This document shows, piece by piece, positions 1 to 64,000 of a DNA stretch of 64,000 bases. The stretch comes from Acidobacteriota bacterium (GTDB taxonomy: Bacteria; Acidobacteriota; Terriglobia; Terriglobales; Acidobacteriaceae): assembly GCA_018268755.1 (NCBI GenBank), contig JAFDVW010000003.1:277278-341277 (forward strand), written 5' to 3'. The notes beneath the pieces were generated by a model that saw only the letters and a list, made by a program, of their open reading frames with translations, was not told where the DNA came from and ran no database searches. Within the stretch, counting starts at the first letter, position 1; the number at the start of each line of letters is the position of its first letter. The position numbers were made by a program, and so were the translations under genes.

Positions 1-389
1 GCTACTTGTTTTCCGCCTCGCACCGGCTGCATAACGACACGATGTCGGCGGAGGAGAACCGCCGCACCTACGGTAAGTGCAATAACCCGCATGGGCACGG
101 GCACAACTATGTGCTGGAAGTCACGGTCAGTGGCCAGGTCGATCCGCGCACCGGCATGGTGTGCAATCTGGTGGAGCTCGACGGTTTTGTGCGTAGCCAG
201 GTGCTGGAACGCTTCGACCACCAGAATTTGAATCTGGTGAAAGAATTTACCGAGATTGTGCCGACCACGGAAAACCTTTGCATCGTGATCTACGATATTT
301 TGCGACGCGGCTTCCCGCAGGCTCATCTGGAGAAGGTACGGATCGAAGAAACCATGAAAAATTCGTTTGAATATGGGAGGATTTTGTAA
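1..389 (+). CDS. 6-pyruvoyl-tetrahydropterin synthase / QueD family protein (5' partial)
   Basis: The reading frame is already open at base 3, so the N-terminus lies outside the window. The protein shows the family features: SASHR with a zinc-ligand His, GKCNNPHGHGHNY with the catalytic Cys and two further zinc His, a DPRTGM stretch, the FDHQNLN loop and a C-terminal RIEET glutamate. The CNNP-GHGHNY form, the EEN spacing and the TTEN motif look more like animal-type PTPS than E. coli QueD, which has a shorter Cys-His loop. PTPS acts on dihydroneopterin triphosphate, the product of GTP cyclohydrolase I, whose gene follows 92 bases downstream. Either pterin or queuosine (QueD) chemistry is possible; the family is certain, the substrate is not. 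The stop codon lies inside the left arm of an inverted repeat. Confidence 0.88.
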   Translation, partial: YLFSASHRLHNDTMSAEENRRTYGKCNNPHGHGHNYVLEVTVSGQVDPRTGMVCNLVELDGFVRSQVLERFDHQNLNLVKEFTEIVPTTENLCIVIYDILRRGFPQAHLEKVRIEETMKNSFEYGRIL

Positions 390-474
390 TTTGGTAATTT
401 GAAATTTTGTAATTTAAAAACCCGCGGCATTCCGCTTCTTAAGTTACAAAATTACCCAATTACCAAATTACAAA
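383..474. repeat. AT-rich imperfect inverted repeat between the PTPS gene and folE
   Basis: Left arm 383-412 and right arm 444-474 are reverse complements. They share a 17-base perfect match (TTTGTAATTTGGTAATT) and a 9-base perfect match (ATTTTGTAA) separated by 4-5 mismatched bases. The loop is GC-rich. The left arm includes the PTPS stop codon and the right arm ends 7 bases before the folE ATG. The composition is far more AT-rich than the surrounding genes. It could be a terminator or RNA-stability hairpin, or a short dispersed repeat; I cannot tell which from one copy. Confidence 0.7.
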
Positions 475-481
475 TAGACCA

Positions 482-1081
482 ATGGCTTCCACCGTCGAAA
501 ACCCAACTTTAACCAGCGCCAGCTTTGAAGAACTGGTGCGTGAAATGATTGTCCGTCTGGGCGAGGACCCGGCCCGCGAAGGGTTGGTGCGCACGCCACA
601 GCGCGTCCACAAAGCCTATGAGTTCCTGACCAAGGGCTACAAGGACGATCCCGAAGCCATGCTTAAAAAAGCCCTGTTCACCGTGACCTACGACGAGATG
701 GTCATCGTCAAGGACGTCGAAATGTTCAGCCTGTGCGAACACCACATGCTGCCCTTTATCGGCAAAGTGCACGTGGCCTACATCCCCAACGGCAAAGTGA
801 TCGGGCTGAGCAAAATCCCCCGCCTCATTGAGATCTTTTCCCGGCGCTTGCAGATCCAGGAGCGGCTGACCACGCAGATCGCGGAGACCATCCAGAAGAC
901 CATCCAGCCGCAAGGCGTCGGCGTGGTGATCGAAGCCCGGCACCTGTGCATGATGATGCGCGGGGTGGAGAAGCAGCACTCGGCCGCCGTCACCTCTTCG
1001 ATGCTGGGCTGCTTCCGCGACGAGCAAGAGACGCGCCAGGAATTTCTTTCCCTGATTCGCAACCGGCCCAACGGAGTTTGA
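482..1081 (+). CDS. folE: GTP cyclohydrolase I FolE
   Basis: Converts GTP to 7,8-dihydroneopterin triphosphate, the first step of folate and tetrahydropterin synthesis, in the cytoplasm. The 199-residue length is normal. The zinc site is visible as Cys85 and His88 (LCEHHMLPF) and Cys156 (HLCMMMRG), and the [11 protein letters not shown] and [10 protein letters not shown] segments are typical of the homodecameric type I enzyme. The start ATG is the first in frame and gives the usual N-terminal helix ([16 protein letters not shown]). It follows the PTPS/QueD gene, so the two probably feed the same pterin pathway. The rhomboid gene converges from the other side with only 14 bases between the stops. 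Confidence 0.97.
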
Positions 1082-1095
1082 GCGATTGGGGCTGC

Positions 1096-1788
1096 CTACC
1101 AGGCCCCATAGCGGTAGCGCTGTTTGCGTTCGGGAAACAGCTTGATCAGCACAATGCCCATAATAAATCCGCCTACGTGGGCCCAGAAGGCGATGCCGCC
1201 GGTTTCCGCATTGGGAGTCGAAAGGGAAGAGGCCGCCCCGCTGAGGAACTGCATCAGGAACCAGTAGCCCAGCATGATCCAGGCCGGCAAGTAGAACAAG
1301 AAAACAACAAACCAGGTGAGCACGCGGGCCCGGGGATAAAGCAGGAAATAGGCGCCCAATACGCCGGCAATGGCCCCGCTGGCCCCCACCGTAGGCACGC
1401 GCGAGGCTGGATTCAGCAAAATGTGCGCCGTCGCCGCCCCCACTCCGCTGAGCAGATAAAACACCAGATATTTGAAATGCCCGAGATAATCTTCGATATT
1501 GTCGCCGAAGATCCACAGGAACCACATGTTCCCGATCACGTGCATCCACGATCCGTGCAGGAACATGGAGGTAAACATGGGCAGCAGGGCCGCCACCGGT
1601 GAGAAGTGGTGCGCGCCGCCCAGGCCTGTGATGCGCGCAGGGATCATGCCCAGCTCGTAGACCAGTCCGGCCTGTTGGCGGGGCCCCATGGTCGCCTCCA
1701 GAAAATAAATGAGCAGGTTGAACGCGATCAGAAAATAAGTGACGTAAGGGGTGCTGAAGCGGGGCTGATCATCGCGAATGGGAATCAT
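1096..1788 (-). CDS. Rhomboid family intramembrane serine protease
   Basis: A 230-residue polytopic membrane protein with six or so hydrophobic segments. The rhomboid dyad is present: Ser137 in GASGAI and His204 in FWAHVGGFIMG, plus the early HGSWMHVIGNMWFL motif of TM2. The N-terminal MIPIRDDQP start is typical of bacterial rhomboids annotated in Acidobacteria and cyanobacteria. It would cleave transmembrane substrates within the inner membrane; the substrate is unknown. It is transcribed on its own, convergent with folE and divergent from truB. Confidence 0.93.
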   Translation of the reverse strand: MIPIRDDQPRFSTPYVTYFLIAFNLLIYFLEATMGPRQQAGLVYELGMIPARITGLGGAHHFSPVAALLPMFTSMFLHGSWMHVIGNMWFLWIFGDNIEDYLGHFKYLVFYLLSGVGAATAHILLNPASRVPTVGASGAIAGVLGAYFLLYPRARVLTWFVVFLFYLPAWIMLGYWFLMQFLSGAASSLSTPNAETGGIAFWAHVGGFIMGIVLIKLFPERKQRYRYGAW

Positions 1789-1908
1789 GAGGGGTAATAA
1801 ACTCTAGCTGGGCTTTCTCCATTGCCGTTCCGGATGCGGTTCCGCGCCAGACCGGCCAGGTTCCCTTACAATGACAAGTGGTTCGATTACCAAGTTATCA
1901 AATCCTCG

Positions 1909-2814
1909 ATGAATGCCGTTTTAATTATTGATAAGCCCTCTGGGCTGACCTCCCACGATGTGGTCAACCGGGTTCGCCGCATTCTGGGCGAGCGCTCGGT
2001 CGGACACCTCGGCACCCTCGATCCCATGGCGACCGGCGTATTGCCCCTGGTGGCCGGCAACCTGACCCGTCTGGCCCAGTTTTATAACGCCTCCGAAAAG
2101 ACCTACGAAGGTGTCATTCGCTTCGGCTTCGCCACAGATACCTACGACGCGCAAGGCGAGCCGGCCGGCCCTGCTGTGGATAGGCCGGTCACTCTTGGGG
2201 AGTTGCGGGCTTTGGCGGGGAAATTCCAGGGAGTGATCGAGCAGATGCCGCCCCCGTTTTCGGCCAAGAAGATCCAGGGCGTGCCGGCCTACAAGCTGGC
2301 CCGCAAGCAGAAAGAAGTCGTTTTGCAGCCGGTCGCCGTGGAGGTGAAGGAATTTTCCATCCTGAGCGTGGACGGGTCCCACGCCGCCTTCCGGGCCCAC
2401 GTTGCTTCCGGCACTTACATGCGTTCGATCGCCCATGATATGGGACAGCAGCTAGGATGCGGGGCGCATCTTGTTTCTCTGCGCCGCACGGCCTGCGGTG
2501 AGTTTGACCTGGCCGACGCTCATACCCTGGAAACGCTGGAAGCCGCGGTGAAGAAGGGCTGCTTGGAAGACGCATGCATCCATCCCCGTAAGCTGTTGCC
2601 TGAATTTCCTTCCGTCACCGCCAACGAGGAAATGATGTCGCGAATTCGCACCGGCCGCACGGTCAATCTCCCCGAGATGTCGCGCGCACCGCTGGTGAAG
2701 GTGTTCTACGGTCAACGGGAGTTGGTTTGCATCGCCTCCCGCGTGGCGGGGACCCTGTTTCATCCCAAGATTGTGCTGGCGAACTCCGCTCCGCAGCTCG
2801 TCCATGGGCGCTGA
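1909..2814 (+). CDS. truB: tRNA pseudouridine(55) synthase TruB
   Basis: Isomerises U55 of the T-loop of tRNAs to pseudouridine. From the ATG at 1909 the protein is 301 residues and opens with the canonical VLIIDKPSGLTSHDVV. The catalytic Asp38 lies in GHLGTLDPMATGVL. The AYKLARKQK and GTYMRSIAHDMG motifs follow, and the C-terminal part (about 225-295) corresponds to a PUA-like domain. The frame stays open upstream to 1822, but the extra residues do not match the family, so 1909 is preferred. Confidence 0.96.
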   Translation: MNAVLIIDKPSGLTSHDVVNRVRRILGERSVGHLGTLDPMATGVLPLVAGNLTRLAQFYNASEKTYEGVIRFGFATDTYDAQGEPAGPAVDRPVTLGELRALAGKFQGVIEQMPPPFSAKKIQGVPAYKLARKQKEVVLQPVAVEVKEFSILSVDGSHAAFRAHVASGTYMRSIAHDMGQQLGCGAHLVSLRRTACGEFDLADAHTLETLEAAVKKGCLEDACIHPRKLLPEFPSVTANEEMMSRIRTGRTVNLPEMSRAPLVKVFYGQRELVCIASRVAGTLFHPKIVLANSAPQLVHGR

Positions 2815-3057
2815 GAACGGCTTTGCCTCCCTCCCCATAGCCTAAATCTTTCGCATGGGTGCGGACGGAGACCCGATGCGGGAGCTCCGCAACCACCCCG
2901 GTGATCGAATCGGGAATTGCAGCCGAAGCTGTTTCCTTGCCGCGTTCCTTCCTCGAAGGTCACGGCACCGCTGTTCCCGGAGTAAGTGCCGCCGGTCATG
3001 CCCACCCCTTACCGTGGATTCCACGTTTTCTTGGTGCCCGCGGTGCGTCTTGCTAGC

Positions 3058-3579
3058 ATGAATCTGCGGGCCGGCAAAAGCAGCCCATGGAGGATTGTAG
3101 TGTCGGTTGTGTCCGGAGTTTTTGCAGGGAACTCTCTATACCTCAGTCAGAGAGCGCAGGAAGATTTGCGCAAGCAACAAACCGGTTTTCAAAAGACCGG
3201 CCAGAACTTACAGGTCGAAGATCTGCAAGCTGTGAAAAAAGCGGCCAATGCCCTGCTGGATACCACGACTTTTTCCAGCTTGAGCAGGAACCAGGCCTTG
3301 GCGGCGGCCAATACGCTGGGCAGTGCCTTGCAGGAGGGGAGCCTGACCGGGGCGCAAAATGCCGCCCGGCAGGTTCGTTCCAGTGCTGAAAGCGCCACAC
3401 AAGGGAAGAGCAAAATGAGCGGCAATGACGCCCCTCCCGCCATGCTCAACGCAGGCGCTTCGACGCCCGCCATCCTGGCCATGCAGAAGAGTTCGAGCAC
3501 TGACGATAGCGCGAATACGTCATCGCCGGCGAACAGCTCTGACCCAGGCCGTGGATCAGGGCTCGACGTGCTGGCCTGA
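3058..3579 (+). CDS. Hypothetical protein with low-complexity C-terminus
   Basis: A 173-residue protein from the ATG at 3058, in a frame open from 2986. I recognise no family. A short hydrophobic stretch near the N-terminus (IVVSVVSGVFAGNSLYLS) could be a signal or anchor. A Gln/Ala/Lys-rich helical middle follows (about residues 37-110), then a Ser/Ala/Asp-rich tail that looks disordered. It lies between truB and a convergent peptidase gene. Codon use is like its neighbours, which supports coding, but no motif does; it could be lineage-specific. Confidence 0.5.
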   Translation: MNLRAGKSSPWRIVVSVVSGVFAGNSLYLSQRAQEDLRKQQTGFQKTGQNLQVEDLQAVKKAANALLDTTTFSSLSRNQALAAANTLGSALQEGSLTGAQNAARQVRSSAESATQGKSKMSGNDAPPAMLNAGASTPAILAMQKSSSTDDSANTSSPANSSDPGRGSGLDVLA

Positions 3580-3592
3580 CCGTCTCCTTCAG

Positions 3593-4963
3593 TTACGCCA
3601 GCTTTTCGAAGAACAGACAGATGGATTCAATGCCACGATAGAAATTGGGGATATGAAACTTCTCGTTGGGGGCATGCAGATTGTCGTCGGGCAATCCGAA
3701 GCCCATCATGACGCTGGGAATTTTCAGAATATCCTGAAAGTCCGTGACGATAGGAATAGACCCGCCGGACCGGATAAATACCGTGTCCTTTTTGAAAATA
3801 TCGTGCATCGCTTCCGTGGCAGCTTTGATAAATCGGTTATTGGTTCCCACCACGCAGGCCGGACCTTTGCTCCAGGTCTTGATCTTGATTTGTATCCCCT
3901 TGGGCGTGTTCCTTTTTACGAATGCTTCGTAGCGCTTGAGGATGTCGTCCGGATCCTGATTGGGGACCAGCCGCATAGAGACCTTGGCCGAAGCTCGGGC
4001 TGGAATCACCGTCTTGGCGCCCGGCGCCGTAAAGCCCCCCGGCATGCCGTGCACCTCCAGGGTAGGACGGGCCCAGGTGCGGTACAGCACGGAGTAGCCG
4101 GGTTCTCCCGTCAGGACAGTCGACCCTACTTCCGTTTTGCGGTAGTGCTCCTCGTTGAAAGGGAGCTTCTTCCAGGCTTTCAGCTCGTCTTTGCTGGGTG
4201 CCTTCACCTTGCTGTAGAAGCCTGGGATAAGCACTTTCCCCTTCGCATCTTTCAGCTTGCTGAGTATCTCGACCAGTGCGAACAGCGGATTGGGCGCAGC
4301 GCCTCCATACATGCCGGAGTGCAGGTCAGTCCGGGCCCCGATGGCTTCAATTTCTGTATAGACCAGTCCGCGCAGTCCCACGCACAAAGTAGGAAGGTCG
4401 GGGGCAAACAGCTCGGTATCGCAAACCAGAGCGAAATCGGCTTTGAGTTTGGATTTTTCCTTGCGCACATACGCGGCAATCGATTCCCCGCCGACTTCCT
4501 CTTCCCCTTCAATCAATATCTTTACGTTGATCGGCAAAGTGCCGTCGCCGGCCTTCAGCAGCGACTCGAGGGCCTTGATTTCCATCCACAGCTGGCCTTT
4601 GTCGTCGACTGCGCCGCGGGCGTAGAGATTTTGGTTGCGCTCGGTGGGCTCAAATGGGGGGCTCAACCACTCTTCCAGGGGCTCGGCCGGCTGAACATCA
4701 TAGTGGGCATACATCAGGACCGTCGGCTTGTTCTTGGCATGCAGCCAGTCGGCATAGACCAGAGGGTGCCCCTGGGTAGGGATGATCTGTACGTTTTCCA
4801 TACCGATGCGGCGCAGGTCGTTGGCCACGAATTCGGCGGCGCGCTGCACGTCTACCTTGTGCTGCTCCAGAGTGCTGACGCTGGGTATGCGAAGAAGGTC
4901 TTTCAGTTCGTTGAGAAAACGTTGCTGTTGACTGCGAGCATATTCCACGGAAGCAGAAGCCAT
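3593..4963 (-). CDS. M20 family metallopeptidase (dipeptidase)
   Basis: A 456-residue zinc exopeptidase of the M20/carnosinase-like group. It has the metal and catalytic motifs MYAHYDVQP (metal His and Asp), ARGAVDDKGQ (bridging Asp) and EGEEEVGGES (general-base Glu and metal Glu), then the dimerisation lid domain and the C-terminal metal-ligand region around NLHAPNE. No signal peptide is seen, so it is probably cytoplasmic and trims dipeptides. The start at 4963 is chosen because GAAAGG lies about 7 bases before this ATG; an in-frame start 21 bases upstream lacks one. Convergent with the hypothetical gene upstream in coordinates. Confidence 0.93.
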   Translation of the reverse strand: MASASVEYARSQQQRFLNELKDLLRIPSVSTLEQHKVDVQRAAEFVANDLRRIGMENVQIIPTQGHPLVYADWLHAKNKPTVLMYAHYDVQPAEPLEEWLSPPFEPTERNQNLYARGAVDDKGQLWMEIKALESLLKAGDGTLPINVKILIEGEEEVGGESIAAYVRKEKSKLKADFALVCDTELFAPDLPTLCVGLRGLVYTEIEAIGARTDLHSGMYGGAAPNPLFALVEILSKLKDAKGKVLIPGFYSKVKAPSKDELKAWKKLPFNEEHYRKTEVGSTVLTGEPGYSVLYRTWARPTLEVHGMPGGFTAPGAKTVIPARASAKVSMRLVPNQDPDDILKRYEAFVKRNTPKGIQIKIKTWSKGPACVVGTNNRFIKAATEAMHDIFKKDTVFIRSGGSIPIVTDFQDILKIPSVMMGFGLPDDNLHAPNEKFHIPNFYRGIESICLFFEKLA

Positions 4964-5238
4964 AAGGGTGCCTTTCTTTGGCATAAAGAAGGCCGCGGGC
5001 CCGAGGTGGCAGGGGCGGCGGGTCGGGATGCCAAACGCATCAGTATACGCCGCCTCGACAAGTCCGCAGCCCGGGAAGTCTTATCTGGTGGAGGCGGGTG
5101 GGTAACCTTCCGGCATCAGGGGTTGCCTGTAAGGGAAAAATTTTGCTGCGTGCAATTTCCCGTTGCCTTTTTCCTGCGAGGTGTAGAATCGGCTTAGGAA
5201 GTGAGCTTCACGGGATCCGCACCCGTTTCGAGGCGAGT

Positions 5239-6285
5239 ATGAATGTGCATATCAGTTTCAAAGTCCGAAAAACTCCTGATATCGAAAAAGAAATCCTGCA
5301 CATCACGCAAAAATTGCAAAAGCGGTTGCAAGTCTTCCGGCCCGAACTGGTCCACCTCAAGGGCATTGTGGAGGAGCTTTCTTCGCGCAAGACATTCGCC
5401 GTGACCTTGAATCTGCGGCTGCCTTCAGGACAGATGGCGGCGCAGAAGTCCGCGGCCACGCCCGCCACCGCGCTGCGCGCCGCCTCCGATGATTTATTGC
5501 TGCAGCTCAACAAGCATAAATCGCAATTGCGCAACGCCCATAAGTGGCCGCGTTGGCGCCGCGGGTCCCAGGAGCGTCCGGCCGAAGGCGTGCCCTTTGA
5601 GCAGACCCTGGCTGCCGTGCAAGCGCCCACCATCTCCTCCGACGACATCCGTTCCTACGTGAACGCGAATCTCAGCCGCCTGGAACACTTCGTGGAGGTC
5701 GAGCTTTTGTTTCGGGAGGCGGCCGAGCAGATTCCCGCCAACTCGATCATGAAAGAGGAGATCATTGATGAGGTGATCGCCCGCGCGCTGGAAGAAGGAG
5801 TGGAGAAGCCGGAGCGCCTGGCCCTGGAGCCCTGGTTATATCGCCTGGCCTTGCGTGTGATCGGCGACTTGCCGGATTATGCCGGCGAAGAGGGCCAGGA
5901 AGTCCGCCTGGAGCAAACCTTGCGCAGCGCCAATGCTCCCGCCAGCGATGAAGCCGAACTGCAGTTCCACCAGCCTGACGAGAGCTTTACTGAAGAGTCG
6001 GTCATCGCCGACCGCCGCGCCTCGACCCCGGAGGACATCGCATATTCGGAAGAAATGATTGCGCTGGTGCAATCCGCCATGCACGGAGCCAGCCCCGTGG
6101 AGAAAGAGGCCTTCATCCTGCATGTCATGGAGGGATTTTCTGTCGAAGAGATTTCCGCCATCACCACCCGCTCGGCGGAGGAAATCCTGGGAGCGATTGC
6201 CGCTGCGCGCCGGCGCTTGCGCCAATCCGTCCCTCTGGCCGGACGATTTAAAGGAAAGTTATTGCAGCAAACCGGTAGTGCCTAA
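5239..6285 (+). CDS. RaiA/HPF-like ribosome hibernation domain fused to sigma-70-like C-terminus
   Basis: The 348-residue protein has two parts. Residues 1-105 resemble the ribosome-associated inhibitor A / hibernation promoting factor fold: a strand (NVHISFKV), helix, two strands ending in an LRLPSG turn, and a long basic helix (ALRAASDDLLLQLNKHKSQLR), followed by a Trp/Arg-rich linker. Residues 135-210 are helical with an LEPWLYRLALRVI segment. Residues 285-330 look like sigma-70 region 4: SPVEKEAFILHVMEGFSVEEISAITTRSAEEI followed by an Arg-rich recognition-like helix. The RaiA match is fairly clear; the sigma assignment is weaker because promoter-melting region 2 cannot be shown. The eRF1-like gene starts 25 bases downstream, so the two are probably co-transcribed. 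The frame is open back to 5098, but the RaiA fold starts at 5239. Confidence 0.78.
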   Translation: MNVHISFKVRKTPDIEKEILHITQKLQKRLQVFRPELVHLKGIVEELSSRKTFAVTLNLRLPSGQMAAQKSAATPATALRAASDDLLLQLNKHKSQLRNAHKWPRWRRGSQERPAEGVPFEQTLAAVQAPTISSDDIRSYVNANLSRLEHFVEVELLFREAAEQIPANSIMKEEIIDEVIARALEEGVEKPERLALEPWLYRLALRVIGDLPDYAGEEGQEVRLEQTLRSANAPASDEAELQFHQPDESFTEESVIADRRASTPEDIAYSEEMIALVQSAMHGASPVEKEAFILHVMEGFSVEEISAITTRSAEEILGAIAAARRRLRQSVPLAGRFKGKLLQQTGSA

Positions 6286-6310
6286 CTACACATCTCAGCC
6301 GCAGGAGTCC

Positions 6311-7489
6311 ATGCCTATGATTACTCGCGAAGATATCCGCGAACTGGCGCTATTTCAAGCACGAAACGGCGACGGCTGCGCTCTCAGTTTCTATTTTCAG
6401 CCCCATACTCCGCAGGACAAATCGCATCGCGGAGAAGCCATTCTGGCCAAAGACCTGGTGCGCGAGGCCCTGCAACAGGCGGAAAAAGAAGGGAAGCAGG
6501 AGCAAGTGCGCCAGGACCTCAGGCGCATCCTGGAGGTTGCCGGCCAGTTGCGTGGCAATCAGGCCAAAGGCAAGGCCATCTTTGCCTGCGGCGGGCGCAG
6601 CTTCTGGCGGGAGTTTGATCTGCCGGCCCAATTGCCCTCGACCTGCCTCACGGTCAATCAGCGCTTCCATCTGAAGCCCCTGGCGCAGCTTCTGGGGTCG
6701 CAGTCGACGCTGGGTGTCATCTTGTTTGACCGGCGGCGTGCCCGCTTCTTTGACTTGCGTCTCGATGAACTGAAGGAGAGGGAAGGGTTGTTTTCCCCGC
6801 TCTCGCGGCGGGGACGAGGCGATGGTTTTGCCGGATACGATGGTGGTCACTCGGAACGCCGGGTGCAGGATGAAGTGCTGCATCACTATAAAGCGCTGGC
6901 CGCGCGTCTGAAGACGGAATCCGACAAGGGCTTGTGGCAGAAGTTTGTATTGGGGGGGCTCGAACGCAACTGGAAAGACCTGGAAGCGTACTTGCCGTCT
7001 ACGCTCAAGCAGAATTTGTTGGGGCATTTTTCTGTGGACCTGCTCACCGAGCCGCTGGAACAAGTGCGCGCCAAAGCGGGACGCCTCATGCAACAGTCTT
7101 TGGACCTTCGCCGCCGGGACATGCTCAGCCAGGTGCTGAGCCGGGCCAAGAGCAACCAGCGGGGCGTCACCGGCCTGCGCCGGGTTTTGAGCGCTCTGGA
7201 GATGGGAGAAGTGCAGTCGCTGGTATTGGGCGAGCATTACAGCGCGCCCGCCGTCGAGTGTGGGCATTGTGGGCACCTCGACTCGCGCAGGATGCCGCAA
7301 TGTCCGGTTTGCGGCCAGACCACGCGCGAATTGCAAGATGTGTGCGAAGCGATTCTACCCATCGCCATTCGCCGCGACATTGAAGTGCTCTATGTGAAAG
7401 ACGATCCCGGCCTCGACCAGGTCGGAAATATCGGCGCGCTATTACGCTATCGCTCGGAACACACCAGGGGAGCTCGCGCCGCGTCGTAA
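6311..7489 (+). CDS. eRF1-like peptide release factor family protein (baeRF type)
   Basis: The 392-residue protein matches the bacterial/archaeal eRF1-like families found by comparative genomics. Residues 1-125 form an N-terminal domain. Residues 132-210 correspond to the catalytic-domain fold, with a glycine-rich loop and GGHSERRVQ at 178-186 where classical factors have GGQ. Residues 215-392 form a domain-3-like fold with a zinc ribbon (Cys317, Cys320, Cys331, Cys334) and the typical C-terminal GNIGALLRY. Such proteins are thought to act on peptidyl-tRNA in stalled or hibernating ribosomes. The RaiA-like gene just upstream supports a ribosome-linked role. Start 6311 has CAGGAG just upstream; 6317 is an alternative. 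Hydrolase activity is inference. Confidence 0.82.
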   Translation: MPMITREDIRELALFQARNGDGCALSFYFQPHTPQDKSHRGEAILAKDLVREALQQAEKEGKQEQVRQDLRRILEVAGQLRGNQAKGKAIFACGGRSFWREFDLPAQLPSTCLTVNQRFHLKPLAQLLGSQSTLGVILFDRRRARFFDLRLDELKEREGLFSPLSRRGRGDGFAGYDGGHSERRVQDEVLHHYKALAARLKTESDKGLWQKFVLGGLERNWKDLEAYLPSTLKQNLLGHFSVDLLTEPLEQVRAKAGRLMQQSLDLRRRDMLSQVLSRAKSNQRGVTGLRRVLSALEMGEVQSLVLGEHYSAPAVECGHCGHLDSRRMPQCPVCGQTTRELQDVCEAILPIAIRRDIEVLYVKDDPGLDQVGNIGALLRYRSEHTRGARAAS

Positions 7490-7585
7490 GCGGGGTGCAT
7501 GGAATCCAGCAACTCAAACCAGGGGACACTTTTGTGCGCGTGATATCCTCATTCTTTTTTGCATATCTCAAATGAGGAGCAAGGC

Positions 7586-8770
7586 ATGTCCTTTTCACGC
7601 CGCGATTTCTTGACTACGGCTGTAGTGGGATCGGTGTCTCTCGGCTTGCAGCCGGAAGCGAGCGCCCAGTCGGGCGGAGGCAAACGCCCGATTATCGTTT
7701 GCGCGGGCAATGGCTACGATTACCTGGAAGAGGCCTACACCTTCCTCAAGAATGGCGGCGACACCCTCGACGCCGCGCTCAAAGTGGTCAAAGGACCGGA
7801 GGACGACCCCAACGAAACCAGCGTGGGCCTGGGGGGTATTCCCAATGAAGAGGGCGTGGTCGAACTGGACGCTTGCTGCATGCATGGTCCTACGCGGCGC
7901 GCGGGTTCGGTGGGCGGCGTGCGCAACATCAAAAATGTTTCGCTGGTTGCCAAGGCAGTCATGGAACACACCGGCCATGTGATGCTGGTGGGAGAAGGCG
8001 CGGAACGGTTTGCCGTCGCCATGGGCTTCCCGCGGGAAAATCTATTGACCGAAAAAGCCCGCAAGATTTGGCTGTTGTGGAAGGAGTATCACTCGATCGG
8101 CGATTGGTGGGGACCAGGAATTTCAGACCCCAAGTGGAATGCGCCGGTGAAGGGAACTCCGCAGGCGCAACTTTGGCAAATAAAATATCAGAGGCTGGAG
8201 GAGATTGCCGCCAATCTGGGCATTGACCCGGAGTGGCGCGCTTCCGCGATTCACAAAGTGCTGTTTCCGCCCACCGGCACCATTCACTGCTCGGCGGCCA
8301 ACGAAAAAGGCGAAGTTTCCGGCTGCACCACTACCAGCGGCCTGGCTTATAAATTGCCGGGACGCGTGGGCGATTCGCCGATCATCGGCGCGGGCTGCTA
8401 CACCGACCAGGATGTGGGTTCGGCGGGCGCGACCGGTAGCGGCGAAGAGAACATCAAGATCGCCGGGGCACACACCATCGTGGAGAATATGCGGCACGGC
8501 ATGTCCCCGCAGGAGGCCGGGATGGACGCGCTCAAGCGCATTGTGCGCAACTACAACAACGACATGAGCAAGCTGCAATACATGGACATGACTTACTACA
8601 TCCTGCGTAAGGATGGAGCTTATGCCGGCGTTTCCTTATGGGACGGCTATAGCGAGCATGAGCCGCACAAGATTGCGGTGCATGATGGAACTCGCCGCGC
8701 CGAGAAGACAGTAGCGTTGATGAAAGGATATTCGCAGGACTATCCCCCAGCGCTGGGTTTGCCCAAGTAA
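7586..8770 (+). CDS. Tat-exported N4-glycosylasparaginase / isoaspartyl peptidase family
   Basis: A 394-residue Ntn-hydrolase of the asparaginase-2 family. Residues 1-28 form a twin-arginine leader (SRRDFL, hydrophobic core, AQS), so it is probably exported folded. The new N-terminus after autocleavage is predicted at Thr232. The downstream CTTTSG (247-252) and GRVGDSPIIGAG stretches match the bacterial aspartylglucosaminidase pattern, and GATGSGE follows. The residue before Thr232 is Gly, where the classical enzyme has Asp; Gly-Thr scissile bonds do occur in the isoaspartyl-peptidase branch. The start at 7586 has GAGGAG upstream. Substrate (glycoasparagine, isoaspartyl peptide or asparagine) is uncertain. 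Confidence 0.9.
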   Translation: MSFSRRDFLTTAVVGSVSLGLQPEASAQSGGGKRPIIVCAGNGYDYLEEAYTFLKNGGDTLDAALKVVKGPEDDPNETSVGLGGIPNEEGVVELDACCMHGPTRRAGSVGGVRNIKNVSLVAKAVMEHTGHVMLVGEGAERFAVAMGFPRENLLTEKARKIWLLWKEYHSIGDWWGPGISDPKWNAPVKGTPQAQLWQIKYQRLEEIAANLGIDPEWRASAIHKVLFPPTGTIHCSAANEKGEVSGCTTTSGLAYKLPGRVGDSPIIGAGCYTDQDVGSAGATGSGEENIKIAGAHTIVENMRHGMSPQEAGMDALKRIVRNYNNDMSKLQYMDMTYYILRKDGAYAGVSLWDGYSEHEPHKIAVHDGTRRAEKTVALMKGYSQDYPPALGLPK

Positions 8771-8797
8771 CTTATTCGAAGATGTCGCAGAAGGTGC

Positions 8798-8823
8798 GGG
8801 CCGGCAGAGTATTCTGCCGGCCC
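8798..8823. terminator. Bidirectional hairpin terminator between asparaginase and glpX genes
   Basis: A perfect 11-bp stem (GGGCCGGCAGA paired with TCTGCCGGCCC) has a 4-base GTAT loop. It sits between two convergent genes and is followed on the plus strand by ATATGTTTT. It is well placed to stop transcription from both sides. Confidence 0.75.
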
Positions 8824-8865
8824 ATATGTTTTGCGCCCAGATCAGCCACAGCCGGTCACCGGCGC

Positions 8866-9909
<1,044 letters not shown>

Positions 9910-10020
9910 GCCCCCTCCCCCAAGATGCAAACTCCTAATATTGCCATCGGGCCCCGTTCTCGCACAATCCGGTCGTCCGAAACGGACGAGTAAGCCATAG
10001 TGGCAAGACGGCAAGGCGGG

Positions 10021-13000
10021 TCAATGAATAGAGTTCAGGGATTTCACATCGAAGAGGGTGAAACTGCATCCTACATATTGGAAACAACTCAAAATCCCCC
10101 GGCGCACGACGTGCGTAGGGCCATTGTCTGGTTCGAGGGCGGTGTAGGGCATCGCTTGCAAAAGCCTTCCTGCCGATTTCAGTTGGTCCGTCCCGCTTAT
10201 GAATTTTGTATCCACGATTTTGCCCTGGGGGCCGATGAGCACAAAGAATTCGGCGCTTGCGGTCTCCGCCACCACTCGGGCCATCTTGATGTTGCGGGCA
10301 TGGCTGAGCTCATCCTTCGCGGCAAATACTTGACTGGGAGAAAGGTTCGCCCCCAGCCTTTTCAGCCGAGCCTTGGTTTCTGACATGGTCTCGTCTGCGG
10401 CAAATGCCAGCCTGTAGAGATGAATGGCTTGGGCGGTTTTGTGCTGTTTCTCATATACCTGTCCAAGATGGTCTCCGGAAACGGGATTCTGCGAAAGCTG
10501 CCAGGCAGCATCCAGATACCGGGCCGCTTTCTCGAGACGGTCCATCTTGAAATAGATCCAACCAAGCGTATCCCAATAGGCCGCCAATGATTGCGTGCGG
10601 AGCAGATCATTGTTTTGCAAATTGGCCAAGCTGACATGTTGCGAATCTGCTTCTTTCAGGGCAACTGCCTTTTCCGCATACTCCAATGCCTCCGACAAGT
10701 GTTGGTCATGTTCGGCCATTTCGTAGGCGACATCATTCAGCACTTCTGGGTCTTCGCCTAATTTGATAGCTTCCTGATAGGACGCCAGGGCCTTCTCCGG
10801 TTCACCATTCCGCAAATAAGCGTGCCCCAGAACGACTCTGGCGAAAGCCTTCTCCGGCTTCAGCTTGATGAAGGAAGTGTAGGCTGGAATGGCTTCCGTA
10901 TATTGCTTCAACTGGAAAAAGGAAAGCCCCAGTTCAGCGTAGGCCTCGCTATCGTCAGGATATTGCGTAGTCAGTTCCTTGAGGAGCGGCACGGCGTCTG
11001 CGTAGCGCCTTCTGTAGAGCAAAGTTTCAATGGCGACCTGATAACAAAGGTCTTGGTTTGTATTGAGTTTCAGGGCCCCTCGCAGCGTTTGCAGGCCTTT
11101 ATCGATTTGCAGGGTCCCGAAGTAGACCTCTTCCAGAAGCAACCAGGCGCGTATGAACTTTGGATCCTGTGCAAGCGCAAGGTTCAGTGAGGCGATCGTT
11201 TCGCTTGAGGTGGGGCCGTGCATGGCTTGCTCAGCCTTCAGATAGGAATTTATCGCGTCCGGATTGTCGCTTTCGGGAAGCTGCGCAATAGCCTCACCCA
11301 GCCTATCGGTCCTGGAAGTGCTCGAATCGTCGCTCTTCTGGCCGTCCATTTTGTTCGAGATCAGCGCGGTCAGGGTATCGCGATCGTTGTTGATGGATTT
11401 GGCAAGGGCCTGAAACTCTTTGTAGTCAGCAACGGGGACTTCATTCGCCTTTACCGCCATGCGACGGTCTGTCACCACTTTCCCGCCGCTCAGGGAATAG
11501 TCCGCGTCAAAATCGATATATCCGGAGTGCTCATGCACCGCAGAGGGCAGCTTTAGCGAGTAATCTGCGGGCAGCTGTACTTCGGAGTGGTAGTGAATTT
11601 CTTGCGGGGGACCTAGCCAGATAGGAAAGGAAGGGGTTGCCTTGTCATCGTTGTATGCCAGAGTAGGAAGTAGAAATGACGGCAACGGGAAACTAATCCT
11701 GCGGTTCTCCCAATCGGAGTAGTCCTTGCGCTTATAGTGATAATTGATTTGGAGAGCTTTGTCGGTTGCCTCCAAAGGGCTCACCGTGACATCGCTGACA
11801 TCTCCTCCAAATCCGCTTAAATAGGAGAGTTGTTGTGCCAAGTCTTTCCATTGCGGCATGGGGGTGTTGCGAAAGGCACTACGCAGTAGGAGTTCCCCAT
11901 CGCTGCCCTTGATCTCTCGATGGACATCGCCTTCCAGTGTGCCTGCGTCGTCGAGTTTGGCGGTTATTTGAAATTCTTCCGTGGCTTTCCAGTCCGAATC
12001 GGCTGGAGTTTCGGCCAGTGTGGCTGGCTTGTCGGAGGGAATCACCAGGGCATGTTTGCTGCGCAAGCGGCCCATTAAATAGGCGAACGGGGCCACTTCA
12101 GGGGTGGTGTCCAGCCAGAGATAGCCATTTGCCTGTGGAACCGCGGTGATGACGTGATCAAATTGCCCGGGAGAGGGCACCTCAGGAACGATTTCTCTTT
12201 GGGTCGAAATGAGTGTCGGATAGGACTTAATACCCGCCGCCTGCAAAAGAGAAGCTAGCAACGTGTGCTTATCTTTACAGTCGCCGTACTGATTATTTAG
12301 GACCTCCGCGGCAGCATGAGGCTGATATCGGCCAATGCCAAAAGAAACACCGATATAGCGAAATTGCCAACTGACGTAGTTATATATGGCGCGGAGTTTT
12401 GCCGTATCGTCGCTGAGCCCTTTGGTAAGTGCAACCGCCTTGGCTTCGATTTCGGGGGTCGGCTTTACACGGTCCTGTTGCAGCCCGCCGTACCATTGGC
12501 CGACTTCGTCCCAAGTCTTAAAACTGCTGAGCAAGATATCAGGTTGTGGTTGCAGTCCGCGCGCTGCTTCCGTCGTTAATCGACGCTTTTCTTCTTTGTC
12601 ATCCGTAGACTTTGGTACGAGATTGGAAAAGCTCCATTGATACAAACGATATTTTGCTTCTTCGCTGATTTGGGGCGGATGAGAAGGGCTCCTGAGTTGC
12701 ACGGCCCGATTATGGGGAGTACGAACCTCGAGGTGCTGCTGCAGGACAATAACATCATCTGTAAAGTTGAAATCGAACCAGAACTGATTTGGAGCCAATG
12801 GTTTGTCGGTCTTCCAGTGCGCCGCATATTCCAGTGTGTCGCCTACTCCCAGCCCCTTTACCGCCACCTGCTTTTCGCGAATGTCGCTGTAAAAAGGCGC
12901 TGCACGAGTAATGGCTGAGGGCATGTCCTGGGCATCCTCGGTCGGAGTGGAAATTACAGTCCCGTCTGGCTTGTGCACGAGAATGCGGTCGATAGTGACA

Positions 13001-13260
13001 TTGCCATTGAAGGCAGCATAGACGAATTGCAACAAGCCCCAGTGTTGAACGGCGGCATCCGATTGTATTTTGACGCGTAGTTCACCCTCACGAGTGAAAG
13101 TGCCGTCATTTTCAAAGGTGAGCTTGTCGGAGATGCGTTCGATAACAAAGGCTTCCTGCGCATGATCTGACTTTGGTTGTGGGGAAGTTTGGGAATAAAG
13201 CAGCGAAGCCAGGAAAGGGAAAGACAGACATAGGAAGAGACGGCGCCGGTTCGTAATCAT
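10021..13260 (-). CDS. Secreted DUF3857 / transglutaminase-like / TPR protein with TonB-like C-terminus
   Basis: A 1079-residue protein. Residues 1-24 are a signal peptide. A DUF3857 region (about 35-210) is followed by a transglutaminase-like core with a complete triad: Cys328 in YGDCKDKHTLL, His369 in FDHVI and Asp384 in LWLDTT. A beta-rich region fills about 420-620. Tetratricopeptide repeats run from about 690 to 960 (for example PEDPEVLNDVAYEMAE-like helices and AYWDTLGWIYFKM). The last 90 residues resemble a TonB/energy-transducer C-terminal fold (PQGKIVDTKFISG, then VVRRGILSC). It is likely periplasmic or outer-membrane facing. Such proteins are common in Acidobacteria and Bacteroidetes; the substrate is unknown. 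Confidence 0.85.
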   Translation of the reverse strand: MITNRRRLFLCLSFPFLASLLYSQTSPQPKSDHAQEAFVIERISDKLTFENDGTFTREGELRVKIQSDAAVQHWGLLQFVYAAFNGNVTIDRILVHKPDGTVISTPTEDAQDMPSAITRAAPFYSDIREKQVAVKGLGVGDTLEYAAHWKTDKPLAPNQFWFDFNFTDDVIVLQQHLEVRTPHNRAVQLRSPSHPPQISEEAKYRLYQWSFSNLVPKSTDDKEEKRRLTTEAARGLQPQPDILLSSFKTWDEVGQWYGGLQQDRVKPTPEIEAKAVALTKGLSDDTAKLRAIYNYVSWQFRYIGVSFGIGRYQPHAAAEVLNNQYGDCKDKHTLLASLLQAAGIKSYPTLISTQREIVPEVPSPGQFDHVITAVPQANGYLWLDTTPEVAPFAYLMGRLRSKHALVIPSDKPATLAETPADSDWKATEEFQITAKLDDAGTLEGDVHREIKGSDGELLLRSAFRNTPMPQWKDLAQQLSYLSGFGGDVSDVTVSPLEATDKALQINYHYKRKDYSDWENRRISFPLPSFLLPTLAYNDDKATPSFPIWLGPPQEIHYHSEVQLPADYSLKLPSAVHEHSGYIDFDADYSLSGGKVVTDRRMAVKANEVPVADYKEFQALAKSINNDRDTLTALISNKMDGQKSDDSSTSRTDRLGEAIAQLPESDNPDAINSYLKAEQAMHGPTSSETIASLNLALAQDPKFIRAWLLLEEVYFGTLQIDKGLQTLRGALKLNTNQDLCYQVAIETLLYRRRYADAVPLLKELTTQYPDDSEAYAELGLSFFQLKQYTEAIPAYTSFIKLKPEKAFARVVLGHAYLRNGEPEKALASYQEAIKLGEDPEVLNDVAYEMAEHDQHLSEALEYAEKAVALKEADSQHVSLANLQNNDLLRTQSLAAYWDTLGWIYFKMDRLEKAARYLDAAWQLSQNPVSGDHLGQVYEKQHKTAQAIHLYRLAFAADETMSETKARLKRLGANLSPSQVFAAKDELSHARNIKMARVVAETASAEFFVLIGPQGKIVDTKFISGTDQLKSAGRLLQAMPYTALEPDNGPTHVVRRGILSCFQYVGCSFTLFDVKSLNSIH

Positions 13261-13295
13261 TGAAGCCTACGTTTCTACGCCGGCCTGAAAGAAAA

Positions 13296-13346
13296 CGCAA
13301 GTAGCTTCCAGGCTCCGTCTTAGCTACTCTGGAATAGTTACTTGCG
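13296..13346. terminator. Terminator-like hairpin downstream of the acyl-CoA dehydrogenase gene
   Basis: CGCAAGTA at 13296 pairs with TACTTGCG ending at 13346, and TTCCAG pairs with CTGGAA inside the arms with a small bulge. The hairpin lies 23 bases past the stop of the minus-strand dehydrogenase gene and 35 bases before the next minus-strand gene. There is no clear U-run, so the terminator call is tentative. Confidence 0.4.
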
Positions 13347-13369
13347 TCTGGTAAGACCCTGCCCAGGAG

Positions 13370-14551
13370 TTAGAAAGCGTCAATCCCGGTGACGTGCGAG
13401 CCAATAATCAGGGTATGGATATCGTGCGTGCCTTCGTAGGTCTTGACCGACTCCAGGTTCATCATGTGGCGCATGATGGGGTAATCATCGGCTACGCCGT
13501 TGGCCCCCAGAATATCGCGGGACAGGCGGGCGCACTCCAGCGCCATCCACACGTTGTTCCGCTTGGCCATCGAAATATGGTAGTGCTCGACTTTGCCGGC
13601 GTCCTTCAGGCGGCCGACCTGCAGGATCAGTAATTGCGCCTTGGTGATCTCCGAAATCATCCAGGCCAGCTTGTCCTGGATCAATTGATGCGAGGCGATG
13701 GGCTGGTCGCGGAATTGCTTGCGCAGCAGGGAATATTGCAGAGCGCAATCGTAGCAGGCCATAGCGGCCCCCACCGCACCCCAGGCGATTCCATAACGCG
13801 CCTGATTCAGGCACATGAGCGGGGATTTCAGCCCGCCGCTCTTGGGCAGGAGGTTGGTTTCCGGGATGTGTACATCCTGGAGGGAGAGACCAGAAGTTAC
13901 CGAGGCCCGCAGGGACCACTTGCCGTGAATGTCTTCGGCCTTGAAGCCCGGGCGGTCGGTTTCCACCAGAAAGCCGCGGACGCGGTCGCCTTCATCTTCC
14001 ACTTTGGCCCAGATCACGGCCACGTCGGCGATGGTGCCGGAGGTGATCCACATCTTCTCCCCGTTCAGGACATACTCGTTGCCGACCTTCTTGGCGCGGG
14101 TTCGCATGCCGCCGGGGTTCGAGCCAAAGTCGGGCTCGGTGAGGCCAAAACAGCCAAGCTTCTCGCCCTTTTGCAGCGCGGGCAGCCATTTTTCCTTCTG
14201 CTCGTCGCTGCCAAAGGTATAGATGGGGTACATGACCAGGGCAGATTGCACGCTGACAAAGGAGCGCACGCCCGAGTCCCCGCGCTCCATTTCCTGGGTG
14301 ACCAGCCCGTATTCCACATTGGACATACCGGCGCAGCCATAGCCTTGCAACGATGCGCCAAAAAAACCAAGTTCGGCCATCGGTTTCACCAACTCGCGGG
14401 GAAATCGCCCGGCGCGGTTGCACTCCTCGATGATCGGAATCAGGTTGTCTTCGATGAATTGGCGGGCGGTGTCGCGAACCAGTCTTTCGTCGTCGCTGAG
14501 CAGGGTATCGAACTGCAGGTAGTCGACTCCACGAAACTTCATTGCTGGCAT
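13370..14551 (-). CDS. Acyl-CoA dehydrogenase, glutaryl-CoA dehydrogenase-like
   Basis: A 393-residue flavoenzyme of the acyl-CoA dehydrogenase family. It has the FAD and substrate segments [17 protein letters not shown] and [17 protein letters not shown], and near the C-terminus [15 protein letters not shown], whose Glu is the catalytic base position of glutaryl-CoA dehydrogenases. The [19 protein letters not shown] block is also typical of GcdH. The reaction would be oxidation, possibly with decarboxylation, of glutaryl-CoA in Lys/Trp catabolism; other short acyl-CoAs are possible. Start 14551 is chosen because AAGAGAG precedes it; an in-frame ATG lies 9 bases into the gene. No pathway partner is next to it. 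Confidence 0.88.
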
Positions 14552-14872
14552 GTCAGGCTCTCTTTTCTGCACGCCCGCCGGAAGCGTACACCCCGGTAGG
14601 GCAAACCCTAGAGGCTAGCAATAGGGCATAGCAGGCGTCAATCTGGCCCTCAGTCATAGGTGGGAGGGGTGCCAATATAAGGCCGCCGGCCGCACTCGCA
14701 AGCCCACCTCCAGCATGGAAAATCCCCAACAACCGGGCCCGCAAGGGGCCGCGGATTTCCTTGCAAATACAACATCCACAGGGGGATTCATCAGAAATTC
14801 ACCGGTTTGTAACCGTCTTGTAACACTCGGAAAGTACAAAAAACTGTCATCAACCCAAAGGAGGACTTCCGA
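14552..14872. other. Intergenic region with divergent promoters for the dehydrogenase and pstS
   Basis: About 320 bases without a supportable gene. It holds the start region of the minus-strand dehydrogenase gene and, near the right end, the Pho-box-like repeat and promoter of pstS. Short open frames on the minus strand here have no family resemblance and no ribosome binding site. Confidence 0.6.
14807..14840 (+). promoter_or_regulatory. Pho-box-like tandem repeat and -10 before pstS
   Basis: Two 11-bp units lie head to tail: TTGTAACCGTC (14807-14817) and TTGTAACACTC (14818-14828). An 11-bp direct repeat at the -35 position is the architecture of PhoB sites. A -10-like TACAAA is at 14835-14840. 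A similar unit pair precedes pstC. A CTGTCAT at 14844-14850 equals the E. coli half-site, but stands alone. The regulator is inferred from architecture only; no phoB/phoR gene is in the window. Confidence 0.6.
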
Positions 14873-15874
14873 GTGATTCGTCGCATTGCGCTGTTGTGTC
14901 TCGCTCTCGCGCTACCCGCCGTGGGGCAGACCACGTTGAATGGGGCTGGCGCAACTTTTCCTTATCCGATGTATTCCAAGTGGTTCAGCGAATACCACAA
15001 GCTGCATTCGGACATTGAAATCAACTATCAATCCATCGGCAGCGGTGGCGGTATCCGCCAGGTGCTGGCCGGAACTGTGGACTTCGGGGCCAGCGACGGT
15101 CCCATGACCGACGACCAACTTTCGCAGGCCAAGAGCAAGATTCTGCACATCCCCACCGTGTTGGGCGCGGTCGTTCCCGCCTACAACATTCCTGGCGTAA
15201 GCGGCGAAGTGAAGTTCACGCCCCAGGCCCTGGCCGGTATTTTCCTGGGCAAGATCACGACCTGGAACGACCCGGCCATCACCAAGCCGAACCCGGGCGT
15301 TAATTTCCCCAACCAGCCCATCATTGTGATCCACCGTTCGGACGGCAGCGGCACTACCTATATCTTCACCGACTACCTCTCCAAGGTCAGCTCAGACTGG
15401 CAGAACGGTCCGGGAAAGGGCACCTCGGTAAAGTGGCCGATCGGTCTCGGCGGCAAAGGGAACGAGGGCGTGGCCGGGCAGATTCGCCAACTCCAAGGTT
15501 CCATCGGTTATGTGGAACTGATCTATGCCGTGCAGAACAAAATTCCCTACGGCGTAGTGAAGAATGCGGCCGGCGAATTCGTGAAGGCCAGCCTGCAGAG
15601 CACCACCGCGGCGGCGGGTTCGGTGAAGAACATGCCGGCTGACTTCCGCGTCTCGATCACCAACGCGCCGGGAAAAGATGCCTATCCCATCTCCAGCTTT
15701 ACCTGGCTGCTGATTCCGGTACAGGCCAAGGACGCGAACCGCGGCAAGATTATTGCCGACTTTCTGAACTGGATGCTGGTCGACGGACAAAAACTGACCA
15801 CGGAGCTGACCTATGCTCCGCTGCCGGAAAACGTCGTGGCCAAAGTGAAAGAAACCGTAAAACAGGTCCACTAA
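14873..15874 (+). CDS. pstS: Phosphate ABC transporter substrate-binding protein PstS
   Basis: Periplasmic phosphate-binding component of the high-affinity Pst importer. The 333-residue protein starts at a GTG with GGAGG about 5 bases upstream, has an N-terminal signal peptide ending near AVGQ, then NGAGATFPYPMYSKWF, the SIGSGGGIRQV phosphate loop, FGASDGPM, and HRSDGSGTTYIFTDYL, all PstS hallmarks. Unlike most genomes it is not next to pstCAB; about 7.5 kb of polyphosphate genes lie between. The porin gene follows 66 bases downstream and may share its transcript. The Pho-box-like repeat upstream suggests induction by phosphate limitation. Confidence 0.97.
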   Translation: MIRRIALLCLALALPAVGQTTLNGAGATFPYPMYSKWFSEYHKLHSDIEINYQSIGSGGGIRQVLAGTVDFGASDGPMTDDQLSQAKSKILHIPTVLGAVVPAYNIPGVSGEVKFTPQALAGIFLGKITTWNDPAITKPNPGVNFPNQPIIVIHRSDGSGTTYIFTDYLSKVSSDWQNGPGKGTSVKWPIGLGGKGNEGVAGQIRQLQGSIGYVELIYAVQNKIPYGVVKNAAGEFVKASLQSTTAAAGSVKNMPADFRVSITNAPGKDAYPISSFTWLLIPVQAKDANRGKIIADFLNWMLVDGQKLTTELTYAPLPENVVAKVKETVKQVH

Positions 15875-15940
15875 AGCTGTTTGGCAAGCCGAAGTTGCGA
15901 ATTCGCCTCATACAAACTTGAGGCAAAAGGGGAGAAATTA

Positions 15941-17530
15941 ATGAAGTCTGCACTGAAGTGGTGCGTAGTTCCACTGTTGGCGACATCTTTGTTGGCGCAA
16001 ACCGCCACTCCGAAGAAGAAAGCGGCGGCCAAAGCCGCCCAGCCGGCGGTGACCATGGAGGACATCCAGAGCCTGCGCGACGCTCTGGCTGCGCAACAAC
16101 AGCAAATTCAGCAGTTGAAACAGCAACTCCAGGACAAGGACGCGGCCTGGCAGCAGTCGCAGCAGCAACTGCAGCAGGCCCAGTCCGCCGCCAGCGATGC
16201 CCAGCAAAAAGCCAGCTCGGCGGAAACCGCTGCGGTCGAGCAGAAGGACACCGTGTCTAAGCTCTCCAGCGATTTGGCCGACGTGCAGACCACGCTGACC
16301 AATAACGCCTTGAGCTCACAGGATGAACAAAAGCGCATGTCTTCTTTGGAAGGAATTGTCGGCCGCTTCCGCTTCAGTGGCGACGTTCGCGTCCGCGATG
16401 ACAGCGCCTTCCAGAAGGGCACGGCGGACCGCAATCGTCCCCGCATCCGCGTTCGCCTGGGCATCGATGGCAAACTAGGCGAGGACTTCGTCGGCGGTTT
16501 GGCTCTGGCCACTGGCACGTTGCTTGACCCGACCTCTTCGAACGAAACCCTCACCAGTTATTTCGAGCGCAAAACCATTGGCTTGGATCGTGGCTATATC
16601 ACCTACAATCCGGTAGCGCACAAGTGGTTGTCGCTGACCGGCGGTAAGTTTGCGTATCAATGGCAGCGCACCTCGGTCACCGGCGACTCCGATATTACGC
16701 CGGAAGGCTTCAACGAGAAGTTCTCCTTTGACCTGCACAGCAAGAACTTCAAAAACTTCACCGCCCAGCTGATCCAGCTGACGGTGAATGAAGTTTCCGG
16801 TGGCACCGACGCGTACGCTTTGGGCGGCCAGGTTTCGGCCAAGATGCAGTTCGGCCCCTGGAGCACCACCCCATCGTTCCTGATCCTGAACTGGAACAAT
16901 CCCAACCAGCTGTTGACGACGCCGTCGTCTTCGACCGCCGCTTGCCAGGCCCCCAACAGCACCCCGGTAGGGACTTGCGGTTTCGGCCCCAACGGCATCA
17001 CCAACGCGACTTATACCGACGGCAATGGCAAGGCCGCTTTCTGGTCGGGCTATGAATACGCCGACTTCATCATCAACAACCAGATCAAGACGCCCTGGAG
17101 CCGTTTGCCGGTGAACCTGATCGGCGAATTCCTCCGCAACCTGAAGGCCGCCGACCATCCGCTGGATTCGACCGGCGCGGTGGCCACCAACCTGGGCAGC
17201 CAGGCCGATGAATATGGCTTCGATCTCAGCCTGGGCCAAACCAAGAACAAGAACGACGTGCAGTTCGGCTATGCCTGGTTGCGTCAGGAACAGGATTCGG
17301 TCCTCTCCTCGTTCGCGGAAAGCGACCAGCGCGCTCCTACCAACGTCCTGCAACACCGCATTTACGGGATGTGGAAGGTGCGGGCCAACACCGTGGCCAG
17401 CGTAACTTACTGGCGCGGACGCACTCTCAACAGCTACCTGCAGAACTCGCGCCGGGGCGCGGGGGTAGCGGTGGGACAGGTGGAACCGTTCTACAATCGC
17501 TTCCAGTTTGACCTGGTCTATTCATTCTAA
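15941..17530 (+). CDS. Putative porin with N-terminal coiled coil
   Basis: A 529-residue outer-membrane protein. Residues 1-20 form a signal peptide, residues 40-130 a Gln/Ala-rich coiled coil (repeated QQQIQQLKQQL and QQSQQQLQQAQ heptads), and residues 145-529 a beta barrel ending in the aromatic C-terminus RFQFDLVYSF expected for Bam-assembled proteins. The IVGRFRFSGDVRVR to ERKTIGLDRGYITYNP stretch fits the putative-porin family of Acidobacteria and Bacteroidetes. The start at 15941 has GGGGAGAAA upstream. Its position behind pstS suggests it passes phosphate or phosphorylated compounds through the outer membrane, but selectivity is inference. A strong terminator follows. Confidence 0.85.
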   Translation: MKSALKWCVVPLLATSLLAQTATPKKKAAAKAAQPAVTMEDIQSLRDALAAQQQQIQQLKQQLQDKDAAWQQSQQQLQQAQSAASDAQQKASSAETAAVEQKDTVSKLSSDLADVQTTLTNNALSSQDEQKRMSSLEGIVGRFRFSGDVRVRDDSAFQKGTADRNRPRIRVRLGIDGKLGEDFVGGLALATGTLLDPTSSNETLTSYFERKTIGLDRGYITYNPVAHKWLSLTGGKFAYQWQRTSVTGDSDITPEGFNEKFSFDLHSKNFKNFTAQLIQLTVNEVSGGTDAYALGGQVSAKMQFGPWSTTPSFLILNWNNPNQLLTTPSSSTAACQAPNSTPVGTCGFGPNGITNATYTDGNGKAAFWSGYEYADFIINNQIKTPWSRLPVNLIGEFLRNLKAADHPLDSTGAVATNLGSQADEYGFDLSLGQTKNKNDVQFGYAWLRQEQDSVLSSFAESDQRAPTNVLQHRIYGMWKVRANTVASVTYWRGRTLNSYLQNSRRGAGVAVGQVEPFYNRFQFDLVYSF

Positions 17531-17556
17531 GATCGGGCACTTGGAGTCGAAATCAG

Positions 17557-17584
17557 CATGGGCGCTGGGGTTCCAGCGCCCATG
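17557..17584 (+). terminator. Rho-independent-like terminator after the porin gene
   Basis: A perfect 12-bp stem, CATGGGCGCTGG with CCAGCGCCCATG, has a GGTT loop and is followed by TTCTT. It begins 26 bases after the porin stop and separates pstS-porin from the ppk side. Confidence 0.8.
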
Positions 17585-17647
17585 TTCTTGCTAAGGCGGG
17601 GAAGCTTTGGAAGCCCTGGCTTATACTGTGAGGATTATCCTGTATTT

Positions 17648-18049
17648 ATGATGAAAACCGTCTCCCGCATACTGGTGCTGTGTCTCCTGGCAAGCTGGCC
17701 CGCATTGTCGCGGGCGGCCGCCGCCAAGCCTTACGACTCGGGAAAAGTTCTTACCATCGAGCAGAAGGCCCGCACCCGTGTTTTGTATTACCTGGTGAAC
17801 ACGCCGGTGACGCAGGACGACCCTTATTATGAAGTGACCGTGCAGGTCAAGAACATGGTGTACGTGGGTGAGTACACGCCCCGCCATTCTTCCGACACGC
17901 TACCGGACGATTGGAAGGCCGATACCTTAGTCCCCGTGCGGCTGGAGAAGCGGCACCTCTACTTGAAACGACCCAGCGGAGACGAATTGGATCTGGTGAT
18001 CACCAAGAAACGCGCCGCGGATGCGGAAGTAGAGAAGCCGCAGAAATGA
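17648..18049 (+). CDS. Small secreted protein of unknown function upstream of ppk
   Basis: A 133-residue protein from the ATG at 17648 (17651 is possible). Residues 1-26 form a clear signal peptide (RILVLCLLASWPALSRA-AAA). The mature part has alternating beta-like segments (YYEVTVQVKNMVYVGEY, DTLVPVRLEKRHLYLKRP, DELDLVITKK) and a charged C-terminus. I cannot name the family, though such small beta proteins are seen in Acidobacteria. It ends 20 bases before ppk, so it may be co-transcribed with it. A possible -10 (TATACT) lies at 17622. Confidence 0.7.
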   Translation: MMKTVSRILVLCLLASWPALSRAAAAKPYDSGKVLTIEQKARTRVLYYLVNTPVTQDDPYYEVTVQVKNMVYVGEYTPRHSSDTLPDDWKADTLVPVRLEKRHLYLKRPSGDELDLVITKKRAADAEVEKPQK

Positions 18050-18069
18050 CCTGGTAAACGGGGACCGAG

Positions 18070-20229
18070 ATGGCGATCAACCGACTGGCCTTAGACAACC
18101 CGGCCTATTACATCAATCGCGAAGTTTCCTGGCTGGCCTTCAACCGGCGCGTGCTGGACGAGGCGCTGGACGTCAACAATCCCTTGCTGGAGCGTTTGAA
18201 GTTCCTCGCCATCACGGCCAGCAATCTCGACGAGTTTTTCGAAGTGCGCATCGCGGGCCTGGTACAGCAGATTGAAGACGGCTACAACGATGCCGGGCCG
18301 GAGGGGTTCACCCTCACCGAGAAGCGCGATCTGGTGTTTCAAGAGACGCATAAGTTCGTCGACGACCAGTATCAATGCTGGAATGAGAAGCTGCGGCCGG
18401 AGCTTTTTGCCAACGGGATCCGGGTACTTTCGCTGCACGAACTGGATGCCACCGCCCGTGAATTCGTGGACGACTACTGCCAGCGCGAGCTCGACATCAT
18501 GCTGACGCCGGTGACGGTGGACCCGGCCCACCCCTTTCCCCGGGTCATCAATAAAGCGCAGTACGTCGCCTTCCTGCTGCGCCGGCGCCGCCGTTCCTCG
18601 CTTACCTATACCGGAGTCGTGGCGGTCCCGCGCGTGTTGCCGCGCCTGGTTCGCCTGCCCTCCGAGGGGACCACCGATTTTATTTTTCTGGCTGACCTGG
18701 TGGCCCATCACGCCGCCCGCATGTATCACGGGTACGACATAGTTTCTTCGGCGGCCTTCCGCGTGACCCGAAATAGCAACCTGTATTTGGCGGAGGAGGA
18801 ATCGCGCAACCTGCTGGAATCGGTGCGCGCCGAGCTCCATAACCGTCGTAAGGGCGACGCAGTGCGCCTGGAGATTGAAGCCGACGCCGACCCGGAGATC
18901 GTCGAGCGCCTGCGGGTAAATTTCGAACTCGACCCCTGGCAGGTCTTTCCCGTGCATGGGCCGGTCAACGTATCGCGCCTTTTCAATATTTATGATCAGA
19001 CCGACCGCCCCGAACTCAAATTCAAAACCTACGTTCCGCGCGAGCTACGGCTGACCGCCAAGTCCGCCGACTTATTCGAGGAATTGCGGCGGCATGACGT
19101 CCTGTTGCACCACCCCTACGATTCCTATGACGCGGTGGTTTCCTTCATCGAATCGGCGGCGGAGGACCCGCACGTCGTTTCCATGAAACAAACGCTCTAC
19201 CGCACCAACGAGCATTCCCTGATTGTGCCGGCCTTGATCTCCGCCGCCGCCAGTAAGGAAGTGACGGCGGTGGTGGAACTCAAGGCCCGCTTCGATGAGG
19301 CCTCCAATATCCGCTGGGCCCGCGATCTGGAGGACGCCGGGGTACAGGTCTTTCACGGCCTGGTGGGGTTGAAGACGCACTGCAAACTTTCCTTGCTGGT
19401 GCGCCGCGACCCGGACGGGGTCACCCGCCGCTATGCCCACTTAGGCACAGGGAACTACAACGCCAGCACCGCCCGCATTTATACCGACCTGAGCCTGCTC
19501 ACCGCCGACCCCGATATCACCAGCGCGGTGCACGATGTGTTCAGCTTTCTGACCGCCTATGCCGAGCATTCCAGCTACGATCCTCTGCTGGTCGCGCCCA
19601 TCAATCTGGCGGAGAGCTGCCTGGCGCTCATCGCGCGGGAAGCCGAGCATGCCAGGCAGGGCCGGCCCGCTCACATCATCGCCAAGATGAATGCGCTGCT
19701 CGACAAGAACATCATCGCCGCTTTGTATCGGGCATCCCAGGCTGGGGTGCAAATTGACCTGATCGTTCGCGGCATGTGTGCCTTGCGCCCCGGTATTCGC
19801 GGCGTCAGCGACCGCATTCGGGTCCGCAGCCTGGTGGGCCGCTTCCTGGAGCACAGCCGCATTTTCTATTTCTCCAATGGAGGAGATGAGGAAATCTATC
19901 TGGGCAGCGCCGACTGGATGCCGCGCAACCTTTATGAACGCGTGGAAGTACTTTTCCCACTCAAGGACCCGTTGCTTCGGGAACGAGTGAAGACCGAGGT
20001 CCTGGCCGCGCAGCTGGCGGACAATCTCAAGGCCCGCTTGTTGCAGAAGGATGGGCGCTATATTCGGGCCTGGCAGGCGCAGGGCAAGCGAAAACCTCCC
20101 AGCGGCCCCGCCGCCTTCAATTCGCAGGAATTCCTCGTGGGCCTGGCCGAGGGCCGGCAATCCTTGGACGAAATCCCTTCCGTGGGCCAGCCCAGGCGGA
20201 TGCGACGAGTGCTGGCGGGAAAGTCATAA
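18070..20229 (+). CDS. ppk1: Polyphosphate kinase Ppk1
   Basis: Transfers the gamma phosphate of ATP to polyphosphate. The 719-residue protein has the whole PPK1 layout: N-terminal domain (NREVSWLAFNRRVLDEA), a head domain, and two C-terminal catalytic domains. The phosphorylated His437 in KTHCKLSL and the second histidine His595 in LEHSRIFYF correspond to E. coli His435 and His592. ELKARFDEASNIRWARDLEDAG and IYLGSADWMPRNL are typical. It starts with ATG 20 bases after the small secreted protein and precedes sixA by 50 bases. It is the core of the polyphosphate cluster. Confidence 0.98.
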   Translation: MAINRLALDNPAYYINREVSWLAFNRRVLDEALDVNNPLLERLKFLAITASNLDEFFEVRIAGLVQQIEDGYNDAGPEGFTLTEKRDLVFQETHKFVDDQYQCWNEKLRPELFANGIRVLSLHELDATAREFVDDYCQRELDIMLTPVTVDPAHPFPRVINKAQYVAFLLRRRRRSSLTYTGVVAVPRVLPRLVRLPSEGTTDFIFLADLVAHHAARMYHGYDIVSSAAFRVTRNSNLYLAEEESRNLLESVRAELHNRRKGDAVRLEIEADADPEIVERLRVNFELDPWQVFPVHGPVNVSRLFNIYDQTDRPELKFKTYVPRELRLTAKSADLFEELRRHDVLLHHPYDSYDAVVSFIESAAEDPHVVSMKQTLYRTNEHSLIVPALISAAASKEVTAVVELKARFDEASNIRWARDLEDAGVQVFHGLVGLKTHCKLSLLVRRDPDGVTRRYAHLGTGNYNASTARIYTDLSLLTADPDITSAVHDVFSFLTAYAEHSSYDPLLVAPINLAESCLALIAREAEHARQGRPAHIIAKMNALLDKNIIAALYRASQAGVQIDLIVRGMCALRPGIRGVSDRIRVRSLVGRFLEHSRIFYFSNGGDEEIYLGSADWMPRNLYERVEVLFPLKDPLLRERVKTEVLAAQLADNLKARLLQKDGRYIRAWQAQGKRKPPSGPAAFNSQEFLVGLAEGRQSLDEIPSVGQPRRMRRVLAGKS

Positions 20230-20279
20230 CGCGGAGCAGTCTATAATTCCAGCTTAGGCAAGGGGATCGAAAAGGGCCG

Positions 20280-20810
20280 ATGATCATTTATTTTTTGCGT
20301 CACGCCAGCGCCGGCGAGCGACTGGAGAGTCCCAAGAAGGACGAGAAGCGGGCCCTGGACAAAGAAGGTATTGCGCAATGCAGCTCCATGGGCCGCGCCC
20401 TGGCAGCCCTGGACACGCAGGTCGATCTTATTCTTTCCAGTCCGCTCAAGCGGGCCGCCCAGACCGCTGCCCTTACAGGAAATGAAATGGGCTACGAAGG
20501 CAAGCTGGTGCTGGAAAATGGATTGCGCCCGGAAGCGGCCTTCGCGGATTTTCGTAAGATGCTGGACAAATACTCGCGCCTGGAAGCGCTGCTGCTGGTG
20601 GGGCACAATCCCAATCTCAGTGAATTTCTGGGGCGCTGCATCAGCGACAATGGCTGTGAGGCCAGCATAGAGCTCAAGAAGGGTGGAGTGGCCCGCATCG
20701 AAATGGCGCGTAATTCGGCGTCCTTGCAGTGGTATATCACCCCGAAGTTGGTGCGTGCGCTTTATACCGCCGCGGCCGAGAGTTCGCGGCCGAAGATCTC
20801 GCGGAAGTAA
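20280..20810 (+). CDS. sixA: Phosphohistidine phosphatase SixA family
   Basis: A 176-residue histidine-phosphatase-superfamily protein with the N-terminal RHASAGE (catalytic His8), the SSPLKRAAQTAAL motif and VGHNPNLSEFL (second His). SixA removes phosphate from phosphohistidine, as in E. coli ArcB and NPr. Here it sits between ppk and ppx/gppA, so a role in phosphate signalling or polyphosphate metabolism is plausible. Its last 49 bases overlap the 3' end of the convergent ppx/gppA gene. Confidence 0.9.
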   Translation: MIIYFLRHASAGERLESPKKDEKRALDKEGIAQCSSMGRALAALDTQVDLILSSPLKRAAQTAALTGNEMGYEGKLVLENGLRPEAAFADFRKMLDKYSRLEALLLVGHNPNLSEFLGRCISDNGCEASIELKKGGVARIEMARNSASLQWYITPKLVRALYTAAAESSRPKISRK

Positions 20811-22297
20811 GCAGCTTCCTTTTCCACCGCCCACAATTCCAGGTCCACGCTGCTCCGCGCCCGCGCTCGTAGCCCGAGCCGCACTTTGTCCTGCCGAACG
20901 CTTATTCCCACGCTCTGCAGGGCGCGGGTGCGGCCTAAATGCATGGCCCGGGCCAGGCGCAAGAGGAGCGAGGCCTTGCGCACCGGTTCACGGTTTTCCG
21001 GGGCCAGGGCCTTCATCGGGCCTTCCGCCACCGCGGGGCGCGATTTTCCCAGATAGCGGGCCACCGCAGCAATGATCTGGCGTTGCTCCGGGGTATAGCC
21101 CAGAATTTCCGAGTGGGAAATGATGTAGTAGGTGTGACGGTGCCGTCCATTGCGGTTCACATAGTCGCCGACTTCATACAACATGGCGGCGGCCGCCAGC
21201 CACTCACGATATTCGGGGGGCAGGCGGTGCACCGACTTTAGCCCCTGAAACAGCCGCATCGCAGTCTCGCGCACTTGGCTGGCATGTTCGAGGTCCACGT
21301 GATAGTGCTGCACGGCGGCCAGAATGGAATCTTGCCGTTCCGACTCAATCTGTTTGCGGGAAAGCGTGCCCCGGTCGTACTCCGCGGCCATTTGTTCCAG
21401 CAACCCGTCGCGCAGTCCAAGCGGGGAATAACGGAAGCTGGCGAGGGCGCAGCGTTCCAGCAATTCGGCATAGACGGCGGCGCCGGCGATAATAATTTCC
21501 GCGCGCCGCGGTCCCACTCCGGAGAGTTTGCGACGGTCGGGCAGGGCGCGCTCGGAGAGCATGCGCGCAATGCGCTTCATCTGTCCCCGCGCCACCGTGG
21601 CGGAGCGTGCACCCTTGGTCTTGTAAAGTCCGTGGGCCAGAGCGGCCAGGGACTCCGCCGTGCCCGAAGTAGCGATGACCACTCGCGGGCGGGCGCGCCC
21701 GATGCGCCGGGCGATGCGGCCGATTTCCCGGCCGACAAATCCCTGCAGCCGCCGCAGCTCCGGCTTGCGGGGCGGATCGTGCAACAGAAATTCATTGGTC
21801 AGGCGGACCGCTCCCAGGGGCAAGCTGACGGTTTCGCGAATATGCCCCTGTATGGAGAGAGTCAGCTCACAGCTTCCGCCCCCCAAGTCGATCAGCAGCG
21901 CGGGCCCATGATTGCCGCGCAGGGAAGTAGCGGAGGTCAGGCCCAGGTGGATGAGACGGGCCTCCTCCAGCCCTGAAATGATCTCGACTTCCCAGCCGGT
22001 GGCCGAGCGTACCCATTCCAGAAAAGCCTGCGAGTTGCGGGCATCGCGCATGGCGCTGGTGGCCACCACCCGGGTGGATTCGGCCCCGGCATTCTGGATC
22101 GCGCGATGAAAGCGGCGCAATACGCGGACGGTATGCGCCATGGCCTCGGGGGAGACAAAGCCATTGCGAAAAACTGACTCCCCCAGCCGAGTGACTTCGC
22201 GGTCTTCGTGGATTTCGCGCAGCCGCTTCCCAACCAGGCGGGCGATCTTCAGGCGAACTGAATTCGAGCCAATGTCGACAGCTGCAAATGTAGGCAT
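20762..22297 (-). CDS. ppx: Ppx/GppA phosphatase family protein with C-terminal HD-type domain
   Basis: A 511-residue protein of the exopolyphosphatase / guanosine pentaphosphatase family. The actin-like ATPase fold shows FAAVDIGSNSVRLKIA at the start and LIDLGGGSCELTL in the middle, and the C-terminal half (about residues 310-500) has the helical HD-type region with HTYYIISHSEILGYTPEQRQIIAAVARY. It hydrolyses polyphosphate or pppGpp; which one cannot be read from sequence. The gene lies on the minus strand, convergent with and overlapping sixA, next to ppk. The start is ATG at 22297. Confidence 0.93.
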   Translation of the reverse strand: MPTFAAVDIGSNSVRLKIARLVGKRLREIHEDREVTRLGESVFRNGFVSPEAMAHTVRVLRRFHRAIQNAGAESTRVVATSAMRDARNSQAFLEWVRSATGWEVEIISGLEEARLIHLGLTSATSLRGNHGPALLIDLGGGSCELTLSIQGHIRETVSLPLGAVRLTNEFLLHDPPRKPELRRLQGFVGREIGRIARRIGRARPRVVIATSGTAESLAALAHGLYKTKGARSATVARGQMKRIARMLSERALPDRRKLSGVGPRRAEIIIAGAAVYAELLERCALASFRYSPLGLRDGLLEQMAAEYDRGTLSRKQIESERQDSILAAVQHYHVDLEHASQVRETAMRLFQGLKSVHRLPPEYREWLAAAAMLYEVGDYVNRNGRHRHTYYIISHSEILGYTPEQRQIIAAVARYLGKSRPAVAEGPMKALAPENREPVRKASLLLRLARAMHLGRTRALQSVGISVRQDKVRLGLRARARSSVDLELWAVEKEAAYFREIFGRELSAAAV

Positions 22298-22439
22298 GGA
22301 CTAACCGGGATAGTTTACAGTTTGTGGCGGGAAAATCCACAGCTGGGAGGAGAAACGATGTTCTTCGAACTCATCTCCATACGCCGCGTGCAGAGGGCGG
22401 GTCTGGCGGCGTTTGTGCTCATCGCTGCTTTGGCCCAGC

Positions 22440-23270
22440 TCAGGCTACGGCGGAAGGTTCCTGGGTGCGGGAGATGGAAATCGGAGAGGCCGTGCGCCGG
22501 GGGCCCAGAGTGGCCCGGACCTCGGCCAACACCTCCAGGGCCTGGCCGTACTTGGTGTCGGTCACACGCCGTAACGCGGAGGTGACCGCGGAGGCCGGGG
22601 CGTCGGTGAACTGCGCTTCTGCCTTGCGGGTCAACTTCCACCAGTCATGCCAGTCGCCGATCGAATCCTGTAGCCGTTTGAGTGCCTCGACCACCTGCTG
22701 GGCCTCACCGTCTTTTCCGGCCAGCTCGGCCAGGTAGCGGGCCCGTTTGCCGGCAATGCGGTAGTGGTGCAGCCTCTCCTCCGTGATCGGGGAGTGGTCG
22801 GCGCTGACCTCATGGAAGATGCGCAGGGCATGAGCGAGAGCTTCCGGGCCGGCGACGAAATTAAGTTCCTTGAGCGCGCGTTTCAGCCGCTTGTGGATCT
22901 CGGCCACCACGTCTTCACCAAAGGATTTGACCAGCTTCTTTTCCCGGCGCACCCGTTCTTCCACCAGAGCGCGCAACAGGCGCGATTTGCCCGCCGGGTC
23001 CTGGGGGATCTTCAGATTGCGCAGGGCGCTGATTTGCACATCCAGGTCGCGTACTTGGCCGGCCCGCTTGCGCTGCTTGCTGAGGAGTTTCAGGAGTTTT
23101 CTGGTGTTGCGCCCGGGGACCGGCTCGGCTTCTCCCGCCAGGGCCTCTACGCGACGGCCCAGAGTGCGAAAGCGGTGCACGTTCTTCGGGCTGGGCTGGG
23201 TCTCCAGCTTGTTCAAGAGACGGCTCAGCTGCTGAAAAGCAGCGGGCCGCTGTTCGCGATCCACGGACAT
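22440..23270 (-). CDS. CHAD domain-containing protein
   Basis: A 276-residue all-helical protein, rich in Arg, Lys and His. The CHAD pattern is visible: VHRFRTLGRRVEAL, the RKLLKLLSKQRKRAGQVRDLDV block, then LHHYRIAGKRARYLAEL and LQDSIGDWHDWW. CHAD domains bind polyphosphate, and this gene lies between ppx/gppA and pstC. It probably binds polyphosphate granules or acts with the adjacent enzymes; no enzyme motif (CYTH) is fused. The start at 23270 is preferred because AAGG sits about 8 bases upstream; the frame is open upstream to 23441, overlapping pstC, without a match. Confidence 0.88.
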   Translation of the reverse strand: MSVDREQRPAAFQQLSRLLNKLETQPSPKNVHRFRTLGRRVEALAGEAEPVPGRNTRKLLKLLSKQRKRAGQVRDLDVQISALRNLKIPQDPAGKSRLLRALVEERVRREKKLVKSFGEDVVAEIHKRLKRALKELNFVAGPEALAHALRIFHEVSADHSPITEERLHHYRIAGKRARYLAELAGKDGEAQQVVEALKRLQDSIGDWHDWWKLTRKAEAQFTDAPASAVTSALRRVTDTKYGQALEVLAEVRATLGPRRTASPISISRTQEPSAVA

Positions 23271-23392
23271 ACGAGCGCCTTCGTTTGAGGGTGCAGAACC
23301 TAAGGAAACATCTGGACTGTGCTGGATCCAGAATGTTGCCGGAGAAACTTGCTCAGGCGGCCCGCCCGCAATTCCGGGCGGCTTGCTCCCTA

Positions 23393-23415
23393 TTTTAACA
23401 CTCTTGTAACAAGAG
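23393..23415 (+). promoter_or_regulatory. Pho-box-like tandem repeat before pstC
   Basis: TTTTAACACTC (23393-23403) is followed directly by TTGTAACAAGA (23404-23414). The 11-bp spacing and TTGTAAC core match the repeat before pstS. The same bases also make a 15-base near-perfect palindrome, CTCTTGTAACAAGAG (23401-23415), so a terminator stem or another regulator is possible. Confidence 0.55.
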
Positions 23416-23463
23416 TTTGTTAGCGTACCCTCGATGGCCAATCATGCCCTGGGAGCGCCGCAC

Positions 23464-24468
23464 GTGAGTGGTCCACAACCCACTGAAAAAACACTAGTTG
23501 TGGTCGAGACCAGCGCCCAGAGCGCCCCCCTCGTTCAGGTTGGCGGCAATGAGTGGCCGGACCGGGTCTTCTCCTGGACGATGCTCCTGTGCGGACTCAG
23601 CGTCTTGGCCATTGTGGCTCTTATCATCGTCGAGCTGGTCACCAAATCCAACCTTTCCTGGCACGCATTCGGCTGGAGGTTTTTCGTCCAAAGCGACTGG
23701 GACCCGGTCAACGATCAGTACGGGGCTCTCCCATTCGTCTATGGGACCATTGTTTCTTCCGTGCTGGCGCTGGTTTTGGCGGTGCCACTGGCCATCGGGG
23801 TTGCGGTCTTTATCACCGAAATGTGCCCGCGCTGGCTGAAGGGTCCTCTGGCTTTTACCACGGAATTGCTGGCCGCGATCCCCAGCGTGATTTACGGGCT
23901 TTGGGCGATTTTCGTCCTGGTGCCTCTGCTGCGGGAATATGTGCAGCCCTGGCTGGCCAAATACTGGGGCTGGACCGGTTTGTTTGAAGGTCCGCCTTAC
24001 GGAATCGGCATGCTGGCCGCCGGAATTATTCTGGCAATCATGGTCGTGCCTATCGTTTCCTCCATGACCCGCGAAGTGATGACCGCGGTGCCGCAGCAGC
24101 AGCGGGAAGCGGTGCTGGCCCTGGGGGCGACTCGCTGGGAGATGATCCGGGTGGGGGTCCTGCGCAATGCCCGCGCCGGCATTCTGGGCGGAATCATTCT
24201 GGGGCTGGGCCGCGCTCTGGGGGAGACTATGGCCGTCACCATGGTGATCGGGAATCGTCCCGAGATCGCCAAGTCCCTGTTTGCCCCCGGCTACACCATG
24301 GCCAGCGTGATTGCCAACGAATTCAGCGAGGCCACCGGCGACGTATATCTGAGCGCCCTGGTGGAGGTCGGCCTGGCATTGTTCCTGGTCACCATCATCG
24401 TGAATATTCTGGCGCAGTTTCTGGTTTGGAGTGTGACCCGCGGCACCCCTGCGAGGGCCAATGGCTAA
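23464..24468 (+). CDS. pstC: Phosphate ABC transporter permease PstC
   Basis: One of the two membrane-spanning subunits of the high-affinity phosphate importer. The 334-residue protein has six hydrophobic segments and the EAVLALGATRWEMIRVGVLRNARAGILGG permease loop that contacts PstB (EAA motif). A Gly-rich LGRALGETMAVTMVIGN segment is family-typical. The GTG at 23464 has GGGAG 8 bases upstream; an in-frame ATG at 23434 has none and lies only 19 bases after the Pho-box-like repeat, so the start is uncertain by 10 codons. It overlaps pstA by 8 bases. Confidence 0.96.
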   Translation: MSGPQPTEKTLVVVETSAQSAPLVQVGGNEWPDRVFSWTMLLCGLSVLAIVALIIVELVTKSNLSWHAFGWRFFVQSDWDPVNDQYGALPFVYGTIVSSVLALVLAVPLAIGVAVFITEMCPRWLKGPLAFTTELLAAIPSVIYGLWAIFVLVPLLREYVQPWLAKYWGWTGLFEGPPYGIGMLAAGIILAIMVVPIVSSMTREVMTAVPQQQREAVLALGATRWEMIRVGVLRNARAGILGGIILGLGRALGETMAVTMVIGNRPEIAKSLFAPGYTMASVIANEFSEATGDVYLSALVEVGLALFLVTIIVNILAQFLVWSVTRGTPARANG

Positions 24469-25339
24469 CGCGATCAGCACCGATTTTGGCGCGGCCCCGA
24501 TCAGTCTGTGGCGGCGCGGCAAGGACGTCGGAGTCACCATCGCGGCCGTGGCCGCGGTGATTCTGGTGCTGGCCCCGCTGGGAGCCATCTTCGCCTACCT
24601 GGTTTATAAGGGCATCGGTTCCATCAACTGGGCGTTCCTGACCCAAACCCCCAAGCCGGTGGGCGAGGCGGGCGGCGGGATGGCCAATGCGATCGCCGGA
24701 TCGGTCCTGATTCTCTGCCTGGGCAGCGTTCTGGGCGTGCCCATGGGCATCGGCGCCGGCATTTATCTGGCGGAATATGGCCGCAATCGTCTGGGCAATT
24801 TCATCCGCTTCACGGCAGACGTACTGAACGGGGTGCCCTCGATCATTGTCGGCATCGTGGCCTATGGATTGGTGGTGCTCACCCAAAAGCACTTCTCAGC
24901 CTTGGCCGGCGGCGTGGCCCTGGCCATCATGATGATCCCGACCATTACCCGTACCACCGAGGAAATGCTGTTGCTGGTGCCCTCGCAGGTCCGGGAAGCA
25001 GCTTATGGCTTGGGGGTTTCGCGTTGGCGCACGACGCTCTCCATCACTCTGCGCACTGCGACCTCGGGCGTGATCACCGGCGTCATGCTGGCCTTTGCGC
25101 GCGTGGCGGGAGAAACCGCGCCGCTGCTGTTTACCGCTTTCGGCAACCAATTCTGGAACTGGCGGGTGAACCAACCCACGGCGGCCTTGCCGCTGCAGAT
25201 TTTCACCTATGCCATCTCTCCCTTTGACGAATGGCACCGCCAGGCCTGGGCAGGGGCGTTGATTCTGATCATTCTGATTGTGGTATCGGTAAGCGCCGTG
25301 CGCATCGCCGCCAGCCGCGGCATGATGAAGGGGAACTGA
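24461..25339 (+). CDS. pstA: Phosphate ABC transporter permease PstA
   Basis: Second membrane subunit of the Pst importer, 292 residues with six hydrophobic helices. It has the LAEYGRN and [16 protein letters not shown] blocks and the EAA-type cytoplasmic loop [29 protein letters not shown] that docks on PstB. The start overlaps pstC by 8 bases and the stop precedes pstB by 4 bases, showing a tight operon. Confidence 0.97.
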
Positions 25340-25343
25340 GATT

Positions 25344-26101
<758 letters not shown>

Positions 26102-26102
<1 letters not shown>

Positions 26103-26797
26103 TGCGCAGCCGTTTTCATCAAGGATTGGATGAGCTTCGGGCACGTCTGCTCCGCATGGGCGGACTCGCCGAACAGGCGGTGGATCGCGCCTGCCAGGCC
26201 TACAAGGACCGCGACCTGAACCGCTGCCACCTGGTTTTGGAAGGGGAGTCCCTGATCAACGCCACGGAGCGCGAAATCGACGAGATGGCATTTGACCTTC
26301 TCGCCATGCAGCAGCCCATGGCGGTCGATCTCCGCTTCATCCTGGCGGTCACCAAGATTAACTCCGATCTGGAACGTGTCGGCGACCAGGCGGTCAATAT
26401 TGCCGAGCGCGTGATGGATATGGCGGAGCTTCCCGCCGCCGAACTTCCAGTGGATATTCCTCGTATGGCGGCGGCAGTTTCCGCCATGGTGCGCCGCGCC
26501 CTGGAGTCCTTTATTGAAGGGAAGGCTGAGCTGGCCCAGGCCGTCCTCGAGATGGACAACGTCGTGGATCGCATGCGCGATGAGGCGTTCATCTCCCTGG
26601 TCAAGGCCATGAACGAGCGTCCCGACGTGACCCGGCAGGCGCTGGATGCGCTGCTGGTGGCGCGCAATCTGGAACGGGTGGCGGACCATGCCACCAACAT
26701 CGCCGAAGATGTGATCTTCTGGGTGCGTGGGGCCGATGTCCGGCATAATGCTGGTATAGAACCGAATGTGCCACAAGGGGTTACGGACACAAACTGA
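26102..26797 (+). CDS. phoU: Phosphate signalling regulator PhoU
   Basis: Negative regulator linking Pst transport to the PhoR sensor kinase and keeping phosphate uptake and polyphosphate in balance. The 231-residue all-helical protein has the two PhoU repeats, each with metal-binding DLERVGDQAVNIAE and NLERVADHATNIAE motifs. It is the last gene of pstCAB-phoU, with a terminator 24 bases after the stop. No phoB/phoR lies in the window. Confidence 0.96.
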
Positions 26798-26820
26798 AGA
26801 AACAGTGGAGCTTTTAGCAG

Positions 26821-26848
26821 AGCCGGCGGCCTCTCCTGCCGGCTTTTT
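26821..26848 (+). terminator. Rho-independent terminator after phoU
   Basis: AGCCGGC (26821-26827) pairs with GCCGGCT (26838-26844) across a 10-base loop, followed by a TTTTT run. It sits right after the pst operon. Confidence 0.85.
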
Positions 26849-26892
26849 CTCGTCCCGAAAATCTTTTTTGAGAAGCGGGCAACGCAATCTGT

Positions 26893-26921
26893 TTGACGAA
26901 CAACTAAATTATTAGTTATTT
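26893..26921 (+). promoter_or_regulatory. blaI promoter with BlaI-type operator
   Basis: A -35 TTGACG (26893-26898) and a -10 TTATTT (26916-26921) are 17 bases apart. Between them lies the operator AACTAAATTATTAGTT (26902-26917), a near-palindrome with ACTA-N6-TAGT. The same architecture is known from the staphylococcal bla/mec operators and recurs before degP, so autoregulation by BlaI is likely. Confidence 0.7.
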
Positions 26922-26961
26922 TAGGTGGGGTTGCCGCCGCTACTCTTGGAAAAGGTAATTT

Positions 26962-27345
26962 GTGCCTCGTAAGCAGTCGCCCACATTGACGGAGGCGGAG
27001 TTCCGCCTGATGGAAGTGCTGTGGCAGAAGGGCCAGGCCACGGTGCAGCAGGTGCTGGACGCCCTGCCACCCCGGCCCGTGCTGGCCTACAACTCCGTGC
27101 TGACCACCATTCGCATCTTGGAGAAAAAGGGATACATCCAGCATGTGAAGGACGGGCGCGCTCATATTTATCAGCCTGCCGTCGGTCGGCAGGAGGCCAC
27201 CCGCTCGGAGATCCGTCACCTGGTCGGCCGCTTCTTTCGCAACTCCCACGAGGCGTTGGTCCTGAATATTCTGGAAGATGAAGCCGTGGATTCCGAGGAA
27301 ATAAAGCGTCTGCGCGCCATGCTGGAGGGCAACGAAGAGAAATGA
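26962..27345 (+). CDS. blaI: BlaI/MecI/CopY family transcriptional repressor
   Basis: A 127-residue winged-helix repressor: LTEAEFRLMEVLWQKGQATVQQVLDALPP starts the DNA-binding domain, followed by the wing YNSVLTTIRILEKKGYIQH. The C-terminal helices serve dimerisation. It starts at a GTG with AAAAGG upstream and overlaps the M56 protease gene by 4 bases, the classical blaI-blaR1 arrangement. In this family the sensor protease triggers cleavage of the repressor. The operators next to its own promoter and next to degP suggest those are its targets. Confidence 0.93.
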   Translation: MPRKQSPTLTEAEFRLMEVLWQKGQATVQQVLDALPPRPVLAYNSVLTTIRILEKKGYIQHVKDGRAHIYQPAVGRQEATRSEIRHLVGRFFRNSHEALVLNILEDEAVDSEEIKRLRAMLEGNEEK

Positions 27346-28706
27346 ACGCTCTCTCCCTGCAGTCTTTGGCGCAAATCTCCTCGGGCAGTCTGCTGAATAC
27401 TTTTGCGCAAGGCCTTTTGCTGGTCGTGACTGCCTGGTTGTCACTGCGTATTCTCCGCCCACAAAGTTCGCGTGCCCGGTTTGCAGTGTGGTTTGGTGTA
27501 TTGCTGACAGTCGCTGCACTTCCTTTCATCGCTGCTTGCTCCACGTCTTCGGGCAATGCCTCCTATGCGGGTCCTTCAGCCACGTGGGCGGTGCCATCGT
27601 CCTGGGCGACATATATCTTTCTGGCGTGGTCGAGCATCAGTGCAATGCTGCTCTTGCGGGTCGCCTACGGCGCCTGGCGGGTGCACAAATTGCGCATAGA
27701 AAGCAGAGTGGTGGTGGAGCAGGACCTCGATCCCGAGATCGTACTGCTGGTCCACCCATCGACTGGAAGGCACTGTGAGATTCGCGTCTCCGAACAAATT
27801 CGCGTTCCGGCGGCGGTCGGATTCCTGCGTCCGGCTGTCCTGTTGCCGGAGTGGGCGCTCTCCGAGTTGCCGTCGGCGGATTTGAGGGCTGTGCTTCTCC
27901 ACGAGATGGCGCATCTTCGCCGCTGGGACGACTGGACGAACCTCGCCCAACAATTGCTCAAGGCTGTGTTCTTTTTTCATCCCGCGGTGTGGTGGATTGA
28001 CGGCCGTCTGGCCCTGGAACGCGAGATGGCCTGCGATGATGCCGTCTTGGAGGCCACTGCCAATCCTAATGCCTACGCACGTTCGCTACTGTCTCTGGCC
28101 GAACGGGTCCACTTGGGACGGGGATTGGCCTTGGCCCAGGCTGTGATCGGACGCATGCGGCAAACTTCCTTGCGCATCGCACAGATTCTGAATGGACAGC
28201 AGCGTGGGACGACGCAGAGCTGGAAGCCGGCCGGCGTGGCCGCAGCCCTGTTATCGCTAGTGGTGCTGGCTGGACATGCCTATGCGCCGCGTCTGGTGAC
28301 TTTTCAGGAGCCGCAAGCTTTGGCGCTGGCTACCCCCCAACTCTTGGCGCCGCAGGTAGTAAAAACCGCGCTGCCCTTAAAGCCAGGAAAGGCTCTCAGT
28401 AGACAGCCTTCCCCAGGAATGCAGGCTGCGGCGGCTGTCCAGTCGAAGATCAAACCATCCTCTGGCGTGGTACTGGCTGGAGCCAAGCGGCAAACGCCGG
28501 CCTCCATGGAGGAACAGCTGGCGCAAGCATTGCCGGCTAGCGCTCTGCGCGATTTGCCGGCAGGACGTCAATACGTGTTCGTAATGCAGACGACGCAGTG
28601 GAATGACCATGGTGCTCCGGTCCTGAGTCTTTGCGTATGGCGGGTCACGGTAAGTGCCAGCGGCCAGCAGCAGGTGGAGGCTGAGGTTTACATGAAGTCG
28701 ATCTAA
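27342..28706 (+). CDS. M56 family metallopeptidase, BlaR1-like membrane sensor
   Basis: A 454-residue polytopic protein with several N-terminal membrane helices and a gluzincin-type zinc site HEMAH (His187 and His191) in a cytoplasmic loop, with the third ligand region in LEREMACDDAVLEAT. A helix at about 300-320 is followed by an extracytoplasmic C-terminal region that is Ala/Gln/Pro-rich and short. It does not look like the penicillin-binding sensor domain of true BlaR1, so the signal is unknown. It is coupled to blaI by a 4-base overlap. It likely cleaves BlaI on stress. Confidence 0.88.
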   Translation: MNALSLQSLAQISSGSLLNTFAQGLLLVVTAWLSLRILRPQSSRARFAVWFGVLLTVAALPFIAACSTSSGNASYAGPSATWAVPSSWATYIFLAWSSISAMLLLRVAYGAWRVHKLRIESRVVVEQDLDPEIVLLVHPSTGRHCEIRVSEQIRVPAAVGFLRPAVLLPEWALSELPSADLRAVLLHEMAHLRRWDDWTNLAQQLLKAVFFFHPAVWWIDGRLALEREMACDDAVLEATANPNAYARSLLSLAERVHLGRGLALAQAVIGRMRQTSLRIAQILNGQQRGTTQSWKPAGVAAALLSLVVLAGHAYAPRLVTFQEPQALALATPQLLAPQVVKTALPLKPGKALSRQPSPGMQAAAAVQSKIKPSSGVVLAGAKRQTPASMEEQLAQALPASALRDLPAGRQYVFVMQTTQWNDHGAPVLSLCVWRVTVSASGQQQVEAEVYMKSI

Positions 28707-28712
28707 ATTTTT

Positions 28713-28740
28713 TTGACGATATCAACTAAATATTTAGTTT
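28713..28740 (+). promoter_or_regulatory. degP promoter with perfect BlaI-type palindrome
   Basis: A -35 TTGACG is at 28713-28718 and a weak -10 TAGTTT at 28735-28740. The operator AACTAAATATTTAGTT (28724-28739) is a perfect 16-bp palindrome with the ACTA-N6-TAGT form also seen before blaI. It overlaps the promoter, so bound repressor would block transcription of the HtrA protease gene. Confidence 0.7.
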
Positions 28741-28758
28741 CAAGAAGGAGAAATACCC

Positions 28759-30303
28759 ATGAGTAGTCGCATGCAGCAATTGGCCAGCGCTTGGAAATAT
28801 CGTTTGCTCACCCCTGTCCTCGGACTAGCCCTGGTAGCGGCATTTGCCGGCTACCAGTTCGCGAACCCGGTGAAAGCAGCGGCCCCGGCCCCTGCGCCGG
28901 CAGCCGCGCCCCTCGATGACAGCAGCGTAAGCGCTCTGGTGGCTCTCGACCAGGCCATGGAAACTTTAGCGGCCCGGGTGACTCCGGGCATCGTCAACAT
29001 CACCGTGACCTCGAAGACGAAACCGGCGCAAGAGAATTCCTGGGGCCAGGGACAAAGTGATGATGACGACGACAACACGCCCGACATGGGGCCCTTTGGG
29101 CGCTTCTTTGGCCAGATGCAGCCGCAGCGTCCGCGCATTGAGCACGGTCTGGGCAGCGGCGTGATCATTTCGCCCGATGGTTACATTGTGACCAACAACC
29201 ATGTAGTGGATGGCGCCGTGGATATTCGCGTCACCATGACCGACCGCCGCGTGCTGGCGGCAAAACTGGTAGGCACCGACCCACTCACCGACCTCGCAGT
29301 GCTGAAGGTGGATGGCAAGAACCTGCCCAGCGTGCCCTGGGGAGATTCCACCAAGTTGCATCCGGGACAGTCCGTGTTGGCCTTCGGCAATCCACTCGGC
29401 TTCCGCTTCACGGTGACACGCGGCATCGTCAGCGCGCTCAACCGCCCCAATCCCTTCGCCGCGGACCGGCGGGCGCCGGGACAGTTCATTCAAACCGATG
29501 CTGCTATCAATCCCGGTAACTCCGGTGGCCCGCTGGTCAATGCGCACGGCGAAGTCATCGGCATCAACACTTTCCTGGTCTCTTCGTCAGGCTCATTCTC
29601 CGGCATGGGGTTTGCCATCCCCACCCAGATCGTGCGGCCAACGGTGGAAGCTTTGATCCGCGACGGCAAAGTGAGCCGCGGCTACATTGGCATTGGCATC
29701 AATGACGTCACGCCCGACCAGGCCAAGTTCTTTCAGGTCGACAAGGCGGTAGGCGCGGTGGTCACGCAGGTCGAGCCGAACTCACCCGGCGAGAAAGCCG
29801 GACTCAAGGTAGGCGATGTGATTGTCGAACTCAATGGCCAGCCCATCAACGACGCAGGGCAGTTGCAGGTGGAAGTCGGCCAGAAGCAGCCCGGCGCTAC
29901 CATCAAGCTGCAGGTCATGCGCGATGGCAAGAGCGTGAATGTTCCGGTCACGCTTGAAGCCATGGGTAAGAACGACAATGAAAAAGAGAGCGGTACGGCC
30001 AGCGCCGGCAAACCGCGCTGGGGGATCGGGCTCTCGGACTTGACCCCAAACATTCGCCAGCAACTGCAGGCGGACAGCACGCTGCAAGGCGCGATCATTG
30101 AGCGGGTCGTCCCCGGCAGTCCCGCCGACAACGCCGGCCTGCAGCGAGGAGACGTCATCACAGAAGTGAATCGTCGGCCGGTGAAATCGGCATTGGACGC
30201 ACAGGAGGCCTTGCAAAAGGTCGAGAAGGGCCAGGACGCGCTGGTGCTGGTCTGGTCGAACGGCGGCAGTAGCTTCCGCGTGCTCAAGCCGGTACAAGAT
30301 TAA
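28759..30303 (+). CDS. degP: Do family serine endopeptidase (HtrA/DegP-like)
   Basis: A 514-residue periplasmic protease/chaperone for misfolded envelope proteins. It has an N-terminal membrane anchor or signal (about 15-35), a trypsin-like domain with the triad His148 (TNNHVVDGA), Asp178 (DPLTDLAVLK) and Ser255 (NPGNSGGPLV), and two PDZ domains (about 315-405 and 425-510), each with GYIGIGI-like and GDVI-V/TEVN binding loops. RBS AGAAGGAG precedes the ATG. The operator upstream matches that of blaI, so expression probably depends on the BlaI/M56 pair. A terminator follows. Confidence 0.97.
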   Translation: MSSRMQQLASAWKYRLLTPVLGLALVAAFAGYQFANPVKAAAPAPAPAAAPLDDSSVSALVALDQAMETLAARVTPGIVNITVTSKTKPAQENSWGQGQSDDDDDNTPDMGPFGRFFGQMQPQRPRIEHGLGSGVIISPDGYIVTNNHVVDGAVDIRVTMTDRRVLAAKLVGTDPLTDLAVLKVDGKNLPSVPWGDSTKLHPGQSVLAFGNPLGFRFTVTRGIVSALNRPNPFAADRRAPGQFIQTDAAINPGNSGGPLVNAHGEVIGINTFLVSSSGSFSGMGFAIPTQIVRPTVEALIRDGKVSRGYIGIGINDVTPDQAKFFQVDKAVGAVVTQVEPNSPGEKAGLKVGDVIVELNGQPINDAGQLQVEVGQKQPGATIKLQVMRDGKSVNVPVTLEAMGKNDNEKESGTASAGKPRWGIGLSDLTPNIRQQLQADSTLQGAIIERVVPGSPADNAGLQRGDVITEVNRRPVKSALDAQEALQKVEKGQDALVLVWSNGGSSFRVLKPVQD

Positions 30304-30319
30304 GTGTATTTTTCCGCCA

Positions 30320-30349
30320 AGCCGCCCTGCGCAAGTGGGGCGGCTTTTT
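30320..30349 (+). terminator. Rho-independent terminator after degP
   Basis: AGCCGCCC (30320-30327) pairs with GGGCGGCT (30338-30345) around a 10-base loop, followed by a TTTTC run. It ends the blaI-M56-degP region before the ABC exporter genes. Confidence 0.85.
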
Positions 30350-30412
30350 CTTTTCCACAAAAGGACCTTCGCGTGTCGGGACTGGACCTTGCCGGTTCGC
30401 TACAATGCCAGC

Positions 30413-31342
30413 ATGGCAGTGGCTATCCAGTGTCGCGATTTACGCAAGACCTATGACGGCAAAGTCGAGGCCGTCCGTGGGCTAAACCTGGAAGTCCAGG
30501 CAGGCGAGTGCTTCGGCCTGCTCGGTCCCAATGGGGCGGGGAAGACCACCACCATCGAAATACTGGAAGGCTTGCTGGCGCCCACCTCGGGGCAAGTCAG
30601 CATTCTGGGGCATACCTGGGAAACGCATTCCCGGGAACTGCGGGAATGGCTGGGCATTTCTCTGCAGGAGACGCGGCTCTCCGAAAAACTCAGCGTGCTG
30701 GAAACCGTCGAGCTGTTCGCCAGCTTCTACCATCGGCCGCGTCCCGCGCGGGAAGTCCTGGAACAGCTGCAGCTCACCGAGAAGGCCGATGCCTGGGTGG
30801 GAAAACTTTCCGGGGGCCAGAAGCAGCGTCTGGCCGTAGCTACGGCGCTGGTGGGCAATCCGAAGGTGTTGTTTCTGGATGAGCCGACTACGGGCCTGGA
30901 TCCACAAAGCCGCCGCCAGCTCTGGGACATCGTCCGCGAATTTCAAGGGCGCGGCGGCACCATCCTTCTCACCACCCACTATATGGATGAAGCGGAACGA
31001 CTGTGCGACCGTCTGGCGATTGTGGACCACGGACAGATCATTGCGGAAGGATCTCCCGCGGAGCTGATTGCGCGCCTGGGCGGGCACCATGTGGTGGAGT
31101 TCGCCGCCAGCAATCTGGAGGGAAAGGCGCCCGAGGCGTGGAGTCAGTTGCCCGGTGTCGAGTCCGTGCGCCACGAGGACGGCTTGTTTTCCTTGAGCGT
31201 GCGGGAGCCGCACCTGACCATTCCGGCTTTGCTGGATGCGGTGGAACAACAGGGCTCGCAGCTTATGCACCTCACCACCCGCCAGGCCAGCCTGGAAGAT
31301 GTTTTTGTGCGCCTGACCGGGCGGCATCTTCGCGAAGAGTAA
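30413..31342 (+). CDS. ABC transporter ATP-binding protein
   Basis: A 309-residue ATPase of the CcmA/NatA (DrrA-like) group. It has Walker A GPNGAGKTTTIE, Q-loop region LQETRLSEKLSVLETVELF, signature KLSGGQKQRLAVATALV and Walker B VLFLDEPTTGLDPQS, plus the switch HYMDEAERLCDRL. A C-terminal domain of about 80 residues resembles the DUF4162 extension of such exporters. The ATG at 30413 is chosen because the family N-terminus AIQCRDLRKTYDG starts there. The permease starts 18 bases downstream. Confidence 0.94.
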   Translation: MAVAIQCRDLRKTYDGKVEAVRGLNLEVQAGECFGLLGPNGAGKTTTIEILEGLLAPTSGQVSILGHTWETHSRELREWLGISLQETRLSEKLSVLETVELFASFYHRPRPAREVLEQLQLTEKADAWVGKLSGGQKQRLAVATALVGNPKVLFLDEPTTGLDPQSRRQLWDIVREFQGRGGTILLTTHYMDEAERLCDRLAIVDHGQIIAEGSPAELIARLGGHHVVEFAASNLEGKAPEAWSQLPGVESVRHEDGLFSLSVREPHLTIPALLDAVEQQGSQLMHLTTRQASLEDVFVRLTGRHLREE

Positions 31343-31360
31343 AGCAAAGAAGAGAACGCT

Positions 31361-32470
31361 ATGACGAATGCACCTTCCGTCTCGCCGCAACCATCGCAGG
31401 GCCAGGTCTCCGGTCTGGTGAACCCGCGTTGGGCGGGCTTCTGGCAACTGTTGCTCGCCCGCATGCGCGAGCTGAAGCGCGAGCCGGAGGTCATCTTCTG
31501 GGTCTTCGTATTCCCCCTGCTGCTGGCCCTGGGGTTGGGGATAGCCTTTCGCAACAAGCCGGCGGACGCGACCAGCATTGCCGTGGTGGCTGGGCCCGGA
31601 GCCGATTCCACCCTCACGCTGCTGGCCAAAGCGCCACAACATGGTACGGTCCATGCCAAAGTCCTGGCGAAGGAAGAAGCCCTGAAAGCTTTTCGCCTGG
31701 GCAAGGTTGATCTGGTGGTGGAGCCGGATGGCCGCGGAGGATATCAATATCACTACGACCCGGCGCGGCCGGAAAGCGTTCTCTCCCGTACGCAAGTGAA
31801 TGATGCTCTCCAAAGCGGGGCGGGCCGGCTGGACCTGTTGCCGGTTTCCTTTGTTGTCTCCAGCGAGCCGGGATCCCGTTACATCGATTTTCTGATCCCT
31901 GGTCTTCTGGGGATGAATCTGATGAATGCCGCCATGTGGGGCATCGGGTTCGCTCTGGTAGATATGCGTCAGCGCAAGTTGCTGAAGCGTTTTGTGGCCA
32001 CGCCCATGCGCCGCAGCGACTTTCTGCTGGCCATCTTGTCCAGCCGCCTGCTGCTTATGTTGGTGGAAGTCGGACTCATGCTGGGCTTCGGCGTGCTCAT
32101 TTTTCACATGCGAGTGCTGGGCTCGGTGCTGACCATACTCCTGATCGGTGTCCTGGGGGCGCTGACCTTCGGCGGCCTCGGCCTACTCACCGCCAGCCGC
32201 GCCCAGAAGATCGAAACTATCAGCGGGCTCATCAATCTGGTGATGATGCCCATGTGGATCTTTTCCGGGGTCTTCTTCTCCTATGAACGTTTTCCCGTGG
32301 CGATCCATCCCTTCATTCAGCTCTTGCCGCTCACCGCGTTAAACGACGCCCTGCGCGCCACGATTCTGGAAGGCGCGCCTTTGGCGGCGCAGTCCGGACG
32401 CATTCTTGTGATGCTGGTGTGGGGAGGAGTCTCCTTTCTGCTGGCTATGCGCTGGTTTCGCTGGACGTAG
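31361..32470 (+). CDS. ABC-2 type transporter permease
   Basis: A 369-residue membrane subunit. One helix near the N-terminus (PEVIFWVFVFPLLLALGLGIAF) is followed by a large extracytoplasmic region and five helices in the second half, with the IDFLIPGLLGMNLMNAAMWGIGFALVDMRQRKLLKRF segment typical of ABC-2 exporters. It pairs with the ATPase just upstream. The cargo is unknown; drug, lipid or Na export are all possible for this class. Confidence 0.93.
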   Translation: MTNAPSVSPQPSQGQVSGLVNPRWAGFWQLLLARMRELKREPEVIFWVFVFPLLLALGLGIAFRNKPADATSIAVVAGPGADSTLTLLAKAPQHGTVHAKVLAKEEALKAFRLGKVDLVVEPDGRGGYQYHYDPARPESVLSRTQVNDALQSGAGRLDLLPVSFVVSSEPGSRYIDFLIPGLLGMNLMNAAMWGIGFALVDMRQRKLLKRFVATPMRRSDFLLAILSSRLLLMLVEVGLMLGFGVLIFHMRVLGSVLTILLIGVLGALTFGGLGLLTASRAQKIETISGLINLVMMPMWIFSGVFFSYERFPVAIHPFIQLLPLTALNDALRATILEGAPLAAQSGRILVMLVWGGVSFLLAMRWFRWT

Positions 32471-32891
32471 AAATGCCTGCATTTCCATGGATTTCCATTG
32501 TTCTCGGATTAGGTGCGCTGATAAAATACACATGTGATGGGTGTGCTCAGGATCGCCGTCGCCTTATTGCTGCTGGTAGCTGCGGCCGCGGTGTTTCTCT
32601 CTCCCGTCACCAACCTTCCGTGTACCGCGTTGCGGGCCCAGCAGACAGCATTCCTTTTATTTTTCTCCATCATCATGGCGGCCCGGCATATTGCTTTTGT
32701 GCGTCATTCTTCTCTGGTTCTGCGCTTCGTCCCACGCGCCACTGAGAACCGATCGATACCCATTTCTGGCCTGGTATCGCGTACCTGCATACTTCTTTGC
32801 TAAAGCGGCGCTTTTACGCCTGTTGATCCACGCCTGGGGCTGGATGGCAGGTCGTACGCTCTCGACTTTGGGGTAAGAAACGAGGGAGACG
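32471..32891. other. Intergenic region before otsB
   Basis: About 420 bases. A possible promoter (TTGTTC then GATAAAAT) lies near 32500-32530, and a small open frame is described separately. No other feature is visible. Confidence 0.5.
32534..32803 (+). CDS. Possible short membrane protein
   Basis: An open frame of 89 codons starts with GTG directly followed by ATG. The N-terminal half reads like a small membrane protein: a hydrophobic segment (VLRIAVALLLLVAAAAVFLSP), a short PCTALRAQQ loop, then a second hydrophobic stretch (AFLLFFSIIMA). The last third looks unlike coding protein, so a frameshift or a wrong frame end is possible. No clear ribosome binding site. Listed with low confidence. 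Confidence 0.3.
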   Translation: MMGVLRIAVALLLLVAAAAVFLSPVTNLPCTALRAQQTAFLLFFSIIMAARHIAFVRHSSLVLRFVPRATENRSIPISGLVSRTCILLC

Positions 32892-33686
32892 ATGCCCGTA
32901 CTCATGGATGCCCGCGAGAATTATTCCGGCTTTCTGCCACGTCTGCAGGCCGCCGGCGCCCGTGTGCTTTTGCTGGATTACGACGGCACGCTGGCCCCAT
33001 TTCATGCCGATCGCATGCAGGCCTTCCCCTATCCCCAGGTCCCGCCGCTGCTGGCACAAATTCGCCAGCAGGGGACGCGGGTGATTTTCATCACTGGACG
33101 CCCCGCCGGCGAATTGGCCAAATTAAGCGGGATTCACCCGCCTCCGGAAATCTGGGGAAGCCACGGATTAGAGCGGCTCTATCCCGACGGCCGGCACGAA
33201 GTGATGGCGCTCGATGAACCGACGCAGGCGGCGCTGCACTTGGCGCGAGATTTGGTCGCTCGTGACCTGCCGCAGGCGCGCGTGGAAGTCAAGCCGGGGG
33301 GCGTGGCAGTGCATTGGCGCGGGGCCGGTCCCTCGGAAGTCAATCGGCTACAGGAAAATATCCTGCAACTGTGGCGTCCGCTGACGGAATCTCAGGCTCT
33401 ACGCATTCTGGAATTTGACGGTGGCCTGGAACTCCGCGCCGCCGTGTGGAATAAGGGTCATGCCGTGAAGGCGATTTTGCAGGAAGCGGGCGAACCAGCC
33501 GCCATCGCCTACCTGGGAGATGACCAGACGGACGAAGACGCATTCTGTGCCCTCAAGGGAAAAGGACTCACCGTCCTGGTTCGGACGGAGTCTCGCCCCA
33601 CAACTGCCGATGTCTGGCTGCAACCACCACAACAGCTCGTCCGCTTTTTGCAGGATTGGCTCCGAGCCTCGGGAGGGGAAGCATGA
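32892..33686 (+). CDS. otsB: Trehalose-6-phosphate phosphatase OtsB
   Basis: Dephosphorylates trehalose-6-phosphate. The 264-residue HAD phosphatase has the nucleophile motif LLLDYDGTLAPF (Asp29, Asp31), the FITGRPAGEL motif, WGSHGLERLYPDG and the acidic YLGDDQTDEDAF metal loop. Its stop overlaps the otsA start (ATGA), a translationally coupled pair for the OtsBA route from glucose-6-phosphate and UDP-glucose. Confidence 0.97.
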   Translation: MPVLMDARENYSGFLPRLQAAGARVLLLDYDGTLAPFHADRMQAFPYPQVPPLLAQIRQQGTRVIFITGRPAGELAKLSGIHPPPEIWGSHGLERLYPDGRHEVMALDEPTQAALHLARDLVARDLPQARVEVKPGGVAVHWRGAGPSEVNRLQENILQLWRPLTESQALRILEFDGGLELRAAVWNKGHAVKAILQEAGEPAAIAYLGDDQTDEDAFCALKGKGLTVLVRTESRPTTADVWLQPPQQLVRFLQDWLRASGGEA

Positions 33687-35278
33687 ACAGCATCAAGGGT
33701 GGTCTCATCAATGTATCGAACCGCTTGCCGGTGCAGATTCGCAAACATGCCGGAGGCGTGCGTTTATTCCGCAGCTCCGGCGGTTTGGCCACGGCGCTGA
33801 ATGCTGCCTGGCAGGAGCAGCCGGGAATATGGATCGGCTGGCCCGGCATGGCCCAGGACCCGCAGATTCAGCCGCTGCTGCGTAAGGCTTCCCGCGGCCG
33901 GCCCTACACCTTGCAGGCGGTGTCTCTCACCGACGATGAAGTTGCCAAGTTCTATGCGGGTTTTGCCAATGAAATCATCTGGCCCCTCTTCCACGATATG
34001 CCCACCCGCTGCAATTTCGACCCAGCCTACTGGGAGGTCTATCAGCGAGTGAACCACAAGTTCGCCCAAGCGGTGCAGGAGACTGCGAAAGCCGAGGACT
34101 TTGTTTGGATCCACGACTACCATCTGATGCTGGTCGCGGAAAATCTGCGGCAGGCCGGATGCCGTTCCCGCCTGGGCTTCTTCCTGCACATTCCGTTTCC
34201 TGCGCCGGACATGTTTGAAAAACTTCCCTGGCGCGAAGCTATTCTAGAGGCCCTGCTGCGCTTTGATCTGCTGGGTTTTCAGACCGACCGCGACCGGGGA
34301 AATTTTGAGGATTGCCTGCGCAAGTTGCTGCCTGACATCGTGGTGGAAGATGCCGGCGTGCCGGGCCAGCATGTCGTGCGCCATGGCGCCCTACGCAGTC
34401 TGGCCGGCACCTTTCCCATCAGCATTGACTTCGATGAGTTCGCCAATCATGCCCTGCGGCCGGAGATCGGGGAAAGCGTCAAGAGTATCCGCAAGGATTT
34501 GAATGACCGCTTCCTTCTGCTGGGTGTGGACCGCATGGACTACACCAAGGGTATCCCCGAGCGACTGAAGGCGTTGCGTATTGTGCTGGAACGCTTTCCG
34601 GAGCTGCGCCGCCGCATCACGCTGGTGCAGGTGGTGGTGCCCAGCCGGGAAGAGATCCCCAATTACAAAGAGCTGCGCCACGAGGTCGAATTGCTGGTCA
34701 GCCAGATCAACGGCGAATTCACTCAGCCGGGCTGGGTGCCCATCCACTACATGCACCGCAGCTTAAGCCGTGAGGACCTGATTGCGTATTACCGCGCGGC
34801 CGATGTGGCGCTGATTACCCCGCTCAAGGATGGAATGAATCTGGTGGCGAAGGAATTCTGTGCCGCCCAGGTGGATGAACGCGGGGTGCTGATCTTGAGC
34901 GAATTCGCGGGGGCAGGCCCGGAATTGCGTCACGGCGCGACCCTGGTCAATCCCAACGATACTCCCGCGGTAGCTACGGCGATTCGCGAAGCCTGCATCA
35001 TGCCCCTGGAGGAAAAGCAGCGCCGCATACGGGTATTGCGGGAAATTGTTCGCGGACACAATGTGCAGCGCTGGGCCCGGTCGTTCATGCAGGCGGCCGC
35101 CGATATTCCCCAGCCCCCAGCCGACCAGGAGACCAAAGTGGAGGAGAGCACTCCGTCGCGCACTACGCCTGGGGTTGCCCTGGTGGCGTCCGGCCCGCGG
35201 CGCGGAATGTCATTTCCTCCCGCTTACGGAGAACCCGGCACCCGCGCGCTCACCTGGCTGGCCAGGGGCGGCGACTAA
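33683..35278 (+). CDS. otsA: Trehalose-6-phosphate synthase OtsA
   Basis: Makes trehalose-6-phosphate from a nucleotide-glucose and glucose-6-phosphate; GT-B glycosyltransferase family 20. The 531-residue protein has [53 protein letters not shown] and [14 protein letters not shown]. It is longer than the usual 460-480 residues because of about 60 low-complexity C-terminal residues. The start at 33683 follows GGGAGGGG and overlaps otsB by 4 bases. Trehalose would protect against drying and osmotic stress. Confidence 0.97.
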
Positions 35279-35292
35279 CTTTACACGCCGGC

Positions 35293-35772
35293 CTACGACT
35301 GCTTGCGGCCGCCGGAAGACTTCTTTCGGGCGGCCTTCTTTTTGCTTTGCGCTTCGCGCTTGGCCAGTTCTTCTTCGGAATACATGCTGCCGCGGCAATT
35401 GGCGGCCCCACACCAGCAGGGGGCCTGGTCATCCAGTTCGCCGTCGTAGAGGCTGTAATCGTAAGTGAGTTCTTCGCCCGGGCGAATGTCGCGAATGGAG
35501 AGAATGTACACCCGGCCGTCGATCTCATCACTCTCACAGTTGGGATCGCAGGAGTGGTTGATGAAGGCGGCGGTATTGTCGCCGTCAATCACATGCTCGC
35601 CGTCGCTGAGACCGTACAGGTAGGTGCTGGGAGCGTCCTGATAGAGTTCATCGGCCTGCTTCACTGTAAGGCGGGGGCCGGTGTATTCCACAATGCGTGT
35701 GCCCTTGCTGATAGGTTGGGTGGCGTAGCAGCCGTGGGCATGAATTTTGGAGCGACGAATCACAATGCTCAT
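35293..35772 (-). CDS. SET domain-containing protein with post-SET cysteine motif
   Basis: A 159-residue predicted protein-lysine methyltransferase using S-adenosylmethionine. The SET core has HGCYATQPISKG, NHSCDPN (72-78), and ELTYDY (101-106), and a post-SET zinc motif Cys119-x-Cys121-x4-Cys126 that with Cys75 forms a complete Zn site. There is no pre-SET domain. The C-terminus is Lys/Arg-rich. The start ATG at 35772 is chosen for the MSIVIRRSKIHAHG match. It stands alone between otsA and tRNA-Gly. The substrate is unknown; ribosomal or nucleoid-associated proteins are possible. Confidence 0.85.
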   Translation of the reverse strand: MSIVIRRSKIHAHGCYATQPISKGTRIVEYTGPRLTVKQADELYQDAPSTYLYGLSDGEHVIDGDNTAAFINHSCDPNCESDEIDGRVYILSIRDIRPGEELTYDYSLYDGELDDQAPCWCGAANCRGSMYSEEELAKREAQSKKKAARKKSSGGRKQS

Positions 35773-35871
35773 GGTCTTACTCTGTCCTGTAGGCCGGGGC
35801 GGCATAGCGTCCGTGGCTTCTCTGAGGTAATATTAATTGGTTCGTCGTGGTTGTGCCTCACGTCAAGTGAA

Positions 35872-35945
35872 GCGGCCCTGGTATATGGGTTGTGCCCCGG
35901 CTTCCCAAGCCGGCGAAACGGGTTCGAGTCCCGTGGGCCGCTCCA
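35872..35945 (+). tRNA. tRNA-Gly (anticodon CCC)
   Basis: Cloverleaf folds by eye: acceptor GCGGCCC/GGGCCGC, D-stem GTAT/GTGC with a short loop, anticodon stem CCGGC/GCCGG with loop TTCCCAA, and T-stem ACGGG/CCCGT with loop TTCGAGT. Anticodon CCC reads GGG glycine codons; discriminator U73 fits glycine, and the CCA tail is encoded. Confidence 0.93.
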
Positions 35946-35954
35946 AGATTCCCG

Positions 35955-36596
35955 CTAGAATCCCTGGCTGACCAGTTGTTCCACCGTCAAAGAACTGCCG
36001 GCTTCCTTCTTCATCATCTTCTCGACATATTTGGCGATGACGTCGGCCTCCAAATTGACCGGATCACCGGGTTGCAGGGAATGCAGGTTGGTCATCTCCA
36101 CCGTATGCGGAATAATTGCAATGGTGCAGCGTGTGCCTTCCAGTTTGGCCACGGTCAGGCTGATGCCTTCAATCGAGATCGACCCCTTGTAGACGGTGTA
36201 TTTTTCTATTTCTGCGGGCAGATCAATGTGCAACCACCAATTGTCCGAGTCGGCGATGCGCTCGAAGGAAATCACCCGGCCCACCCCATCCACATGTCCC
36301 TGCACAATATGGCCGTCAAAACGCCCATTCGAGAGCATAGGAAGCTCCAGGTTGACCAGCGCTCCTTCCTGAATGCGTGAAAACGACGTGCGCTTCCAGG
36401 TTTCCGGGGCCAAGTCAGCGCAAAAGGACCCCGGCTGGATGTCCAGCGCGGTCAGGCAGACCCCGCTTACGGCAATGCTCTGGCCGGTCCTGAGCTCCTG
36501 TGGGGTATTCTTCGCTTGGACGGTGATACGGCGGTTCTCGCCCTTTTTCTCAATGCGCGCGACCCGTCCTACTTCTTCAATGATGCCGGTAAACAT
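35955..36596 (-). CDS. ribE: Riboflavin synthase alpha subunit
   Basis: Dismutates two 6,7-dimethyl-8-ribityllumazine to riboflavin. The 213-residue protein begins with MFTGIIEEVGRV and has the two tandem lumazine-binding barrels (SIAVSGVCLTALD in the first, SISIEGISLTVAKL in the second) and the GHVDGVGRV motif. The gene is also called ribC in some nomenclatures. It follows ribD by 42 bases on the minus strand and ends 9 bases from the tRNA-Gly. Confidence 0.96.
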   Translation of the reverse strand: MFTGIIEEVGRVARIEKKGENRRITVQAKNTPQELRTGQSIAVSGVCLTALDIQPGSFCADLAPETWKRTSFSRIQEGALVNLELPMLSNGRFDGHIVQGHVDGVGRVISFERIADSDNWWLHIDLPAEIEKYTVYKGSISIEGISLTVAKLEGTRCTIAIIPHTVEMTNLHSLQPGDPVNLEADVIAKYVEKMMKKEAGSSLTVEQLVSQGF

Positions 36597-36638
36597 GAAA
36601 TGATGACCTCCAACTTTTCTTTGTCGTTCACTCCCGGC

Positions 36639-37745
36639 TCAGCCTGCGTAGGGATCGCGCAAGTATCCTTCTACGGCGAAATCTTCGCCGAATCGGTGCA
36701 GCCGAGGTGAGTTCACACTGGTGGCATTTGTCAAACCTGCCGCGAAGGGGACCGCATGGTCCCCGAGCATCTTCGGGGCATAGTAAAGAAAGATTTTGTC
36801 GGCCAGATGTGTCGTTAGAATTGCTCCATTGACCGTAGATCCGCCCTCAATCAGCAAGCTGGTGATCTCCAGCTCGCCCAGACGCCGCGCAATCGCCGCC
36901 AGATCCAGGCGCCCCGGGGAAAGCAAGGGTGCTTGCTCCAGGCGAATCCCACGTTTTTGCAGCGCATCTTTTCGTGCTTCTTCGGCCGCGCCATGGAAGA
37001 CCAGGACATCTTGCTGCGCGCTCTGCGCCAGGCGCGAATCGAGCGGAAGGCGCAGCCGGCTGTCGAAGAGGACGCGTAGCAAGGGCCGGCGGCGTGGGCG
37101 CGCGCTCCGGTCCGTGAGCAGGGGATCATCGGCCAATACGGTGCCGATGCCCACCGCGATGGCGTCGTGCTGATGGCGAAGTTCATGCACATGGGCTCGG
37201 GCAGCCGCGCCAGTGATCCATACCTGCCCTTGCTTGCCCGCGGGGGCCAGCTTGCCGTCGAGGGTCAAAGCCGATTTTAAGGTGACCAGCGGTGCGCGAT
37301 GGCGGATATATTTGGCGAAGGCTTCGTTCAGATGGCCGGCTTCTTCATGCAAGCGGCCCACTTCGACGGCTACCCCGGCAGCGCGCAGGCGCTCGAAACC
37401 GCGTCCGCTGACCTGGGGGTTGGGATCGCCCAGGCTGGCCACTACGCGGCGGATGCCGGCAGCTATCACCGCCTCTGCGCAAGGCCCGGTACGCCCCTGA
37501 TGAGAACAGGGCTCCAGGTTGAGATAGAGGGTCGCGCCGTCCGCGCGCTTTCCCGCCTGCTCGATGGCCAGGACCTCCGCGTGCTTGATGCCCGCGTAGG
37601 TGTGGAAGCCCTCGCCCACAACATTCCCTGACTTGTCGACGATCACCGCTCCCACGCAAGGATTGGGCGAGGCCAGTCCTATGCCTTGCCGGGCCAGCTC
37701 GAGAGCACGGTGCAGGAAACGGTCGTCAGTAAGATGGTTCGACAT
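36639..37745 (-). CDS. ribD: Bifunctional riboflavin deaminase/reductase RibD
   Basis: Carries out the second and third steps of riboflavin synthesis. The 368-residue protein has an N-terminal deaminase with the zinc site His55-x-Glu57 (KHAEVL), Cys80 and Cys89 (EPCSHQGRTGPCAEAV), and a C-terminal reductase (about 150-368) with TLDGKLAP and LLIEGGSTVNGAIL. Start at 37745 follows the family N-terminus (DRFLHRALELAR); an upstream TTG in the same frame is less likely. No FMN riboswitch was seen upstream, as the gene follows ftsY closely. Confidence 0.95.
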   Translation of the reverse strand: MSNHLTDDRFLHRALELARQGIGLASPNPCVGAVIVDKSGNVVGEGFHTYAGIKHAEVLAIEQAGKRADGATLYLNLEPCSHQGRTGPCAEAVIAAGIRRVVASLGDPNPQVSGRGFERLRAAGVAVEVGRLHEEAGHLNEAFAKYIRHRAPLVTLKSALTLDGKLAPAGKQGQVWITGAAARAHVHELRHQHDAIAVGIGTVLADDPLLTDRSARPRRRPLLRVLFDSRLRLPLDSRLAQSAQQDVLVFHGAAEEARKDALQKRGIRLEQAPLLSPGRLDLAAIARRLGELEITSLLIEGGSTVNGAILTTHLADKIFLYYAPKMLGDHAVPFAAGLTNATSVNSPRLHRFGEDFAVEGYLRDPYAG

Positions 37746-37814
37746 GGAGGTGAGGGAAGCGATCAAGCAAGGGCCCAGGAGGCCCGCCATATTCCACATC
37801 CTGGTGCACAAACA

Positions 37815-38774
37815 TCAATTGAACAGCGACTCTACAAATTCCTTTGGATCGAAGGGCAGCAGGTCGGTGGCTTTCTCACCGACGCCGACATAGCGTACCG
37901 GCAAGCCCAGTTCGCGGGAAATCGCCACTACCACGCCGCCTTTGGCCGTACCGTCTAGCTTGGTGAGAACGATTCCAGTGACGCCCGCCGATTGGGTAAA
38001 TAGCCGCGCCTGCTGCAGGCCATTTTGCCCGGTGGTGGCGTCCATCACCAGAAGCGTCTCATGCGGAGCGCCTGCGATGACCCGCTGCGCGGTACGGCGC
38101 ATTTTTTCCAGCTCCGCCATCAGATTGGCCTTATTGTGCAAGCGGCCGGCGGTATCGACAATCACGTAATCCGTTTTACGCGCTGTGGCCGCCTGCAGAG
38201 CGTCAAACAGCACTGCGGCCGGGTCGCCGCCGGGTTTAGTACGTACGACCTCGGTCCCCGTGCGCTCGCCCCATACCTCGAGCTGGTCGATGGCGGCGGC
38301 GCGAAAGGTATCGGCCGCACACAGCAACACTGTCTTGCCTTGCCCGCGCAGGACCTGCGAGAGCTTGCCGATGGTGGTGGTTTTACCGGTCCCGTTGACC
38401 CCGACCACAAGAATTACCTCGGGCGGTCCTTCCACCCGCTGGACCGGCTGGGCGCTGGCCGCAGCGGTCAGAATGCCCAGGATTTCTTCTTTTAGCAACC
38501 GCTTGAGTTCGTCTACGTCCTTGATCTGCTTACGGTCGGCCTTTTCGCGAAGCTTGGTGAGGACTTCGCGCGTTGTGGTCGTCCCCAGGTCGGCGCTGAT
38601 GAGTGTAGCCTCGAGCTCATCAAGCGTGTTGCGGTCGATCTCTTTGCTGAAGGCAACCGCCTGCTCAATGCGCTCGCTGAGGTTTTCGCGCGTGCGCGTG
38701 ACCGCTTCCTTCATGCGGCCGAGGAAACTGGGCTTCTCTTTTTCGTCCAGGCTGCCAAACAAGGTCTGAATCAT
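37815..38774 (-). CDS. ftsY: Signal recognition particle receptor FtsY
   Basis: Membrane-associated GTPase that receives SRP-bound ribosomes. The 319-residue protein has a short acidic N-terminus, the helical N domain and the G domain with P-loop GVNGTGKTTTIGKL (from 125), DTFRAAAIDQL, VIVDTAGRLHNKANLM and TKLDGTAKGG. The long A domain of E. coli is missing, as in many bacteria. The SRP RNA gene is also in this window (50.9 kb). Confidence 0.97.
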   Translation of the reverse strand: MIQTLFGSLDEKEKPSFLGRMKEAVTRTRENLSERIEQAVAFSKEIDRNTLDELEATLISADLGTTTTREVLTKLREKADRKQIKDVDELKRLLKEEILGILTAAASAQPVQRVEGPPEVILVVGVNGTGKTTTIGKLSQVLRGQGKTVLLCAADTFRAAAIDQLEVWGERTGTEVVRTKPGGDPAAVLFDALQAATARKTDYVIVDTAGRLHNKANLMAELEKMRRTAQRVIAGAPHETLLVMDATTGQNGLQQARLFTQSAGVTGIVLTKLDGTAKGGVVVAISRELGLPVRYVGVGEKATDLLPFDPKEFVESLFN

Positions 38775-38856
38775 AAATGGCGCGGCTATCGTGCCGAACT
38801 TCCATTATAACGATGCGGCGACCAAGCGTTTGGGCAGGCCCTGAACGGGAGTAGCT

Positions 38857-40662
38857 TTAGCCTTTGGCCGGGGAAGCCACGGCCGGAGTGCTTTCCTGCG
38901 GGACGGGTGGAGGGGTGCTGGAGATGATGACCCGCCGCTGAATGCGGATCTCGCCGCGTTCATAGAGGGCATCCAGGGCGGCCACCGCCTTGGGGTCGAG
39001 GCGTTTGCCGGAGAGCGAGTGGATGATGCGCAGAGCGTCTTTGGGATCGTGCGCCTGCTGGTAGGGGCGATTGGTGGTCAGCGCGTCAAAAGTGTCGGCC
39101 ACGGCGATAATGCGGGGCAGCAGGGGAATGTCCTCATCCTTGAGCCCATGGGGATAGCCGCGCCCATCCAGCGATTCATGGTGCAGCTCGATCCCTGGCA
39201 GCATGTCGGAAAGCTGCTTCACCGAGCGCAGGATGTTTGCCCCCTTGGTGGTATGGGTCTTCATGATTTCAAATTCTTCCGGTGTCAAGGCCCCCGGCTT
39301 CTTGAGGATGCGGTCTTCAATGCCGATTTTGCCCACATCGTGCAACTGGGCGGAGACCCGCACCGTCTCCAAAAAATCTTCCGGCAAGCCGAGCTCCTTG
39401 GCAATCATGACCGAGTACCGGGTCACGCGGTCGGAATGGCCGCGTGTGTAAGGGTCTTTTTCGTCGACCGCGCCGGCCAGCATCTGAATGGAACCCATGA
39501 ACAGATCGCGGTTCTCATTCGCGGCCCGCTTCAGATCGTGCACGTAATGTTCGAGCTCTTCGGACATGGTATTGAAAGTGTCCGCCAACTCGCCGATCTC
39601 GGTGCGGCTCTTGAGGAGCACGCGCTGCGAGAAATCGCCGCGCGCAATGGCATGGCTCGATTCCGTCAGCACTTCCAGGGGATTCGTGATCTTGCGCGCC
39701 GCCAGGATGCTGATGCCCACGCTGGCCAGCACCGCCAGAATGGCCAGCAGGCGCGCCGTGTGCTGCATCTCAAAGACCCCGCGATAGGCTTCATCACGTG
39801 GCTTCTGCACTACTACCGCCCAATCCAGGTTGAGCACCGGGCTGTAGGTGCCCAACATGCGGGTGACATTCTTGCCCTGCTTCAGGTCGAATTCGCGAGT
39901 GGCCACCACAAACTGCGACTTGCTGCCCTGTTCCACAAAGTTACGGACAATCTCCAGGTGGTTCATGTCCTGCCCCGTGGCGTAGTCGGGCGTGGCCCCA
40001 GCCACCAAGCGGCCTTCGCTGTCCACCACGTAGGGCGTCAGGCCGCCGCGGTTCACTTCCTGCAAGCGCCGGATCAGGAACTGCAGGTCTTCCACCGCGG
40101 CGATCATGCCCAGAAAACGTCCCCCATAACTCACCGGCGTGCTGACCAGGATGACGGTGCGCGCGGATTTTCCGCTGCCCACCACCAACGCCTGTCCGGA
40201 GTAGGCCCGGCCTTCGCGCGCCGCGTTGTAGGCGCGTTCCAGTTCCCGCTGCAGGAAGGCGTCGGGAGCGATGCGTCCGGCGGAAATGCCCTTGGCCTCC
40301 GCGTTCAGCAGGGTGCTATAAGCCAGATCGTCGGAGGAGGAAATGAAATTTTCCAGCAGGGCGCGCAATTCCGGCGCCTCGACGTGGGCGGAAGTGATGT
40401 CGCCGCCGCTGGCCACTTGCAAGGCGGAAGAAAGATTGGCCAGCATCATGCGCAGCGATTCCTGGTGCTGCGAGATGTCGTCCGCCAGCGAGCGGGTCAC
40501 CGTGTTCTGCAGGAGCCGCTCATTGGTAATCAGGCGGTCGCGATTGATGGCTTCGACCTGCGCCGAGTAGAAATACATCGGCACTACGCTGATCACGAGC
40601 AACACGCTCAGGATCACGTAGAGAATCGGAATGCGCGCAGGAATAAATAGTTTCAGCGACAA
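38857..40662 (-). CDS. Cache-HAMP-HD-GYP sensor protein (putative c-di-GMP phosphodiesterase)
   Basis: A 601-residue transmembrane sensor. TM1 is at about 10-33, an extracytoplasmic Cache-like domain at 35-300, TM2 at 303-322, HAMP at 323-375 and an HD-GYP domain at 390-560 with His441-Asp442 (LHDVGKIG) and Gly502-Tyr503-Pro504 (DGRGYPHG). HD-GYP enzymes degrade cyclic di-GMP. The signal sensed is unknown. It sits in a minus-strand run between gpsA and ftsY, but 135 bases separate it from gpsA, so it may have its own promoter. Confidence 0.92.
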   Translation of the reverse strand: MSLKLFIPARIPILYVILSVLLVISVVPMYFYSAQVEAINRDRLITNERLLQNTVTRSLADDISQHQESLRMMLANLSSALQVASGGDITSAHVEAPELRALLENFISSSDDLAYSTLLNAEAKGISAGRIAPDAFLQRELERAYNAAREGRAYSGQALVVGSGKSARTVILVSTPVSYGGRFLGMIAAVEDLQFLIRRLQEVNRGGLTPYVVDSEGRLVAGATPDYATGQDMNHLEIVRNFVEQGSKSQFVVATREFDLKQGKNVTRMLGTYSPVLNLDWAVVVQKPRDEAYRGVFEMQHTARLLAILAVLASVGISILAARKITNPLEVLTESSHAIARGDFSQRVLLKSRTEIGELADTFNTMSEELEHYVHDLKRAANENRDLFMGSIQMLAGAVDEKDPYTRGHSDRVTRYSVMIAKELGLPEDFLETVRVSAQLHDVGKIGIEDRILKKPGALTPEEFEIMKTHTTKGANILRSVKQLSDMLPGIELHHESLDGRGYPHGLKDEDIPLLPRIIAVADTFDALTTNRPYQQAHDPKDALRIIHSLSGKRLDPKAVAALDALYERGEIRIQRRVIISSTPPPVPQESTPAVASPAKG

Positions 40663-40797
40663 AGTGGTCTCAGACGTCTGCCAGAATGCGGGGAAGGCGT
40701 ACTGGCCAATTTTACGTGGAAGACAGCCGTCTAATTTGTGGAATCCCTGGGGGAGCGCGTTACCAAAGTACCATTCCAGCCGGCAAATAATGCTGGA

Positions 40798-41823
40798 CTA
40801 GGGCCGGTTACGCGTTTCCGCCCGCGCAGTCCGCGTCATCAATTCATGAATCGCGTCGCGAGGCGGTTTGCCCTGGTGCAGAATAGCCTGCATTTGCTCC
40901 GTAATGGGCATTTCGATGCCCTGGGCACGGGCCAGTCCCAGCGCGGCCGTGGTGGTGAAAATGCCCTCCGCCACCGAACCGTGCATGCCCGGAATGATTT
41001 CGCTGAGCCGGTGCCCCCGGCCGAGTTCCACGCCGACGCTGCGATTGCGGGAGAGCTCCCCCGTGCAGGTAAGGACCAAGTCACCGAGTCCGGCCAGTCC
41101 GGCCAAGGTCTCTGGTTTGCCGCCGCAGGCCACTGCCAGGCGGGTGATTTCCGCCAGGCCGCGGGTAATGAGCGCGGCAATGGAATTGTGGCCCAGCCCC
41201 AGGCCATCACAGACTCCGGCCGCGATGGCGATAATATTTTTAAGCGCCCCTCCCAGCTCCACCCCGATGATGTCATCGTTGGTATAGACGCGGAAGGTAG
41301 GATCGCTGAATTGGCGCTGCGCTGTCTCGGTTAAAGCCGCGTCGCGCGACGCGATGGTAAGGGCGGTGGGATCGCCGCGCGCCACCTCCTTGGCGAACGA
41401 GGGGCCGCTGAGCGCTCCTACGCGGGGCAGAAAACCGCCGTCGCGGGAAACCGTCTCCTCAATCACCTGCGACATGCGTAAGAGGGTATTTTGCTCCAGC
41501 CCCTTGGTGGCGCTGACCATCAGCGTCTCAGGATGGAGATAAGGCTTCATCTGCTGGAAAATCGCTCGGCAGTGCTGCGAAGGCATGACGCTGACCACCA
41601 TGCTGGCGCCTTCCAGTGCTTCTTTCAACTCACTGGTAGGATGGACGGACTCCGGGATGCTATGACCCGGAAGAAAGAGTTGATTCACCCGGCGCTTGGC
41701 GATGGACTTCCGCACCTCGGGTTCATGCGCCCAGAGCTGGACCTGGCGGCCTTCCTTGCGCCCCAATACAATTGCCAGAGCGGTGCCCCACGCTCCTGCG
41801 CCAATGACGGCAATACGGCTCAT
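40798..41823 (-). CDS. gpsA: Glycerol-3-phosphate dehydrogenase [NAD(P)+] GpsA
   Basis: Reduces dihydroxyacetone phosphate to sn-glycerol-3-phosphate for phospholipid synthesis. The 341-residue protein has the nucleotide-binding GAGAWGTALA, VSATKGLEQNT, SGPSFAKEVARGDPTAL, catalytic LKNIIAIAAG Lys and AGLGDLVLTC. It overlaps plsY by 4 bases, and plsY uses its product. Confidence 0.97.
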   Translation of the reverse strand: MSRIAVIGAGAWGTALAIVLGRKEGRQVQLWAHEPEVRKSIAKRRVNQLFLPGHSIPESVHPTSELKEALEGASMVVSVMPSQHCRAIFQQMKPYLHPETLMVSATKGLEQNTLLRMSQVIEETVSRDGGFLPRVGALSGPSFAKEVARGDPTALTIASRDAALTETAQRQFSDPTFRVYTNDDIIGVELGGALKNIIAIAAGVCDGLGLGHNSIAALITRGLAEITRLAVACGGKPETLAGLAGLGDLVLTCTGELSRNRSVGVELGRGHRLSEIIPGMHGSVAEGIFTTTAALGLARAQGIEMPITEQMQAILHQGKPPRDAIHELMTRTARAETRNRP

Positions 41824-42428
41824 TTTGGCCCCCGCGAGAAAGACACCCGGTTCTCCGTTCCCGCCAACAGTCGCCGGATGTTGTCATGGTGCTTCACGAT
41901 AATCAAAAACGATACGCTGACCTGCACCGTCAGGGAGAGCGTGTCAGGAGGAGGCGATTGCAGGAAGCGGGCCAGCAGCGGGAATGCCGCCACCGCGATG
42001 ATCGAAGCCAAGGACACGCGGCGGAAGAGCAACAGCACAGCGACAAAGATGCCGGCCGCCACCAGAATGGCTTTGGGCGCTAGCAGCAGAAATGAGCCCA
42101 GACCGGTAGCGACCCCCTTGCCCCCTCGAAAATTCAGCCACAAGGGGAACATATGTCCCAGGACCGCCGCCAACCCCGCACAGGCCGCCAGCCCGGGGCG
42201 GTCGGCTAGAAAATGCTTCGTCAGCAATACTGCAACTATGCCTTTGCATCCATCCAATAAAAGGGTCAGCACGCCCAGCCCCGGCGATTTGCGCGAGACG
42301 TTGGTGGCCCCGATATTTCCGCTGCCGGTTTGCCGTACGTCCTCGCCGTGGAATACGCGCACCAACAGATAGCCAAAGGGAATCGATCCCAAAAGGTAAC
42401 TGAACCCGAGACAGAGCCAAGTCATCAT
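41820..42428 (-). CDS. plsY: Glycerol-3-phosphate acyltransferase PlsY
   Basis: Membrane enzyme moving the acyl group from acyl-phosphate to glycerol-3-phosphate. The 202-residue protein has several hydrophobic helices and the motifs LLGSIPFGYLL, GSGNIGATNVSR and FRGGKGVATGLG typical of PlsY. Coupled to gpsA and overlapping thpR by 4 bases. Confidence 0.97.
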   Translation of the reverse strand: MMTWLCLGFSYLLGSIPFGYLLVRVFHGEDVRQTGSGNIGATNVSRKSPGLGVLTLLLDGCKGIVAVLLTKHFLADRPGLAACAGLAAVLGHMFPLWLNFRGGKGVATGLGSFLLLAPKAILVAAGIFVAVLLLFRRVSLASIIAVAAFPLLARFLQSPPPDTLSLTVQVSVSFLIIVKHHDNIRRLLAGTENRVSFSRGPK

Positions 42429-43024
42429 TGTGGCGTACAGGACAACGGAAACCGAGCTACTTTAGTGTACCGGGAACCGGCGGGAGAAAGTCGGCTCTCA
42501 TACAAGAAAAACTCCCGCGCCATCATGCTGCCAAATTCCGGCGTCGGAAGGTTGCCTAGCTTTTCCTGGAGTTGTTGAAATTGCGAATTGGCCTTGTCCC
42601 GCTTTTGCCTGGCGGGCGCGCCGGAACCGCTGCCCCCCCGTGCCAGCGTAAGGTGCGGGGTGAAGGCGTGGGTTTCGCGGGGAATGCCCAGACGGGCAGT
42701 GGCTGTATCAATGGCATCCGCTAGTTGCACCAAATCCGGACCAGACTGAATCCCCATCCAAAAGACGCGCGCGGCGCTCGGCGTGGGAAAGAAGCCATAC
42801 CCTCGGAAGTCGATCTGGAAAGGGGGGCCGGCCACTTCAGCCAGGGCTCGTTGGATCTGCTCCACTACCGGAGCCGGCTTCTCTCCGATGAATTTCAATG
42901 TGATGTGCAAGGACTCCGGCCGCACCCAGCGAGCGGCGGGGGCAAAACCACGCACGCCGTCCAGGAAGCGCTGCATGCGTTCGCGAACGGCCTCGTCAAT
43001 ATCGAGAGCGAGAAAGATGCGCAT
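42425..43024 (-). CDS. thpR: RNA 2',3'-cyclic phosphodiesterase ThpR
   Basis: A 199-residue 2H phosphoesterase. The two HxTL motifs are present: HITL at 40-43 and HLTLARGG later. The family (LigT/ThpR) opens 2',3'-cyclic phosphates and can join tRNA halves in vitro. It lies in the cinA-thpR-plsY-gpsA run, an arrangement that recurs in bacteria, but the shared purpose is unclear. Confidence 0.92.
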   Translation of the reverse strand: MRIFLALDIDEAVRERMQRFLDGVRGFAPAARWVRPESLHITLKFIGEKPAPVVEQIQRALAEVAGPPFQIDFRGYGFFPTPSAARVFWMGIQSGPDLVQLADAIDTATARLGIPRETHAFTPHLTLARGGSGSGAPARQKRDKANSQFQQLQEKLGNLPTPEFGSMMAREFFLYESRLSPAGSRYTKVARFPLSCTPQ

Positions 43025-43079
43025 AGGAGCGAGAACCGGCCAGGGGGAAGTCTGAATTCTCTTCCGGCGAGCGACGGAC

Positions 43080-44324
43080 CTACATCAATTTGCGGCGCAC
43101 CATGTCGAGGGCCTGCTGGGTGGCGAAGCGCCGCACTCGCTGGCGATCGCCGGGATATTTCTTTTCTACCACCTCAGTTCCCGTATCGCTGGCTAGAGCG
43201 TGAAACACCAGTCCCACCGGCTTCTCCTCGGTGCCGCCGGTCGGCCCGGCAATGCCGGTAATGGCCAGCCCCAGGGTGGAACCGCAGCGGTTGCGAATGC
43301 CTTCCGCCAGGGCGATCGCCACCTGCCGGCTGACTGCGCCGTGCTTGCGAATGAACTCGGCGGGCACATTGGCGAAATCGGTCTTCAATTCATTGGAATA
43401 CACCACCGCTCCACCTAGAAAGTAGCGAGAACTGCCGCTCAGTGAGGTGAGGCGCTCGGCCAGCATGCCGCCGGTGCAGGACTCGGCCACCGCCAGCGTG
43501 GCTTCGCGCATTTGCAGATAGTAGGCGACGATTTGCTCCAAAGAGTCCCCATTGTCGGAGAAAACGAAGTCGCCCAGCTCTTCTTCCATGGCGTGCACCA
43601 ATTGGTCTACCCGCTCCTGGGCGGCGAAGAGGGAGTCCGCCTGCTTGCGCAGGTGGAGTTGGATTTCTCCCGGACCGGCCAGGATAGTGGTCTGAATATC
43701 GGTGTAGCGCGAATAAATCGGGGCCACCCGCGCATCACACTGCGATTCCCCCATGCCGGCAATCTTCAGCACACGTTTGGCGATGGATTTACGGGGCAGT
43801 TTGGCGCGCAAGCGCTCCATGCACTCCGCTTCAAACAAGTGGGTCAGCTCATGCGGCGGGCCGGGAAGCAGGAGGACAATTTTGCTCTTTCCGGAAAATT
43901 GTCCGGCCAGCCATTGCCCCGGGGCCGTGCCGTTGGGGTTGGGCAGAACCACCGCTCCAGTGATGACATCGGCCTGCTTCAGGTTATTGCTCGACATGTT
44001 CCAGCCGCGGCTGGCGAAGCGCTCTTCGAGAGCGGTGACCAGCTTGGGGTCGCGGCGGAGCGGGAGCTCAAGCGCATCGGCGACCGCTTCGCGGGTTAGA
44101 TCATCTTCCGTGGGGCCCAGCCCGCCCATAAAAATGCAGATGTCGGTGCGCGAAAGCGCCAGGCGGGCGGAATCCGTCAGACGCTTGCGGTCGTCCCCTA
44201 CAATCGTCTTGAAGACCACCTCAACACCTAGTTCGTTGAGCTTTTCCGTAAGGAAAAGAGAGTTCGTGTCCTGGCGGTAGGGAGTCAACAACTCGGAACC
44301 GATGGCTATGATCTCGGCGTTCAT
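43080..44324 (-). CDS. cinA: CinA family protein (nicotinamide mononucleotide deamidase / ADP-ribose pyrophosphatase)
   Basis: A 414-residue protein with an N-terminal COG1058/MoCF domain (AEIIAIGSELLTPYRQDTNSL, FMGGLGPTEDDLTREA) and a C-terminal PncC-like domain (about 255-414) with AESCTGGMLAERLTSLSGSSRYFLGGAVVYSNELK and LAITGIAGPTGGTEEKPVGLVF. It cleans up NMN and ADP-ribose in the pyridine nucleotide cycle; the competence link is seen in some species only. Confidence 0.95.
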   Translation of the reverse strand: MNAEIIAIGSELLTPYRQDTNSLFLTEKLNELGVEVVFKTIVGDDRKRLTDSARLALSRTDICIFMGGLGPTEDDLTREAVADALELPLRRDPKLVTALEERFASRGWNMSSNNLKQADVITGAVVLPNPNGTAPGQWLAGQFSGKSKIVLLLPGPPHELTHLFEAECMERLRAKLPRKSIAKRVLKIAGMGESQCDARVAPIYSRYTDIQTTILAGPGEIQLHLRKQADSLFAAQERVDQLVHAMEEELGDFVFSDNGDSLEQIVAYYLQMREATLAVAESCTGGMLAERLTSLSGSSRYFLGGAVVYSNELKTDFANVPAEFIRKHGAVSRQVAIALAEGIRNRCGSTLGLAITGIAGPTGGTEEKPVGLVFHALASDTGTEVVEKKYPGDRQRVRRFATQQALDMVRRKLM

Positions 44325-44392
44325 CAGCAGTCAGTGTAGTGGATAGCAGGGGCTTCGCCCAAGCGTCAGTTGATAAGACAGTCAAGAGGAAG

Positions 44393-45454
44393 CTAGGCTT
44401 CCGGGAAAAGTGAAAGTCCCTGAATATCCCAGGCCAGCCGGTGTATCCCGCTGGTGGTAGCCAGTACGGCGGAGCGTCCCGGCGCAAAAGCCAGACCCAC
44501 CAAGCCTGTGCCGGAGACTTGCAGCGAAGCCTTTGCATCGGGAGTGATCTTCACAATGCCGCGCTGGCCGGCGTGGGAAGCGGCCACATAGAGATTGCCT
44601 GCGGCATCGAAGGCCAGCCCTTGCGGACGGCCCAGACCGCGATAATAGGTGGTGACGCTCCCGTGGCTATCGATGCGATAGACGGCATCGTAGCTGGAGG
44701 TAGTCGGACCGGTCACAAACAGGTCGCCCTGCGGCCCAAAAGCCAGGTGATAGGCGGAAACGCTGGGCTCGAGCGTGGCAAAGACAAAGATCTGACGATC
44801 GCGCCCAATTTTAAAGATGGTGCCGCTCCGGTCCCCGACATACAGGTTTTCTTCCCGGTCAAAAGCCATGCCGGTGGCCACGCCCATGCCCTCGGCATGG
44901 GGAGACATCGTGCCATTCGGGGCTACGCGATACACCGCCCCGTCAAAGCGCGAGGAAACATACATCTGCCCGGCTCGATCAAAGGCGATGGCGGTGGCGT
45001 TCATCAGGTCGGTGAGGAACGGCTTCACGGTGTAATTGGTGTCGATCTTGTAGATCGAGACGGGGACCTTCTGTCCGCGCGATCCCGAGAAAGTGGCGTA
45101 GATATTCCCCTCTCCGTCCAACGCGGGATTGGTCACGGGATGCAGGTTCTCCGCAATGGGAACGGCCACTTTAAGCTCGTGGGAGTTACTCAGGTTGCCG
45201 TTGGCGTCCACCACTACCGGACCGGAGGCGGCGTCGGGAGGCACACGCGCCACCAGAAACTGGTCTGAGCTGATGACGACCGCCCCGGCGACGTCGTTGA
45301 AGCGCACTTCCGGGCGCCGCAGTTCCTGGGGACGTAATCCGCGGCCCACAATCCGCACTTCGCCTCCGGGCAAAGCAGCGCCCGGCAGCACGGAGTCAAT
45401 GTGCGGTTGGCCATTCACATTCTTCTTGCCCGGCAGGCGGTCAGAAATTCCCAT
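44393..45454 (-). CDS. NHL/SMP-30-like beta-propeller protein with N-terminal IPT/TIG domain
   Basis: The 353-residue protein has an IPT/TIG-like domain at about 18-95 (IDSVLPGAALPGGEVRIVGRGL) and then repeated NHL-type blades (ATAIAFDRAGQMYVSSRFDGAVYRV, ATGMAFDREENLYVGDRSGTIFKI, PQGLAFDAAGNLYVAASHAG). No signal peptide is evident, which is odd for this domain pair. It could bind ligands or act as a lactonase; catalytic residues are not clear. It lies between pgpA and cinA on the minus strand without a clear pathway link. Confidence 0.85.
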   Translation of the reverse strand: MGISDRLPGKKNVNGQPHIDSVLPGAALPGGEVRIVGRGLRPQELRRPEVRFNDVAGAVVISSDQFLVARVPPDAASGPVVVDANGNLSNSHELKVAVPIAENLHPVTNPALDGEGNIYATFSGSRGQKVPVSIYKIDTNYTVKPFLTDLMNATAIAFDRAGQMYVSSRFDGAVYRVAPNGTMSPHAEGMGVATGMAFDREENLYVGDRSGTIFKIGRDRQIFVFATLEPSVSAYHLAFGPQGDLFVTGPTTSSYDAVYRIDSHGSVTTYYRGLGRPQGLAFDAAGNLYVAASHAGQRGIVKITPDAKASLQVSGTGLVGLAFAPGRSAVLATTSGIHRLAWDIQGLSLFPEA

Positions 45455-45483
45455 ACGTATGATTCCGTCGCGAGGTCAGGGGA

Positions 45484-45969
45484 CTAGTGTGGCAAAAGGC
45501 CGAAGTGCAGCGCGCACTGCATGAGTAACCAGGCATAAACGCCGGCGGCCACGTCGTCCATTACAATGCCGGCGCCTTCGGGGAGTCGTTCCAGCTGCCG
45601 CACGGGCGGCGGTTTTACGATATCGAACCCACGAAAAAGTATAAAGCCCAGCAGGAGAGATTTCCACGTGAGCGGTGCAGCCAGAAGGGCAATCCACTGG
45701 CCCGCTACCTCGTCGATAACGATAAATTGCGGGTCTTTGAGATTGGCCGCGCGCGCCGCCCGGGTAGCGGCGGGGATGCCCAGAGCAATGGCCAGGGCGA
45801 CCAGCAGGGCCAGGACCTCCAGCCGCCAGGGAACCGGCGTGACCCGCGAAATCAGCCACCATGTCAGCACGGCGGCGGCCGAACCCCAAGTGCCGGGACC
45901 GGGTTTCATCCAGCCCGCGCCGAAAAACGTGGCGACGAGGGTATACCATTTGCCGGTCGGGGCGCTCAT
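45484..45969 (-). CDS. pgpA: Phosphatidylglycerophosphatase A
   Basis: A 161-residue membrane phosphatase converting phosphatidylglycerophosphate to phosphatidylglycerol. Family motifs include FGAGWMKPGPGTWGSAAA, the catalytic VIDEVAGQWIALL, FILFRGFDIVKPPPVRQLERLPEGAGIVMDDVAAGVYA. It belongs with gpsA and plsY in the phospholipid genes of this run and follows the yacG-like gene by 24 bases. Confidence 0.95.
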   Translation of the reverse strand: MSAPTGKWYTLVATFFGAGWMKPGPGTWGSAAAVLTWWLISRVTPVPWRLEVLALLVALAIALGIPAATRAARAANLKDPQFIVIDEVAGQWIALLAAPLTWKSLLLGFILFRGFDIVKPPPVRQLERLPEGAGIVMDDVAAGVYAWLLMQCALHFGLLPH

Positions 45970-45993
45970 GAAGATCCTTTCCCAGCCTGGCGG

Positions 45994-46206
45994 CTATTCG
46001 TCATCATTGCGCCGGCGTGGGGCCTCCACGGAAAATTCGTCTTCGGTGTCCTGAATGGGGGCGGGGATGCGGTACTCGCCGCTGGCCCATTTGCCCAAAT
46101 CCAGCAACCGGCAGCGCTCGCTGCAGAAGGGAAAATCCGCGCCGTCGCTGGCGACTGGCTGCTTGCACATGGGGCAACTGAGCGTGAGCTTGCGTTTCCG
46201 TGCCAT
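45994..46206 (-). CDS. yacG: DNA gyrase inhibitor YacG-like zinc protein
   Basis: A 70-residue protein with four cysteines in the YacG pattern: CPMC (11-14) and CSERC (28-32), followed by RLLDLGKWASGEYRIPA. YacG binds GyrB in E. coli. The C-terminus is acidic (EDEFSVEAPRRRNDDE). It follows rimO by 2 bases. Confidence 0.9.
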   Translation of the reverse strand: MARKRKLTLSCPMCKQPVASDGADFPFCSERCRLLDLGKWASGEYRIPAPIQDTEDEFSVEAPRRRNDDE

Positions 46207-46208
46207 GG

Positions 46209-47699
46209 CTACAGAATTCTCGCCACCAGATCATAATCGTGCGCTTCCGTGATCTCGCAGCGGTAAAACTCACCCGGGCGCGGCTCCATCTCTTCCGGCA
46301 TGTCATTGACGTAAACTTTGCCGTCAATTTCCGGGGCATGCATGCGGGTGCGCCCTTCCAGCAGCAGATCGCTTTCCTCCGAGGTCCCTTCCAGCAGCAG
46401 GTCGAATTGCTTTCCCACGAAGGCCTTTTTCTTTTTCTTGCTGATGCCGCGCTGGATCTGCATCAGGTGCTTGCGTCTGCGTTCGATCTCTTTGGGCGAC
46501 AGCTTCTTTTCCAGCTTATAAGCGCCCGCCCCTTCCTGGTCGGAGTAAGCGAAGGCGCCCATCCAGTCAAACTGCGCCTCCCGCACAAAATCGCACAACT
46601 CCTCGAACTCCCTTTCGGTCTCCCCCGGGAAGCCCACAATAAAGGAAGTGCGCAGCGTTAGGTCGGGAATGGTCCGCCGCATTTTCTCAATGGAGCGCAG
46701 AAAGACATCTGCGCCGCCCCCGCGCTTCATGCGCTTGAGCGCGCTGGCCGCGGCATGTTGCAGGGGAACATCCATGTACGAACAAATCTTTTCATGCGCC
46801 GCGATGGTCTCCAGCAGACGGCCGGTGATCTTGTTGGGGTAGGCATAGAGAAAGCGCACCCAGCGCAGCTCTTCGATGTGGGCCAGCTTTTCCAGCAGCA
46901 GCGCCAGCCCATCTTTCAAGTTGAAGTCCTCGCCGTAGCAGGTGGTGTCCTGTCCAATCAGGGTAATCTCCCGCACCCCGGATTGGGCCAGCCGCTCGGC
47001 TTCCGCAATCACCGACTCGAAGCGCCGGGAGCGGAACTTGCCGCGCAGCTGCGGGATGATGCAGAAACTGCAGGGATGGTCACAGCCTTCGGCAATCTTG
47101 ATATAGGCGGTATAACGGCCGGTGGACAGGAGGCGCGGCGTGTTTTCGTCGTAGAGATAGTTGGGCAGGTCTGCGATGGCCCCGTCCCAGCTTTCCCGCG
47201 AAAAACGTCCCTGGGCGGCGCGCACATCGCCTTCGGGACGCGACGTCAAAATGCGAAACGGGGAATGGCCCGGCTGCGCCTGGGCCACGCCGGTCGCGGC
47301 CAGGATCTTCTCCAGTTCGCCGGTGCCTACGACGGCATCTACTTCCGGAATGTTTTTGCGGATGTCGTCCCGGAAACGCTCCACCAGGCAGCCGGCCACC
47401 ACCAGCTTTTTGGCCTTGCCCGAGAGCTTTTGCTGGGCCATTTCGAGGATCGTATCCACCGACTCTTGCTGTGCGCTCTGGATGAACGAACAGGTGTTGA
47501 CCACGATGACGTCGGCGTCTTCCACTCGTGGGGTCAGCTGCGCCCCCGACTGGGCCAGCATGCCCATCATGACTTCACTATCCACCAGGTTCTTGGGACA
47601 GCCCAGGCTGACGAAGCCGACTTTGGCCGGGGTGGTGCGGGCCCCTTCGCGGGTGTCCGTAGAATCAGGGGACGAAACAGTTGGGTTCGGCGTCGGCAT
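46209..47699 (-). CDS. rimO: Ribosomal protein S12 methylthiotransferase RimO
   Basis: A 496-residue radical SAM enzyme that methylthiolates Asp of ribosomal protein S12. The N-terminal MTTase domain binds an auxiliary cluster through Cys34 (SLGCPKN), Cys70 and Cys104. The radical SAM motif is Cys206-x3-Cys210-x2-Cys213 (GCDHPCSFC). A C-terminal TRAM domain ends the protein (YRCEITEAHDYDLVARIL). About 25 extra residues precede the family start, so the true start could be the VGFVSLGCP region. First gene of the minus-strand run. Confidence 0.95.
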   Translation of the reverse strand: MPTPNPTVSSPDSTDTREGARTTPAKVGFVSLGCPKNLVDSEVMMGMLAQSGAQLTPRVEDADVIVVNTCSFIQSAQQESVDTILEMAQQKLSGKAKKLVVAGCLVERFRDDIRKNIPEVDAVVGTGELEKILAATGVAQAQPGHSPFRILTSRPEGDVRAAQGRFSRESWDGAIADLPNYLYDENTPRLLSTGRYTAYIKIAEGCDHPCSFCIIPQLRGKFRSRRFESVIAEAERLAQSGVREITLIGQDTTCYGEDFNLKDGLALLLEKLAHIEELRWVRFLYAYPNKITGRLLETIAAHEKICSYMDVPLQHAAASALKRMKRGGGADVFLRSIEKMRRTIPDLTLRTSFIVGFPGETEREFEELCDFVREAQFDWMGAFAYSDQEGAGAYKLEKKLSPKEIERRRKHLMQIQRGISKKKKKAFVGKQFDLLLEGTSEESDLLLEGRTRMHAPEIDGKVYVNDMPEEMEPRPGEFYRCEITEAHDYDLVARIL

Positions 47700-47848
47700 C
47701 TAATTTACTATTTTATCACCCGCTGGGACATGCTTTCGCCCCCCACCAACGTAATGTGCAGGCACCAAGAGAGCCATCCTGTCCCAGCAAGTCGCGATGG
47801 TAGGCTACTGCCAATGTTGTCGCGAGTGGCCACTGTTCGGGGGGATAG

Positions 47849-48493
47849 ATGGCACGATATAGATTATGGGCCGGCCTGGTTGGGCTCTGCCTGGCGCTTT
47901 CCGGCCAGGCCTTGGCGCAATTCGACGAGCCGGTCTCGAAAAACGAGTTAAGCGGGTTATTGGGCCGCACCTTCATCAGCGATCAGGGGGTGCGCGGCGT
48001 CTCTACTTTTGACCCGCTCCTGCACTTTGGCAAAGGGCCTACTTTTGAGATCAACTACGGCCGCCGCGTCCTGGTGCGCGATGCTTATACCTTGACCCTT
48101 GAAGTCCCTGCGGTCTTCGATCTGGACCAGAAAGTCCACTTCTCCGTGAATCTGGCGCCGCGGAATTATAAGTCGTTTTTTCTGACTCCCTCGCTGCGCG
48201 CCAGCCTTTTTCCCGACACCCGGCTTTCGCCATGGATAAGTTTTGGCGGGGGCTTGGGCGTATTTCGGGAGAATTCGACTTTGGAATTCGGCGGGGCCAA
48301 TCCAGGCAGCACCGGGTCCACGACCGGCACGCTCCAGGGTGGCGTCGGGCTGGATGTCCGCATCCTGCGTGCCCTGAGTCTGCGCACCGCGGTGCGCGAC
48401 TTCTACTCCGGCGTCCCGCAGCTGAACCTCGAGACCGGCAAGAGCCGCCAGCACAATTATTTTGTCGGGGTCGGCGCCATCTGGCACTTCTGA
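47849..48493 (+). CDS. Small outer-membrane beta-barrel protein
   Basis: A 214-residue protein with a signal peptide (residues 1-24, ending SGQALAQ) and an alternating-strand barrel that closes with the terminal aromatic residue (FVGVGAIWHF), as expected of Bam substrates. Related proteins are common in Acidobacteria; the function is not known. It sits alone, convergent with the transglutaminase gene (6 bases between stops). Confidence 0.8.
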   Translation: MARYRLWAGLVGLCLALSGQALAQFDEPVSKNELSGLLGRTFISDQGVRGVSTFDPLLHFGKGPTFEINYGRRVLVRDAYTLTLEVPAVFDLDQKVHFSVNLAPRNYKSFFLTPSLRASLFPDTRLSPWISFGGGLGVFRENSTLEFGGANPGSTGSTTGTLQGGVGLDVRILRALSLRTAVRDFYSGVPQLNLETGKSRQHNYFVGVGAIWHF

Positions 48494-48499
48494 GGCTGC

Positions 48500-50686
48500 T
48501 CAACCGCGCAAGGCGCTGGAAATTTCCTCATACAGCTCCGGCAGGCGACGGGCATCTTCCGGAGAACCGGCGAAGCGCGCCCGCTGGTAGTGCCGGGTGA
48601 ATCTTCCCACCGCACCTCGCAGCCGGTCATCGCCAATCGAGGCCAGGAACTCCTCGGCTGTCTGATTGCTGCGCCTGGTCCAGCCGCGCCGCGCGATGTG
48701 GCGCACCATGCGCTGATACCAGATAGAGGCCGCCGTGGAAGGGGACTGCTCGGGATGTGCCGCCAGCCGCCGGAGCTGTAGCATGCGCCACAATTTGCGC
48801 GCGTTGGCCGCCAGGAGCAGCAGGGCCAGGCTGAGGACGCCTGCCCCCACCCAGCGCGCGGGCGAGGCCTCCAGGTTCTTGCGGGCCTGGCGGGCATCTT
48901 TCAGCCAGCTTTCGTAATGTTCTCGCATCCAGCGCCGGAAGTCGTAGGAGGCCTTGCGGCTGCTGTGCACAACGTCCTGGCTGAGCGCCTGCTGGTGGCC
49001 GGAATCGTAGTTGACGACCCATTCCCGCCAAAAGGAGGCCATGGCATCCAAATAGAGCGCTGCCCGATTCCAGCCGCTATGGTCGGCGGGGCTTCCCGCC
49101 GGAGTAGGGTCGAAGCTGATCCAGCCATACTCCGGGAAATATACCTCCACCCAGGCATGAGCATCGCTGGCCCTTAGAACATATTGGGAGGTGACATCGT
49201 TGAACTCCCCGCCGCGAAATCCCGTCACCACTCGGGTTGGAATGCGCAGCGTGCGCAGCATGATCGCCATGGAAGAGGCAAAGTACTCGCAGTGTCCGCG
49301 CTTTCGTTCGAACAGGAATGTGGCCAGCGGGTCCTGCGGGGGCGTGCTGGGCAGCTCCAGGGTGTATTGAAAATGGGACTTGAGATAGAGATCGATAGCC
49401 TCGGCTTTATCGTAGCTGTTCCCGGCGTGCTGGGTAATCTCCTCAGCCAAGGCAGGGATCCGCGGATCCAGGGGCGGGAGCTGCAGATACATCGCCAGCA
49501 CGCGCTTAGGATAAGCATTGCCCTCCTGCCGTAACCAGGCGGCCTGGGGCTGGGCGATGTTGGACCACGCCTGATAGAAGCCCAGGGGGTGTTCGGGGTC
49601 CATGTTGACCACAGCGCCGCCACTGTCCGTCCCAATCACGCGGTAGTTTCCCTCTAGGCTGCGGGGCCAGGGCGCCAGAAAAAACACGTTGACGCCGGTC
49701 GGCTCCATTAACACGCGGTAATGAATCAGCTCCGGGCGGACCTCCGCGTTGGCGGCGCCCTCCTGCATCCCAGAGGCGTGCAGGGCAAACTGCCCGTCCG
49801 GGGTGCGCGGGAGGGGACGTTGTCCGGCGATGTTGGACCAGCTCTTGCCATCAAAGACGCTGAGCGCCATGCCGCGCCACTTCAGGTCGAAACGTCCGCT
49901 CTGGTCGCCATCGATTTCCACATGCATAACCACGGAACGCGACTGCTGGATTTGCCCAATGCTGCCCAGCTGGATCTGGTCGCTAAAGCCGGTGGAAAGC
50001 GCATTGCTCGAAGCATAGGAGCTGAGATATCCGGTGGAGACGCGAGGCAGGAGAAAGAAAATCCCGGCGGCCCCCAGCAGGACCAGCACCACCAACACCG
50101 GTGTGGTGCCGGCCAGGGAAAAGCCCATCTTGCGGTAGGCCAGCGGGTCGCTCGGCTCGTTGGCGGCGACCGTCGCCTTCCTGGCGGCGTTGCGCATCTC
50201 CATCAGAATGACGCTGACCATGGCCGCAATCAGAAAGGCCGCGAAGCCGGCCAGGAAAATGCTATTTACGGTCAGAATCGAAGCCGCCAGCACCATCAAA
50301 AACGAGATCACTGCCAGGAAATAGTAGTCGCGATCGCGCTGGGCGGAAAACAACCGCACCACCATGACAAACAACAACAGGTGCACCGTGGCCGTAAGGA
50401 AGGTCCCGGAAATCAGGAAAAAATCGGCCAGATAAACGGCCACATAGGCTGCCGTCAGTACGTTGGTCCAGTTCTCGGGAATCAGGAAAGTCTTTCGCTT
50501 GGCTAGCAGGTAGCCGCGGAAAAGCAATCCTGCCCCCAGTAGAAGAAAGAGGGGAGAGCTGTCCAGTGTGCTGGCCGCTGCAAGCGTGCCAAACCCAGTC
50601 AGAACCAACAGGTAGAGGGCCACTTCAAAGTAACGCTGCACTGCGTCACGCAGCGCCACCGGGCCGGTCTGGGAAACAGAACTCAT
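48500..50686 (-). CDS. TgpA-like transmembrane transglutaminase (DUF3488-TGase-DUF4129)
   Basis: A 728-residue protein. The N-terminal half has about six membrane helices (DUF3488). A periplasmic transglutaminase domain follows with Cys466 (RGHCEYFASSMAIMLRTLRIPTRVVTGFRGGE), the His in DAHAWVEVYFP and the Asp in SFDPTPAG. A helix at about 600-620 precedes a C-terminal DUF4129-like region (QRMVRHIARRGWTRRSNQTAEEF). Such proteins act in the periplasm on unknown substrates; the usual MoxR/DUF58 partners are absent here. Confidence 0.9.
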   Translation of the reverse strand: MSSVSQTGPVALRDAVQRYFEVALYLLVLTGFGTLAAASTLDSSPLFLLLGAGLLFRGYLLAKRKTFLIPENWTNVLTAAYVAVYLADFFLISGTFLTATVHLLLFVMVVRLFSAQRDRDYYFLAVISFLMVLAASILTVNSIFLAGFAAFLIAAMVSVILMEMRNAARKATVAANEPSDPLAYRKMGFSLAGTTPVLVVLVLLGAAGIFFLLPRVSTGYLSSYASSNALSTGFSDQIQLGSIGQIQQSRSVVMHVEIDGDQSGRFDLKWRGMALSVFDGKSWSNIAGQRPLPRTPDGQFALHASGMQEGAANAEVRPELIHYRVLMEPTGVNVFFLAPWPRSLEGNYRVIGTDSGGAVVNMDPEHPLGFYQAWSNIAQPQAAWLRQEGNAYPKRVLAMYLQLPPLDPRIPALAEEITQHAGNSYDKAEAIDLYLKSHFQYTLELPSTPPQDPLATFLFERKRGHCEYFASSMAIMLRTLRIPTRVVTGFRGGEFNDVTSQYVLRASDAHAWVEVYFPEYGWISFDPTPAGSPADHSGWNRAALYLDAMASFWREWVVNYDSGHQQALSQDVVHSSRKASYDFRRWMREHYESWLKDARQARKNLEASPARWVGAGVLSLALLLLAANARKLWRMLQLRRLAAHPEQSPSTAASIWYQRMVRHIARRGWTRRSNQTAEEFLASIGDDRLRGAVGRFTRHYQRARFAGSPEDARRLPELYEEISSALRG

Positions 50687-50855
50687 GACAGCAAGGCGGA
50701 CTTCGCCTTATCTATTGTTGGGGATTCGCGCCGGAAAGAAAAGGGTACTATCGGGTCTTTAAGCTATGGTTGGTTTCGAGAGATTCGAAGGGAAGAAGTT
50801 TTTTTCTGGCCTTGCCGTCCGTGCGGCCTGCGAAAGGGAAACTCGATGCTAGAAT

Positions 50856-50966
50856 AGCCAGTCAGGCATCGGTCCCGCGCAACGCTTTCCCGCGAACCCC
50901 GCCAGGTCCGGAAGGAAGCAACGGTAACGGGCTCTTACGTGTGCAGTGGGCCGCCGGTGCCTGGCT
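50856..50966 (+). ncRNA. ffs: SRP RNA (4.5S-type small signal recognition particle RNA)
   Basis: The conserved domain IV is clear: AGGTCCGGAAGGAAGCAACGG at about 50904-50924, flanked by complementary sequence. The outer stem pairs AGCCAG...GCATCGG with CCGGTGCCTGGCT across about 110 bases. A -10-like TAGAAT is at 50850. The ends are approximate; a TTTTCTTT run follows. Confidence 0.85.
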
Positions 50967-51054
50967 AATTTTCTTTCCGCCGCAGCCATCCCAAAATCCA
51001 AAACCTCGCCAGCCGGTCGGCGTTCTTTGAAAAACGCTGGTAAAAGGCAGACCT

Positions 51055-52416
51055 CTACCCCGCGTTCCCAAACACGTTCAGGACCGGGGTGGAGAAGTTC
51101 GCGAGATTGGGGAAGACCGATGGCAGGTCTGCGGCAGGGACCCCAAACCAGTTGGCCAGGGTGGCCCCGTATTGGTCCAGCGAGGTGCTGGGAATCCATC
51201 GCCCTTCGTCGCTGGCGTCGTCGGGGCCGCCCAGGGCCAGGGTGGGGAACTTCCCGTAGAAATCGCCGCCTTTCACCGCGCCGCCGACAATCAGGTGATG
51301 GCTCCCCCAGGCATGGTCGCTGCCGGCATTGCTATCCGGCTGATAGGTGCGGCCGAAGTCGGACAGGGTAAAGGTCGTGACCTGCTGGGCTACGCCGAGC
51401 TCTGCCGTGGCCTGGTAGAAGGCGGCCAGGGCCGGGCTCAACTGACTGTATAACCGGTCCTGCGACGCCACCTGATCGCTGTGGGTATCGAACCCACCAA
51501 TCGATACAAAGAATATCTGGCGCTGCACGCCCAGCGCGGAACGCACGGCAATGATTTTGGCCACCTGGCTGAGTTGGCCGGCCAGGGAGTTATTGGGAAA
51601 GGCCGTATTCAGCGCGGGTGCGGAAGCCATGGCGTCGGCGAGGGTCTTGCTGTCCCGCAGGGCGTTGCTGGTGACCGAACTGGCCGACTGGATCAACGAT
51701 ACGCCGGTGTCAAAGGTCAACAGGTTCTGGAACGCGGCATACCGCTGATTGTCCTCGTTGCCGTTGCCAAATCCCTTCAGCAGCCGGGTGGGATCGCCGC
51801 TCGATTGAATGGCCCGCGCCGTCAGGCCCTGGCAGAACACGTTGGTGCCGGCCAGGGAAATGATGACCGGAAAGTTGTTTCCGTAAATGGACTGGACCTT
51901 GTCCGCGGTCCGGCCCGCCCATCCGGTTTGGGTCTGCCCATCGAGTGTGGCCGTCTGCATCTGCGCCTGCTGGTCTTCGTGGGAGAAGAGATTGACCGGC
52001 AGGGTGGCCTGCTGGTTCTGTAGGTCGGCGCGCGTGGTCGGGCGAATCAAAGTGCCCACATTGGCCAGTACTGCCGCCTGCCCGCTGTTGTAAAGCGCCT
52101 GCACTTCGGCAAAGCGGGGATGGAAGGCGAACGGCGAGCCCACGCTGGGAGCATTCACCGGCAACAGGCTGGCCTGGGGCAGGGCCAGAGTGGCGCGCAC
52201 TTGCTGATAGGAGGCGTAGGCGCTGCTGCTGGCCGGAATAATCAGATTGTTGCTGTCATTTCCCCCGAACAGGAAGACGCATACCAGCGCCTTATAGTCG
52301 GGTCCAGACTGCGCCATGGCGCTCATCAAGCCAAAACGGCTGAAATTGGCGGCGGTCATGCCGGCGGCGGCCGCGCAGCAACTCCTCTTGAGAAAATCTC
52401 TGCGTGAAATGCTCAT
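51055..52416 (-). CDS. DUF1501 domain-containing secreted protein
   Basis: A 453-residue protein with a twin-arginine leader ([16 protein letters not shown]). It belongs to the DUF1501 family, alkaline-phosphatase-like fold, seen in Planctomycetes, Acidobacteria and others: [28 protein letters not shown] and the [39 protein letters not shown] block near the C-terminus, with possible metal-binding Asp/His. Ten bases separate its start from the DUF1800 stop, so both are co-expressed. Substrate unknown. Confidence 0.9.
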
Positions 52417-52426
52417 AAGCCCTCTC

Positions 52427-54559
52427 TTAGCGCTCTACCTGGAACTGCGACGAACTGGCGATCAGATACAGCGCCGCCTGTACCCGGCGGGTATTGTTGG
52501 GAATCGCGGAAACGGTGGTGATCAGTGTGCTGCGCATGTCGCTGGACATCTGGCCACACATCAGGATCGCCCCCAACTTGTCCACCAGCTGCGCCGGGTC
52601 AGAAGCTACCGCGAGGTAAGGGGAGAGGTCCATGGTGGTGTCGCCGGACACGCTGCCCCCATAGGCCACGTCATTGGCGAAATTGATCCGCGAAATGGCG
52701 GTGCTGGTGTTCAGCAACTCGAACTCCGGCCCCAGGAGATTCGTGCCCTCCAGCACATGATCGGGATGGTAGTAGTTGAAGACCGACGGAGGCGTCATGG
52801 GCGCCTGTTGCATGTCGGAGGCATAGTTCCGCAGGGACCCGCCATAGGTGTTGGCATTGAGCGCCCGCAACAGGTGCGTGATATAAAGCACCGGCTCTTT
52901 CAAATGTCCATCACTCCCTTGCAGCTGCGTGGGATCATCCCCGCGCCGCGCTTCGGGATCGGTCAGAATGGCGGTCACCACAGCTTTCAAATCGCCGCGC
53001 ACCCCGCTTCCGTTGTCATTGAACACCGCCGTCACCCGGCCAATGTATTCCGGCGTGGGATTGCTCGTGACCAGGTGCTGAATCAAGCGCCGGCCGATGA
53101 AGGGCCCGACATTGGGGTGATTGAAGATGTTTCGCAGTGCGGTCTCCAGATCAGAGTTCGCGGTACCACCGGCAGGGATGGTCACGCCATTCAGCAGCGT
53201 CTTGGCGCTGGTGTCATGGTGGCTGTCGATCGCGATCATCGGCCCGCCATAGTATTCCGGATTGTTGAAGCGCGCACTGTTACCCGGCTTGGTGGGATAC
53301 GTCCAGCCGGTGAAGACGTGGGCGAAGCCTTCCACCGCTTCCTGCGAATAGGTAGGGATCGGCACGCCGGAGCCGTCCACTTGTACGGTGCCATCGGGAT
53401 TGAGCTGGTCCAGGCCGATGGTAAAAAGTTGCAACACCTCGCGGGCGTAGTTTTCGTTGGGATTGATGCCCCGGGACGGGTCCGGCTTGTCGTTGTTCAC
53501 CATGTCCAGGTAGTTGCCCATGACCGGGCTCAGGGTGACATCTTTAAGCAGATCGTAGAAATTGCCGAAGGCGTCTTTCTGCATCATGTTCTGCCACAGC
53601 ACAAAGGCGCTGGGATCGCCCACCTTGTTGGAAGAAACCACCATGACCTGCGAGAGGGCGAAAGCCACCCGTTGTCGCAGTTGGTCGGGATTTTGCAGAG
53701 CGTAGTTGAAAAAGCGGCTCTGCACATCGGAGATATTGTCGTCCTTGGCCGGCGCCGGATACGTACTCATGGGGGCGCCGAACTGGTAAGTGAGATAACG
53801 GGATATGCCCAGGACCTGCGCGTCCGACTGGCTGCGCGGCGTCGGTCCCCAGCTGGATTGCTGCAGGAAACGTGCGGCAACCGGGGCGCTCAAGGCATTG
53901 GCGGCGTCGGTCTGCACATAAAATGCGTTGGACGCGCCCGAGTTGGGATCGGGGTTCATCACGGTGACCGCGACCCCGCCCGTGGGCGACGATTGGGACC
54001 CCGTTGCCGTCAGCTGCGTCGAGGAAACATAGGTCGTGGGCAGGAATAGGGTCCCCCACACCACCACCGCACCCGCCGCGAAATTCTTTCCGTTTACCGT
54101 CAGGGTGAAGCTCGACGGAGGAGTGATGCTGTCGGGTGTGACGGAAGAAATCGAAGGTAGAGGATACTTCACCGTGACCGAGCTGCTGGCCGTAAGGTTC
54201 TGGTTGGCCATGCTGGCGGCCTGCACCTTGACCGGGTTTTGTGACGGCACCAGCTCCGGTGCGGTATAAAGCCCGTTGTTGTCAATGCTGCCCACGGTGG
54301 CATTGCCGCCGGCAACTCCGTTGACCGACCAGCTTACGGCCGTGTTGTCCATCCCCGTAACGGAAGCCACAAATTTCTGGGTCTGCCCGGCGTGTATGTC
54401 CGCCTTGGCTGGAGTCAGGGAAATAGCGGGCTTCGGTGGTTTGGTTCCTCCGCCGGCCTGCCCGCCTGCCCCGCCGCAAGCAATCAGCAGCGACACGGAG
54501 GCTGCGAGCAAGGCTGTCTGCAAGAGCAGTCGGGCTCGGAGTGCAGGCGTGTTTTTCAT
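52427..54559 (-). CDS. DUF1800 lipoprotein with BIG2-like and IPT/TIG domains
   Basis: A 710-residue lipoprotein: lipobox LIAC at about 24-27 after a hydrophobic leader, then a BIG2-like domain ([24 protein letters not shown]), an IPT/TIG domain ([25 protein letters not shown]) and the DUF1800 region (about 205-710) with [48 protein letters not shown] and [24 protein letters not shown]. The start at 54559 has GGAGGAG 8 bases upstream; the frame is open to 54742 without family match. It pairs with DUF1501, a combination that recurs across phyla and is probably an exported complex. Confidence 0.9.
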
Positions 54560-54953
54560 CAACAGGGCTCCTCCTGCGGTTGGGGCCGCAGCAGGGGAAA
54601 GCCTAATCAAGTGGTTCAAATCGAGACAGATAACATTCGTCCCACTTTGGGAACGGCTGTCGACATGTCCCTTGCCTGTCTGAAAACCAGACTCCGCACA
54701 GCACCTTTGCGTGGTCGCACCCTGTACCCAAGTCACCTCCAAAGTTCATGAAAACACTCGCTGTATTTCCGTAAATTATTCATTTATATATACTTAATGT
54801 GATAGTGGGGCGGGCTTGACTGGGCTGCTTTCCTGGCCTTCGCCCTTTCGCAGCTCGCCGGCCGCTAAACAATCCCCCAAGGCGCATGGTTCTATCCCGA
54901 CGAGTTCTCCACTACACTGCTAGCTCGCAATGCGGGCGCGCTCTGGGAGGAGA
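54560..54953. other. Divergent promoter region between the DUF1800 gene and a serine hydrolase gene
   Basis: About 390 bases without a supportable gene. An AT-rich block at about 54765-54805 contains TTATATATACTTAATG and probably holds promoters. The transcribed leader of the DUF1800 gene would be about 200 bases long and has some hairpin potential, but it matches no riboswitch that I recognise. Confidence 0.5.
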
Positions 54954-56207
54954 ATGATGAAAATGTTCCGGAGAATGTGCTTCCTCTGGGTCCTGGTGGC
55001 GACGGTCCAGGGGATGGCGCAGACCCACGACCCCTACCCTGGTTCGATCGATATTGAGCGTATGGATCCCGCCAAGCGGGCGGTGAGCCGGTACAGCCTC
55101 TACGTCCAGCCCTACAACCTTTATTACTTTCACCACATGGACCAGGTGAATGCGCAGCTCGACTGGATCCACCGCAGAGGCCCGGTATTTGCTTTGAAGG
55201 AATCGGCCCAGCCTTTTTCGGCGGCCTATGTCTATGCGGGGAAGAAGTATTCGCTGGAGGATTATTTTGCGCGCAATTATGTGACCGGGTACCTGGTGCT
55301 GCACGACGACCAGATCCTCCTGGAACGCTACTTTCACGGCGCCAACCGCGCGTCGCGCTTCCTCTCCAATTCCGTGGCGAAATCCTTTACCTCGACCCTG
55401 GTGGGGGCGGCCGTCGCCGAGGGCAAAATTGCCAGTATCGAGGACCCGGTGGTGAAGTATCTGCCCTGGCTCAAGGCGAGCTCGGGATATCGCGACACGA
55501 CCATCCAGAACCTGCTGGAGATGGCTTCTGGCGTACAGTTCGATGAGGCCTACACCAACCCCAAGGCGGAGATTGGCCGCTATGCTTCGGCACTCTTGCA
55601 CGGCGATCCCTCATTTCATGATCTGGCGCTTTCCATACAAGGCAAGACCAAGCCCGGGACCCAATTCGAATATCAGACCATCAATACGCAAGTCCTGGGC
55701 ATGACCGTGGAGGCCGCCACCGGCAAGCACCTGAATGAATACATGGAAGAAAAGATCTGGAGCAAGCTGGGCATGGAAAGCGATGCCTTCCTGTTCCGCA
55801 GCAAGAAGCAGGCGCAGATGTGTGCCGGCGGCTGCCTGAATGTGACGGTACGCGACTATGGCCGCTTCGGCCTGATGGCGCTGCACGGGGGCAAGTTGGG
55901 CGGGCAACGCGTCGTGCCCGAGTCGTGGATCAAGGCGGCCACACGGCCACAGGAAAAATTCCTCGAACCCAAACCCGCCGGCCCAGATAACGACCCGGAT
56001 TTCGGTTATGGCTATCAGTGGTGGTTGCTGGATGGTAAGGACGAAGAATTTGCCGCGCTGGGTATTTATGGCCAGACCATCTACGTGAATCCGCGGCGCC
56101 AGGTAGTGATTGTGCAGACTGCAGCCTGGCCCGAGCCTGACACCCCGGACCGCTGGGATGAGACCATCGCAGTGATGCAGACCCTGGCCCGGCAAATACA
56201 GCCCTGA
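54954..56207 (+). CDS. Serine hydrolase (class C beta-lactamase-like)
   Basis: A 417-residue protein with a signal peptide (MFRRMCFLWVLVATVQGMAQ) and a beta-lactamase / penicillin-binding-protein fold. The catalytic SxxK is Ser140-Val-Ala-Lys143 in NSVAKSFTSTL; the Tyr motif region reads FEYQTINTQVLG. The C-terminal GYGYQWWLLDG and AALGIYGQTIYVNP motifs resemble the esterase EstB/6-aminohexanoate hydrolase branch. RBS GGGAGGAG is upstream; ATGs at 54954 and 54957 are both possible. Probably a periplasmic amidase or esterase. A bidirectional terminator follows. Confidence 0.88.
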   Translation: MMKMFRRMCFLWVLVATVQGMAQTHDPYPGSIDIERMDPAKRAVSRYSLYVQPYNLYYFHHMDQVNAQLDWIHRRGPVFALKESAQPFSAAYVYAGKKYSLEDYFARNYVTGYLVLHDDQILLERYFHGANRASRFLSNSVAKSFTSTLVGAAVAEGKIASIEDPVVKYLPWLKASSGYRDTTIQNLLEMASGVQFDEAYTNPKAEIGRYASALLHGDPSFHDLALSIQGKTKPGTQFEYQTINTQVLGMTVEAATGKHLNEYMEEKIWSKLGMESDAFLFRSKKQAQMCAGGCLNVTVRDYGRFGLMALHGGKLGGQRVVPESWIKAATRPQEKFLEPKPAGPDNDPDFGYGYQWWLLDGKDEEFAALGIYGQTIYVNPRRQVVIVQTAAWPEPDTPDRWDETIAVMQTLARQIQP

Positions 56208-56214
56208 ATCCGCC

Positions 56215-56248
56215 GGGAAGCCCGCGGCGTAATGATTGCGGGCTTCCC
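56215..56248. terminator. Bidirectional hairpin terminator
   Basis: GGGAAGCCCGC (56215-56225) pairs perfectly with GCGGGCTTCCC (56238-56248) around a 12-base loop, between convergent serine hydrolase and VOC genes. Confidence 0.75.
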
Positions 56249-56256
56249 GGGTCCGG

Positions 56257-56646
56257 TCAAACGCGCTCGGCGATGGTCACCACCCAGCCATCGGGATCTT
56301 CAAAGGCAAACTCGCGCACGCCATAGAACTGCGTCTTCAGCGGCATGGTGATCTTAGCTTTGCTCTTTTCGACCGCGTGCAAAACATCCTCAATGCCTTG
56401 CACCTCGATGTACAAGGTCAGCGTGCCGCCGATTGGGCGCGATACCAGGGCCGGATATTCTGCTTCCACGGCATTCTTTTCATTGAAGAAAATCTCCACG
56501 CTGCCGTGAAGGACGGCGCCAAAAACATAAGGCGCCTGCTCAGGAACAGTGAATTCTTTCTGGAAGCCAAGCACTTCCTGGTAAAACTTCATGCTGGCTT
56601 CCACATCAGGGACAACCAGATTGGGCGTGAGCTTGCGAAATTCCAT
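56257..56646 (-). CDS. VOC family (glyoxalase/bleomycin-resistance fold) protein
   Basis: A 129-residue protein with the paired beta-alpha-beta-beta-beta units: LVVPDVEASMKFYQEVLGFQ and the second half with LYIEVQGIEDVLHAV and REFAFEDPDGWVVTI. This superfamily includes lyases, dioxygenases and resistance proteins; metal ligands are not fully clear, and the function is unassigned. Cytoplasmic. Confidence 0.9.
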   Translation of the reverse strand: MEFRKLTPNLVVPDVEASMKFYQEVLGFQKEFTVPEQAPYVFGAVLHGSVEIFFNEKNAVEAEYPALVSRPIGGTLTLYIEVQGIEDVLHAVEKSKAKITMPLKTQFYGVREFAFEDPDGWVVTIAERV

Positions 56647-56849
56647 GATTTCTCCTCAGAGTTGAGGCGTGCTGAGGCGGAAACTATAAGAGGAAAAGCG
56701 CCGGCACACCTCGAGTGTGCTCGCAATTCCTCCATCCGCGCTTCTTGCGAGACCAAAAGCGCAGGTAGGGCCGCCTCAATTTTTGTGGCGTCGGGAAACG
56801 CGCGGGGCCCGCGAGGTACGGGCACAGGATACCATGGGACCTGCCGGGC

Positions 56850-57626
56850 CTAGGCCCAGCCGCCGTCGACAATGTGTTCCTGATTGGTGATCGCGCTGCT
56901 GTCGTCTGCAGCCAGAAACAGCACCAGGCGGGCCACATCTTCGGGCAGCAGGTGCCGTTTCAGGCATTGGTGCCGCATGAACTCCTCTTCCACTTGCGGC
57001 GTGATCCAGAGCTTGCGCTGCCGGTCGGTAAAAATTCCTCCCGGCAACACACAATTGACCCTGATTCCTGAAGGACCTAATTCTCGCGCCATAGTGTGGG
57101 TAAGCCCGACAATTGCGGCTTTGGCCGTGGCATAGGCAGGGAAGCCGATGGCCTCCACCTTCCAGGCGATCGAGCTCATGTTGATGATGGACCCGCTGCC
57201 CGCGGCCTTCATTCCCGGCGCCACCGCCTGGATGGCAAAGAAATGGTGCCGCAGGTTGATGTTCATGCGGTTGTCCCAGTATTCCGGTGTGACCTCGGCA
57301 TAGTTGTGCCGATTGTCATTGGCGGCATTGTTGACCAAGACCTGTACCGGGCCCAGCTGTTTCTCTACCTCCGCGACGGCTGCCTGGAGGGCGGAAATAT
57401 TCGTGAGGTCACAAGGCAGATAGAGCGGGGTGTGCGTGCAGCATCCGGACAGGGACTGCGCCAGCTCATGGGCCGGGCCGTCGGCGACATCCAAAAATGC
57501 CACGCGCGCGCCTTGCCGGGCAAAGAGCTCGACAAAGGCCGCGCCGATTCCGGTAGCGCCGCCGCTGATTAAAACGACGCGCTCGCGCAGGCTGGGATAA
57601 GAGGCAAAACGTTCAGGCGTGCTCAT
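56850..57626 (-). CDS. SDR family NAD(P)-dependent oxidoreductase
   Basis: A 258-residue classical short-chain dehydrogenase. Cofactor motif SGGATGIGAAF, NNAAND for NNAG, catalytic Ser in NMSSIAWKVEAIGF and YATAK with Tyr and Lys, and LPGGIFTDR after the active site. An acidic residue after the second strand (FLDVADG) suggests NAD rather than NADP. Substrate unknown. Transcribed in the same direction as murA, whose terminator lies between them. Confidence 0.92.
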   Translation of the reverse strand: MSTPERFASYPSLRERVVLISGGATGIGAAFVELFARQGARVAFLDVADGPAHELAQSLSGCCTHTPLYLPCDLTNISALQAAVAEVEKQLGPVQVLVNNAANDNRHNYAEVTPEYWDNRMNINLRHHFFAIQAVAPGMKAAGSGSIINMSSIAWKVEAIGFPAYATAKAAIVGLTHTMARELGPSGIRVNCVLPGGIFTDRQRKLWITPQVEEEFMRHQCLKRHLLPEDVARLVLFLAADDSSAITNQEHIVDGGWA

Positions 57627-57701
57627 GATGGCGGAGAAAAGGTACCCGTCAGTATGCCGCATGGCGGGGAAGCGAGTCTACCGGGGCGGAAGCGATGGAG
57701 A

Positions 57702-57730
57702 CAAAAAATAGCCCGGCGCAGGCGCCGGGC
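57702..57730 (-). terminator. Rho-independent terminator after murA
   Basis: On the minus strand GCCCGGCG pairs with CGCCGGGC (57711-57730) around a CAGG-type loop, followed by ATTTTTTGT, a good U-run. Confidence 0.82.
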
Positions 57731-57747
57731 CTCCACTGCGCACGGGA

Positions 57748-59043
57748 TTACGCCCGCACCGCGGCCTTCTTGGGCAGGATTTCGCCGATCCGGCGAATTT
57801 GCGCGCCCACGCCGCGCAGTTTCTCCTCAATATTTTCGTAGCCGCGATCGATGTGGTACACGCGGTCGATGATGGTCTCGCCATCAGCCACCAGCGCTGC
57901 CAGCACCAGCGACGCCGAAGCCCGCAAGTCGGAAGCCAGCACGGCCGCTCCGCTCAGTGGGCTCTTGCCGCGAACAATGGCGCGCCGCCCTTCGATCTTG
58001 ATGTTGGCGCCCATGCGCACCAGTTCCTGCGCATGCATGAAGCGGTTCTCAAAGATGTTTTCCGTAATGATAGAGGTCCCCTCGGCCTGCGTGGTCAGCG
58101 CCATATATTGCGCCTGCGCGTCGGTGGGAAACCCGGGATACTCTTCCGTCACGATGTCCGCCGCTTTCAGGGGATTGTCGCCCATGACGCGCACTGAATC
58201 GGCCGTCTGTTTGGTTTTGACGCCGGTCTCTTCCAGCTTCCGCAAAAGCGCTCCCAGGTGTTGCGGATCGCAGCCGACCACGTTCAGGTCGCCGCCGGTC
58301 AATGCGCCCGCGATGATAAAAGTAGCGGCCTCAATGCGGTCAGGAATAATGGCATGCTTGGCGCCGTGCAGCTTGTTGACGCCCTTAATGCGAATGGTGG
58401 AGGTCCCCGCCCCTTCAATCTGCGCGCCCATCTTGATCAGCAGATTGGCCAAGTCTTCGACCTCGGGCTCGCGGGCGCAATTCTGCATAATGGTTTCCCC
58501 TTCGGCCAGGGTCGCCGCCATCAGTAGATCTTCCGTTCCTGTCACCGTGATCTTGTCGAAGACGATTTCGCCGCCTTTCAGCCGCTCGGCGCTGGCTTCC
58601 ACGTAGCCGTGGTCCTGGGTGATCTTGGCGCCCAGACGCTCCAGGCCTTTAATGTGCAGGTCGATGGGGCGAGCGCCGATGGCGCAGCCCCCCGGCAGGG
58701 AAACCCGCGCCCGGCCGCAACGGGCGACCAGAGGCCCCAACACCAGGGTGGAGGCGCGCATGGTTTTCACCAGCTCGTACGAAGCCTCCGGGGAGGCCAG
58801 GTTTCTGCAGGAGATGGTCGTGCGGTGCTGTGCCCGGCCGTAGCCGAGCTCTACTTCCGCGCCCATGGCAGTGAGCAACTTGCGTGTGGTCTCAATGTCG
58901 CGTACCTGCGGGATGTTTTCCAGGATGACCGGCTCATCGGTCAGCAATGCGGCCGCAATGCAAGGAAGCGCGGCGTTCTTGGCTCCGCCCACGCGAATGG
59001 TGCCCAACAGCGGATTGCCGCCACGAATGACAAATTTATCCAT
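57748..59043 (-). CDS. murA: UDP-N-acetylglucosamine 1-carboxyvinyltransferase MurA
   Basis: First committed step of peptidoglycan synthesis, transferring enolpyruvate to UDP-GlcNAc. The 431-residue EPSP-synthase-fold protein has the GGAKNAALP motif (Lys22), the catalytic Cys120 in LPGGCAIGARPIDLH (the fosfomycin target) and the GFPTDAQAQYMAL and RGYENIEEKLRGVGA regions. It precedes murQ in the same direction reading upstream, within a cell-wall gene cluster. Confidence 0.97.
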   Translation of the reverse strand: MDKFVIRGGNPLLGTIRVGGAKNAALPCIAAALLTDEPVILENIPQVRDIETTRKLLTAMGAEVELGYGRAQHRTTISCRNLASPEASYELVKTMRASTLVLGPLVARCGRARVSLPGGCAIGARPIDLHIKGLERLGAKITQDHGYVEASAERLKGGEIVFDKITVTGTEDLLMAATLAEGETIMQNCAREPEVEDLANLLIKMGAQIEGAGTSTIRIKGVNKLHGAKHAIIPDRIEAATFIIAGALTGGDLNVVGCDPQHLGALLRKLEETGVKTKQTADSVRVMGDNPLKAADIVTEEYPGFPTDAQAQYMALTTQAEGTSIITENIFENRFMHAQELVRMGANIKIEGRRAIVRGKSPLSGAAVLASDLRASASLVLAALVADGETIIDRVYHIDRGYENIEEKLRGVGAQIRRIGEILPKKAAVRA

Positions 59044-59334
59044 ATCGAGAAGATTCCTTACGCGATGGCGAAGCAGGCGCAGCCCATGGAGCCCGGCCCG
59101 CAGCGCTGGTCTATTTTAGCGGGGAATTTGGCGGAAGGAGTGGAATGCCTGTTAATCGGAAGGGCACGGACTGCGGGAAAGCCCTGTTGGCTGGGAATCT
59201 CGCTGTGAATTCGGTTTTCCCGGCGCCCGCGGCGATTTAGGATTCCCGCCAGAACGAAAGCAACCTTCAAACGCCGCCGAGAGTGCGGGGAGCACGCAGG
59301 GATTCGCTCCCACAGAGACAGCCGTACCGAAGAA

Positions 59335-60270
59335 CTAATCCTCCAGTTCCAGGGCCCGGGTAATGGCGTAGCGCACATGGCCGTGGGCCGCCTGCAGCGC
59401 CCGCTCGGCGCGCTTCCGGCCGACCCCCGCCTGGGTCATGACCAGCGCCACCGGGACCTGGCCGCCGGCGACCTTGAGACAGGCGCGGGCTTTGGCCGGG
59501 CTCAACCCCGTGGCTGCCGCCAGAATACGGATGGCCCGTTCCACCAGCTTGGCGTTCTTCTGGTGGACCCGCACCATCAGGTTGCCGTAAACGTATCCCA
59601 GCCGCGTCATGGCCCCGGTCGAAAGCATGTTCAGCACCATCTTTTGTGCCGTGCCGGCCTTCATGCGAGTGGAGCCGGAAACTACCTCCGGTCCAACTTC
59701 CACCACAATGGCGAAGTGGGTCGCCTTTTCCAAAGGGGAATTGCGATTGCACACCAGGGCGATAGTCTGCGATCCATGCCGGCAGGCATATTCGAGGGCT
59801 GCGATGGTGTAGGGAGTGCGTCCGCTGGCGGCGATGCCGACCACGACGTCATGCTTCCCAGGTTTGCGCTGAGCGATGTCTTTGCGGCCCTGCTCACGCG
59901 AATCCTCGTTGGCCTCCACCGCCTGGCCCAGCGCTTTGGGGCCACCGGCCATCACATACTGCACCATGCGCGGATCGGAATTGAACGTCGGCGGGCATTC
60001 CGAAGCATCCAGCGCGCCCATCCGCCCGCTGGTCCCCGTTCCTACGTAGATGAGCCGCCCGCCTTGGCTGAGCGCTTCGGCAATCACCTGGATGGCCCGC
60101 GCAATCTGGGGCAGGACCTGCTCCACCGCTTTTGCCACCTTGGCATCTTCGGCGTTGATGATGCGCGCCAGCTCCAGAGGAGATTTCAGGTCAAGGTCGG
60201 CCGAAGCCGGGTTCGGGCGCTCGGTGGTCAGCCGGCCCAGGTCGCCGATCTTGCTGTTGGCTTTTCTCAA
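59335..60270 (-). CDS. murQ: N-acetylmuramic acid 6-phosphate etherase MurQ
   Basis: Cleaves the lactyl ether of MurNAc-6-phosphate to give GlcNAc-6-phosphate, the key step in MurNAc recycling. The 311-residue SIS-fold protein has the signature LTTERPNPASADLDLKSPLELARIINAEDAKV, YVGTGTSGRMGALDASECPPTFN, AGGPKALGQAVEANEDS and TRMKAGTAQKMVLNMLSTGAMTRLG. It is separated by only 2 bases from the serine hydrolase gene upstream, so they form an operon. Confidence 0.97.
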   Translation of the reverse strand: MRKANSKIGDLGRLTTERPNPASADLDLKSPLELARIINAEDAKVAKAVEQVLPQIARAIQVIAEALSQGGRLIYVGTGTSGRMGALDASECPPTFNSDPRMVQYVMAGGPKALGQAVEANEDSREQGRKDIAQRKPGKHDVVVGIAASGRTPYTIAALEYACRHGSQTIALVCNRNSPLEKATHFAIVVEVGPEVVSGSTRMKAGTAQKMVLNMLSTGAMTRLGYVYGNLMVRVHQKNAKLVERAIRILAAATGLSPAKARACLKVAGGQVPVALVMTQAGVGRKRAERALQAAHGHVRYAITRALELED

Positions 60271-60272
60271 AT

Positions 60273-61427
60273 TCAGGCCCCCTCGGCGGCGTCGATTGCT
60301 TCTACCACCGCATCATGAAACACGGGCCGCACCTGCTTGATCGCCTGCGTCATGCGGTCAGGCCAGGTCCGGTTCGTCAGCAAGGTTACCGAAAGCTGAC
60401 GTGCCGGGTCGATCCACAACGAGGTACCGGTATAGCCCAGGTGGCCGAAAGACTGCGCCGAAAAATACTTGCCCGACTGTGACGGCGCGGAGGGCGTGTC
60501 CCAGCCCAATGCGCGAGAGGTTCCCGGCGGCGTAACTTCGCGGCGCGTGAACAGTTCCAGGGTCTCCCGGCGCAAGATCGGCGCGCCCCCTTGCAGCATA
60601 CACTCGGCGAACCTCGCCACATCTTCCGCGCTGGCAAACACTCCGGCATGCCCCGAGACCCCGGCCAACACGCTGGCATTTTCATCATGGACTTCGCCCT
60701 GGACCACGCGCCGGCGAAAGGCCTGATCATCCACCGTGGGAGGAATCGCATCTCGCCATGCTGCCGGGGGCTTAAATGTGCTGTGCGTCATGCCCAGCGG
60801 GCCGAAGATTTCCTGCTGGCAGAAATGGTCGGGCGCATCATCGGCCAGCCGCTCCAGCGCGACCCCCAATACAATGAAGCCGATGTCGCTGTACTCGGCA
60901 CGGCTGCCGGGATCGGTTTCCAGGGGACTCTGAAAGGCCGCCGTCAGCAGGGCTTCGCGATCGTGCGCCCGCAGAAACAACTTTTCATAGGCGGGCAGGC
61001 CCGAAGAGTGCGCCAACAGCATGCGCAGCGTGACCTCGCGCCGCCGCGGATCGTGGCCTCCGAACTCCGGCACGATGCCCACAACAGGCGCCTCCAGGTC
61101 GAGCAGGCCGCGTTCGTAAAGCAGCATCGCCATCGTAGTGGTAGCCACTACTTTCGAAACGGAAGCCAGGTCATAGATGGTCGCTGGGGTGACGTCGGAA
61201 GAGTTTGGTTCGTAAGTAAAACGCCCGACGCCTTTCAGCGCGACCAATTGACCGCGGCGGGTAACGGCCACAGCAGCACCGGGGAAAACGCGCTCGTCAA
61301 TGGCGTGGCGTAGTATTGCGAAGGCCCGGCCAAACCTGCGGTCCTGTTCCTGGAAGTTGGGTCGCGGGACAACACGGCCGCGCGATGGCGGCCAAATCGT
61401 AGCGGGATCAGATGGGTCTGTGAGCAA
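60273..61427 (-). CDS. Serine hydrolase (beta-lactamase family) in the murQ operon
   Basis: A 384-residue protein with SxxK (Ser89-Val-Ser-Lys92 in LASVSKVVATTT), the YSDIGFIVLG motif and the C-terminal GHLGYTGTSLW, as in the AmiE/YbbE-type muramoyl amidase-like group. No obvious signal peptide, though the first 20 residues are not well conserved, so export is unclear. Placed directly before murQ, and paralogous to the N-terminal half of the divergent fusion gene. A role in trimming peptides from MurNAc is likely but not shown. Confidence 0.9.
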   Translation of the reverse strand: MLTDPSDPATIWPPSRGRVVPRPNFQEQDRRFGRAFAILRHAIDERVFPGAAVAVTRRGQLVALKGVGRFTYEPNSSDVTPATIYDLASVSKVVATTTMAMLLYERGLLDLEAPVVGIVPEFGGHDPRRREVTLRMLLAHSSGLPAYEKLFLRAHDREALLTAAFQSPLETDPGSRAEYSDIGFIVLGVALERLADDAPDHFCQQEIFGPLGMTHSTFKPPAAWRDAIPPTVDDQAFRRRVVQGEVHDENASVLAGVSGHAGVFASAEDVARFAECMLQGGAPILRRETLELFTRREVTPPGTSRALGWDTPSAPSQSGKYFSAQSFGHLGYTGTSLWIDPARQLSVTLLTNRTWPDRMTQAIKQVRPVFHDAVVEAIDAAEGA

Positions 61428-61541
61428 GGGTTTCGGGGAATTATAACGCCTGCAAATGACTCCTCCGTGCCCGCCGTGGTTCCATCGCTGACCATAGTTT
61501 CTTGAGGCCGTTCCAGGGCTTGTGTAAAGTCAAAACATCCG

Positions 61542-63938
61542 ATGATTCGTGCAAACCAGAATTTGGCGAAATGTTTGTGGGCCGGACTGCTGGCGGTGCT
61601 ATTCGCGACTCCGGCCTTGGCGGAAACCGCTCCTGCCCACGCGGCTTCCCGACTTGCTGTCCTCGATTCCATTGTGCGTCAGGCCATCGAGGACAACCAG
61701 GTGCCGGGCGCGGTGCTGCTGGTCTGGCACAACGGGCAGACGGTGTATCGCAAAGCCTTCGGCCACCGCTCGCTCGAGCCCCGCCGCGAGTTGATGACGG
61801 TCGACACCATTTTTGACATCGCCTCGCTCACCAAAGTCGTCGCTACCACCACCGCCGTCATGCAACTTGTGGGGCAAGGCAAAATCCGGCTCAACGATCC
61901 GGTCGTGAAGTATCTCCCGGAGTTCGGGCAGAACGGTAAGGACGACATTACCGTGCGCATGCTGTTTACCCACCACTCGGGCCTGCGCGAGGATGTCGAT
62001 CTTTCCCAGCCCTGGCAAGGGAAGGACACTGCGTTGCGTCTGGCCTATGCCGAGACGCCGATCAACCCGCCCGGTTCGCGATTCCTCTACAGCGACGTTA
62101 ATTTCATTGTGCTGGGAACGCTGGTCGAGCGCGTTTCCGGCGAGCCACTTGATGTTTACTGCGCGAAGCACATATTTGTGCCGCTGGGCATGGCGCACAC
62201 GCGCTTCTTGCCTCCCGCCGCCTGGCGCCCGCGTATGGCACCGACGCAATATGACGAGCAGAACAAGATGCTGCGCGGCATGGTGCACGATCCCACGGCG
62301 CGCCGCATGGGGGGAGTCGCCGGCCATGCCGGCCTGTTCTCGACAGTCGATGACCTTTCAAAATTTGCCCAGGCTTTGCTGAGGGGCGGCCCGGTACTGG
62401 GCCCCTTGCTGGTGGAGAAGATGTCCACTCCGCAGCAGCCCCCGACCTCCAATGTCCTGCGCGGGCTGGGGTGGGACATCGATACGCCTTTCTCTTCGAA
62501 TCGTGGAGACCTGCTGCCGGTGGGTTCTTTCGGACACACCGGGTTTACCGGGACCTCGCTCTGGATAGACCCCACCACCAACACCTTTATTGTGCTGTTG
62601 GCCAACGGCGTGCACCCGCGCGGCAAGGGAAGCGCGGTAGCTTTGCGCTCCAAGGTCGCCACCGCTACCGCAGCCGCGCTCACATTGAATCCCAGCGAGA
62701 AGGACCGCGAACGCTGGCTGAGCCTTACCGGCTATAACGAGACGCAGACGGCGGCCCGCCGCCTGTCCACGCGCAACGGCTCAGTGCTCACGGGAATTGA
62801 TGTCCTCGAAGCCAGCAATTTTTCGGCATTGCAATCACCTGCCGGGAAAAAGCATATCGGCCTGCTCACCAACCAGACCGGCCTCGATGCCCAGGGACGC
62901 CGCACCATTGACGTACTGGCGCAGGCCCCAGGCGTTTCCCTCGATGTCATCTTCAGCCCGGAGCACGGCGTAACTGGGGCCTATGACACCACGAACATCA
63001 CCGAGACCAAAGATGCGGCCACCGGAATTCCCGTCACGAATGTGTATGGGGCCGGTAAGGCGGCGCGTCGGCCTTCTGTGGAGGCCCTGAAGAATCTCGA
63101 CGCCGTAGTCATTGATCTGCAAGATGCCGGCGTTCGCTTCTACACCTACGAGGCCTCGCTGGGATATTTCCTTGAAGCCGCAGCCGAAGCCGGCATTGAG
63201 GTCGTGGTCCTCGACCGGCCTAATCCCATCACCGGATCATTTGTGCAGGGGCCGGTTTCCGACGCCGGGGCCAAGAACGAGAGTTTCGTGAACTACACCC
63301 AGGTTCCGATACGTCACGGCATGACCATGGGCGAGCTCGCCAAAATGTACAACACCGAGCGCAATATCAACGCCAAGCTTACAGTTGTGGCGATGCAGGG
63401 CTGGGTGCGCGGCGACTGGCTCGACGCCACCGGCCTCACCTGGGTCAATCCTTCGCCCAACTTGCGCAGCCTGACCGAAGCCACGCTTTATCCCGGTGTC
63501 GGTCTGGTCGAGGGCACCAATATTTCCGTGGGGCGTGGCACCGACACGCCTTTCGAAATCCTCGGCGCGCCCTGGATCAAAGGCCGCGAGCTGGCCCAGT
63601 ACCTCAACGCCAGAAATATCGCCGGCGTGCGCTTTGTTCCGGTGAGCTTCACGCCCGCGTCCAGCAACTACGCCGGTCAGAAGTGTGAAGGCGTGAACTT
63701 TGTTCTCCTCGAACGCAACGCCCTGGATGGCCCCGAGCTCGGCCTCGAGCTGGCCTCAGCTCTGCTCAAGCTTTATCCCAAGGACTACCAGGTCAAGCGT
63801 CTTCCGGAGCTTCTGGTGCATCAGGCCAGCTTTGATGCGCTGGTCAGCGGGGAAGACCCGCGCCGGATCGCTCAGGACTGGCAGGAAGCTCTCGACAAGT
63901 TTCACCAGATTCGGCTGAAATATCTGCTTTATAAATGA
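61542..63938 (+). CDS. Fusion of serine hydrolase (beta-lactamase fold) and DUF1343/NamZ exo-beta-N-acetylmuramidase
   Basis: A 798-residue secreted protein. Residues 1-30 form a signal peptide. Residues 35-385 are a beta-lactamase-like hydrolase with Ser95-Leu-Thr-Lys98, YSDVNFIVLG and GHTGFTGTSLW. Residues 415-798 are DUF1343/NamZ: IGLLTNQTG, FSPEHGVTGAYD with the predicted catalytic Glu474, DLQDAGVRFYTYEASLGY, LDRPNPITG and WVNPSPNLRSL. NamZ removes MurNAc from the non-reducing ends of peptidoglycan chains. In Bacillus subtilis the two functions are separate genes near murQ; here they are fused. Its start region diverges from the serine hydrolase gene. Complete; the stop lies 62 bases before the window end. 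Confidence 0.9.
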   Translation: MIRANQNLAKCLWAGLLAVLFATPALAETAPAHAASRLAVLDSIVRQAIEDNQVPGAVLLVWHNGQTVYRKAFGHRSLEPRRELMTVDTIFDIASLTKVVATTTAVMQLVGQGKIRLNDPVVKYLPEFGQNGKDDITVRMLFTHHSGLREDVDLSQPWQGKDTALRLAYAETPINPPGSRFLYSDVNFIVLGTLVERVSGEPLDVYCAKHIFVPLGMAHTRFLPPAAWRPRMAPTQYDEQNKMLRGMVHDPTARRMGGVAGHAGLFSTVDDLSKFAQALLRGGPVLGPLLVEKMSTPQQPPTSNVLRGLGWDIDTPFSSNRGDLLPVGSFGHTGFTGTSLWIDPTTNTFIVLLANGVHPRGKGSAVALRSKVATATAAALTLNPSEKDRERWLSLTGYNETQTAARRLSTRNGSVLTGIDVLEASNFSALQSPAGKKHIGLLTNQTGLDAQGRRTIDVLAQAPGVSLDVIFSPEHGVTGAYDTTNITETKDAATGIPVTNVYGAGKAARRPSVEALKNLDAVVIDLQDAGVRFYTYEASLGYFLEAAAEAGIEVVVLDRPNPITGSFVQGPVSDAGAKNESFVNYTQVPIRHGMTMGELAKMYNTERNINAKLTVVAMQGWVRGDWLDATGLTWVNPSPNLRSLTEATLYPGVGLVEGTNISVGRGTDTPFEILGAPWIKGRELAQYLNARNIAGVRFVPVSFTPASSNYAGQKCEGVNFVLLERNALDGPELGLELASALLKLYPKDYQVKRLPELLVHQASFDALVSGEDPRRIAQDWQEALDKFHQIRLKYLLYK

Positions 63939-64000
63939 CCGTTGCCTGAGCCCTTCCGCTAAAATGTTTGTCCGGCCCGTTTGACGGCGGAGGTGAGTAC

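Follow-up and report, generated by a model that had tools for sequence, protein, structure and literature searches.

A RaiA domain fused to a probable sigma factor mimic and encoded beside a Balon-like hibernation factor

Introduction

Bacteria entering dormancy must halt protein and RNA synthesis in step. The couplings known so far depend on ppGpp or on distinct factors, among them RMF and Rsd. Genes for baeRF/Balon proteins adjoining HPF/RaiA genes have already been published (PMC6514570, PMC10901736). Balon and RaiA have been seen together on Psychrobacter ribosomes, and "alternative sigma70 factors" are listed among the operon neighbors of Balon (PMC10901736). In archaea, HibA combines RaiA and a CBS module in one fusion protein (PMC13324472). 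Among sigma factors, the PhyR/NepR partner switch is established, and ECF sigma factors with regulatory extensions are common (PMC8999054).

Here we describe a gene pair from a 64,000-nucleotide stretch of an Acidobacteriota genome (the whole stretch analyzed, termed the window). The neighborhood of RaiA and Balon is known; what is new is the covalent attachment of a probable sigma mimic to RaiA. We found no description of a RaiA-sigma fusion in the literature searched (supplements and most subscription papers were beyond reach) or in the tLST papers searched. Like HibA, the fusion ties RaiA to a second module in one presumed hibernation protein; unlike HibA, it is bacterial, and its second module is sigma derived and C-terminal, whereas that of HibA is N-terminal. 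Its first 105 residues resemble RaiA/HPF factors, but the protein has a sigma-like module and no long-HPF dimerization domain. It has the sigma2-sigma4 order of ECF sigma factors and PhyR; unlike PhyR, it carries a RaiA domain in place of a receiver domain, which Pfam did not detect in the window protein or the relatives tested. Neither a NepR-like gene nor a conserved small anti-sigma gene was noticed beside the fusion in the neighborhoods examined.

Results and discussion

Domain composition of the fusion protein

The fusion gene (5239..6285; 348 amino acids), delineated by its open reading frame, Pfam, TIGR02937, and a family alignment and profile, is followed after a gap of 25 bp by a gene on the same strand (6311..7489; 392 amino acids) that Pfam, NCBIfam, and a PDB profile match identify as a baeRF family 10/Balon-like ribosome hibernation factor. 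All features reported here lie on the + strand. These coordinates and lengths agree with the initial annotation, which had proposed a RaiA-like N terminus (residues 1 to 105), a sigma region 4-like C terminus, and a 392-residue eRF1-like neighbor with a zinc ribbon. Each of these elements was recovered by the profile searches and alignments described below. The account of the C terminus was incomplete, however: the sigma4 assignment is borne out by TIGR02937 and by the matches of relatives, but a sigma2-like part had been missed.

The RaiA/HPF (S30AE) domain (5239..5553; residues 1 to 105) is matched by Pfam Ribosomal_S30AE over residues 21 to 98 (E = 3.3e-7; 31.4 bits, above the curated cutoff of 23.7), and the same model matches 33/35 relatives. 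Its K/R-H-K motif (residues 92 to 94) is conserved, and ribosome binding is predicted by analogy with the family. A family profile built from 35 sequences (alignment A1) matched solved ECF sigma factors in the PDB at E = 1.3e-10 over residues 169 to 330; because this match spans sigma2 as well as sigma4, a sigma2-like part is present too. The same profile matched RaiA/HPF chains at E = 2e-4. The sigma2-like part (5641..5883; residues 135 to 215) is covered by TIGR02937 from residue 154 and by the PDB profile from residue 169. It is followed by a strongly conserved linker motif (5959..6012; residues 241 to 258), common to most fusions, with the family consensus F-x-QPDE-x-L-x-x-ED-x-I-x-D. The sigma4-like part (6025..6231; residues 263 to 331) is marked by Pfam, TIGR02937, the PDB profile, and the Pfam matches of relatives. 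Sigma70_r4_2 reaches E = 4e-4 in the window fusion, below its cutoff, and matches 29/35 relatives.

The fold assignments rest on sequence profiles because the single-sequence structure predictions were poor (mean pLDDT of 48.6 for the full fusion and 47.3 for its sigma half). Foldseek searches with both of these low-confidence models returned sigma factors among the top matches. The RaiA part was modeled as E-H-E-E-H, with most of the domain below a pLDDT of 50.

All 57 fusion sequences aligned have retained the two-domain architecture, the most divergent of them sharing ∼21% identity with the window protein; judged from these alignments, such conservation is far beyond chance. Pairwise distances computed for the RaiA and sigma halves rise together (Mantel r = 0.89, n = 55, 0/2000 permutations), as expected if the fusion is inherited as one protein. 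In a RaiA tree with modest support and long branches, the fused RaiAs and two unfused relatives (L073 and L074) branch apart from the host's other S30AE proteins. The host genome has five S30AE matches in total; two further S30AE proteins (L002 and L003; G000:C4:124238-126821), of ∼140 amino acids each, are encoded <3 kb apart on opposite strands.

The Balon-like hibernation factor

Pfam baeRF_family10 (PF18854) matches the downstream protein at E = 1.1e-16 (61.9 bits; cutoff, 27.1), and a profile of its family (alignment A2, 17 sequences) matched the solved Balon MSMEG_1130 at E = 1.2e-13 over positions 5 to 376 of 388. With Balon of Psychrobacter, Rv2629, MSMEG_1130, and baeRF proteins, it shares near-full-length homology, the absence of GGQ and NIKS, and a RaiA domain as neighbor. 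In contrast, it belongs to family 10 and falls well short of the equivalog cutoffs of the three named hibernation factor families in NCBIfam (48.5 versus 480, 37.6 versus 320, and 35 versus 330); by these scores, it is a relative and not a member of the three named families. It also differs from Balon, Rv2629, and MSMEG_1130 in its CxxC...CxxC zinc ribbon (7259..7312; Cys317, Cys320, Cys331, and Cys334, invariant in 17 sequences) and in the GGH (6842..6850; residues 178 to 180) found approximately where aeRF1 has its GGQ catalytic loop. Across the family alignment, this place is occupied by GGH or AGH, with G179 and H180 nearly invariant in the 17 sequences; NIKS is absent from the window protein.

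Lacking GGQ, a Balon-like factor is expected to block ribosomes that are idle, not to clear those that have stalled. The initial suggestion that the pair might clear stalled ribosomes therefore needs amending, although the link that it drew between hibernation, a sigma-like module, and a release factor fold is real and conserved. An asparaginase-like gene, recognized by reading the sequence, lies 3' of the Balon-like gene (positions 7559-8770 of the window), and its family occurs near the fusion in 14/40 loci.

Distribution within the phylum

Within the host's family, the fusion is present in 23/37 genomes, 17 of which also have the Balon-like gene; in all 17, this gene lies directly downstream of the fusion, at gaps of 12 to 58 bp. 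No full Balon-like gene was found in the 14 family genomes without the fusion, one of which (G019) gave a weak partial baeRF match. With G019 left out and shared ancestry ignored, the Balon-like gene is present/absent in 17/6 genomes with the fusion versus 0/13 without it (Fisher P = 1.3e-5). In the sister family, 13/14 genomes carry the fusion and 0/14 carry the Balon-like gene. Phylum-wide, a match was obtained in 16/247 sampled genomes, 11 of them outside the family (one, G279, interrupted by a contig end), and the stretches surrounding the fusion in these 11 contain no Balon-like gene. The worry that the two genes might not be neighbors in relatives is thus refuted within the family, but outside it the fusion mostly occurs without an adjoining Balon. 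The absence of Balon next door in the sister family and in most distant relatives indicates that the fusion is more widespread as a unit than the pair. In G056, another member of the class, a baeRF gene truncated by the end of the contig lies 111 bp after the fusion; G059 has an unfused RaiA of 122 amino acids adjoining a baeRF gene.

Several further observations were made at these loci. In the sister family, the gene after the fusion often encodes a LysM/SLT lytic transglycosylase, as seen in 13 of the loci compared (e.g., L045 6933-8657 and L054 2496-4616). Some sister-family loci (L045 4982-5821) have, immediately 5' of the fusion, a gene of an uncharacterized protein family without a Pfam hit at E ≤ 0.01; in G059, a member of this family precedes the unfused RaiA-Balon pair (L073 4974-5978). 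Two candidates from the scan of genome contigs were rejected as relatives: L006 is a HAD-type protein, and L007 is an ordinary ECF sigma factor. In their two genomes, the family profile gave matches to the sigma part only, none covering the RaiA part. No relatives were found among the viral contigs searched.

Fusions in proteobacterial stress islands

By tblastn, the same architecture was found on plasmids of Alphaproteobacteria (Roseomonas, Paracoccus, Shinella, Caulobacter, Methylorubrum extorquens AM1, and Sphingomonas) and of Cupriavidus, Paraburkholderia, and Burkholderia. On these matches, the fusion spans at least two phyla, the host phylum and the alpha- and betaproteobacterial members of Proteobacteria. 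Pfam detected both the S30AE and sigma4 parts in 5/5 plasmid fusions tested, several under curated cutoffs. Where annotated, the proteobacterial genes are named only "sigma-70 family," "FliA," "sigma-28," "sigma factor-like," or "hypothetical"; genes in stress resistance islands that bear the labels "sigma-70 family," "FliA," or "hypothetical" can now be reannotated as RaiA fusions that are probably not ordinary sigma factors.

The alphaproteobacterial fusion sits in heat resistance islands with ClpK, FtsH, Hsp20, HdeD, and YfdX. In Roseomonas, Paracoccus, and Shinella, the order is Hsp20-MarR-FtsH-AAA-fusion, then HdeD, with one other gene between fusion and HdeD in Roseomonas; in Caulobacter, it is AAA-fusion-HdeD. 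The closest model to the Shinella AAA protein is ClpK (1605 bits; strict cutoff, 1900). YfdX genes occur near the fusion in Sphingomonas and M. extorquens AM1. In Burkholderiales, the fusion is flanked by three Hsp20 genes on one side and by GroES-GroEL-DnaK on the other. On alphaproteobacterial plasmids, the fusion has an AAA/ClpK-type gene before it, ftsH and hsp20 farther upstream, and hdeD after it, an arrangement that resembles the tLST/locus of heat resistance; the window locus, in contrast, is no such island. Some of the "alternative sigma70" genes beside Balon, and some sigma-like genes in heat resistance islands, may be RaiA-sigma fusions. The island variant with the fusion between the AAA/ClpK-type gene and hdeD was seen at L164 (1-11242), L163, L162, L165, L166, and L167.

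Loss of promoter-reading residues in the sigma-like half

The 57 fusion sequences were compared with 22 real ECF sigma factors of the same genome. The mean net charge of the 12-residue recognition helix stretch is +2.05 in the 22 real ECFs. In the fusions, it is +0.11 for the order together with G056, -1.4 for distant members of the phylum, and -2.0 for Proteobacteria, a difference with a Mann-Whitney P of 1.7e-8 when sequences are treated as independent (relatedness uncorrected). A position at which 95% of the real ECFs have a basic residue has one in 11%, 0%, and 0% of the sequences in these three fusion groups. In the window protein, the corresponding stretch (AEEILGAIAAAR; 6175..6210; residues 313 to 324) is without the basic residues of true ECF sigma factors, which we take to be the equivalents of R173 and R176 in E. 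coli sigmaE numbering. A region 2.2 Gln is found in 20/22 real ECFs (manual count); 52/57 fusions have Asp instead (Asp177 in the window protein). The fusion thus has neither the basic recognition helix nor the region 2.2 Gln expected of an ECF sigma factor. The acidic region 2.2 surface (E174, D177, and E178), by comparison, is strongly conserved.

In established sigma factors, those basic residues touch -35 DNA, and region 2.2 touches the beta' clamp helices. The loss of the basic residues and the region 2.2 Gln, together with retention of the acidic surface, indicates that the fusion probably carries a sigma mimic and not an active sigma factor. Promoter reading has probably been lost while a sigma-type interface survives, and the sigma-like half is unlikely to function as a conventional sigma factor. 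The earlier idea that the pair reports to transcription may hold in outline but is unlikely to rest on conventional sigma factor activity. Weak DNA binding may persist, as some relatives score above the ECF cutoff and in 69% of the order's fusions the recognition helix still has its first basic residue.

A proposed link between idle ribosomes and transcription

From the observed domains, their conservation, the gene neighborhoods, and the loss of recognition residues, we propose that the two genes form a stress-linked ribosome hibernation cassette in which RaiA carries a promoter-blind sigma mimic that docks on a sigma partner and so couples transcription to parked ribosomes; we put the probability of this reading at about one-half. 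On idle ribosomes, the Balon-like protein would fill the A site and the fusion's RaiA domain the 30S mRNA channel, the two binding together by analogy with Psychrobacter Balon and RaiA. The mimic would be an ECF-derived sigma2-linker-sigma4 module, blind to promoters, that retains the acidic region 2.2 surface and the family linker. Its putative docking partner would most likely be one that normally sees sigma factors, either the RNA polymerase core or an anti-sigma factor. We slightly favor the core because the fusion is found in widely differing genomes and on plasmids, with no conserved small partner gene. Shutdown or tethering of transcription would then be coupled to parked ribosomes, or a stress sigma factor would be freed.

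A competing explanation, which we consider somewhat unlikely, is a decoy of the PhyR type, in which the sigma-like half would bind an anti-sigma factor and free a stress sigma factor, with the RaiA half sensing or reporting ribosome idleness. PhyR_sigma-like matches the window fusion at E = 4e-4 (20.5 bits, under the cutoff of 27) and 27/35 relatives at E ≤ 0.001; PhyR_sigma2 matches L170, and PhyR chains are among the PDB matches of the family profile. The sigma-like domain of PhyR has also lost its DNA contacts in a comparable way. The PhyR/NepR switch supplies an established precedent (PMC8999054), but ECF models outscore PhyR models for most fusion members tested, no receiver domain was detected, no conserved small anti-sigma gene was noticed in the neighborhoods examined, and the groups that carry the fusion differ greatly in their anti-sigma sets.

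It is unlikely that the sigma-derived helical module has instead been repurposed for ribosome contact or dimerization, unrelated to transcription, in the manner of the long HPF C-terminal domain or the CBS module of HibA. RaiA joined to another ribosome-contacting module is known from HibA (PMC13324472), the DNA contact residues are lost, and the proteobacterial neighbors are proteostasis genes. Strong conservation of the acidic region 2.2 surface and the sigma2-sigma4 linker speaks against this reading and suggests that sigma-type interfaces remain in use.

An active ECF sigma factor controlled by its N-terminal RaiA domain, off when ribosome bound and on when released, is improbable. TIGR02937 (sigma70-ECF) does match most of the sigma part (residues 154 to 329; E = 2.6e-8; 33.7 bits, under the cutoff of 42.9), two of the relatives tested exceed that cutoff (L147 and L164), and regulatory extensions are common among ECF sigma factors (PMC8999054). 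We nevertheless set this reading low because of the lost R173 and R176 equivalents and region 2.2 Gln, which accompany a near-neutral or acidic recognition helix. The operon's promoter also gives no sign of ECF autoregulation: a conserved extended -10 element of the housekeeping sigma70 type (GGTGTAGAAT; 5180..5189) precedes the gene, and GGTGTANAAT or a close variant is found 35 to 94 nt before the ATG in 22/22 family fusion loci compared, which speaks for housekeeping sigma70 control. Coincidental juxtaposition of two unrelated genes has next to no chance of being correct, since the occurrence of the fusion elsewhere without Balon is outweighed by the 17/17 adjacency, the co-occurrence (P = 1.3e-5), and the published RaiA-Balon association, and it is already refuted within the family.

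A broader form of the proposed ribosome-transcription coupling, offered tentatively, makes the fusion a widespread hibernation factor that joins idle ribosomes to transcription. RaiA would park the ribosome, the promoter-blind mimic would hold RNA polymerase or strip an anti-sigma factor, and one molecule would silence or reprogram both. If true, the presence of a ribosome-parking domain and a sigma-type docking module in one protein would link translation and transcription directly and physically. The coupling idea is testable in genetically tractable carriers, such as M. extorquens AM1.

The 5' leader

The 5' leader (5190..5238) had no Rfam match, and RNAalifold gave no consensus structure or covariation-supported hairpin on the alignment made. 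Single-sequence folds suggest that ACGGG...CCCGT may form a hairpin, with an outer stem that would involve GAGGC immediately before the start codon. In several relatives, GCTTC in the leader can pair with this GAGGC, and the resulting hairpin could hide the ribosome site.
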